Shown piece after piece: positions 1 to 30,414 of a stretch of 30,414 nucleotides of DNA. Source of the DNA: a virus; IMG/VR virus record IMGVR_UViG_3300037189_011560, positions 1-30,414 of that record; one strand, given 5' to 3'. How positions within the stretch are numbered: the stretch's first letter is position 1; every line of letters starts with the position of its first letter. Made by a program: the position numbers and the translations under genes. Below the pieces are notes generated by a model. The model was not told where the DNA came from and ran no database searches. It saw nothing but the letters and a program-made list of their open reading frames with translations.

Positions 1-2
1 CA

Positions 3-185
3 CTCCTTGAGAACGGAGTGGTGCATTACATAATTGAGTTATTTGTAACCCGCGAGTTCGCCCGCCAGCTAGAGCGCGAGCTTAACGATGAGCGCGAAAA
101 GGTGCGCGTGCTAAAGGAAAAACTAGCGAGCGCAACGCGTCAGTTGCCGATATTTGACCCGTTCATCGAGGAGGGCCAAAAGTGA
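3..185 (+). CDS. C-terminal part of an unidentified coiled-coil-like protein (5' end outside window)
   Basis: The frame is open from the window edge to a TGA at 183-185, giving 60 visible residues; the start lies upstream of the window. Residues from about FVTREF to LKEKL are rich in Glu, Arg, Lys and Leu with heptad-like spacing, so a helix or short coiled coil is likely. The tail ends PFIEEGQK. The stop overlaps the GTG of the next gene (GTGA), and the AGGAGG inside its last codons serves as that gene's ribosome binding site, so the two are translationally coupled. I do not recognise the family. Being next to the head genes, it could belong to a packaging or early block, but nothing proves this. 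Confidence 0.6.
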   Translation, partial: LLENGVVHYIIELFVTREFARQLERELNDEREKVRVLKEKLASATRQLPIFDPFIEEGQK

Positions 186-382
186 GTTACCCGCCGCACC
201 CGTTGCGCGAAAAGATCATCGCCCACTTCTACGCGGGCGGGCGCACGAAGAATCTGGAGGGGTTCACGCAGCGTTCAGGCTCGCGGTTCGCTGCGCGCTA
301 TGGGTTTAAACTGCACTATTTGCAAGAAAGCGAGATCGCGGAAATAATGGCGAAGCGAAAGGCCAAAGGACTAATCAAATGA
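182..382 (+). CDS. Small basic protein of unknown function
   Basis: A 66-residue protein starting at GTG. The start is supported by a strong AGGAGG at 169-174 with a 7-base spacer and by the GTGA overlap with the preceding stop. The protein is basic, with an aromatic middle (HFYAGG, ARYGFKLHY) and a Lys-rich C-terminal helix (AEIMAKRKAKG). Its stop overlaps the next start as ATGA at 379-382, so three genes form a coupled operon. The sequence has the look of a small nucleic-acid-binding phage protein, but I cannot name a family. Confidence 0.65.
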   Translation: MSYPPHPLREKIIAHFYAGGRTKNLEGFTQRSGSRFAARYGFKLHYLQESEIAEIMAKRKAKGLIK

Positions 383-594
383 CAATAACGACGACAACCA
401 AAACCAAAAAACGCAAACCGGGCCGACCGCCCTTGCCGAAAGATCAAAAGTCAGTCGGCGTATCGGTTCGCGTTCGACCTGCCGTGGCGATGACGTTCCG
501 AAGGATTGCCGGATGGTCGGGGCAATCTCAGGCTTCGCTTTTTGCCTATTGGGTTGAGTGCGCCAGCGTTGGCGCGTTTCCTAAAAATAGTTGA
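379..594 (+). CDS. Small DNA-binding protein, AT-hook plus ribbon-helix-helix-like
   Basis: A 71-residue protein. Residues about 10-20 (KKRKPGRPPLPK) contain the GRP core of an AT-hook with flanking Lys/Arg. The rest fits a ribbon-helix-helix fold: a strand (SVGVSVRVRP), a first helix (AVAMTFRRIAGWSG) and a second helix (SQASLFAYWVECA). Such proteins are usually phage or plasmid repressors, although small terminase subunits can also be short DNA-binding proteins. It is the last gene before the long non-coding region, so it could control transcription from there. The fold is inferred from pattern only; the AT-hook can be read directly. Confidence 0.65.
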   Translation: MTITTTTKTKKRKPGRPPLPKDQKSVGVSVRVRPAVAMTFRRIAGWSGQSQASLFAYWVECASVGAFPKNS

Positions 595-705
595 AAAAAA
601 GCGTTGACGCGGGGAAAAAGGCTCGCACCGTGGGCGTCGTCAGAGCGGCGTCGAACCCCTCTCTGGGTCTACTTTCCCTTGTTTGCTGTTTGTTGTGTGT
701 CTGTA

Positions 706-741
706 AGCCCTGCGTATGGTTCGACTACGCAGGGCTTTTTT
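706..741 (+). terminator. Rho-independent terminator
   Basis: A perfect 11-bp stem (AGCCCTGCGTA at 706-716 with TACGCAGGGCT at 726-736), a 9-base loop and six T residues (736-741). It ends the small-gene operon about 110 bases after its last stop. The bases between 595 and 705 hold no supported gene. A TTGACG at 604-609 looks like a -35 box, but no acceptable -10 follows at normal spacing. Confidence 0.85.
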
Positions 742-1250
742 GTGCCCGTGATCGCACCGCCTCACAGCGATAAGGGCGAGAAGGGCCGGCAACGCGCAAG
801 CGGGAGTCGGACAATCGGTGCCGGCGCTGTTGAACAGCAAGGCGGCACTAGACAGCCAAGGGGCATTTTTAAGCCGCGCAGTATCGTCAGGACGCGTGGG
901 GCGAATGATGCCCTAGGAGATGAGCAATCGGATTAAGAAGCGCCGAAAGGAACTTGCCGACACGCCACGCTCTTTGCGGAGAGAAAAGCGACTTTTCCGC
1001 CCCTTGGCTGCTTAGTGCTGCCCGACTCCCAGCCGGGTAAACAGGGGGCGCAAGCCCGTGAGCCGATGGAACGTGTGTAAAGTTGGTCCTACCCGAGCGC
1101 GTCCATCAATGTCCTATACGGATTCCATAGTCGAAGCGCATTGCTTCCAAGTAGCTCGCCCCCGCGATGGGGTGAGCTATGCCTAGCCGTTTTCCATGAG
1201 CGAAACGCACGGCTCCCTCGGCAACGCGCAACCGATGCAAAATGCGCAAC
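742..1250 (+). ncRNA. Candidate large structured non-coding RNA, unidentified family
   Basis: No convincing gene lies here, yet the stretch is full of helices. A 9-bp stem pairs 802-810 with 1022-1030. Inside it lie a hairpin (817-823 with 843-849) and a perfect 10-bp stem pairing 853-862 with 1001-1010. That stem encloses local hairpins at 874-899, 899-913, 938-955 (GAAA tetraloop) and 976-1000. Downstream are a GGGC/GCCC hairpin with a GCAA tetraloop (1046-1057), a helix 1065-1070/1102-1107, a helix 1108-1112/1138-1143, a near-perfect 12-bp hairpin (1151-1180) and a hairpin at 1185-1214. Both GNRA loops and the G-U pairs make sense only on the plus strand. The exact ends and the promoter are not visible. 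It could be a phage-borne ornate RNA, a packaging RNA or a long regulatory leader. All pairings were found by eye. Confidence 0.65.
787..1231 (+). repeat. 13-base direct repeat flanking the structured RNA core
   Basis: CGGCAACGCGCAA occurs at 787-799 and again at 1219-1231, in the same orientation and 432 bases apart. A partial third copy (GCGCAACCG) follows at 1244-1252, matching the sequence after the second copy. The repeats bracket the folded core. They could be remnants of an insertion, recombination sites, or duplicated RNA docking sequences. Confidence 0.5.
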
Positions 1251-1252
1251 CG

Positions 1253-1287
1253 TTGACACACGGCGCGAAGACAAGCGCCAATGTCAA
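1253..1287 (+). promoter_or_regulatory. Hairpin enclosing the start codon of the gpW-like gene
   Basis: TTGACA (1253-1258) pairs perfectly with TGTCAA (1282-1287), and inside it GGCGC (1262-1266) pairs with GCGCC (1275-1279). The ATG at 1281-1283 lies in the 3' strand of this structure and no Shine-Dalgarno motif precedes it. Translation of the first head gene may therefore need the hairpin to be opened. TTGACA also resembles a -35 box, but no -10 follows at proper spacing. Confidence 0.45.
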
Positions 1288-1571
1288 TCAACACCACATC
1301 GCAGACGGTTCCGACTGGTCCCTATTGGGGGTTCACGCTGGACGAGCTTGAAACGGAGCAGGCGAAATTGATTGCGGAAAGGAAGGCGCTCAATAACCGC
1401 CTTTTGGGTTCGTCTGTCAACGGGCAGAGCTTCCAGTTTGCGGGGCTAGATCAACAGCGCGTTGAGCTAGACCGCAGGATGCTGGATTTGCAGGCGGCTT
1501 TCTACTACCTCGACCCCGGTCGCTTCCCGCTGCAAGCGCCGACCAACGCCGGCGTAGTCGCCTTCATTTAA
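1281..1571 (+). CDS. gpW-like head-tail joining (head completion) protein
   Basis: A 96-residue protein directly upstream of the portal gene, the place of lambda gpW. Residues about 19-77 form a helix (LDELETEQAKLIAERKALNNRLLG), a short strand pair (SSVNGQSFQFAG) and a second helix (RVELDRRMLDLQAAFYYLDP). This is the helix-hairpin-helix order of the gpW family, which binds the portal and prepares the head for tail attachment. The C-terminus is about 20 residues longer than in lambda gpW. The start codon sits in a hairpin and lacks an SD. Assignment rests on size, pattern and position; the exact family remains unproven. Confidence 0.6.
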   Translation: MSINTTSQTVPTGPYWGFTLDELETEQAKLIAERKALNNRLLGSSVNGQSFQFAGLDQQRVELDRRMLDLQAAFYYLDPGRFPLQAPTNAGVVAFI

Positions 1572-1600
1572 CCCTCGGACCGCCCGCCCGCCGCACGCCT

Positions 1601-3166
1601 ATGCCCTCTGTTATTCTCGACGGTTTCGGACGCCCCGCGCAGGTCAACGGTGGGGGACAACTTTATGCCAGAACGCAAGATGACGCCCGCCTTCGCCCGC
1701 CACCCGGCTGGCACTTTGACGACTACATTTCCCTTCTTAGCGCGGGTCGCTGGAAAAACCTTGTCAGCGAAAGTCGCGCAATCGGTTCTCGCGGCATGGT
1801 CAGCGCAGCGATTGCGCAAAAGGCCGACTACGTAAGCGGAAGCGGTTGGCGTCCGTTTTTCACGGGCGATGACACGGAATACGGCGAGGCGGCGGAATCG
1901 TTGCTGGAGGATACGCGCAACCTTTGTTGCACGCGTGGGCCGCGCTACGATTGGCGCACGTTTTGGCGATTGGGTGTTGTGGCGTCGGCGCTGGACGGCG
2001 GATTCTTTGTGCTACTGACGCAGAACAAAGACGGCTGGCCGTTGCTGCAACCGCTGGAGGCTCACCGCATCGGGCAGCGCGGCGGCGGGGCTGGCGGCAT
2101 CGTGGCAAAAGGCTCGGCGTTCTCGCGTGCGAAGATTGACGACGAAGGCGGCACGGAGATCATTGAAACGCCCTACACTGGGCTGCGCATCATCAACGGC
2201 ATCATCTACAATCAGGCGGGCGCGGAAGTCGCGTATCGTGTGCTTGGCGAGACGCCGGACCACGACGAAGACATTTCTGCGCGTGACATGGTTCATGTCG
2301 GCGCGCCGCGTTGGTTCTCGGAAGGTCGCCCGATTCCGCAGATCGCTCCGGCATTGCTCGACCTGCTCGGCGTGGATTTGGCGCGCTCGGCTCAACTTGA
2401 CCAGCAGGTTATCAACAGCAAATTGACGCTGATTGAGACGAACGAAACGGGGCGGCGCGACCCGGTAAAAGACCTAGTGAACCCGCCGTTCACGATGCCG
2501 ACGCTCAACAACACGGCACCCGAGGTCATCGAGCGCGGACATATCCGCTACGTGAAGCAGGGTGGCAGCATCACGGCGCACAAGAGCGACACGCCGGGAA
2601 GCGGCTGGATGGAATTTGATTTGCGCACGGCGGCGACGGCTATCGCGGCAATCGGCTGGCGCTTGGAAATGCTTGACCCTAGCGCGCTGCGCGGTGCGGC
2701 GACGCGGGCGTTTCAAGACCAAGTAAATACGCTCATCGGGAACACGTTCTCGGAATTTGAGCACGCCGTGGCGCGCTGCACGCGCTATCGCGTTGCGAAG
2801 TTCACGAAACGCGGCGACTTGCCCGTGCATCCCGAGTTCCTGAAATGGGGCGTTACCCCGCCGCCTGAGTTCGTCGTAGATCGCAACTCAACGCGCATCG
2901 ACATCGAGGCGGTCGCGGCTGGCGCGGACGCAATGCCATTCCTTCACCGCCGCGGCGGTCATCGTCCGCAGCAAGTGCTCACGGCGCAGGCGAAATACGT
3001 CGCTCTCAAGAAACAGATCGCGGCGAAATACGGCGTTGAGGAATCCGAGCTAGGCAACACGGACAACGCGCAGACGAGCGACAACGTGGACAAATCCACG
3101 GCAACGCCCGACGGCGCGGCGCAAGGCGCACCCGCGTTTGAGCCATACCCAAAAACCAAGCCATAA
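1601..3166 (+). CDS. Phage portal protein, lambda gpB-like family
   Basis: At 521 residues this is close to lambda gpB (533). The N-terminal part has the typical run after the start of the clip/wing region (AIAQKADYVSGSGWRPFF), and the middle has the conserved stretch around HVGAPRWFSEGRPIPQIAPAL followed by LLGVDLARSAQLDQQVINSK. These are marks of the lambda-type portal family. Twelve copies form the ring at the head vertex through which DNA is packaged, and which joins the tail. The C-terminal 60 residues are low-complexity (NTDNAQTSDNVDKSTATP). The ATG follows a C-rich leader with no SD. Downstream it is 9 bases from the protease gene. Confidence 0.93.
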   Translation: MPSVILDGFGRPAQVNGGGQLYARTQDDARLRPPPGWHFDDYISLLSAGRWKNLVSESRAIGSRGMVSAAIAQKADYVSGSGWRPFFTGDDTEYGEAAESLLEDTRNLCCTRGPRYDWRTFWRLGVVASALDGGFFVLLTQNKDGWPLLQPLEAHRIGQRGGGAGGIVAKGSAFSRAKIDDEGGTEIIETPYTGLRIINGIIYNQAGAEVAYRVLGETPDHDEDISARDMVHVGAPRWFSEGRPIPQIAPALLDLLGVDLARSAQLDQQVINSKLTLIETNETGRRDPVKDLVNPPFTMPTLNNTAPEVIERGHIRYVKQGGSITAHKSDTPGSGWMEFDLRTAATAIAAIGWRLEMLDPSALRGAATRAFQDQVNTLIGNTFSEFEHAVARCTRYRVAKFTKRGDLPVHPEFLKWGVTPPPEFVVDRNSTRIDIEAVAAGADAMPFLHRRGGHRPQQVLTAQAKYVALKKQIAAKYGVEESELGNTDNAQTSDNVDKSTATPDGAAQGAPAFEPYPKTKP

Positions 3167-3175
3167 CCTTTCCCG

Positions 3176-4051
3176 ATGAAATACCCGCGCATCCTCGCCG
3201 CTCTCCGCTCTGCTCGCTGGGCAGTTACCCCGCCGACGATTCAAGCAATCGCCGACACGCTAGGCGCGCACCTGCGCGGGTCTCTGAGCGCGGCGCCGCG
3301 TGCGCTCATGCCTGACCGTATGCCAACGGGCGCAGAGGCTCAGGTTGAGGCAACGAACGACGCAGACAAGACGGGCGGCGTTGCCGTGGTTGAAGTTTAC
3401 GGCGTTATCGGGCGGCACTTGTCGGCGATGGAAACGGAGTGCGGCGGCTGCGACGTTGAGGCGGTCGGCGAAGCAATTGAGGCCGCGATTGCAAATCCTG
3501 CCGTGCGCGCAATCGTCCTAGACATTGATTCTCCCGGCGGCGTCGTGACCGGCGTTCCCGAGCTTTCGGCCAAGATCAAGGAAGCCGACGCCGTGAAGCC
3601 GTGCTTTGCGTTCACGGGCGGGCAATGCTGCTCGGCGGCGTATTGGATTGCGTGCGGTTGCCGCGGCATCTTCGCCACCAAGACCGCCGACCTAGGCTCA
3701 ATCGGCGTTTACGTCGCGCTGTGCGACGATTCGGAATGGTGGGCGAAACAAGGCTACAAGCTGGAGCTGATTAAGGCCGGCGAATACAAGGCCGCTGGCA
3801 TCTCTGGAAAACCGTTGAGCGACAAAGAGCGCGCCATGATTCAGGCCGACGTTGACGCAATTTACGCGATGTTCACGGGCGACGTGCGCGCCGCCCGCGA
3901 TGGAGTGTCAACGGAAGCGATGCAGGGTCAGACGTTCATAAGCGAAAGCGCCGTTGCCGTAAACCTTGTCGACGAAATCGTGCCATGCCTTGACGACGTG
4001 CTAATGGCGGTCGCGGGGCAAGTCGCTGTTGACACTTTCCGCAATAACTAA
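3176..4051 (+). CDS. Capsid maturation protease, S49 (SppA/lambda gpC-like) serine peptidase
   Basis: The protein has 291 residues. It carries the S49 core: VAVVEVYGVI (69-78), VLDIDSPGG (114-122), the nucleophile in CSAAYW with Ser153, and the general base in AGEYKAAG with Lys205, giving a Ser/Lys dyad. In lambda-like phages this enzyme cleaves the scaffold and portal during procapsid maturation. Lambda gpC is longer because it is fused to scaffold; here the scaffold appears as a separate following gene. Position between portal and scaffold/capsid genes agrees with the role. Confidence 0.93.
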   Translation: MKYPRILAALRSARWAVTPPTIQAIADTLGAHLRGSLSAAPRALMPDRMPTGAEAQVEATNDADKTGGVAVVEVYGVIGRHLSAMETECGGCDVEAVGEAIEAAIANPAVRAIVLDIDSPGGVVTGVPELSAKIKEADAVKPCFAFTGGQCCSAAYWIACGCRGIFATKTADLGSIGVYVALCDDSEWWAKQGYKLELIKAGEYKAAGISGKPLSDKERAMIQADVDAIYAMFTGDVRAARDGVSTEAMQGQTFISESAVAVNLVDEIVPCLDDVLMAVAGQVAVDTFRNN

Positions 4052-4074
4052 CCGACCGTTTCGCACCCGCTACC

Positions 4075-4611
4075 ATGAAGTTTTTCACCGCCGTCAAAAC
4101 CGCCTCCTTTGCTGACGCCGCTTTCAAAGCTGCCGGCCTTGACCTTGAAGCCGCTGCGTCTAGCGGCAACGTCGATGTCCTCAAGAGCGCGCTCGCCTCG
4201 GCTGCTGCCGCTCGCCCCGCTTCGCCCGACGTTGAGCAGACCCTAGCCGCCGCCGCCTCCGAAAATAAAGACCTCAACGCCGCGCTCGTCTCGGCTAACA
4301 ACGCTCTGACCGCTTCCAAGGCCGACGCCGAAAAGCTCGCCGCCGTTTCCGCCGCGCTCAAAGACGCCGGCATTGACGCCAGCGACGCCGCAAGGATCAG
4401 AGAGCAAATCGCCGCCAAAAGCGCCAGCGCCGCCGTGACTCTCGTTGCCCGCGCCGGCCACGACCCGATTGCCGACAACATCGCGCCCGAACCCGGCGCC
4501 AAGAAAGCCGCCGCCAAAGCCGACGAATCCGGCCCAAAAGGTCGCGACCGTCTCGCCGCTGATTTCCACAAACAGGCTTACGAGCTGAATCGCAAGCCGT
4601 CCCGCAACTGA
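4075..4611 (+). CDS. Candidate capsid scaffold protein
   Basis: A 178-residue Ala-, Lys- and Asp-rich protein that is almost certainly highly helical. Residues about 52-125 form a predicted coiled coil (VEQTLAAAASENKDLNAAL onward). The end is basic and disordered-looking (GPKGRDRLAADFHKQAYELNRKPSRN). Scaffolds of HK97-fold phages are helical, Ala-rich, lie between protease and major capsid genes, and use a basic C-terminal helix to bind the coat protein. I infer the role from composition and position; there is no signature motif. It is probably a substrate of the preceding S49 protease. Confidence 0.7.
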   Translation: MKFFTAVKTASFADAAFKAAGLDLEAAASSGNVDVLKSALASAAAARPASPDVEQTLAAAASENKDLNAALVSANNALTASKADAEKLAAVSAALKDAGIDASDAARIREQIAAKSASAAVTLVARAGHDPIADNIAPEPGAKKAAAKADESGPKGRDRLAADFHKQAYELNRKPSRN

Positions 4612-4678
4612 TTTTGACCGACCAACTCTCCCGCGCTCTTTTCGTCGTGGGCCATCCTAAAACCTAACCTAAACTGTC

Positions 4679-5692
4679 ATGGCTACCCTCACACTCCTCG
4701 ACATCGCCAAGCGCAGCGGCTCTGACCGCGAGATTGGTCTGATTGAGGACGTTCTCACGTTCGCCCCCGAAATGGGCGTTCTTCCCGTCCGCCCGATCAA
4801 CGGCGTTTCCTTCAAGACGACCCTTCGCACCGGCTATCCTACCGCCGCCTTCCGCACGGTTGGCGATGGCGTGGTCCCCGGCAAGTCGGACTACGTGCAG
4901 AAGCTCTCCGAGTGCTTCTACATCGACAGTCAGCTCCAAGTTCCCGAGGAGCTTCCCGCTTCCGAAGATCGCACCGTGGGCGACGTTCTCGCTGACGAAG
5001 CATCCGGCGCTGTCGCAGGCGTGGGCATCAAGCTCGGCGCGCAGCTTTACTACGGCACCTCCTCGGACGCTAACGGTTTCCAAGGTCTTGCGACTTTCGT
5101 CGGCACGAGCGCCACGCTGAACGTGAACGCGAGCGGCACGGGCGCTGTTACCACGTCCGTTTACCTGCTCTACCTCGACCCGAAGGGCATCCATTTCGTT
5201 GCCGGTCGCACCGCTGCTGCCACTTCTGGCGGCGACGTTGCTCTCCCGAGCGGCGAACCGACCATCGTCGCGCCCCCGTTCGTCATGCCCGAGTGGAAGA
5301 AACAGCAGGTGCAAATCGGCACCGCTGGCAAGGTCGCAATGGCCTACGTTTCCAACTTCGCCGGCTGGCTCGGTCTCGCCTACGGCTCCCGTTACGCCGC
5401 GTTCCGAGCCCGCAACGTCTCGACCGCCTCGGCTGCGTCCTACTTCACGGACGTTCTCGCCGCGAAGCTGCTCTCGCAAGTTCCGCTGCACATCCGCAAT
5501 TCCGGCAAGCTCCGTTGGTTCATGAACCGCGACGCTGCCTACACGCTGCAACTCAACCGCACCGTCGTTTCGCCTAGCTACATGCAAGGCGGCGCAGGCG
5601 GCGCGCTCCTCGCGGCTCCGATGCCGCAAGAGTGCCACGGCATCCCGATCACCATCACCGATTCTCTCGTCTCCACCGAGACCGCGAGCTAA
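4679..5692 (+). CDS. Major capsid protein, probable HK97 fold
   Basis: A 337-residue protein in the standard place after protease and scaffold. Features include an N-terminal arm (TLLDIAKRSGSDREIGLIEDVL), the segment SFKTTLRTGYPTAAFRTVGDG, and a C-terminal part with FMNRDAAYTLQLNR and HGIPITITDSLVSTETAS, which resembles the end of HK97-fold coat proteins where the A-domain closes. Synonymous sites are strongly C-biased (many TCC, ACC, CTC codons), as expected for a highly expressed gene and more so than in neighbouring genes. A 67-base A/C-rich leader with no SD (CCTAAAACCTAACC) precedes the start. The product forms the icosahedral shell. Confidence 0.85.
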   Translation: MATLTLLDIAKRSGSDREIGLIEDVLTFAPEMGVLPVRPINGVSFKTTLRTGYPTAAFRTVGDGVVPGKSDYVQKLSECFYIDSQLQVPEELPASEDRTVGDVLADEASGAVAGVGIKLGAQLYYGTSSDANGFQGLATFVGTSATLNVNASGTGAVTTSVYLLYLDPKGIHFVAGRTAAATSGGDVALPSGEPTIVAPPFVMPEWKKQQVQIGTAGKVAMAYVSNFAGWLGLAYGSRYAAFRARNVSTASAASYFTDVLAAKLLSQVPLHIRNSGKLRWFMNRDAAYTLQLNRTVVSPSYMQGGAGGALLAAPMPQECHGIPITITDSLVSTETAS

Positions 5693-5734
5693 TCGCTGCC
5701 GGCAACCTCAACCTTCACTAACTGACCTACTACA

Positions 5735-6184
5735 ATGGGCGTTCAAGCATCTGCTTATAGTGGTCGCCGTCTGCGCGACCTCAACCTTACCGTCACGACC
5801 GCGCTTCCCGCTGCGGGCGCGAGCGTTACCGCAACCGCACTCGACACCGGAGATAACACCGACGGAATCATCCCCGAAGGCACTGTTATTGAAATCTCGA
5901 CCCCGGCAACCCCGGCGCTCCCGAGCGGCGGCACGATCACCTACACCGTCCTTGCCGACACCGCAAGCACCCCGACCACCGTTCTTACCCCGTCGCTCAC
6001 TTACGTGACGACCGGCACGGCTGGCAACGGTGCGGCTGTTTCGTCTGATACGGTTCGCTGGCGCATCCCGGCCAACGCTGGCCGCTACATCAGCGTGCAA
6101 GCTGCGTGCTCCACGACTGCCGGCACTAACACCGCCGTCTCGTTCACCTACCGCCTCGTCGGCGCTGGCACGGACAGCAACTAA
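5735..6184 (+). CDS. Candidate capsid cement/decoration protein
   Basis: A 149-residue Thr/Ala-rich beta protein right after the major capsid gene. The second half (TVRWRIPANAGRYISVQAACSTTAGTNTAVSFTYRLVG) has the alternating pattern of a jelly-roll or Ig-like beta sandwich. Its placement and style recall Bbp16-type cement proteins, which sit on the capsid surface and stabilise it. C-rich synonymous codon choice like that of the capsid gene suggests high expression. A terminator follows 70 bases later. It could alternatively be a head fibre or a minor head protein; no diagnostic motif is present. Confidence 0.55.
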   Translation: MGVQASAYSGRRLRDLNLTVTTALPAAGASVTATALDTGDNTDGIIPEGTVIEISTPATPALPSGGTITYTVLADTASTPTTVLTPSLTYVTTGTAGNGAAVSSDTVRWRIPANAGRYISVQAACSTTAGTNTAVSFTYRLVGAGTDSN

Positions 6185-6254
6185 GCCGACACGGCTCGCC
6201 AACTGCGCCGCAAGCGCGGGAAACGAGCCGAACCGACTACCGACCAACCCTCAC

Positions 6255-6300
6255 GCCCCCAGCTTCGCCCTCACCGGGCGACTGGGGGCTTTTTGTTTTT
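6255..6300 (+). terminator. Rho-independent terminator after the capsid/cement genes
   Basis: An 8-bp outer stem (GCCCCCAG at 6255-6262 with CTGGGGGC at 6282-6289) and a 6-bp inner stem (6265-6270 with 6276-6281) are separated by a 2-base bulge. The T tract TTTTTGTTTTT runs 6290-6300. The next ATG is at 6305, leaving no room for a promoter in between, so downstream genes must rely on read-through or on a promoter inside or before the hairpin. Confidence 0.88.
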
Positions 6301-6304
6301 ACCC

Positions 6305-6523
6305 ATGACCATTCCGACCGCGACCGAAACGCCCGCAAAACGAACGCACGGCCTGCTAGAGCTGCGCTTGCTGCGCGCCGAGGCAAACCTCTGCGACGTG
6401 CAGCGCAGATTGCCAAAAGGCGCGCTTGTAATTTGCACGCGATACACACACAAGGAATCGGTGACGCTTTACCGCGACGCACCGAACAACGAAACGCAAA
6501 CCGCAACAGCATCCGCACAATGA
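6305..6523 (+). CDS. Small hypothetical protein
   Basis: A 72-residue protein starting at the ATG four bases after the terminator T tract. It has a charged helical centre (LLELRLLRAEANLCDVQRRLPKG) and a Thr/Ala-rich tail. An upstream TTG start at 6293 would lie in the T tract and is unlikely. The stop overlaps the methyltransferase start as ATGA (6520-6523), which couples the two. I know no family for it. It could be an accessory to the modification enzymes that follow, judged only from position. Confidence 0.5.
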   Translation: MTIPTATETPAKRTHGLLELRLLRAEANLCDVQRRLPKGALVICTRYTHKESVTLYRDAPNNETQTATASAQ

Positions 6524-7164
6524 GCAAGATCCAATTATTCCCGACCGTCGCGCAACTGACTGCGACCGTCGCCAGCAAATCCAAGCTCCCCGAGTTTGTT
6601 GACCTCCAAGGATGGAACAGCGACCACAAAATCTTTGACGAGTTGGTTGAGGACGTTCAGCCAAAAGTCATCGTCGAAGTCGGAACGTGGAAGGGCCGCA
6701 GCGCGTGGCACTTTGCCGAGGCATCGCAACGGTTTGGCAGTGAGATTTATTGCGTCGATACTTGGCTCGGCGGCATTGACCATTTCCTTTCGGACAAGCC
6801 GCAAGACGACCTGCACCGCGACGAACACGGCACGCCGCAAATCTACGAGCAATTCCTCCGCAACTTCCGCGACCATCACGCGGCGGGGCGCATCCATCCC
6901 GTGCGCCAAACGAGCGTAAACGGTGCGCGTGCGCTTGCGTCTCGTGGCCTGTTTGCTGACCTCATCTACATTGACGGATCTCACGAATACGAGGACGCCT
7001 ACACTGACATTTGCGCTTACGCGCCACTCGTTGCGCCTAACGGGCGAATCTTTGGCGACGATTACGCGAGCTTCCCCGGCGTGCAAATCGCCGTGCATCG
7101 TTACGCGATTGAGTTTAACCGCCGCGTCAAAGTTGTGGACGGCAATTTCTGGATTCTCAGCTAA
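6520..7164 (+). CDS. Class I SAM-dependent methyltransferase (Methyltransf_24-like)
   Basis: A 214-residue protein. Motif I is EVGTWKGRSAW (about 53-63), the acidic residue ending strand 2 is Asp80 in YCVDTW, and IDGSHEYEDAYTDI (151-164) and IFGDDYA (177-183) follow. This pattern is typical of the Methyltransf_24 group, which is often found in glycan, sugar or small-molecule modification loci. It is not a DNA methyltransferase: it lacks DPPY or SPPY. Paired with the glycosyltransferase that follows 9 bases later, it may methylate a sugar attached to a virion protein. The substrate is not known. Start chosen at ATG 6520 because of the ATGA overlap. Confidence 0.85.
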   Translation: MSKIQLFPTVAQLTATVASKSKLPEFVDLQGWNSDHKIFDELVEDVQPKVIVEVGTWKGRSAWHFAEASQRFGSEIYCVDTWLGGIDHFLSDKPQDDLHRDEHGTPQIYEQFLRNFRDHHAAGRIHPVRQTSVNGARALASRGLFADLIYIDGSHEYEDAYTDICAYAPLVAPNGRIFGDDYASFPGVQIAVHRYAIEFNRRVKVVDGNFWILS

Positions 7165-7173
7165 CAACCAACC

Positions 7174-8016
7174 ATGAAACCACTCGACAAATACGACCTC
7201 CGCGCACCGATTGCCAAGAAAGGCGCGGGCGCTCAATCGCACTTCCTTTCCGTCATCGCCTTTGACGGGAACGTGACGATGAACACCTTTGATTCCGTGA
7301 TGCTCGCGCAGCACGAACACAAGCTTTGGAACGGCTGGAAGGTTCACGCCGGCGAAGGACAAGTGCGCTCGCGCAACGAGTGCGCGCACCTGTTCCTCGC
7401 CAAGACGCCATGCACGCATCACTTCTTCTGTGACGCGGACGTAATGTTTCAGCCGCGCCACGTCAAAGCACTTCGCGCCCATCCCGAAGCCGCCGACTCA
7501 ATCATTGTCGGCCTCTACGCTAAGAAACAATCCGAGATTTCTTACCCGTTCAATTCGCTGAAAGGCGGAAACCCCGAGCCAAACGCACGCGGGCTGATGG
7601 AAGTTTCCAAGGCAGGCACGGGATTTATGCAGATTCCCCGCGTCGCTTATGAGAAGATCATGGCGAAGTTTCCCGAGCGCGTTTACAAGTGCGACTACGA
7701 CATTGACGAAAACGGCGTGCGCGCCGACCGATTCTCGTTTTTCTTTCACGACATCCGACTCGACACCGAGCTAGGTTTTATGCGCGACCAGTCGGAAGAT
7801 TGGGCTTTCTGCGAAATGGCTCGCGCCGCCGGCGTGAAGATTTACGTGGACGTGACGACAACGGCATGGGTCAAGCAGGACGAGCCGTGCATCCTGCACA
7901 GAGGGCTTGCGCTCTACCCGCTGCAAACCGAGATGCAACGCCTTGACCTAGAAGAAAAGCTCAAGGCAGCGCACGACGAGATTGCCAAGCTAAAGGGCGA
8001 GCGAGGAGCTAACTGA
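7174..8016 (+). CDS. GT-A fold glycosyltransferase-like protein with DxD motif
   Basis: A 280-residue protein. The segment FFCDADVMF holds the DxD metal/nucleotide-sugar motif (Asp87, Asp89), preceded by a GT2-like region (VRSRNECAHLFLAKTPCTH). SEDWAFCEMARAAG (207-220) carries the Glu-Asp pair that acts near the acceptor in GT2-type enzymes. LYAKK and GTGFMQIPR are also typical of this fold. The C-terminus (253-276) is a short Glu/Lys coiled coil, perhaps for docking. It probably transfers a sugar onto a virion or host glycan. Placed between head and tail genes, with a methyltransferase, it suggests a decorating cassette. Confidence 0.85.
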   Translation: MKPLDKYDLRAPIAKKGAGAQSHFLSVIAFDGNVTMNTFDSVMLAQHEHKLWNGWKVHAGEGQVRSRNECAHLFLAKTPCTHHFFCDADVMFQPRHVKALRAHPEAADSIIVGLYAKKQSEISYPFNSLKGGNPEPNARGLMEVSKAGTGFMQIPRVAYEKIMAKFPERVYKCDYDIDENGVRADRFSFFFHDIRLDTELGFMRDQSEDWAFCEMARAAGVKIYVDVTTTAWVKQDEPCILHRGLALYPLQTEMQRLDLEEKLKAAHDEIAKLKGERGAN

Positions 8017-8018
8017 CC

Positions 8019-8186
8019 GTGAACTTAACGCACGCTATGCTATACTTTTTAATTGGCGGGCTGGCGTGCGTTATCGCGGCGGTTGCCGTTTTGCTCATCA
8101 TCGCAATCGCCTATTGTGTTTGGCGATTTTGGCGGCACTTGCGACGCCCGCCAGCCGATCCGCCGCCGTGGATTCGCAGGCTTTGA
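8019..8186 (+). CDS. Small single-pass membrane protein
   Basis: A 55-residue protein starting GTG, with AGGAG at 8004-8008 ten bases upstream. Residues about 7-34 form one strongly hydrophobic segment (LYFLIGGLACVIAAVAVLLI), followed by a basic cytosolic-like tail (WRFWRHLRRPPADPPPWIRRL). The orientation by the positive-inside rule is N-out/C-in. It starts 2 bases after the glycosyltransferase stop. The function is unknown; it may anchor or assist the glycosyltransferase, or act in superinfection exclusion or lysis. Size and topology are clear, the role is not. Confidence 0.65.
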   Translation: MNLTHAMLYFLIGGLACVIAAVAVLLIIAIAYCVWRFWRHLRRPPADPPPWIRRL

Positions 8187-8201
8187 CATGCGCGCAAAGG
8201 C

Positions 8202-8549
8202 GTGGGCCTATTCTCCGTCATAACCGCAGCCGCGACCGATGCGCAAAACGTCATTGCCGAAATGCAAGGCGCTGCGACGGACGCAACTAACTTCCTTGTC
8301 AACGGGTTTGAGGGCAAAGGCGTGTTTGGTCGGGCGCAAGTTGTGGACGTGCCAAACGTCGGCGGCGGCTATCGTAAGCGGTCGGAAGTCGTGCTGATGG
8401 CAACTCGCGACCAATTCACGATCATTCCCGAGCCCAAGCAAAAGCTCGTTCGCACGGACATTTCCCCGACAATCACTTACCTGATTGACGTGGTTGACGT
8501 GAACGACCCGCTACACGTCACCTTCATCCTCGTTAAAAACGGCCAATGA
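8202..8549 (+). CDS. Probable head-tail connector / adaptor protein
   Basis: A 115-residue protein starting GTG. The N-terminal third is helical and Ala-rich (SVITAAATDAQNVIAEMQGAATDATNFL), and the remainder is beta (FGRAQVVDVPNVGGGYRKRSEVVLMATRDQF ... TITYLIDVVDVNDPLHVTFILVKN). Small beta proteins with this kind of ending occur as head-tail joining proteins between head and tail modules. AAAGG just precedes the start at poor spacing. Its stop overlaps the next start as ATGA. The assignment rests on position and style; no signature motif is visible. Confidence 0.5.
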   Translation: MGLFSVITAAATDAQNVIAEMQGAATDATNFLVNGFEGKGVFGRAQVVDVPNVGGGYRKRSEVVLMATRDQFTIIPEPKQKLVRTDISPTITYLIDVVDVNDPLHVTFILVKNGQ

Positions 8550-9055
8550 GACTCGTTCACGAATACGACTACTACGAGGCGTTTTTGACGATTAGCGTTT
8601 ACACGCAACGCCCTGACGCCGCGCCGTCAAACGTGCTTTATGCGGCGACGATGCACGAGGAATTTGCCTCCCGCGTGCGCGCCGCGTTGCGCGAATACAA
8701 AGCACCGCTAGACTCGTTTCTTGAGTTCTACGCCGTCCGCAAGATTCAACCGAGCGGCAGTGTTCGCGACGTGGACCGCGACTATAACCAAGACATTTTG
8801 CGGCTGCAATTCTCGCTAGGGTTTACCCTCGTCGACGCCGCGCAAATTGGCGACGAGGCCAAAGTGTTTGCTTTTGAGCGCAACATTGAGCAGGCCGTGA
8901 AAGACCTCCTTAAGTCGCTGGATATTCCACACCTTTTCATTCCCGACCAAGAGGGCATTTGTGGAGAAAGCTACATCGACATCATTTGCACGCTCGGCGG
9001 CGCGACGAACATTGGCGAATGGTCAGTCAACGACCAAACGGGCACCGGAGACTAA
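8546..9055 (+). CDS. Probable tail terminator/completion protein
   Basis: A 169-residue protein overlapping the preceding gene by ATGA. It has a mixed alpha/beta pattern: AFLTISVYTQRP, HEEFASRVRAALREYKAP, LRLQFSLGFTLVD, NIEQAVKDLLKSLDI, then a C-terminal beta part (GESYIDIICTLGGATNIGEW). Genes of about this size directly after the connector usually encode the tail terminator or completion ring that stops tail-tube growth and joins it to the head. No diagnostic motif is seen, so this is a positional inference. Confidence 0.45.
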   Translation: MRLVHEYDYYEAFLTISVYTQRPDAAPSNVLYAATMHEEFASRVRAALREYKAPLDSFLEFYAVRKIQPSGSVRDVDRDYNQDILRLQFSLGFTLVDAAQIGDEAKVFAFERNIEQAVKDLLKSLDIPHLFIPDQEGICGESYIDIICTLGGATNIGEWSVNDQTGTGD

Positions 9056-9059
9056 CGCA

Positions 9060-9899
9060 ATGGGCGCGGCAATACTCAACGCCGACGAAATCGCGTCGCA
9101 GTTCTCGGAGTCGCTGCGAACCATTGCCAAGCTGCAAGGATTCTCGGAAAAGGTTGTGACGCTTGCCGAGGTTGGAGTCGTCCTCAAAACGTGCGCCGGG
9201 CGCACCAAAGTCGCAAAGCCCGACGGCATAGAATTGCGAACCAAGGGCCGCGTGCTGCGCTCGCTCAACCTGACGAGCGGCAAGCTAAACGTGACAATCA
9301 ATAGCGGGTTGAAGCGCAACGGCGGGCGCGTATGGGCGAACGTGCGCAACTTGGAGCGCGGGAAAAACAACGGCTCGGCATGGTTGCTCGCAGGGCAAAT
9401 GTCGGACGACGCGCAGAAGTTCACGCCGACGAAGTATCATTTCAAGAATCAGTTATGGTGGGATATTCGTGACAGCGTGAACGAATACGCGACAAAGTAT
9501 CGCCGCGCATTGCCGTTAGCGAAGGATTCGGCGGGGCTTGCGCGGCAATCGTGGATTCAGATGGCCGACGACCTCGGGATAATTCTTGAGGACATACCGG
9601 GCGGCGGCGCATCGCCGGCGGCTATTGCCAAGGCTCGGCGCGCAATGGCGAGCAACGGGCAAAAATACCAGAACGGAATCGGAAACGACGAAGGCAAGCC
9701 GGGTGAGAGTTACTTCGCCGTGTTGACCAATCGCCTACCCTATTGGCCGAAACTCAAGTTCGACACCATGATGTTGAGCGTGATTAATGGGCGCACGCAG
9801 TATTTCCAAAAGAACGTGGAAAATGCCGTGTTTGCGTCGCACGCGCAGACCGTCCGCGCCTACCCTTGGCTCAAACTCGTCGGGGCAGAAGCCGCCTAG
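9060..9899 (+). CDS. Phage structural-module protein of unknown function
   Basis: A 279-residue protein in the connector-to-tail region. The start is the ATG at 9060, four bases after the previous stop; longer in-frame forms would overlap the upstream gene by 100 bases. The sequence has an N-terminal helical part (DEIASQFSESLRTIAKLQGF), a basic middle and aromatic segments (YHFKNQLWWDIRDSVNEYATKYRRALPLAKDSAGLARQSW is one helix-rich stretch in several pieces). Position hints at a minor head or tail protein, for instance of the HK97 gp10 type, but length and motifs do not confirm it. Confidence 0.55.
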   Translation: MGAAILNADEIASQFSESLRTIAKLQGFSEKVVTLAEVGVVLKTCAGRTKVAKPDGIELRTKGRVLRSLNLTSGKLNVTINSGLKRNGGRVWANVRNLERGKNNGSAWLLAGQMSDDAQKFTPTKYHFKNQLWWDIRDSVNEYATKYRRALPLAKDSAGLARQSWIQMADDLGIILEDIPGGGASPAAIAKARRAMASNGQKYQNGIGNDEGKPGESYFAVLTNRLPYWPKLKFDTMMLSVINGRTQYFQKNVENAVFASHAQTVRAYPWLKLVGAEAA

Positions 9900-9958
9900 C
9901 TGTTGACACGCCCCGCAAACAATAATCGCCAACCATAGCCTAAGCTCCCCTTTTTCAA

Positions 9959-10381
9959 ATGGCCGACATTTCAATCACCGCAGCTAACGTCCTCGGATCT
10001 TCAACCGCCGTTCGTCTCTCGCAATACAAGAGCGCCGTCGCCATCACCGCCGGCCAAGCTGTTTACCTCAACAGCTCTAACGCGTGGGCGCTGCTTGACC
10101 TCAACGCCGCCTCGACCGGCAACGGCATCACCGACGTTCGCGGCATAGCCGAAAGTTCCGCTCCAGGCGTAGGCCAGCCCGTTACCGTTGTCATCCAAGA
10201 CACGGACTTCACCTTTGGCGGCACGAGCACGAACGGCGCGACCGTTTACGGTTCCAACACCGCGGGCGGCATCACGATTGCCGACATTCCTGCCGCTGGC
10301 GCTTATCCCGTCGTTCTTGGCATCATGAAGAGTTCCACCAAGATGGTTCTCGATCCTATCGCTTCCGGCGCTATCATCTAA
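9959..10381 (+). CDS. Virion surface/decoration-like beta protein
   Basis: A 140-residue protein. The N-terminus ADISITAANV, followed by AVAITAGQAVYLN, IAESSAPGVGQPV, NGATVYGS, GGITIADIPAAGAYPVVLGI and VLDPIASGAII, matches a widespread phage beta-protein type whose members recur as MAD-xx-ITAxxV...ITAGQxVY...YPxxLGIA. Members sit near capsid or tail genes and are taken to be virion surface or capsid-stabilising proteins. A 59-base leader with TTGACA (9903-9908) but no matching -10 precedes it. Bias for C-ending codons suggests high expression. The exact role is inferred. Confidence 0.6.
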   Translation: MADISITAANVLGSSTAVRLSQYKSAVAITAGQAVYLNSSNAWALLDLNAASTGNGITDVRGIAESSAPGVGQPVTVVIQDTDFTFGGTSTNGATVYGSNTAGGITIADIPAAGAYPVVLGIMKSSTKMVLDPIASGAII

Positions 10382-10418
10382 CCGCTGGCAACCGGCAACC
10401 TCTAAGCCCTAACCAATC

Positions 10419-10787
10419 ATGGCCAGCAATACCACCCTCGCAGATCGCGGCCTAGTTCGCGGCAGTTACAAAGTAACCATTGACGGTTACGTTTACCTGT
10501 TCAAGACCGGCACGCGCAGCAAGCCCATCGTTTCCAATTTCGAGAAAGACGAAAACGGCAAGCCCTACGCTTCGTCTCACGTCGTGGACTTCCAGAAGCT
10601 CCCCGGCGAGATCATGGCTTACACCGGCACCCCCGAGCCGTCGCAGCTTGTGCCGTTCCTGTATGACTCAAAATACTGGACCGTCGGCAACCTGACCCTC
10701 AATTTCTCGACCGAGGGTTTGCGCTCCTATTCGTGCGAGATCACGCAGCTTGCTGGCACGTCGTCATCCGACTTTGTCGGGTCTTAA
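10419..10787 (+). CDS. Probable major tail (tube) protein
   Basis: A 122-residue beta-rich protein with KVTIDGYVYLFKTGTR, SHVVDFQKLPGEIM, WTVGNLTLNFSTEGLRSYSCEITQL. It lies upstream of the chaperone and tape measure genes, the usual place of the tail-tube gene, and is followed by its own intrinsic terminator, as is common for abundant virion proteins. Its leader contains the 11-base sequence CCGGCAACCTC (10392-10402), which also occurs upstream of the cement gene (5699-5709). It is shorter than many tail-tube proteins but within range. Confidence 0.55.
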   Translation: MASNTTLADRGLVRGSYKVTIDGYVYLFKTGTRSKPIVSNFEKDENGKPYASSHVVDFQKLPGEIMAYTGTPEPSQLVPFLYDSKYWTVGNLTLNFSTEGLRSYSCEITQLAGTSSSDFVGS

Positions 10788-10827
10788 TAAATCACGACAC
10801 ACGGCGCACCGAATCGCCGCACGCCTG

Positions 10828-10867
10828 AGCCCGCCCGGCCAAAACAACCGAGGCGGGCTTTTGCTTT
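10828..10867 (+). terminator. Rho-independent terminator after the tail-tube gene
   Basis: A perfect 8-bp stem (AGCCCGCC at 10828-10835 with GGCGGGCT at 10852-10859), extended by CGG/CCG (10836-10838 with 10848-10850), and a T tract TTTTGCTTTT at 10859-10868. No promoter is visible before the next start at 10903, so it probably acts as a partial terminator inside the tail operon. Confidence 0.85.
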
Positions 10868-10902
10868 TACGAACCAAGACGCGGCACAAAACACAACGCA
10901 CC

Positions 10903-11604
10903 ATGATTGAGGACAACGAGTTTGCTAGACTGTTGGAAAAGACGCGGCGGGCGTCGGCGCGTCGGCGCTCGGAAGCGTGGGCGGCAGTTCCTGAGATCGT
11001 GTTAGGCTTGCCGATTCGCCCGATCACGCCGGCAACGGATGCTTTGTTGCACGCCACGGGAAACGCTTTCGTGTGCGGGTTGCCCCCCGTTGAGTCGGAC
11101 GTGAAAAACTTCCTGCTCTTTCATTCGTTTGAGTTCAACACGGACGACCCCGCGCCGCGTTTCTGGCTGCGTTTCCGGCTAAATCTCAGGCACGAGGCGG
11201 CATTGTGCCCGCTGACGACGAAGCCGCGCCGTAGGGCAAGCGTTCGCGCAGAGCGATTCTTGCAAGCCGTGCGCGAGATTCGGGCAATCGTGGAAGCGAC
11301 GTGGGCGGATTCGTTGCCGGCAAACGAAGAGGCAGACGCGGGGCCAAGCGTTGCGGCGGCGCGCCACGCGCAACTCGCAGACATGTTTGCCCGCGAGTAT
11401 CACCATTGGCCGATGCCGCGCCCGTTTCGTCACACACCACTTGCGCAGTTGTTTCAGATGGCGCGTTGCATTGAACGCGGAAACATGGGCAAGGAGGCCG
11501 GATATTACGACCCCGCCGAGGCCGCACTTGTGCGCGATTTCTTGGCCGATGCCAACGCGCCGCGCCTAGCCGCCGAACGCGCCAAGCAAATCGCAACCGA
11601 TTAA
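10903..11604 (+). CDS. Probable tail assembly chaperone
   Basis: A 233-residue, Ala/Arg-rich, mostly helical protein between the tail-tube and tape measure genes, where siphophages keep the chaperones that coat the tape measure during assembly. Lambda-like phages make a second product by a -1 frameshift here; I see no overlapping second frame before the tape measure start at 11617, so only one form is likely. The start is the ATG at 10903 after an A/C-rich leader (ACACAACGCACC). A Trp/Pro/His segment (YHHWPMPRPFRHTPLAQLF) is distinctive but unassigned. Confidence 0.5.
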   Translation: MIEDNEFARLLEKTRRASARRRSEAWAAVPEIVLGLPIRPITPATDALLHATGNAFVCGLPPVESDVKNFLLFHSFEFNTDDPAPRFWLRFRLNLRHEAALCPLTTKPRRRASVRAERFLQAVREIRAIVEATWADSLPANEEADAGPSVAAARHAQLADMFAREYHHWPMPRPFRHTPLAQLFQMARCIERGNMGKEAGYYDPAEAALVRDFLADANAPRLAAERAKQIATD

Positions 11605-11616
11605 CCGCTCACACCT

Positions 11617-13473
11617 ATGGCTAGTCTTATCACCAAAATCGGCGCGGACAGTTCGCAGCTTCGTCAGGACGTGGGCGAGTTGCCAAACGTCGTCAAAAAG
11701 AGCTTTGACAAAATGAAGGACGCCAGCTCTGGCGGGCTGGAAGATAACGTCAAAGGGCTTAAGCGCGGGTTCAATGATCTTAAGGACTTGTTTCTTGGCG
11801 CGGGCATCGTTGAGGGCGTCAAGAAATTCTATGACGTAGCGATTGAGGCGGCAAACAAATCGACGGACGCAAACGACATGAACGCGGCGGCGGTGCGTCG
11901 CTTTGGCGCTTCGCTCAACGAGGGCAAAGAAGTCGTCGGCAAATTTGCGATGGTCACGGTTGGCACGTTCAACCAGATAGGCGAACAGATTGGAAGCGGG
12001 CTTAAGGGAATCGGCGCGCTGATTACTGGAACTTTCGACAAATGGGGCGAGGGCGAACGCGTGCTTGATGCGACAGACAAGGCGGCGCGTGCGGCGGAAT
12101 TGTCGCTTTCAGAAGCCAAGAAACACGCCGACGATTTCAAGAAGATCACCGAGGAAATCAAAACGCTGACCGAGGCCCGCGAGCAGGCCGAACGCAAGGC
12201 GCTGCCGATTGCCGAGCAAAAGAACATCCTTCAACAGAAACTCTTAGAGGCGCAGCGCGCCGAGGTTGAGGCGGGCGACAACATGCTAGAACGGCGCAAG
12301 GCGCAAGTTGAGCAATTGAAAGCGGGGAACGCTTTGCTTGAGGTGCAAAAGACGATCAATGACGAGCAACAAAAGCAGGACGAGAAACGCAGGTCGGAAG
12401 CCGAGGCGCTGAACAACGCCAAAATCAACGCGCTGACGATTCAGGAGAAAATCGCCAAGCTCACGCAAGAGGTTGCGGATTCCGAGGCGCTGATAAATTC
12501 CAACGCGATGACGGCGGCGGGCAAAGAACAAGAGCGCGTAGTTTTGGCCGAGCGTCGCAAGAATTTGCAGGAGGCGCAAAACAAGGCGCTAGAGCAGGAA
12601 AACAAATACTACGAAGACCTAGTAAAATTGGGCGACGATTGGGCGAAGTTTCACGGCGAAGTTTTGACCGCGAACACAAAGCTCAACATCCAATTGCGCG
12701 AGGAAAAGGAAATCAGGACCGCACTCGCCCGCACCGAAGAAGGCACGCCCGAGCGAATCAAAGCGGAAAACCGATTGCTTGAAAATCAAAAGGCGATCCG
12801 CGAGGCCAACAAAGACGTAGCATCAGCGGACAAAGAAATTGCCGCGCTATTGCTTAAAGGCCGCGAAAATCTGACCGAGGTTGAAAAATTGCGCCTAAGC
12901 ATTTTGACGGGGCAAGCGAAGCAGGCCGACCTAGACAAAGAGTTGCACGTCTTGACGACCAAAAGCCTGACGGGTGAACTTATCCCCGCAGAAAAGGAAC
13001 GGCTCGCAATTCTCATTGGGCAAACCAACGAAGCCGAAAAGCAAAAGAAGCTCGCGTCTGATACGCTTTCGCTTGTGCAGGCCCGCGTTTCCGTTGAGCA
13101 AACGAGCACGGGCGACACTTACGGCAGCATGAGCACGACGGCGCTGCAAGGCACATTGTCGCGGCTCAAATCAAAGCTGGCGGACGAAATGGCGGCGGAC
13201 ACGTCGCAAGGGTTCCACGTTGGCGGAGCGTTCCGTTCGCCTGCGATTGCGCAGTATCAGAACGACATTTCCAAGATTGAGCGCGAAATCTCGCAGCGGT
13301 CGGAGGTTTCAAACTACGCCCGACGATTTGGCGAGGCGGCAACCATTCGCCAATACGGCGACACGCTCGCAGAGAAGGCGCTTTCAGACGTGCGCGATAC
13401 GAGCACGCGCACGGCAAACAGCATTGAGACGATTGCGGACACGCTGACGCAATCCGGCATCTTCCGAAAGTAA
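11617..13473 (+). CDS. Tail tape measure protein (short)
   Basis: A 618-residue protein. It opens with the tape-measure-like ASLITKIGADSSQLRQDVGEL, then has a small hydrophobic/Gly region (LKDLFLGAGIVEGVKKFYDVA and IGSGLKGIGALITGTF). From about residue 160 to 480 it is a long coiled coil rich in Glu, Lys, Gln and Ala. Tape measures set tail length at roughly 0.15 nm per residue, so a tail near 90 nm is expected. The C-terminal 120 residues (SMSTTALQGTLSRLKSKL ... TLTQSGIFRK) are more compact. Length is at the low end for this family. Confidence 0.85.
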   Translation: MASLITKIGADSSQLRQDVGELPNVVKKSFDKMKDASSGGLEDNVKGLKRGFNDLKDLFLGAGIVEGVKKFYDVAIEAANKSTDANDMNAAAVRRFGASLNEGKEVVGKFAMVTVGTFNQIGEQIGSGLKGIGALITGTFDKWGEGERVLDATDKAARAAELSLSEAKKHADDFKKITEEIKTLTEAREQAERKALPIAEQKNILQQKLLEAQRAEVEAGDNMLERRKAQVEQLKAGNALLEVQKTINDEQQKQDEKRRSEAEALNNAKINALTIQEKIAKLTQEVADSEALINSNAMTAAGKEQERVVLAERRKNLQEAQNKALEQENKYYEDLVKLGDDWAKFHGEVLTANTKLNIQLREEKEIRTALARTEEGTPERIKAENRLLENQKAIREANKDVASADKEIAALLLKGRENLTEVEKLRLSILTGQAKQADLDKELHVLTTKSLTGELIPAEKERLAILIGQTNEAEKQKKLASDTLSLVQARVSVEQTSTGDTYGSMSTTALQGTLSRLKSKLADEMAADTSQGFHVGGAFRSPAIAQYQNDISKIEREISQRSEVSNYARRFGEAATIRQYGDTLAEKALSDVRDTSTRTANSIETIADTLTQSGIFRK

Positions 13474-13496
13474 ACCGCACCGCACGCTGGACCATC

Positions 13497-14714
13497 ATGG
13501 CATCTCAACAAATTCTCCTAGACGGCAATTTCACTCGCGGGCTTTTCGTCAACTCGCCCATCATTCGCTACCCGTTCCAAGTCAACAACGACAAGACGGC
13601 TATCACGATTGACCGGCAATACCGCGTGCGCGGCTCAACGTGGATTCCCGGCCAAGTCGGCGTAGATCGCGACCCGCGCTTTTCTGATGCCTACCTGATG
13701 GCCGAGCCCGAGCCGACGCCAACGGGCATCTCCGACCTTGTTGCGATGACGCGCACCTACGCCCGCGTGCCGGCGACGCAAACGACATACAGCACACGCG
13801 TAATCACCAAACCTTCGCCCGCCACGGTAGGATCAACCCCCATTACGTTTCGCAGTTATCCGAGCGACGTGGTGACGACCCTTGGGGTGAGTTATTTTTA
13901 TGGATCCTACTTTTGGGGCGGGAACAACAAGATTTATGGAACGATGAGAGGCGTGACGCCAACCGTCACCGTCGCAACGGGCGGCACGTTTACCGTCACC
14001 TACAAAACAAGCACGACGGGCGCACTCAATTACAACGAAACTACCGCCAACATCGCCGCCGCAATTAATGCTCTTGCGGACGTTGTGACGGATGGATTGA
14101 CCATCGTTGTTAGCGGAAATTTTACGTCGTCCACTTTTTTGATTCAATGTTCGGCGGGATCAACGTCCACTAAGTTCTCAATCAATAGCGCTTCGCTTTC
14201 GCCTGCGGCGGCTCAAACCATTTACGTTTTTCTTGCGGCCCCAACGCAGCAAAATGTTTCCATAGGATATCGCATCGCGCTAACCGCTCATGGATTTACG
14301 GCGTCTGATCTTTTGGTGACAAACACATCGGGCGGCGTGACCACGGGATATTTGCTCACCAATCCCGCCAATTGGTCTATCATAGACGCCAACACCATTG
14401 TCGCAAATTTATCGTCGTTGACGGGCACGGTAAGCAACACGATTGGCCAATGGTATCGCGACTATACGCCCGGCACCGACCGAGTGGGAACGCGATTGAG
14501 CCAGCGTTTTTACCTCCCCGGCATCACGGCGGGAATCACGACGGCGGCAGACATTCCCATTCCCGATTTGCTTCTGAACGACGTGAACTTTCTCGCAGCG
14601 GTTTTGGCGTATTCGTCGGGCCATCAGTCCTACGACGCAACCGAGCTAGTGCGCTGGAACGGCTGGCCGATTTACACGCAAACATTCCAAGAGATTAACA
14701 TGGCCGACGTATAA
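13497..14714 (+). CDS. Tail protein with an inserted repeat-type beta domain
   Basis: A 405-residue protein downstream of the tape measure. The first ~110 residues (NFTRGLFVNSPIIRYPFQVNNDKT, STWIPGQVGVDRDPRF) and the last ~60 (GHQSYDATELVRWNGWPIYTQTFQEINMADV) look like a distal tail protein. The middle carries a domain seen in many phage tail proteins (GGTFTVTYKTSTTGALNYNETTANIAAAINAL onward). The DNA of this middle part (about 13830-14450) is visibly richer in A and T and uses different codons than its flanks, suggesting a domain acquired by recombination. The role is probably distal tail or baseplate. Confidence 0.6.
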   Translation: MASQQILLDGNFTRGLFVNSPIIRYPFQVNNDKTAITIDRQYRVRGSTWIPGQVGVDRDPRFSDAYLMAEPEPTPTGISDLVAMTRTYARVPATQTTYSTRVITKPSPATVGSTPITFRSYPSDVVTTLGVSYFYGSYFWGGNNKIYGTMRGVTPTVTVATGGTFTVTYKTSTTGALNYNETTANIAAAINALADVVTDGLTIVVSGNFTSSTFLIQCSAGSTSTKFSINSASLSPAAAQTIYVFLAAPTQQNVSIGYRIALTAHGFTASDLLVTNTSGGVTTGYLLTNPANWSIIDANTIVANLSSLTGTVSNTIGQWYRDYTPGTDRVGTRLSQRFYLPGITAGITTAADIPIPDLLLNDVNFLAAVLAYSSGHQSYDATELVRWNGWPIYTQTFQEINMADV

Positions 14715-14734
14715 CCGCGACCGAACCAAACAAC

Positions 14735-15043
14735 ATGGCCCGAACCGTAACCGTTCCCGATAGCGTTGCCGACCTGCTGACAGACCCTAAGCGCGTGCGC
14801 GATGCGTTCCAAATCCTCAATGCGCTTGTTGATCTTGAGGTTCACTTAGTCCCCGCCGGCAACGTGCAAGCACTATCGCCCGGCAATCATCCAATACGAG
14901 GCGACGCGCCAAACCTGATTCTCCCGCTTCCGCTGATGTTGCCAAGGGCAATTGCGGATTCATCGGCAACGGCGGCAAGCGCATCGGCGCAGCTAAACCT
15001 GCTACTCGCCGGCCTTCGCACCACTCGACAGCTCCCCTCGTAA
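14735..15043 (+). CDS. Small protein in tail-tip region, unknown
   Basis: A 102-residue protein starting ATG after the leader CCGAACCAAACAAC with no SD. The first half is helical (DSVADLLTDPKRVRDAFQILNALVDLEVHLVPAG), the middle is Pro-rich (APNLILPLPLMLPRAIAD) and the end is an Ala/Ser/Leu helix. No family is recognised. It lies between a tail protein and a probable baseplate or fibre protein, so it is probably a minor tail component. Confidence 0.5.
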   Translation: MARTVTVPDSVADLLTDPKRVRDAFQILNALVDLEVHLVPAGNVQALSPGNHPIRGDAPNLILPLPLMLPRAIADSSATAASASAQLNLLLAGLRTTRQLPS

Positions 15044-15089
15044 CCTTTGACAACCTCCCAAAAGTAACCGCCGCGCCTACGCCTACGCC

Positions 15090-16004
15090 ATGAATCCGCT
15101 CTACATCCTCACGACCGCAACCGACAAGACGCGGGCGGCGGTCACGTCCATGACGGACTCCACGCCCGTCACCTCGCTGGAGCAAATGGTTCTGGGCGAC
15201 ACGGCAACGCTCACGATCTATTTCACGACGGGCACCGCCGCGCCGGCATGGGCGGGCGCGTCTGGTTACACGCTCAACGTCGGGCTCGGAACGCTAGACG
15301 CGGGCGGCGCAGCGGCCTACACGTCAAGCACGTCGTTCACTGGCATCACAAACGGCTGGACGGGAAACCTTTCGCTCAACACGGCGCGCCTCGTTGACGC
15401 GCTCGCGCTCCAAGTGGGAAGCGCAATTGATTGGACGCGCTTCCCGACGCAGGCCCGCGTTCCGTTCCCGCGCCCGCAATACGGTTGGTTCAATCTGCAA
15501 ATCAGCGTTACCGACCCGAGCGGCTACACGACGACCTACGCCGAGCTTCGCGTTCCGTTGCTGAATCGAGTGCTCCCGAACGGCGTAGCCACGACCGAGG
15601 GCGCGGACGATGCCGTTTACGCTTACATACGCGCCGGCTACACGCAGAGCCGCACGCTGTTTGGCATCGCCTCGGCATCCGAGGATTCAACGAAGCTGTG
15701 CGGAATCAAAACGCTAAACACCTACTCGGCGGGGGCGCGTATGCTCGCGTCGTTCCCGAACAACATCCAAGCGTTTTTTGAGCTGACGGCGACAACCTCA
15801 ACAAACGCCGGTTTTCTGTTCGCCCCGTTTGACTACAACGCCACGACCAACGCCGTAAAATGGCGCTTGCGCAGCGTTTGGATTCTGGGCCAACCAGCCA
15901 TCTACAACAACGACACGACGCTCTGGCACTACCTCGTAGCCGTGGGCGCAGCCGACGCCGTAGCCGTGACGTGCGACCAAACCGGCACCGCGCTGCCGAC
16001 CTAA
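15090..16004 (+). CDS. Probable baseplate / receptor-binding region protein
   Basis: A 304-residue beta-rich protein. The N-terminal half has a beta-sandwich pattern (LGDTATLTIYFTTG, ASGYTLNVGLGTLDAGG, GWFNLQISVTDPSGYTTTYAELRVPLLNRVLP), reminiscent of baseplate upper proteins that begin with a structural domain and end in a host-binding part. The C-terminal half (DAVYAYIRAGYTQSRTLFGIAS ... WHYLVAVGAADAVAVTCDQ) is of a different kind and might carry the variable function. It lies just before the tail fibre gene. Assignment is by position and secondary-structure pattern. Confidence 0.5.
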   Translation: MNPLYILTTATDKTRAAVTSMTDSTPVTSLEQMVLGDTATLTIYFTTGTAAPAWAGASGYTLNVGLGTLDAGGAAAYTSSTSFTGITNGWTGNLSLNTARLVDALALQVGSAIDWTRFPTQARVPFPRPQYGWFNLQISVTDPSGYTTTYAELRVPLLNRVLPNGVATTEGADDAVYAYIRAGYTQSRTLFGIASASEDSTKLCGIKTLNTYSAGARMLASFPNNIQAFFELTATTSTNAGFLFAPFDYNATTNAVKWRLRSVWILGQPAIYNNDTTLWHYLVAVGAADAVAVTCDQTGTALPT

Positions 16005-16031
16005 CCAAACAACCATTTGACGATACAAAAC

Positions 16032-18020
16032 ATGAAACTCCCGCACAATTTCACCCGCCTCGCGTTTGCGCCGTTCGCCCTGATTGCGGCGGCGCTTTGG
16101 TTCGCCCTTGCTCCGTCGTCTAGCGCGCAGCCGACCCCGCCCGCGTCGCAATCCGTTACCGCGACCACCTCAACCGGCGCGCTTGTCTCGCCGTCTAATT
16201 TCTTCACGGGCAACGCCGCCGCGATTTCTACCGTCGTGGGCAACGCCGGAATCAATGGAAACGTAACCGTTCCGGCTGGGAAAACCCTGACGCTAAACGG
16301 CGTTGCAACCGGCACGCCGACGAGCGGCACGCTTTCCCTAGCAAACCTGACGTTGACTCTCCCGAACTCGCCAACCTTCTCGGGAACGTGGAGCGGTGCG
16401 CAAGGCGGCACCGGAGTAGCCAACACGGGCAAGACAATCACGCTAGGCGGCAACCTTGCTACGTCGGGTGCGTTTAATCTGACTGCAAGTTTGACGGGCA
16501 ATACTTCCGTTACGTTTCCGACTACCGGAACTTTGGCGACATTGGCAGGAGCGGAGACTCTGAGTAACAAAAGCCTTACCAGCCCAAGCGTAACAGGTGT
16601 TGCCTCCTTCGCAGCAGGAACAAACGCGGCGCCGTCAATCGCGTTCACAGGCAACACCAACACGGGGCTTTACTTGGACTCGGCTGACACCGTAGGCGTA
16701 GCTACGGCGGGTGCGGGAACGGTCTTGTTTTCAACGGCAACAGGCTTGGCAAACATCACGGGGCACGGCACGAGGTCATTGGTGTTGAGCGGAGCCGCAA
16801 GCGGCGCGAGTCTGGTGCTGGGGCAGGGCGCGAGCGCGGGAAACGCGACTATCACGCCCACCGGCACGGGCGTCGTGGCTATCGCGGGCACGGGCAGCAA
16901 ACTGACCATTGCGGGGACTACGGCAGCAACCTCCACAACGACGGGCGCCTTTCAAGTTGCAGGTGGAGTAGGTATTGCCGGGTCAATTTTTGGCGGAAGC
17001 ACCGCATCGTTTACGCCAACGATTACCACTAGCGGAGCGATTGGATTGAGCGTTTCTCCCTCAATGACGCCTCTCGCTGCCAATCTTTATGGCGCTCGCG
17101 TGCAAGCTACGGTCGCCAGCGGTGCGGCGTCTGGCGGAACAGTATCGGCGATGAATGCGAGCACGACGAACAACGGCACAACCAACGTTGCCGATGTGGA
17201 AAACTTTACATCCGCCGTGAATCAGTCGGCCACGAGCGGAACATTGACTAATGTCATGGGATTTAAATCTACGCTTGCGCTTCTGAACGCTGGAAATGTT
17301 TCAAGTTTCTACGGTTTTCGAGCGGCTGATACGTTTGCCAGCAGCACTGGAACATTGGCCAATCAATACGCCTTTTACGTCGATGCGTTGAGCCGTGGAA
17401 CGGTGAGCAATTATGCGTTCTATTCAGCGGGTGCGGGTAAATTCCAAATCAGTGACACCACATCCGCCTCCTCCAGCACCACCGGCGCTCTCACCATCGG
17501 AAATGGCACGGCGGCGACCAACGTCGCGATTGGCGGCGGTAACATCAATGCGGGTGGGACGATTACAGCAGGCGGCGGCATTGTCGGCACAACTACCAAC
17601 AACAACGCCGCAGCGGGCAACGAGGGAGAAGAATTAAAGACGACCGTCGCGTCAGGCTCCGCGGTTTCGCTGACGACTGCCACGAGCACAAATCTGGCAA
17701 GCGTGTCCCTGACCGCTGGCGATTGGGATGTGTTTGTTACCGCGATCTACATTCCCGGCGCGACGACAAGCATCAGCCAGCTTTCGCAAGGTATTAGTCA
17801 AACCACCGGCACGCTCCCGACGACAACGACAGGCGCCGGCGACTACACCGTATTTTCTACCGCAGCCGCCGTTCCCGGAACCAACAACATCAGTCAAACC
17901 GTCGGCCCCGTGCGCGTCTCCCTCGCTGGCACGACGACCGTTTACGCCGTGTGCCGCCCTACTTTCACCCTTTCCACGCTGACCGTTTACGGCTCCATCC
18001 GCGCACGCCGCATCCGTTAA
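16032..18020 (+). CDS. Tail fibre-like repeat protein with N-terminal signal peptide
   Basis: A 662-residue protein starting at ATG 16032 (an in-frame TTG at 16017 is less likely). Residues 1-33 form a signal peptide: basic start (MKLPHNFTR), hydrophobic core (LAFAPFALIAAALWFALA), cleavage region SSSAQ. Then follow Gly/Thr/Ala-rich fibre repeats such as GGTGVANTGKTITLGGNLATSGAFNLT, TSVTFPTTGTLATLAGAETLSNKSL and TAATSTTTGAFQVAGGVGIAGSI, the type found in phage tail fibres. The end (SLAGTTTVYAVCRPTFTLSTLTVYGSIRARRIR) is a small beta domain. It probably binds the host surface. A signal peptide on a virion protein is unusual. The DNA at 17000-17450 is locally more AT-rich. Confidence 0.8.
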   Translation: MKLPHNFTRLAFAPFALIAAALWFALAPSSSAQPTPPASQSVTATTSTGALVSPSNFFTGNAAAISTVVGNAGINGNVTVPAGKTLTLNGVATGTPTSGTLSLANLTLTLPNSPTFSGTWSGAQGGTGVANTGKTITLGGNLATSGAFNLTASLTGNTSVTFPTTGTLATLAGAETLSNKSLTSPSVTGVASFAAGTNAAPSIAFTGNTNTGLYLDSADTVGVATAGAGTVLFSTATGLANITGHGTRSLVLSGAASGASLVLGQGASAGNATITPTGTGVVAIAGTGSKLTIAGTTAATSTTTGAFQVAGGVGIAGSIFGGSTASFTPTITTSGAIGLSVSPSMTPLAANLYGARVQATVASGAASGGTVSAMNASTTNNGTTNVADVENFTSAVNQSATSGTLTNVMGFKSTLALLNAGNVSSFYGFRAADTFASSTGTLANQYAFYVDALSRGTVSNYAFYSAGAGKFQISDTTSASSSTTGALTIGNGTAATNVAIGGGNINAGGTITAGGGIVGTTTNNNAAAGNEGEELKTTVASGSAVSLTTATSTNLASVSLTAGDWDVFVTAIYIPGATTSISQLSQGISQTTGTLPTTTTGAGDYTVFSTAAAVPGTNNISQTVGPVRVSLAGTTTVYAVCRPTFTLSTLTVYGSIRARRIR

Positions 18021-18030
18021 TTTCCCAACC

Positions 18031-18348
18031 ATGAAAACCAAACTCGTTTCTCTGCTCATCCTGACCGCATCGCTTGTCTGCCTCGCCGCTACCTCGCCTG
18101 TTGTCACAAACACGCTCCAACGCATCCAGACCGACCCTAACTCAGCCAACGGCACCGCTACGGCCTTTTACGAGCAAAAGACCGTCATTGGAGACCAAAC
18201 CTTTGTCGCCCCTTGGGTTCCGGTTACGTGGTCCCTGACGAGCGACAAGACCGTTACCGTTGGCGGGCAGACGCTGACTTACGCGCAGGTTTCGGCCTTC
18301 GTAACGGCGATTGCCGAACAGGAATACGCGGCGGCGCAGGCGAAATAA
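18031..18348 (+). CDS. Small exported protein, unknown
   Basis: A 105-residue protein with a clear signal peptide (MKTKLVSLLILTASLVCLAATS), then a compact beta-rich part (YEQKTVIGDQTFVAPWVPVTWSLTSDKTVTVGGQTLTY) and a helix (AQVSAFVTAIAEQEYAAAQAK). It starts 10 bases after the fibre gene and its own stop is one base before the next start. A partner or chaperone for the fibre, or a periplasmic lysis or exclusion protein, are options; nothing decides between them. Cys17 lies within the hydrophobic segment, but the LVC context is followed by L, so it is not a clear lipobox. Confidence 0.6.
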   Translation: MKTKLVSLLILTASLVCLAATSPVVTNTLQRIQTDPNSANGTATAFYEQKTVIGDQTFVAPWVPVTWSLTSDKTVTVGGQTLTYAQVSAFVTAIAEQEYAAAQAK

Positions 18349-18349
18349 C

Positions 18350-18805
18350 ATGGAATGGTTTTTCTCCAAGCCAAAGCCCAAGGCCGACACGGGGCGCGTG
18401 CTCAACGCGCTTGACCTGATGGGCGCGGGCGCGACCGCGCCAGCGGGCGACGTTGGATATGCCGAAGTGAATAGCGCGTGGCTTGCCGGCTATTACGACT
18501 CGTTTCGCAATTCGCTTTTCCGCGAGGGCGTCGTGAAGTGGGACGTGCGGTTTGACTGTAACCATTTCGCCGACACCTACGCCGCGCTAGCGCAGCTTCG
18601 TTTCTTCGTTGAGTCGTTCCAGTCGCGCACGGCTGCGCAAACGCTTGCGATTGGCGTCGTCTGGTATCGCCCCGACAAGGGCGGCGGGCACGCCATCAAT
18701 TGCGCCCTAACCGAACGCGGCCTGATTTACATCGAGCCGCAAACGGGCGCAGAGGTTACGCTCTCCGAGAGCGAGATCGCGTCGCGCTTTCTCGTTCGTT
18801 TCTGA
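18350..18805 (+). CDS. Papain-like cysteine peptidase-type protein, candidate endolysin or virion protease
   Basis: A 151-residue protein. It has three spaced motifs: FDCNHFADTY (Cys70), GGGHAINCAL (His114) and YIEPQTG (Glu129, Gln131). This Cys-His-Glu/Gln arrangement, with DC-xx-FA, GHA-N and EPQ-G, is like the cysteine-protease domain at the end of the mushroom agglutinin MOA and related bacterial and phage proteins. Standing first in a run with holin and lipoprotein candidates, it could be the lytic enzyme, cutting peptide bonds in peptidoglycan. There is no signal peptide, so a holin would be needed. Family call is from motif memory. Confidence 0.55.
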   Translation: MEWFFSKPKPKADTGRVLNALDLMGAGATAPAGDVGYAEVNSAWLAGYYDSFRNSLFREGVVKWDVRFDCNHFADTYAALAQLRFFVESFQSRTAAQTLAIGVVWYRPDKGGGHAINCALTERGLIYIEPQTGAEVTLSESEIASRFLVRF

Positions 18806-18813
18806 TTTTGTCC

Positions 18814-19116
18814 ATGAAGATCACGCCGACCAACTTGCCCGCCGTAATTGATTGGACGACCGAGGCCGCAACCGTGTTTGCGAACGGCGTCTTGTCGGGC
18901 GTGGGCGGCGGCACGTTTGCCGGCGCCGGCACGGGCGCAGTCTCGGCGCAATCGGCGGGCGGGCTGGACGCAAAGGGTCTTTCCGTCGCGCTGTTCGCTG
19001 CCGGCCTTGCCGCGCTAGGCAACGGCGTAAAGCGCCTTGTAGTGTGGCACGATGCGCACCCTATACCCAACCCATTTGCCAAGACCGTAACCACCAACCC
19101 GCCGCCATCGCCATGA
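18814..19116 (+). CDS. Holin candidate (small membrane protein)
   Basis: A 100-residue protein. Residues about 15-45 are Gly/Ala-rich (AATVFANGVLSGVGGGTFAGAG) and residues about 56-73 are hydrophobic (LSVALFAAGLAALGNGVKRLVV), followed by a Pro-rich hydrophilic tail. The layout, a Gly-rich segment, a short turn, then a second hydrophobic segment ending near a P-x-P, recalls a class of small phage holins. Its stop overlaps the lipoprotein start (ATGA, 19113-19116). The first segment is less hydrophobic than in typical transmembrane helices, so the call is tentative. Confidence 0.4.
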   Translation: MKITPTNLPAVIDWTTEAATVFANGVLSGVGGGTFAGAGTGAVSAQSAGGLDAKGLSVALFAAGLAALGNGVKRLVVWHDAHPIPNPFAKTVTTNPPPSP

Positions 19117-19364
19117 AATCCGCCGCCCTTTTCCTTGCCGTCTCCGCCGCCCTTTTGACCGGCTGCACCTCCACGTCATACACCGACCCGAGCGGCGCTA
19201 AGTTCTCGCGCATCTCGGTCCTCAACTCGCAGAGCATTGGCAAGGTGGATATAAAGGCCGGCGACAAAACGCTGACGATTGAGGGCTACTCGTCCGAGCA
19301 AGCGCAGATCGCTTCCGCCGTCGTTTCTGCCGCCGTTCGCTCTGCGATTGTGACCAAGCCGTGA
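19113..19364 (+). CDS. Small lipoprotein, candidate o-spanin or accessory
   Basis: An 83-residue protein with a lipoprotein signal: MKSAALFLAVSAALLTGC, with the lipobox LLTG-Cys18. The mature part (TSTSYTDPSGAKFSRISVLNSQSIGKVDIKAGDKTLTIEGYSSEQ...) is a short beta segment then an Ala-rich helix. Small lipoproteins next to lysis genes are often outer-membrane spanins (Rz1 type), but this one is not Pro-rich and has no embedded partner. It implies a Gram-negative-type host with lipoprotein sorting. The gene overlaps the previous one by four bases. Confidence 0.6.
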   Translation: MKSAALFLAVSAALLTGCTSTSYTDPSGAKFSRISVLNSQSIGKVDIKAGDKTLTIEGYSSEQAQIASAVVSAAVRSAIVTKP

Positions 19365-19381
19365 GGCGCGCAGGAGGACGT

Positions 19382-19780
19382 ATGCCCGCCGCGTTTCTTT
19401 CGCCGCTCATCATTCGGGCGCTGTCGCACGAGGAACTGACCGCCGCCCGCTCGTCCGCGCAGCTCTACCAGCTCGTTGACGATTTCATTTTTGATTCCGA
19501 GATCGTCGGGCGCGTCACCGTTCCGGCTGGATTCGTCACCGACTTTGCAAGCGTGCCGACCGCAAGCAAATGGTTCGTTGACGACGACTCGCCGCAAATC
19601 CTTTTCGCATCCGTAATCCACGATCACCTCTACTCGCCGCACGCATCCGTTGACTGCACACGCTCACAAGCCGACGCCGTTCTTGCCGAGGGCATGGCCC
19701 TTTGCGGCGCGTCATATTTTCAGCGCAAGGTTATTTTGCTTGCAGTCCGCACGGCTGGGGGTTCACATTGGAAAAAATAA
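19382..19780 (+). CDS. DUF1353 family phage protein
   Basis: A 132-residue protein. The start ATG 19382 is chosen because GGAGG at 19373-19377 precedes it; the longer form from GTG 19361 would contain this SD inside the gene. The family core is clear: ITVPAG-like VTVPAGFVTDFASVP, then FASVIHDHLYSP, ADAVLAEGMALCGA and AVRTAGGSHW. DUF1353 proteins are common in phage lysis and tail-end regions and have conserved Asp and His residues (TDFASVP, HDHLY) that suggest a catalytic or metal site. Their biochemical role is not established. Confidence 0.8.
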   Translation: MPAAFLSPLIIRALSHEELTAARSSAQLYQLVDDFIFDSEIVGRVTVPAGFVTDFASVPTASKWFVDDDSPQILFASVIHDHLYSPHASVDCTRSQADAVLAEGMALCGASYFQRKVILLAVRTAGGSHWKK

Positions 19781-19791
19781 GTAGTTTTCCA

Positions 19792-20007
19792 ATGATTGAC
19801 CGCATCACCGATCAAATGGCAGAGCACTCCGCAACGCTGAGAGATGCTGTCATCGGCGGCGGCGGCACTTTCGTGGCGGTCACGATGCAAGGATGGCAGG
19901 GCGCAGCGGCAATCTTTGCCGGCGTTTCTACGGGGCTTTGGATGCTGACGCAGACCGCACTTGCGATTCACGCTCGACTCAAAAAACCACTTAAGGGCCA
20001 AGACTGA
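19792..20007 (+). CDS. Small membrane protein, holin candidate
   Basis: A 71-residue protein. Residues about 17-34 (RDAVIGGGGTFVAVTMQGW) and 37-58 (GAAAIFAGVSTGLWMLTQTALAIH) form one or two membrane segments, and the end is basic (ARLKKPLKGQD). The N-terminus is amphipathic and charged. This size and layout is common for phage holins placed after lysis enzymes. Together with the other holin candidate at 18814 it could form a holin/antiholin pair. There is no clear SD. Confidence 0.5.
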   Translation: MIDRITDQMAEHSATLRDAVIGGGGTFVAVTMQGWQGAAAIFAGVSTGLWMLTQTALAIHARLKKPLKGQD

Positions 20008-20032
20008 AACGATAGAAGAAAGATCAAAACAC

Positions 20033-20866
20033 ATGACCACAAAACGAAGCCGGCAGAAGCGACTTGAACTGTTAGCAATCGTTTCGGACCTGCACAGCGG
20101 GTCAACGGTCGCGCTGATGCCGCCGACGTTTAAGTTGGCGCAAGGGCAAACGGTAGAGGCAAACGCGCTTCAGAAATGGTTTTGGGAGTGCTGGCAGGAT
20201 GCTCACCGATGGATTGGCGGACAAACGAACGGCGAAGCGTTCGGGTTAATTGCAAACGGCGATTTGATTGAGGGCGACCATCACCGAACGGACGAGATAA
20301 TCTCGCGGAGGATTGGCGATCATTTGGAGTGCGCCGTGGAATTGCTTGGGCCGCTTGCTCGATGCGCAAAAAAGACGTGGATTGTGCGCGGCACGGATTG
20401 TCACGTTGGCGATATTGAGGTTGCCGTGGGGCATCGGCTTAACGCTGAAAAGAATCCAGAGACCGGACGCCCTATCTTTGACCGCCTGACGATGGACATT
20501 TGCGGCGTGCGACTTGTGGCGAAGCATCACATTTTCACGACTTCGCGCCCTTGGCTTGAACCGAACGCGCTAGGCGCAGAGCTTGCAAGCGAACAGCTAA
20601 ACGCCGTGCGCAACCGCGAGGAGATGCCGCGCATCGTGTGCGCCGCTCATCGGCACGTCGCGGGGCACGTTGAGACGACGGACGGGCTTTGCCTTGTTAC
20701 GTCGGCATGGCAGGGACTGACGACGCACGGTCACAAAGTTGTGAGCGCGTCACGATGCAAGCCGAGCGTGTATCTGCTAGACTGGCGCGGCCTGCCTGAC
20801 GGCGCGATGCCGCGAGTCTTGCGCCGAATCTATGACGCACCAAAAGCACAAGTTATCCAAGCATAA
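20033..20866 (+). CDS. Calcineurin-like metallophosphoesterase
   Basis: A 277-residue protein with the motif series of the family: SDLHSG (Asp19, His21), NGDLIEGDHH (Asp78, His83-84), RGTDCHVG (in place of GNHD, with Asp122 and His124) and AAHRHVAGH near 213-221. These residues bind two metals. Phage members of this type are thought to act on nucleic acids or nucleotides, possibly 2',3'-cyclic or DNA ends, but the substrate here is unknown. It is the first gene after the lysis block and overlaps the winged-helix gene by 35 bases. Confidence 0.85.
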   Translation: MTTKRSRQKRLELLAIVSDLHSGSTVALMPPTFKLAQGQTVEANALQKWFWECWQDAHRWIGGQTNGEAFGLIANGDLIEGDHHRTDEIISRRIGDHLECAVELLGPLARCAKKTWIVRGTDCHVGDIEVAVGHRLNAEKNPETGRPIFDRLTMDICGVRLVAKHHIFTTSRPWLEPNALGAELASEQLNAVRNREEMPRIVCAAHRHVAGHVETTDGLCLVTSAWQGLTTHGHKVVSASRCKPSVYLLDWRGLPDGAMPRVLRRIYDAPKAQVIQA

Positions 20867-21140
20867 CAACGACGCGGATACGGTAACGATAGGCGTGGCG
20901 TCGTTTGACGCGATGTGGGCGGAGGTTTCGGCCAAAATCAAAACGCCGCGTTACGAGGATATGGCGTCTGAGGGTTGGCGAGATACAAAGGAAATTTCTA
21001 GGGCGCTTGGACTTGGCCTGAGTCAAACCGACAAGCGTATGCACGCGTTAGTTGATCGCGGCGAAATGGATGTTGCGCAGGCGATTCGACACAAAACCCG
21101 CGTGAATATGTTCCGCCCAAAAAAGCGGGCGCAAAAATAG
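20832..21140 (+). CDS. Winged-helix-type DNA-binding protein
   Basis: A 102-residue protein. Residues about 46-85 form a helix-turn-helix with wing: SEGWRDTKEISRALGLGLSQTDKRMHALVDRGEMDVAQ, then HKTRVNMFRPK as the last strand. This fits MarR/ArsR-like small regulators. The first 45 residues are not assigned. The gene overlaps the phosphoesterase and its TAG stop ends exactly where the promoter-like element begins (21135-21172), so it could regulate that promoter. Regulation is inferred only from position. Confidence 0.6.
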   Translation: MTHQKHKLSKHNNDADTVTIGVASFDAMWAEVSAKIKTPRYEDMASEGWRDTKEISRALGLGLSQTDKRMHALVDRGEMDVAQAIRHKTRVNMFRPKKRAQK

Positions 21141-21184
21141 TGCTTGCATTGTTTGGGGCGGGTTCACATGGTCGGCGGCACAGC
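21135..21184 (+). promoter_or_regulatory. Promoter-like repeated element, copy 1
   Basis: AAATAGTGCTTGCA, then a 17-base spacer after TTGCAT (21144-21149), then CATGGTCGGC (from 21167), then CACAGCAAC (from 21180) before the ATG at 21195. A near-copy lies at 24885-24933. TTGCAT resembles a -35 box, but CATGGT is not a sigma-70 -10 box, so a phage or special sigma promoter, or an operator, is suggested. The element begins at the stop codon of the winged-helix gene. Confidence 0.55.
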
Positions 21185-21194
21185 AACGACGAAC

Positions 21195-21314
21195 ATGAAA
21201 CCAATCCTAGCAATCACCGTCAGCGCCGCGCTTCTTTGCGCGTTCTTTATCGTAGCGGCTTACGAGACGCTTTTCCTTGGCAACAACGCGAGCGAGCAAC
21301 TTGGGGAGGACTAA
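21195..21314 (+). CDS. Very small membrane protein
   Basis: A 39-residue protein too short for routine ORF calling: a hydrophobic N-terminal segment (MKPILAITVSAALLCAFFIVAAY) followed by a short acidic tail ending GNNASEQLGED. It is the first gene behind the promoter-like element. Its leader (CACAGCAACGACGAAC) has no SD. It could be a single-pass inner-membrane peptide; a signal-anchor is more likely than a cleaved signal. The GGGGAGG within its last codons serves the next gene. Confidence 0.5.
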   Translation: MKPILAITVSAALLCAFFIVAAYETLFLGNNASEQLGED

Positions 21315-21317
21315 GCC

Positions 21318-21524
21318 GTGAGCAACCCGCCCGCGCACACTTTCCGCACGATCACCGATGCCGACTGGCAACGTGAGCTTCGCGCCGCACGCGAGCGCGG
21401 GGCCAAAGAAGGCGAGCAAATGTTGACGCAGCTCCGCGCCAACATCCGCGCCGCCGAAGCGCAAACGCGCAACAATCTCGTCGGCGTTAGGGCCGACCAG
21501 TTAAAGCAGCGTCAGGCGTCCTAA
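21318..21524 (+). CDS. Small helical protein, unknown
   Basis: A 68-residue protein starting GTG, with GGGGAGG at 21303-21309 eight bases upstream. It is mostly one charged helix (DADWQRELRAARERGAKEGEQMLTQLRANIRAAEAQTRNNLVG), likely a coiled coil or dimer. It sits in the early-type operon before the recombination genes. No family is recognised. Confidence 0.55.
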   Translation: MSNPPAHTFRTITDADWQRELRAARERGAKEGEQMLTQLRANIRAAEAQTRNNLVGVRADQLKQRQAS

Positions 21525-21594
21525 GACCTGCGTTCACCAAGAAAACGAGGCCGATGCTCTGCGGGGCCGACATCGCACGACGCTCCAGCCTAAT

Positions 21595-21638
21595 CCCGTC
21601 GCGTGCTAGTGGCGCGGCGGGTTCAATTTCTGTCAGCA
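21595..21638 (+). promoter_or_regulatory. GC-rich leader hairpin followed by TGTCAGCA
   Basis: In the 142-base gap 21525-21666, CCCG-T-CGCG (21595-21603) pairs with CGCG-G-CGGG (21613-21621) with one T-G wobble and a 9-base loop. No T run follows (TTCAATTTC), so it is at best a weak terminator and more likely a leader structure. TGTCAGCA (21631-21638) and ACACAGCA (21649-21656) follow; the same pair recurs at 25541-25564 before the helicase gene. A 38-codon frame from ATG 21554 ends as ATGA on the next gene but looks non-coding. Confidence 0.4.
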
Positions 21639-21666
21639 ACGAAACAACACACAGCAAGGAAACCAA

Positions 21667-22125
21667 ATGAGCAAAGTAGATGTAAACCTAGTGGCGGAAG
21701 CCATGAAAAGCGAAGCCATCGAGCCCGCCGTAGTGCGCGCCGTGATTGAGAAACTGAACCTAGCCGCGAACGGCGACGAGCCAGAGGGCGAGAAAGCGCC
21801 GGCGGTAAAAAAGCAATTCGTCGTTATTTTATGCGACCCGTTGGGGATATTGCCAACTGGAGATTTCGTTGCGTGGGTCGCGCAAATCCCCGAGAGCGAA
21901 TCACCCGCGACCACGCTTGATCGCGTGTTCCGATCCGCCTACGACTACAACGCCACCAAGAAAGGCCGTCTCTTGCCCGTCAAGACCGTGGGCGAGGCGC
22001 TTGAGGCCGTCCCCGCCAAGTTCTTTAAGGAGGCCGACATTTGGGTAAAGACCAAGACGCCCGTGCTTGTCGTCAAAACGGACAACGAGATCCCTAAAGA
22101 GGAGCCGAGCTACGACAACCGCTAA
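21667..22125 (+). CDS. Hypothetical protein of the early operon
   Basis: A 152-residue protein with a good SD (AAGGA at 21656-21660, six bases before ATG). The first ~35 residues are helical, an acidic linker follows (NGDEPEGEKAPAV), then a compact mixed domain (KKQFVVILCDPLGILPTGDFVAWVAQIPESESPATTLDRVFRSAYDYNATKKGRLLPVKTVGEALEAVPAKFFKEADIWVKTKTPVLVVKT in several pieces). I do not recognise the family. Its place just ahead of ERF and exonuclease genes suggests a role linked to recombination or replication. Confidence 0.7.
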   Translation: MSKVDVNLVAEAMKSEAIEPAVVRAVIEKLNLAANGDEPEGEKAPAVKKQFVVILCDPLGILPTGDFVAWVAQIPESESPATTLDRVFRSAYDYNATKKGRLLPVKTVGEALEAVPAKFFKEADIWVKTKTPVLVVKTDNEIPKEEPSYDNR

Positions 22126-22147
22126 CCCATCACCACCCGCAAAGCGA

Positions 22148-22175
22148 AACGCCCCCGGCGCAAACCGAGGGCGTT
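22148..22175 (+). promoter_or_regulatory. Intergenic hairpin before the ERF gene
   Basis: AACGCCC (22148-22154) pairs with GGGCGTT (22169-22175), with an inner CGG/CCG (22156-22158 with 22165-22167). No T tract follows on either strand, so it is probably an mRNA-processing or stabilising hairpin and not a standard terminator. It is followed by the A/C-rich leader CCACAACAACGAAAC and the ATG at 22191. Confidence 0.45.
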
Positions 22176-22190
22176 CCACAACAACGAAAC

Positions 22191-22976
22191 ATGAACACAA
22201 TGAATCCAAATCCAGCAGACACACAGACGCGGCTTGTCAACGTGTCGCACACCGAGCTTGCCGCGCCCGTCGCGCCGCAATCGCTTGCCGTCAAAGCCCC
22301 GCCGTCCGTTGGCGAGATGCTATCCGCCGTCATTGAGCGCGGCGTGACTTCCGAAAATGTCGCCGCGATTGAGAAGCTAGTGGGGCTCTACGAACGCATG
22401 GAAGTGCGCAACGCGGAGAAGCAATTCGCCGAGGCGTTTGTTGCGCTGCAAGCGGACTTGCCCGTTATCGTAGCGTCATCCGTCATTCCCAATCGCGGGA
22501 AATATGAGCGTTACGAAGACGTGATGCGCGTGGTTGGACCCTTGCTCGTCAAGCATGGGTTTACGGTCAGTTTCTCAATGGACTTCCGCGAAGGGCGCGT
22601 GCTTGAAACCTGCACGCTGCGACACGTCGGCGGGCACTCGCAATCCAACTCGTTCGCCGTTCGCACGAGCGGCAAGGCCGACAGCGAGACTCAAGCCGAT
22701 TGCAAGGCCGCGACCACGGCCAAGCGCAACGCCTTGCTCAACTGCCTCAACATCATCATCCGCCAAGACGCATTACTTGACGAGGACGCCGATGCGTCGC
22801 TTGAGGGCGCGTTCCTATCGCCCGAGCAGGCGCTTTACCTCCGCGAGAAAGTGCGCGAGACCAAGAGCGACGAGAAAGCGTTTCTGCAATTTGCAGGCGC
22901 ATCCAAGTTTGAGGAGATCGCGTCGTCAAAATACGACCGCTTGCTTGCCGCGCTCAACCGAAAGGCCGCGCAGTGA
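22191..22976 (+). CDS. ERF-family single-strand annealing recombinase
   Basis: A 261-residue protein. The core matches the ERF type: AEKQFAEAFVALQADLPVIVASSVIPNRGKYERYEDVMRVVGPLLVKHGFTVSFSMDF (in parts), then ETCTLRHVGGHSQSNSFAV and the conserved DSETQADCKAATTAKRNALLNCLNI stretch near 163-188. ERF proteins anneal single strands and pair with a 5'-3' exonuclease, here the next gene, whose GTG overlaps this stop (GTGA). The C-terminal ~50 residues form a helical tail (SPEQALYLREKVRETKSDEKAFLQF). This supplies genome circularisation or recombination. Confidence 0.88.
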   Translation: MNTMNPNPADTQTRLVNVSHTELAAPVAPQSLAVKAPPSVGEMLSAVIERGVTSENVAAIEKLVGLYERMEVRNAEKQFAEAFVALQADLPVIVASSVIPNRGKYERYEDVMRVVGPLLVKHGFTVSFSMDFREGRVLETCTLRHVGGHSQSNSFAVRTSGKADSETQADCKAATTAKRNALLNCLNIIIRQDALLDEDADASLEGAFLSPEQALYLREKVRETKSDEKAFLQFAGASKFEEIASSKYDRLLAALNRKAAQ

Positions 22977-23659
22977 AAATCATAGATTGCAAACAGGGCG
23001 AACCCGAATGGCTCAAGGCTCGGCTTGGCAAAGTAACGGCAAGCGAGATTGACGCGCTTGTTTCGCCTACGGGCAAGATTCGCACGAACTACGGTCCGCA
23101 GAAATACCTCTACCGCAAAGTCGCGGAGCGGTTGCTTGGCGTGCCTTTGGACGATTTCCAGTCGTTCGCAATGGCGCAAGGGCAGATCGTGGAAACGGAG
23201 GCCGTGCCGTGGTATGCGTTTCAGCATGGCGTCACGGTTGAGCGCGTCGGATTTTGCACGTCAGATTGCGGGCGCTACGGCTTTTCGCCTGACGGTCTAA
23301 TCGGAGCGGACGGCGGACTTGAGGTAAAATCGCCGCAGCCCGCAAAGCATGTTCAGTATCTTTTAGAGGGCGGCGTGCCCGAGGAATACGCGCTTCAGGT
23401 GCAGTTCTCGCTTTTCGTCAGCGGGCGCAAGTGGTGGAAATTTGTCAGCTACTCGCGGCAGATGCCGGCGCTCGTGGTTCACGTTGAGCCCGACTCCAAG
23501 CTGCAACACGCGATTGCCGAGGCGCTGAACATTTTCCTGATGCGATTTGACGAGGCGCTTGCGCAAGTCGTGCGGCTCAAAGCCGAATACGAGAACCCGC
23601 TGCGCGAGGCATACGAGGCAAAGATTCGCGCATGGGAGAAGGGCGGGCCGATACCGTAG
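22973..23659 (+). CDS. YqaJ/lambda-exonuclease-type recombination nuclease
   Basis: A 228-residue protein. The fold marks are CKQGEPEWLKARLGKVTASEI (7-26), AMAQGQIVETEAVPWY (Glu75), FSPDGLIG (Asp107), LEVKSP (Glu117, Lys119) and YALQVQFSLFVSGRKWWKF (Gln142, Gln144). This is the D-x9-E-x-K active site of PD-(D/E)XK enzymes such as lambda Exo. It would resect 5' ends and hand 3' tails to the ERF protein. The GTGA overlap with the ERF gene couples synthesis. Length agrees with lambda Exo (226). Confidence 0.92.
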   Translation: MKIIDCKQGEPEWLKARLGKVTASEIDALVSPTGKIRTNYGPQKYLYRKVAERLLGVPLDDFQSFAMAQGQIVETEAVPWYAFQHGVTVERVGFCTSDCGRYGFSPDGLIGADGGLEVKSPQPAKHVQYLLEGGVPEEYALQVQFSLFVSGRKWWKFVSYSRQMPALVVHVEPDSKLQHAIAEALNIFLMRFDEALAQVVRLKAEYENPLREAYEAKIRAWEKGGPIP

Positions 23660-23661
23660 CC

Positions 23662-23889
23662 ATGAACGACTCCACCCTATCAACCCTAGCCGTCACGGGC
23701 TTTGCCGTCGCGTGTTTTCTTTCTGGCTACCTTGCGGGGCGCGATTGCGGCTCACGCAAGGGGCGCGACGCCGAATGGTGCCGCCAGTATTTTGAGCGCC
23801 TAGAGCGCGAAAAAGCGCGACGCCGCGCCAATGGTCAATTTAAGTCTAACGCTGAAAAGTCACCTAACAATCAAACCAATCTGCTATGA
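23662..23889 (+). CDS. Small membrane-anchored protein, unknown
   Basis: A 75-residue protein. Residues about 6-26 form a membrane segment (LSTLAVTGFAVACFLSGYLAG), followed by a strongly basic cytosolic part (RDCGSRKGRDAEWCRQYFERLEREKARRRANGQFKSN). It starts 2 bases after the exonuclease stop, and its stop overlaps the next gene as ATGA. The basic tail could bind DNA near the membrane. The family is unknown. Confidence 0.6.
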   Translation: MNDSTLSTLAVTGFAVACFLSGYLAGRDCGSRKGRDAEWCRQYFERLEREKARRRANGQFKSNAEKSPNNQTNLL

Positions 23890-24356
23890 GCGAACCAACA
23901 CTGAAAGACATCTTTGAAACGCTCGTTGAATTGCGAAAAGAGTTCAACGACTTCCGCGCCGGCGCGGGGCAACGTGCGGGCGCATCGGGCGGCGGTGCCA
24001 ACGCATTTGCGCCGATCAACGAAGCCGACATTCCGCAACCTGCGACGCTGCTTGACGCTCCCGGCGACGTGCAAATCCACTTTGGAAAAAACAACGGCAA
24101 GCCGCTTTCCGAACTTAGCGAGCGTTCACTTTCGTGGTATGCTTCCGAGCAACCGCCGCGCCTAGATTCAATCGGCAAGCCCTACCCGCCGCGCCCGCAA
24201 GAAACGACGTTGAAAAACGCAGCGCGCCAGCTTTGGCACCTGCGCAAAGGCACGCTCAAGGGCGTTTCCGAACACGTCAACGCGCCGGCCAAGAGCGCGC
24301 CGAAGGCTGCGCCCGCTGAGTCTGCGCCAATTGACGACGAACAAATCCCGTTTTGA
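23886..24356 (+). CDS. SSB-tail protein with ExoX-C-like domain
   Basis: A 156-residue protein. It has an N-terminal helix (LKDIFETLVELRKEFNDF), a Gly/Ala linker, then a domain around VQIHFGKNNGKPLSELSERSLSWYASE (62-88) that resembles the small C-terminal domain of exodeoxyribonuclease X-type proteins (FGK-x-GK-x-L-x-x-L...W). After a Pro/Ala linker it ends in DDEQIPF, closely like the acidic tip of bacterial single-stranded DNA-binding protein (DDDIPF), which recruits many repair partners. No OB fold is visible. It lies between exonuclease and DUF1064 nuclease genes, so it may recruit host SSB-interacting enzymes to recombination sites. Confidence 0.65.
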   Translation: MSEPTLKDIFETLVELRKEFNDFRAGAGQRAGASGGGANAFAPINEADIPQPATLLDAPGDVQIHFGKNNGKPLSELSERSLSWYASEQPPRLDSIGKPYPPRPQETTLKNAARQLWHLRKGTLKGVSEHVNAPAKSAPKAAPAESAPIDDEQIPF

Positions 24357-24358
24357 CC

Positions 24359-24880
24359 ATGCCTGCGCACCTAACAATTGCAGACCTCCCCGAGAAATAC
24401 CGAAACGAGGCTTGGCGTCAGCTTGGCGACAGCAAGCCGCTTGGCCAAGCACGCGCCGAGGCCGTGGGGAAATACGCCGTGGAGATCGTTCCGACACCAA
24501 GCGCGAAACCTCGCATCCGTCAAAACAGCGAAGGGCTCAACAAGACCGAGGCCGCGTTTTACGCGCACCTCAAGAGCACAAGCGGAAGCATCGCCAACGG
24601 CTACCCGCAGCAAGTTGACGTCCTCGCCCCGCAGTCAATCACGCTGCGCCTCGGGAACGGCGTGCGATACACGCCCGACTTCGCCACGGTGACGCACGCG
24701 CACACGGTCGGCAACGAAAGCGCCGCGCAGACGCTACGCTTCTACGAGGTGAAGGGGTTCATGCGCGATGACGCCGCGGTGAAGATCAAAGTCGCCGCGT
24801 CGCTGTTCCCCTTCTGGCACTTCTACATCGTGACGAAGGCCAAAGGCGGCGCGTGGAATATCGACCCCGTTTTTCCATAG
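24359..24880 (+). CDS. DUF1064 family nuclease-like protein (resolvase candidate)
   Basis: A 173-residue protein. Motifs: NKTEAAFYAHL (Glu64), YTPDF (Asp107), YEVKGFMRDDAAVKIKVAASLFP (Glu130, Lys132, Lys142) and FYIVTKAKGG. This E...PD...E-x-K pattern is a PD-(D/E)XK nuclease site and matches the DUF1064 family, often found in phage recombination modules and proposed to be a Holliday-junction or branched-DNA nuclease. It starts two bases after the SSB-tail gene, supporting joint function. Activity is inferred. Confidence 0.85.
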   Translation: MPAHLTIADLPEKYRNEAWRQLGDSKPLGQARAEAVGKYAVEIVPTPSAKPRIRQNSEGLNKTEAAFYAHLKSTSGSIANGYPQQVDVLAPQSITLRLGNGVRYTPDFATVTHAHTVGNESAAQTLRFYEVKGFMRDDAAVKIKVAASLFPFWHFYIVTKAKGGAWNIDPVFP

Positions 24881-24884
24881 TCGG

Positions 24885-24933
24885 AAATAGTGCTTGCACT
24901 TAATTCTCCGCGCTTCATGGTCGGCGCACAGCA
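24885..24933 (+). promoter_or_regulatory. Promoter-like repeated element, copy 2
   Basis: AAATAGTGCTTGCA (24885-24898), a 16-base spacer after TTGCAC (24894-24899), CATGGTCGGC (from 24916) and CACAGCACC (from 24927), then the ATG at 24943. It shares both conserved blocks and the spacing of copy 1 at 21135, while the spacer sequence differs. It lies directly after the DUF1064 stop and heads the replication block. Confidence 0.6.
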
Positions 24934-24942
24934 CCAAACAAC

Positions 24943-25101
24943 ATGAGAACACAAAAAACAGTCTGGATTCTAAATTACGAAGGCAAAGACGTTGAGGTTT
25001 CGCACGAGGTCGCTCGCGGCAATCTTGGCCCGATGGGTTATGCCGAATTGATGTTTAACGGCGTTCATCAACATTCACGTATGTGGGAGCTTCGCGGATG
25101 A
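24943..25101 (+). CDS. Small hypothetical protein
   Basis: A 52-residue protein not long enough for routine calling: MRTQKTVWILNYEGKDVEVS, then HEVARGNLGPMGYAELMFNG and a His/Trp-rich end (VHQHSRMWELRG). The N-terminus looks like a two-strand beta hairpin. It is the first gene after promoter-like element copy 2, behind the A/C-rich leader GCACCAAACAAC, and its stop overlaps the DnaA-like gene as ATGA. No family is known. Confidence 0.55.
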   Translation: MRTQKTVWILNYEGKDVEVSHEVARGNLGPMGYAELMFNGVHQHSRMWELRG

Positions 25102-25538
25102 GCACCGACACCAAAACCACGCTCCGCGCCAAGATCGCACGCATGAACTCGGCTCACGACGCATACCTTGACGCCGTGCGCGACGTGGAGCGCGAGATGC
25201 AGACTTACACGGGAACGGTCACGATAGACAAGCCCGACGTGGCGCTGATCATTGACGTAGTGAGCGAATACTACGGCACTCGCCCGACCGTCATCCTCTC
25301 CCGCGTTCGCACCAACGAGATTGCGCTTGCCCGCTTCGTCGCAATGGTTCTCGTCCGCAAGTTCAAGAAATTCACCCTTGCCGAAACCGGGCGCATTTTT
25401 AACCGCGACCACGGCACGGTCATAAACGCCGAACGAGCCATTGAACAGTGGCGCGATTCCTCCGCCAAGCTCCGCGAAGAGTTCGCCGCGATTGAGAATA
25501 ACGTGAAGCGCCGGCTTGAGTCGCAGCGCGCCGCTTAA
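25098..25538 (+). CDS. Stand-alone DnaA domain IV-like DNA-binding protein
   Basis: A 146-residue protein. Residues about 49-118 match the DNA-binding domain IV of DnaA: IIDVVSEYYGTRPTVILSRV, the helix with ALARFVAMVLVRKF (Ala78-Arg79 like the aR pair of DnaA), TLAETGRIFNRDHGTVINAERAIE, in which RDHGTVINA (103-111) is the DnaA signature that contacts the DnaA box. There is no AAA+ ATPase domain; the first 48 residues are a short helical region. It could bind DnaA boxes at the phage origin or compete with host DnaA. The start at ATGA overlaps the preceding small gene. Confidence 0.85.
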   Translation: MSTDTKTTLRAKIARMNSAHDAYLDAVRDVEREMQTYTGTVTIDKPDVALIIDVVSEYYGTRPTVILSRVRTNEIALARFVAMVLVRKFKKFTLAETGRIFNRDHGTVINAERAIEQWRDSSAKLREEFAAIENNVKRRLESQRAA

Positions 25539-25572
25539 TTTGTCAGCACACAACACACACAGCACACACACA

Positions 25573-26943
25573 ATGCAATACTCCGAGTTCATCAACCGAA
25601 AGCGACACAGCATAGGAGACAGCGGCATCGAGCCAAAGTGGATTCCTCCGTCTGCCTTTGACTTTCAAGCGAACATCATTGAGCGAGGTTTACGCAAGGG
25701 CCGCATCGGACTTTTCTTAGATACGGGTCTAGGTAAGACCATGATTCAGCTTTCAATCGCAGAAAACATCATCCGAGCAACCAATGGCCGCGTCTTGATT
25801 CTTACGCCGCTTGCCGTGGCGTTTCAGTTTCTCATTGAGGCCGAACGCATCGGCATTTCAGACATTGAGCACACGAAAGACGGCAGGATCACGAAAAAGA
25901 TCGTGCTCTGTAATTACGAGAGGCTTCACCTGCTTGCCCCCGAGGACTTCATTTGCGTCATGCTGGACGAATCCTCAATCCTCAAGAACTTCAACGGCGC
26001 AACCCGCGACTCAATCGTGGCGTTCATGAAGAAAACCCGCTTTCGCTTTCTTGCCACCGCGACGCCATCTCCCAATGATTTTATCGAGCTAGGCAATAGC
26101 TCGGAGGCGCTAGGGTATATGGGATACATGGATATGTTGACCAAGTTTTTCAAAAACAACCAAGGCAGCGCAGACTCAAACGACCGAAACATCGGGGAGA
26201 AATTTTACCTCAAGCCGCACGCCGAAAAGGACTTTTTTGCATGGGTCAACCAGTGGTCCGTCATGGTGAAAAGCCCGTCCGACATCGGGTTTAGCAATGA
26301 GCGTTACGCGCTGCCGGCGCTCAACGTCTCAAAGCACATTGTCAAAAATGAGAACCAATGGAGCGTAGAGGGTCAGGGTCAGCTTTTTATAGTTCCAGCC
26401 AAGCGGCTAACTGAGGTCCGCGAGGAACAAAAGCTAACCGTGCAAAACCGATGCGAGCTTGCCGTTGGCCTAGCCAAGAAAAAAACGTCCGTCTATTGGT
26501 GCAACCTCAACGACGAGAGCGAGCTTTTGTCCGAGCTAGACCCCGATGCCGTAGAGATTCACGGCGGCATGAGCCTAGAGGCCAAGGAGGAGGCGCTTGT
26601 GTCATTTGCGCGTGGCGAGATTCCGCGCCTCATCACAAAGGCAAAAATGACTTCAATGGGTTTGAACTGGCAGCATTGCTGTCACACGGTTTTTTTTCCG
26701 ACCTATAGCTACGAGCAATACTACCAAGCCATCCGACGTTTTTGGCGTTTTGGTCAAAAGCGCGACGTGACGTGTGAGATGGTAGTTTCGGAGGGGCAAG
26801 AGCGCGTAATGGACGCGCTCCAACAGAAAACAGCCAAGGCAATTGAGCTTTACTCAAACCTTGTTTCGTCCGTCAACAATTTCAGAGAGGTAAAGAAAGA
26901 GTTCAACCAAACAGCAAAACTGCCAGCGTTTCTCAGCACATGA
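25573..26943 (+). CDS. SNF2-type superfamily 2 helicase
   Basis: A 456-residue protein. Helicase motifs: Q-like FDFQANIIERGL, Walker A DTGLGKT (50-56), Ia LILTPLAV, II as LDESS (131-135, where most members have DExH), III TATPSPNDF (162-170), IV/V VYWCNLNDES and TKAKMTSMGLNWQHC, and VI QAIRRFWRFGQKR. The motifs are complete, so an active ATPase translocase is expected. Its stop overlaps the methyltransferase start (ATGA, 26940-26943). Its DNA is more AT-rich than neighbouring genes. The start is ATG 25573 after an A/C-only leader; an upstream in-frame TTG would overlap the previous gene. Confidence 0.88.
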   Translation: MQYSEFINRKRHSIGDSGIEPKWIPPSAFDFQANIIERGLRKGRIGLFLDTGLGKTMIQLSIAENIIRATNGRVLILTPLAVAFQFLIEAERIGISDIEHTKDGRITKKIVLCNYERLHLLAPEDFICVMLDESSILKNFNGATRDSIVAFMKKTRFRFLATATPSPNDFIELGNSSEALGYMGYMDMLTKFFKNNQGSADSNDRNIGEKFYLKPHAEKDFFAWVNQWSVMVKSPSDIGFSNERYALPALNVSKHIVKNENQWSVEGQGQLFIVPAKRLTEVREEQKLTVQNRCELAVGLAKKKTSVYWCNLNDESELLSELDPDAVEIHGGMSLEAKEEALVSFARGEIPRLITKAKMTSMGLNWQHCCHTVFFPTYSYEQYYQAIRRFWRFGQKRDVTCEMVVSEGQERVMDALQQKTAKAIELYSNLVSSVNNFREVKKEFNQTAKLPAFLST

Positions 26944-27968
26944 ACAACACAAAAGACCAGATTCACACGGCGAACTATTCGCTCTACAACTCGGATTGCA
27001 TGGAAGTGCTTCCGACTATTCCCGCCGAGTCCGTTGACCTTTCGGTTTACTCGCCCCCGTTCGCCGGCCTCTACAATTACTCAAGCTCCGAGCGCGACTT
27101 TTCCAACTGCGAAAACAAAGAGCAATTTTTGGAGCAATACGACTACCTGATTGCCGAGATGGGGCGCGTGATGAAACCGGGGCGCATTACTGTCGTGCAT
27201 TGCACCGACGTATTCGACAACTCCTGCCGCCTCTGGGACTTCCCGCACGAGGTCATTCGTCTCCACGCGAAACACGGCTTCCAATATCGCAACCGCATTA
27301 CGATCTGGAAAGAGCCGCTGAAAGTGCGGATGCGCACGATGGTGAAGAGCCTGATGCACAAACTGATTGTCGAGGACTCGACGCAATGCTTCACGGCGAT
27401 GCCGGACTACGTTCTGATATTCACGAAGAAGGGTGACAACGCCGTGCCGGTCACGCATCCCGAGGGACTGAAGGAGTATTTCGGCGACACGCCGATCCTG
27501 CCGAATATCTTGCAGGCGTTCAATAACGCGAACGAGTCTAACTTCACCGAGGCCGAGCTATGGGCGTATCTTAAGAATACCTACGCCGACCACAACGACC
27601 CGAAGTCAAACAAGCTGTCGCACTACATTTGGCAGCGTTACGCGTCGAGCGTATGGGACGACATCCGAATTGATAACGTGCTCCCGTTTCGCGATAGCAA
27701 AGAGGAGGACGACGAGAAACACGTTCACCCCCTCCAGCTCGACGTTATTGACCGAATCGTGGAGCTTTATAGCAACAAGGGCGAAGTAGTTTTGACGCCC
27801 TTTATGGGAGTTGGCTCGGAGGTTTACAGCCCGGTATCAATGGGCCGCAAGGCTATTGGAATTGAGCTGAAGGATTCGTATTTCAAGCAAGCCAAGATCA
27901 ACCTCACGCACGCGGAGTCTCGCTTCGCTGCGGCAAAAGAAAAGCAGGACGACCTATTTGCCCAATGA
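26940..27968 (+). CDS. Beta-class DNA methyltransferase (N4-cytosine or N6-adenine)
   Basis: A 342-residue protein. Catalytic motif IV is YSPPF (37-41) near the N-terminus and the AdoMet-binding motif I is TPFMGVGSE (286-294) near the C-terminus, the permuted order of beta-class enzymes. SPP-aromatic is most often seen in N4-cytosine enzymes. The middle (HEVIRLHAKHGFQYRNRITIWKEP, MHKLIVEDSTQCFTAMPDYVLIFTKKGDN) is typical of solitary prophage methyltransferases. The end KQDDLFAQ contains Q-D-D-L-F (336-340), like a sliding-clamp binding motif. There is no restriction enzyme gene here. It probably protects phage DNA or marks replicated DNA. Confidence 0.9.
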   Translation: MNNTKDQIHTANYSLYNSDCMEVLPTIPAESVDLSVYSPPFAGLYNYSSSERDFSNCENKEQFLEQYDYLIAEMGRVMKPGRITVVHCTDVFDNSCRLWDFPHEVIRLHAKHGFQYRNRITIWKEPLKVRMRTMVKSLMHKLIVEDSTQCFTAMPDYVLIFTKKGDNAVPVTHPEGLKEYFGDTPILPNILQAFNNANESNFTEAELWAYLKNTYADHNDPKSNKLSHYIWQRYASSVWDDIRIDNVLPFRDSKEEDDEKHVHPLQLDVIDRIVELYSNKGEVVLTPFMGVGSEVYSPVSMGRKAIGIELKDSYFKQAKINLTHAESRFAAAKEKQDDLFAQ

Positions 27969-28273
27969 GCACACAGCAACACTTCATGATTTCCCCGACG
28001 CCCGAGGACATTTACAAGGCATACCCGAGGAAGGCGGGCAAAATTTCGGCGCTGAAAGCGATTGAGCGTGCGACGGGGCGCAAGGGCGCGGACGACCTGC
28101 TTGCGGCGACCAAGGCTTTTGCGGCGGCGGTTAAGACGTGGCCCGATGCCGACCGATGCTTTATCCCGCACCCTGCGACGTGGTTCAATCGCGGCAGCTA
28201 CGACGACGACCCGAGCGAATGGGAACGCGGGAACGGCAAGTTGCGGCGGAGCGAGTTTGAGGGGGCGTTTTGA
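27965..28273 (+). CDS. Replication-initiator C-terminal domain-like protein
   Basis: A 102-residue protein with YKAYPRKAGKISALKAIERATG (about 17-38), a helix DDLLAATKAFAAAVKTWPD, and FIPHPATWFNRGSYDDDPSEW (66-86). The YPRK...PHPATWFN-x-G-x-x-DDD pattern is what many phage replication-initiator and replisome-organiser proteins have at their C-terminus. Here it stands alone without the DNA-binding N-terminal half. Directly upstream of a DnaC-like loader, it probably contacts that loader or the host helicase. The start overlaps the methyltransferase stop (ATGA). Confidence 0.65.
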   Translation: MSTQQHFMISPTPEDIYKAYPRKAGKISALKAIERATGRKGADDLLAATKAFAAAVKTWPDADRCFIPHPATWFNRGSYDDDPSEWERGNGKLRRSEFEGAF

Positions 28274-28275
28274 CC

Positions 28276-28971
28276 ATGAGCGCGCAACCCGAACTAGACC
28301 CGCAAAGCGTCGGCGCGCTACTTGACGCCGCTCCCGTTGAAGTCACCGCCGAAGAAATGGAGCGGCGCGAGAAAGCGCGGCACGAAGCGTCAATGGCCAT
28401 GCTGCGCGACATGCGCAAGGCCGATGCCGTCAAACGATGGGAAACAGCTTGTCCCGAGGCTCTAAAGGTCACGGATTGGTCAAACCCCGCGCTTGAGCGC
28501 AACGCCCCGCAAATCGCACGCGTGCTAGGCTACAAGTTAGGCGCAAAGGGCATCCTCGCAAGCGGACCGACCGGGCGCGGGAAATCTCGCGCAATGTGGG
28601 CGCTGATGCGTCGCCTAGGATGCGAGGACGGCGTTGACGTGCGCTACTGGACCGCATCCGACTGGTTCTCGGCGCTTCAAGACAACATCCGCTACGGGCG
28701 AGACAACGCCCGCGGATGGGTGGAGACCGTCGCGGCGCGTCACGTCGTCTTCATTGACGACCTCGGGCAAGAGGCGATCCAGACGAATAAAACCGAGTGG
28801 GCGCAGGGTTGGTTCTTCCGATTCCTCGACATTCGCGTGGGCGCGGGCCTGCCGCTATTCGTCACGACCAACCTCTCCGCCTCCGATATGTCCGAGCGCG
28901 GAGGCAACGTGCGCGGCGACCCTCTCGTGCGTCGCGTGCTTGACCTTTGCGAGCCCGTCAAGTTTGAGTGA
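28276..28971 (+). CDS. DnaC-like AAA+ helicase loader
   Basis: A 231-residue protein. An N-terminal helical region (EEMERREKARHEASMAMLRDMRKA) is followed by the ATPase core: Walker A GPTGRGKS (97-104), YWTASDWFSAL, Walker B VVFIDDLG (157-164), sensor-like LFVTTNLSASDM (194-205) and an arginine pair (RRVLDL) near the end. This fits DnaC/IstB-type loaders, which place the replicative helicase on DNA. No phage helicase of the DnaB type is in the window, so it probably loads the host one. The start ATG is two bases after the previous stop; no SD is visible. Confidence 0.88.
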   Translation: MSAQPELDPQSVGALLDAAPVEVTAEEMERREKARHEASMAMLRDMRKADAVKRWETACPEALKVTDWSNPALERNAPQIARVLGYKLGAKGILASGPTGRGKSRAMWALMRRLGCEDGVDVRYWTASDWFSALQDNIRYGRDNARGWVETVAARHVVFIDDLGQEAIQTNKTEWAQGWFFRFLDIRVGAGLPLFVTTNLSASDMSERGGNVRGDPLVRRVLDLCEPVKFE

Positions 28972-28977
28972 TTTTGC

Positions 28978-29008
28978 GCTTGCAATCTGCGCCGCTCCGA
29001 GTCAAGCC
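28978..29008 (+). promoter_or_regulatory. Weak third copy of the promoter-like element
   Basis: GCTTGCA (28978-28984) with TTGCAA as -35-like hexamer and, after 17 bases, CAAGCC (29003-29008). It shares the GCTTGCA block, the spacing and the gene-end position of copies 1 and 2, but the second block matches poorly and the AAATAG is missing. The next ATG is at 29019. Confidence 0.3.
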
Positions 29009-29018
29009 CACTCGCACC

Positions 29019-29435
29019 ATGACGGAACTAGCAACCATCCTCAGAGCGGCGCAGCTTTACGCGCACGCAGCACACAACGAGGCTTGCGGGCCTACGTTTT
29101 TTTCCGATCACGAATACCTTGGCGAGCTTTACGGGGCTTACGAATCGGCCTATGATGCGGTAGTTGAGAGGTCAATCGGGCTTGGCATCGCGGTTGACCT
29201 TGCGGCAATTGGCGTTGAGGCCGCAAACCGTGCGTCAATGTGGAGAGGCAAGCAAACCGCATCGGAGTTTGCTTTCCTGCTAGACGTAGAGCGCGGCATT
29301 GTTTCCGAGGCTCGCCGCCTTTCCCCTTTTTCGACCTTTGGCACCGTCAACCTATTGAGCCAACTTGCTGACGATTCCGAGGCCCGCCAATACAAGCTGC
29401 TGCGCCGGACAATGGCGCAGTCGCTGGCCAAGTGA
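29019..29435 (+). CDS. Dps/ferritin-like diiron protein
   Basis: A 138-residue helical protein. The segment AHAAHNEACGPTFFSDHEYLGELYGAYESAYDAVVERSIGLG (split over 15-56) matches the Dps ferroxidase region. His19, His31 (12 apart), Asp46 and Glu50 keep the spacing of the E. coli Dps residues His51, His63, Asp78 and Glu82; the expected Asp67 position is Gly35, with Glu36 next to it. The C-terminal part is shorter than in Dps (about 167 residues). Dps proteins oxidise and store iron and shield DNA. A phage copy in a replication block is unusual. Its stop overlaps the next gene (GTGA). Confidence 0.6.
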   Translation: MTELATILRAAQLYAHAAHNEACGPTFFSDHEYLGELYGAYESAYDAVVERSIGLGIAVDLAAIGVEAANRASMWRGKQTASEFAFLLDVERGIVSEARRLSPFSTFGTVNLLSQLADDSEARQYKLLRRTMAQSLAK

Positions 29436-29971
29436 GCGCGGGCGCAGGTTCAAACGACGGCGCGGGCACGCATCGCCCCGACTCGTTTGACTTTGCCATC
29501 CATCGCGAGAGCGGCATGTTTGCCGACTCAATCACGACGTTCCGCCCCGAGTCGCTTGACCGCCCGCAGGACGAATTGCGCGACGCGTTCCCGTTCTTGA
29601 CCGAGACGCAGGCATTGGGCATCGTTTCGCACTTTGCGGCGATTGACGCCGCATCGTCCGACCTCGGCACGCCGCAACAGATGGAGCATTTGACCGCGCT
29701 TTTCCGCGAGATGATGCGCGACGCCATCAGCGCGCCTCAACCCCGCCGCCGCCTGCGCGAATACCGCATGGCCCTTGGATGGGCCGACCCTGCCGAGGAA
29801 TCAATGCGCCGATGCGCGACGGACTACGGCGTGACCGTCGCCGGCGTCAGCGAATCAATCACGGCTATTCAACGCCGTTTCAATCTCCCCCGCAACCTCT
29901 TCAACAAATCCGAGGAGGCTTGCGGAACATACGCCAAGACGAACAAGACGCGCAACAAACACACCACATGA
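29432..29971 (+). CDS. Putative HTH regulator / sigma-like protein
   Basis: A 179-residue protein with a GTG start supported by the GTGA overlap; ATG 29517 is an alternative. The N-terminal ~45 residues are polar and probably flexible. The middle (QDELRDAFPFLTETQALGIVSHFAAID) is helical. Residues about 112-152 (LGWADPAEESMRRCATDYGVTVAGVSESITAIQRRFNLP) look like a helix-turn-helix as in sigma region 4 or phage late regulators. It may control late genes or read the unusual promoter-like elements. Function is inferred from pattern alone. Confidence 0.5.
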   Translation: MSAGAGSNDGAGTHRPDSFDFAIHRESGMFADSITTFRPESLDRPQDELRDAFPFLTETQALGIVSHFAAIDAASSDLGTPQQMEHLTALFREMMRDAISAPQPRRRLREYRMALGWADPAEESMRRCATDYGVTVAGVSESITAIQRRFNLPRNLFNKSEEACGTYAKTNKTRNKHTT

Positions 29972-30414
29972 AACACGACCTAGAACCCATCGGGCAGCGC
30001 ATCCTTTTCAGCGAATCCGTCACCGCCTCCTCCGTTGGCCTTGTGTGGTCAGGGCAACCAACGCCCGACCAACTAGACGCCGACGATTACACCGTCCAGC
30101 GTTGCGGCGCGTCCGTCGGTTGGTGGATGGGTGACGTGATTTGCAAGCGCATTGACCTTGAACTAGCGCGCCGCGCCGCCACCGCCGGCACGCAAGGCAA
30201 GCTGTTCCACATGACTGAGGACGACCGCGCCGCCTTCTTCGCCTCGTTCTCAAACGAATACGCCCGCGCCCGTGGCCTAGACGAAAGCATCGTGTTCCAA
30301 CGCACCGCAACCGCCAGCTTCTACCCGCTCGCCTCCCGCGTCGCATCCCTCGACTGGACCCACCACAACACCGCCCGCCAGATCGCAACCGCCCGTGGCG
30401 GTAGTCCCGAATTA
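29968..30414 (+). CDS. N-terminal part of a putative regulator (3' end outside window)
   Basis: The frame is open from ATG 29968 (ATGA overlap with the previous stop) to the window edge: 149 residues. VGWWMGDVICKR (about 51-62) and SRVASLDWTHHNTARQIATA (123-142) resemble the spaced WW-x-GD and W-[ST]-HH elements of a group of phage/plasmid ParB-like or LmbU-like regulators, where a helix-turn-helix lies between or around them. The match is weak. The protein may continue well past the window. Confidence 0.4.
   Translation, partial: MKHDLEPIGQRILFSESVTASSVGLVWSGQPTPDQLDADDYTVQRCGASVGWWMGDVICKRIDLELARRAATAGTQGKLFHMTEDDRAAFFASFSNEYARARGLDESIVFQRTATASFYPLASRVASLDWTHHNTARQIATARGGSPEL

Follow-up and report, generated by a model that had tools for sequence, protein, structure and literature searches.

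The window analysed here is the complete IMG/VR record IMGVR_UViG_3300037189_011560, 30,414 bases long, and its virion genes include a lambda-type portal, an S49 head protease and a GP7-like major capsid gene. Among named phages, Verrucomicrobia phage P8625 is the nearest (portal identity 33.5% over 93%); it is a lytic phage infecting a marine verrucomicrobium (PMC4642752). A terminase related to those of the phage contigs L003 or L043 was not found in the window, and part of the genome is therefore probably missing. No supported gene occupies the gap from the end of a small ORF at 594 to the start of a head gene at 1281. This head gene has relatives in L003 (43%) and L043 (48%) and no match in PHROG or Pfam. 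The gap and the genes that follow it contain these features:

706..741, plus strand: terminator-like hairpin with an 11-bp stem (706-716/726-736) and a 9-nt loop, followed by a T run; read from the sequence
742..1216, plus strand: structured RNA region whose outer limits are uncertain (fold z -2.3 to -2.5); no family-supported gene
814..819, plus strand: conserved block AUCGGU, the 5' edge of the core; identical in the relatives L003, L239 and L222
818..848, plus strand: helix P2 (818-823/843-848) enclosing hairpin P2a (826-830/834-838, UGA loop); placed by hand
841..1030, plus strand: window-specific expansion with a long helix 841-864/999-1022 (23/24 pairs) and helix 802-810/1022-1030 outside it (9/9 pairs)
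1046..1063, plus strand: P3, GNRA hairpin GGGC-GCAA-GCCC, then GUGAGC; GNRA hairpin in 4/4 members
1065..1107, plus strand: P4, outer helix 1065-1069/1103-1107 and inner helix 1071-1076/1097-1102, the inner with compensatory changes
1133..1147, plus strand: P5 hairpin GAAGC/GCUUC; kept in L003 and L239, one compensatory pair aligned in L222
1151..1180, plus strand: P6 hairpin of 12 bp with conserved GGGUGAGCU on its 3' side; kept in 4/4 members
1281..1571, plus strand: downstream head gene, 96 aa, gpW-like by position only
1601..3166, plus strand: portal protein gene (phrog_21 and PF05136)

The terminator-like hairpin stands just 5' of the structured RNA; with its 9-nt loop it was missed by our terminator scan, in which the loop limit was 8. 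A similar hairpin with a T-rich stretch also lies 5' of the RNA in L003 and L239. Directly after it, on the minus strands (L003 4103-4149, L239 5446-5490), both contigs carry TTTTCTGTTTT, which may mark a common 5' feature. A convincing promoter for the RNA was not found. As a separate observation, several virion genes have the motif TTGACA about 25-60 nt ahead of their starts (window 1253, 4029, 9903 and 15047; L003 4385 and 11355). It is also present before the same head gene in the close relatives L047, L048 and L049, and in L003 TATAGA comes 11 nt after it; the motif may represent a phage or host promoter type.

Relatives of the RNA were found in three other phage contigs, L003, L239 and L222. 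The first belongs to the same phage group as the window (portal 65% identical), a group that we recruited through protease and portal scans. Here 584 nt separate TerL from the homologous head gene, and the minus strand of this gap matches the plus strand of the window over the 3' domain (34.4 versus a shuffled maximum of 18-20, z 14); the element is therefore inverted relative to the head genes. A motif pattern scan built on these two copies, followed by a covariance model, led to L239 (58.1 bits, E 6e-14), whose phage has a different terminase (phrog_38) and portal (phrog_146). The copy in L222, a 60-kb phage contig, came from a second covariance model and is weak by that model (21 bits); its membership is secure by sequence, at z 22 with L239 and z 17 with L003. 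All three relatives have GCGUYGAACGCCUNAANUCCAAC in common, and L222 and L239 additionally share GAUACCCGAACCG. Pairwise local alignments lie 6.9 to 10.5 sd above dinucleotide shuffles with the window and 17 to 37 sd above them among the three relatives, and the homology is confined to one strand, the opposite strand giving background. Two sequence patterns, GCGTYGAACGCCTNAANTCCAAC and GTGTAAN{1,3}TTGGN{2,8}CCGAGCG, would suit a search for further members.

Searches further afield added little. Phage and plasmid sequences searched by blastn with the RNAs of the window, L239 and L222 returned nothing useful, and 396 Bacteroidota genomes, searched with model R3 and without a positive control, gave no match. 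A pattern match in L205, a Flavobacteriales MAG, was taken as chance, and weak model matches at P8625 4600-4679 and L003 11289-11365 were set aside because they come without the hairpins; L216 and L218 also gave weak model matches.

Compared by sequence, the four carriers share collinear blocks and helices on one strand. The order is AUCGGU, P2, P2a, CUNAANUCCAAC (in three members), P3 with GAGC, P4 with GUGUAA and CCGAGCG, P5, and P6 with GGGUGAGCU. In its compact form the RNA is about 220 nt long, and the window copy (about 814-1214) is larger by about 180 nt; AUCGGU and GGGUGAGCU stand 169-180 nt apart in three members and 356 nt apart in the window. The difference resides in the expansion at 841..1030, for which no counterpart was seen in L003, L239 or L222. 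Its long helix partly competes with the conserved local helix 818-823/843-848, and AAUGAU at 904-909, within the expansion, is shared with L003 and L239. Conversely, the CUAAAAUCCAAC block, conserved in the three relatives, is absent from the window.

The helices of the core are maintained through sequence change. P2 differs in 4/4 members and yet pairs in each (window GUGCCG/CGGCAC, L003 CGGGG/CCCCG, L239 GGGAG/CUCCC, L222 ACCCGG/CCGGGU), the P3 stems read GGGC/GCCC, GAGC/GCUC, GCC/GGC and AGGC/GCCU, and the outer helix of P4 changes fully between members, while GUGUAA is conserved and the tip at 1083-1086/1093-1096 ends in CCGAGCG; the placement of P2, P3 and outer P4 was manual, which favours pairing. 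In the 3' domain of the four members, 96% of the cells for 21 pairs are paired and five pairs are compensatory. As high a value was reached by 5 of 500 shuffles, and sliding the partners by 1-3 columns keeps 34-49%; this alignment was fitted to its structure and so leans toward pairing (n=4 sequences). The covariation support that can be read from four members is accordingly modest. The paired changes between the window and L003 include G-C to G-U types, which fixes the RNA strand, and the G-U changes in P6 are compatible with the plus strand only.

A first-pass annotation had proposed a large structured RNA of no recognised family at 742-1250, and its central claim is borne out by the relatives, the compensatory changes and the strand asymmetry. 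The helices it drew also all pair as drawn: 802-810/1022-1030, 1065-1070/1102-1107 (6/6), the 12-bp hairpin 1151-1162/1169-1180 (12/12), and 853-862/1001-1010 (10/10), which is part of the longer helix 841-864/999-1022. Both GNRA tetraloops are present, but only GCAA at 1050-1053 is kept in 4/4 members, GAAA at 945-948 being unseen in the others. The pseudoknot suggested between CGGGT and ACCCG is not supported: its bases pair (5/5), yet the conserved P4 tip (1093-1096) takes up part of ACCCG, and an equivalent partner was not seen in the relatives. The RNA does lie inside the proposed extent, although the conserved part is narrower, about 814-1214. A protein-coding origin, which the annotation had named as grounds against an RNA, was rejected; the region has no protein family match, and gaps of 1-5 nt in the relatives break every frame.

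Excess folding stability over shuffled sequence, also put forward as a check, is moderate, with z -2.46 on the plus strand and -2.10 on the minus strand for 742-1250; twenty 475-nt stretches elsewhere in the window range from about -2.0 to +3.0. Stability of the 3' domain (1031-1216) is confined to the plus strand (z -2.4 versus +0.33), whereas 800-1032, owing to its long inverted repeat, folds stably on either strand. The RNA of L239 folds with z -2.35 versus +0.70 on its opposite strand, and values are weaker in the other members (L222 alone -1.1, trimmed L003 RNA -0.5).

No known family accounts for the RNA. Rfam, used at gathering thresholds and with E up to 10, gave nothing convincing. 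Models for group I and II introns and HEARO had no match at E up to 10 in the window, L003, L239 and L222 regions; tmRNA had no Rfam match, and neither a tRNA-like domain nor a tag reading frame was found. ARAGORN detected no tRNA or tmRNA in the window and eight relatives, mostly fragments (L239 and L222 not among them). The GOLLD model RF02032 had no match at E up to 10 in the window, L003 and L047, and none in the region scan. The ROOL model RF03087 likewise had no match, in the region scan as well, and control genomes also gave none.

How is the RNA placed in its carriers? The window copy runs in the same direction as the head genes, those of L003 and L239 lie antisense to terL, and the L222 copy is convergent with the next gene. 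Because the orientation varies and no downstream gene is common to the carriers, the RNA is not a conserved leader of the head operon or of any one gene. Three copies out of four map to the terminase/portal region of their genomes, and this remains a lead; the L222 copy has as neighbours a GroEL gene and genes without known function, at a distance from any recognised packaging gene. The GroEL gene, at 6925-8529 of the RNA-bearing phage contig L222/L246, encodes a chaperonin (phrog_5725). In L047, whose TerL is 97% identical to that of L003, the gap from TerL to the head gene carries a different, palindromic element. This element (L047 2325-2478) has perfect 17-bp inverted ends (TTAATTCTATCGGGAGC) and, on the minus strand, a hairpin resembling a tRNA T arm; the DNA on its flanks closely resembles that of L003. 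The idea of a tRNA-like element that this hairpin raised was dropped, as ARAGORN finds nothing and the element is not homologous to the RNA. Adjoining the swapped element, about 159 nt of non-coding DNA are 89% identical between L003 (4250-4405) and L047 (2476-2634).

The variable orientation and differing neighbours point to an RNA gene that is probably independent of its neighbours. We favour the view, with reasonable but far from full confidence, that the locus encodes a non-coding phage RNA which stands alone, acts in trans and belongs to a family outside Rfam. Such an RNA would be transcribed as its own unit, in the window insulated from upstream transcription by the terminator-like hairpin at 706..741, and would fold into a core that closes near AUCGGU and comprises helices P2-P6; to this core the window copy adds an extra arm of about 180 nt. 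It would then act in trans during infection, alone or as an RNA-protein particle, and would not control the adjacent gene. More tentatively, and with the odds somewhat against so broad a claim, the RNA may belong to a widespread, unrecognised trans-acting family that has its own core of about 220 nt, moves between unrelated phages and performs a general infection task such as host takeover or counter-defence. Orphan structured phage RNAs are few, and their functions are mostly unknown. Because its core is compact, its sequence blocks are strong and its four members come from clearly different phages, this family is searchable in large metagenome collections and the RNA is open to transcript mapping; if a general trans-acting phage RNA is indeed at hand, it would be a further class, one overlooked by standard RNA libraries.

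Other readings of the locus deserve weight. That L003 and L047 bear different elements at the same spot, and that orientation differs among carriers, would suit an RNA-guided or mobile cassette (an orphan guide RNA, an intron or ribozyme remnant, or a miniature element) inserted either way. We consider this unlikely, since no intron, ribozyme or HEARO model of Rfam matched, the subset of window proteins scanned revealed no neighbouring transposase, reverse transcriptase or RNA-guided nuclease, and no target-site duplication was demonstrated. Slightly less likely still is a cis-acting head-operon leader (an attenuator, antiterminator or riboswitch-like element) controlling the genes from 1281 onward: the window RNA does immediately precede the head genes, shares their strand and stands behind a terminator-like hairpin, but the antisense copies of L003 and L239 and the converging gene in L222 speak against it. 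The long inverted repeat 841-864/999-1022 and a position independent of orientation could also reflect an element acting at the DNA level, an origin or a site of packaging or recombination, with inverted repeats that mimic RNA helices. The one-strand G-U pairs, the conserved GNRA loop and the strand-specific folding are, however, properties of RNA, and make this explanation improbable.

The stand-alone phage RNA that we favour can finally be set beside known systems, all of which the first-pass annotation had brought up. Like phi29 pRNA it is a phage RNA gene, and most copies are near packaging genes; unlike pRNA, it is fixed neither in position nor in orientation, the terminase and portal families differ between the L003 and L239 carriers, one copy is distant from any recognised packaging gene, and L047 lacks a copy in the gap where L003 has it. 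The suggested pRNA-like packaging role thus finds no support, and we regard it as very unlikely. A highly divergent cage-forming RNA of the GOLLD or ROOL type is equally hard to credit: neither Rfam model matched, although such models may miss remote relatives, and the RNA is not near tRNA genes. GOLLD RF02032 is also phage-carried, structured and orphan, with a conserved 3' and a variable 5' region as here, but many GOLLD RNAs exceed 800 nt (PMC12286853); the present core is about four times shorter and has no tRNA array nearby. ROOL RF03087, with 574 model positions, is likewise much longer than the compact members and differs in its tRNA island, yet it too is an ornate RNA carried by phage without a known protein partner. 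The RNA described here is a new family within this known kind, the orphan structured phage RNAs.
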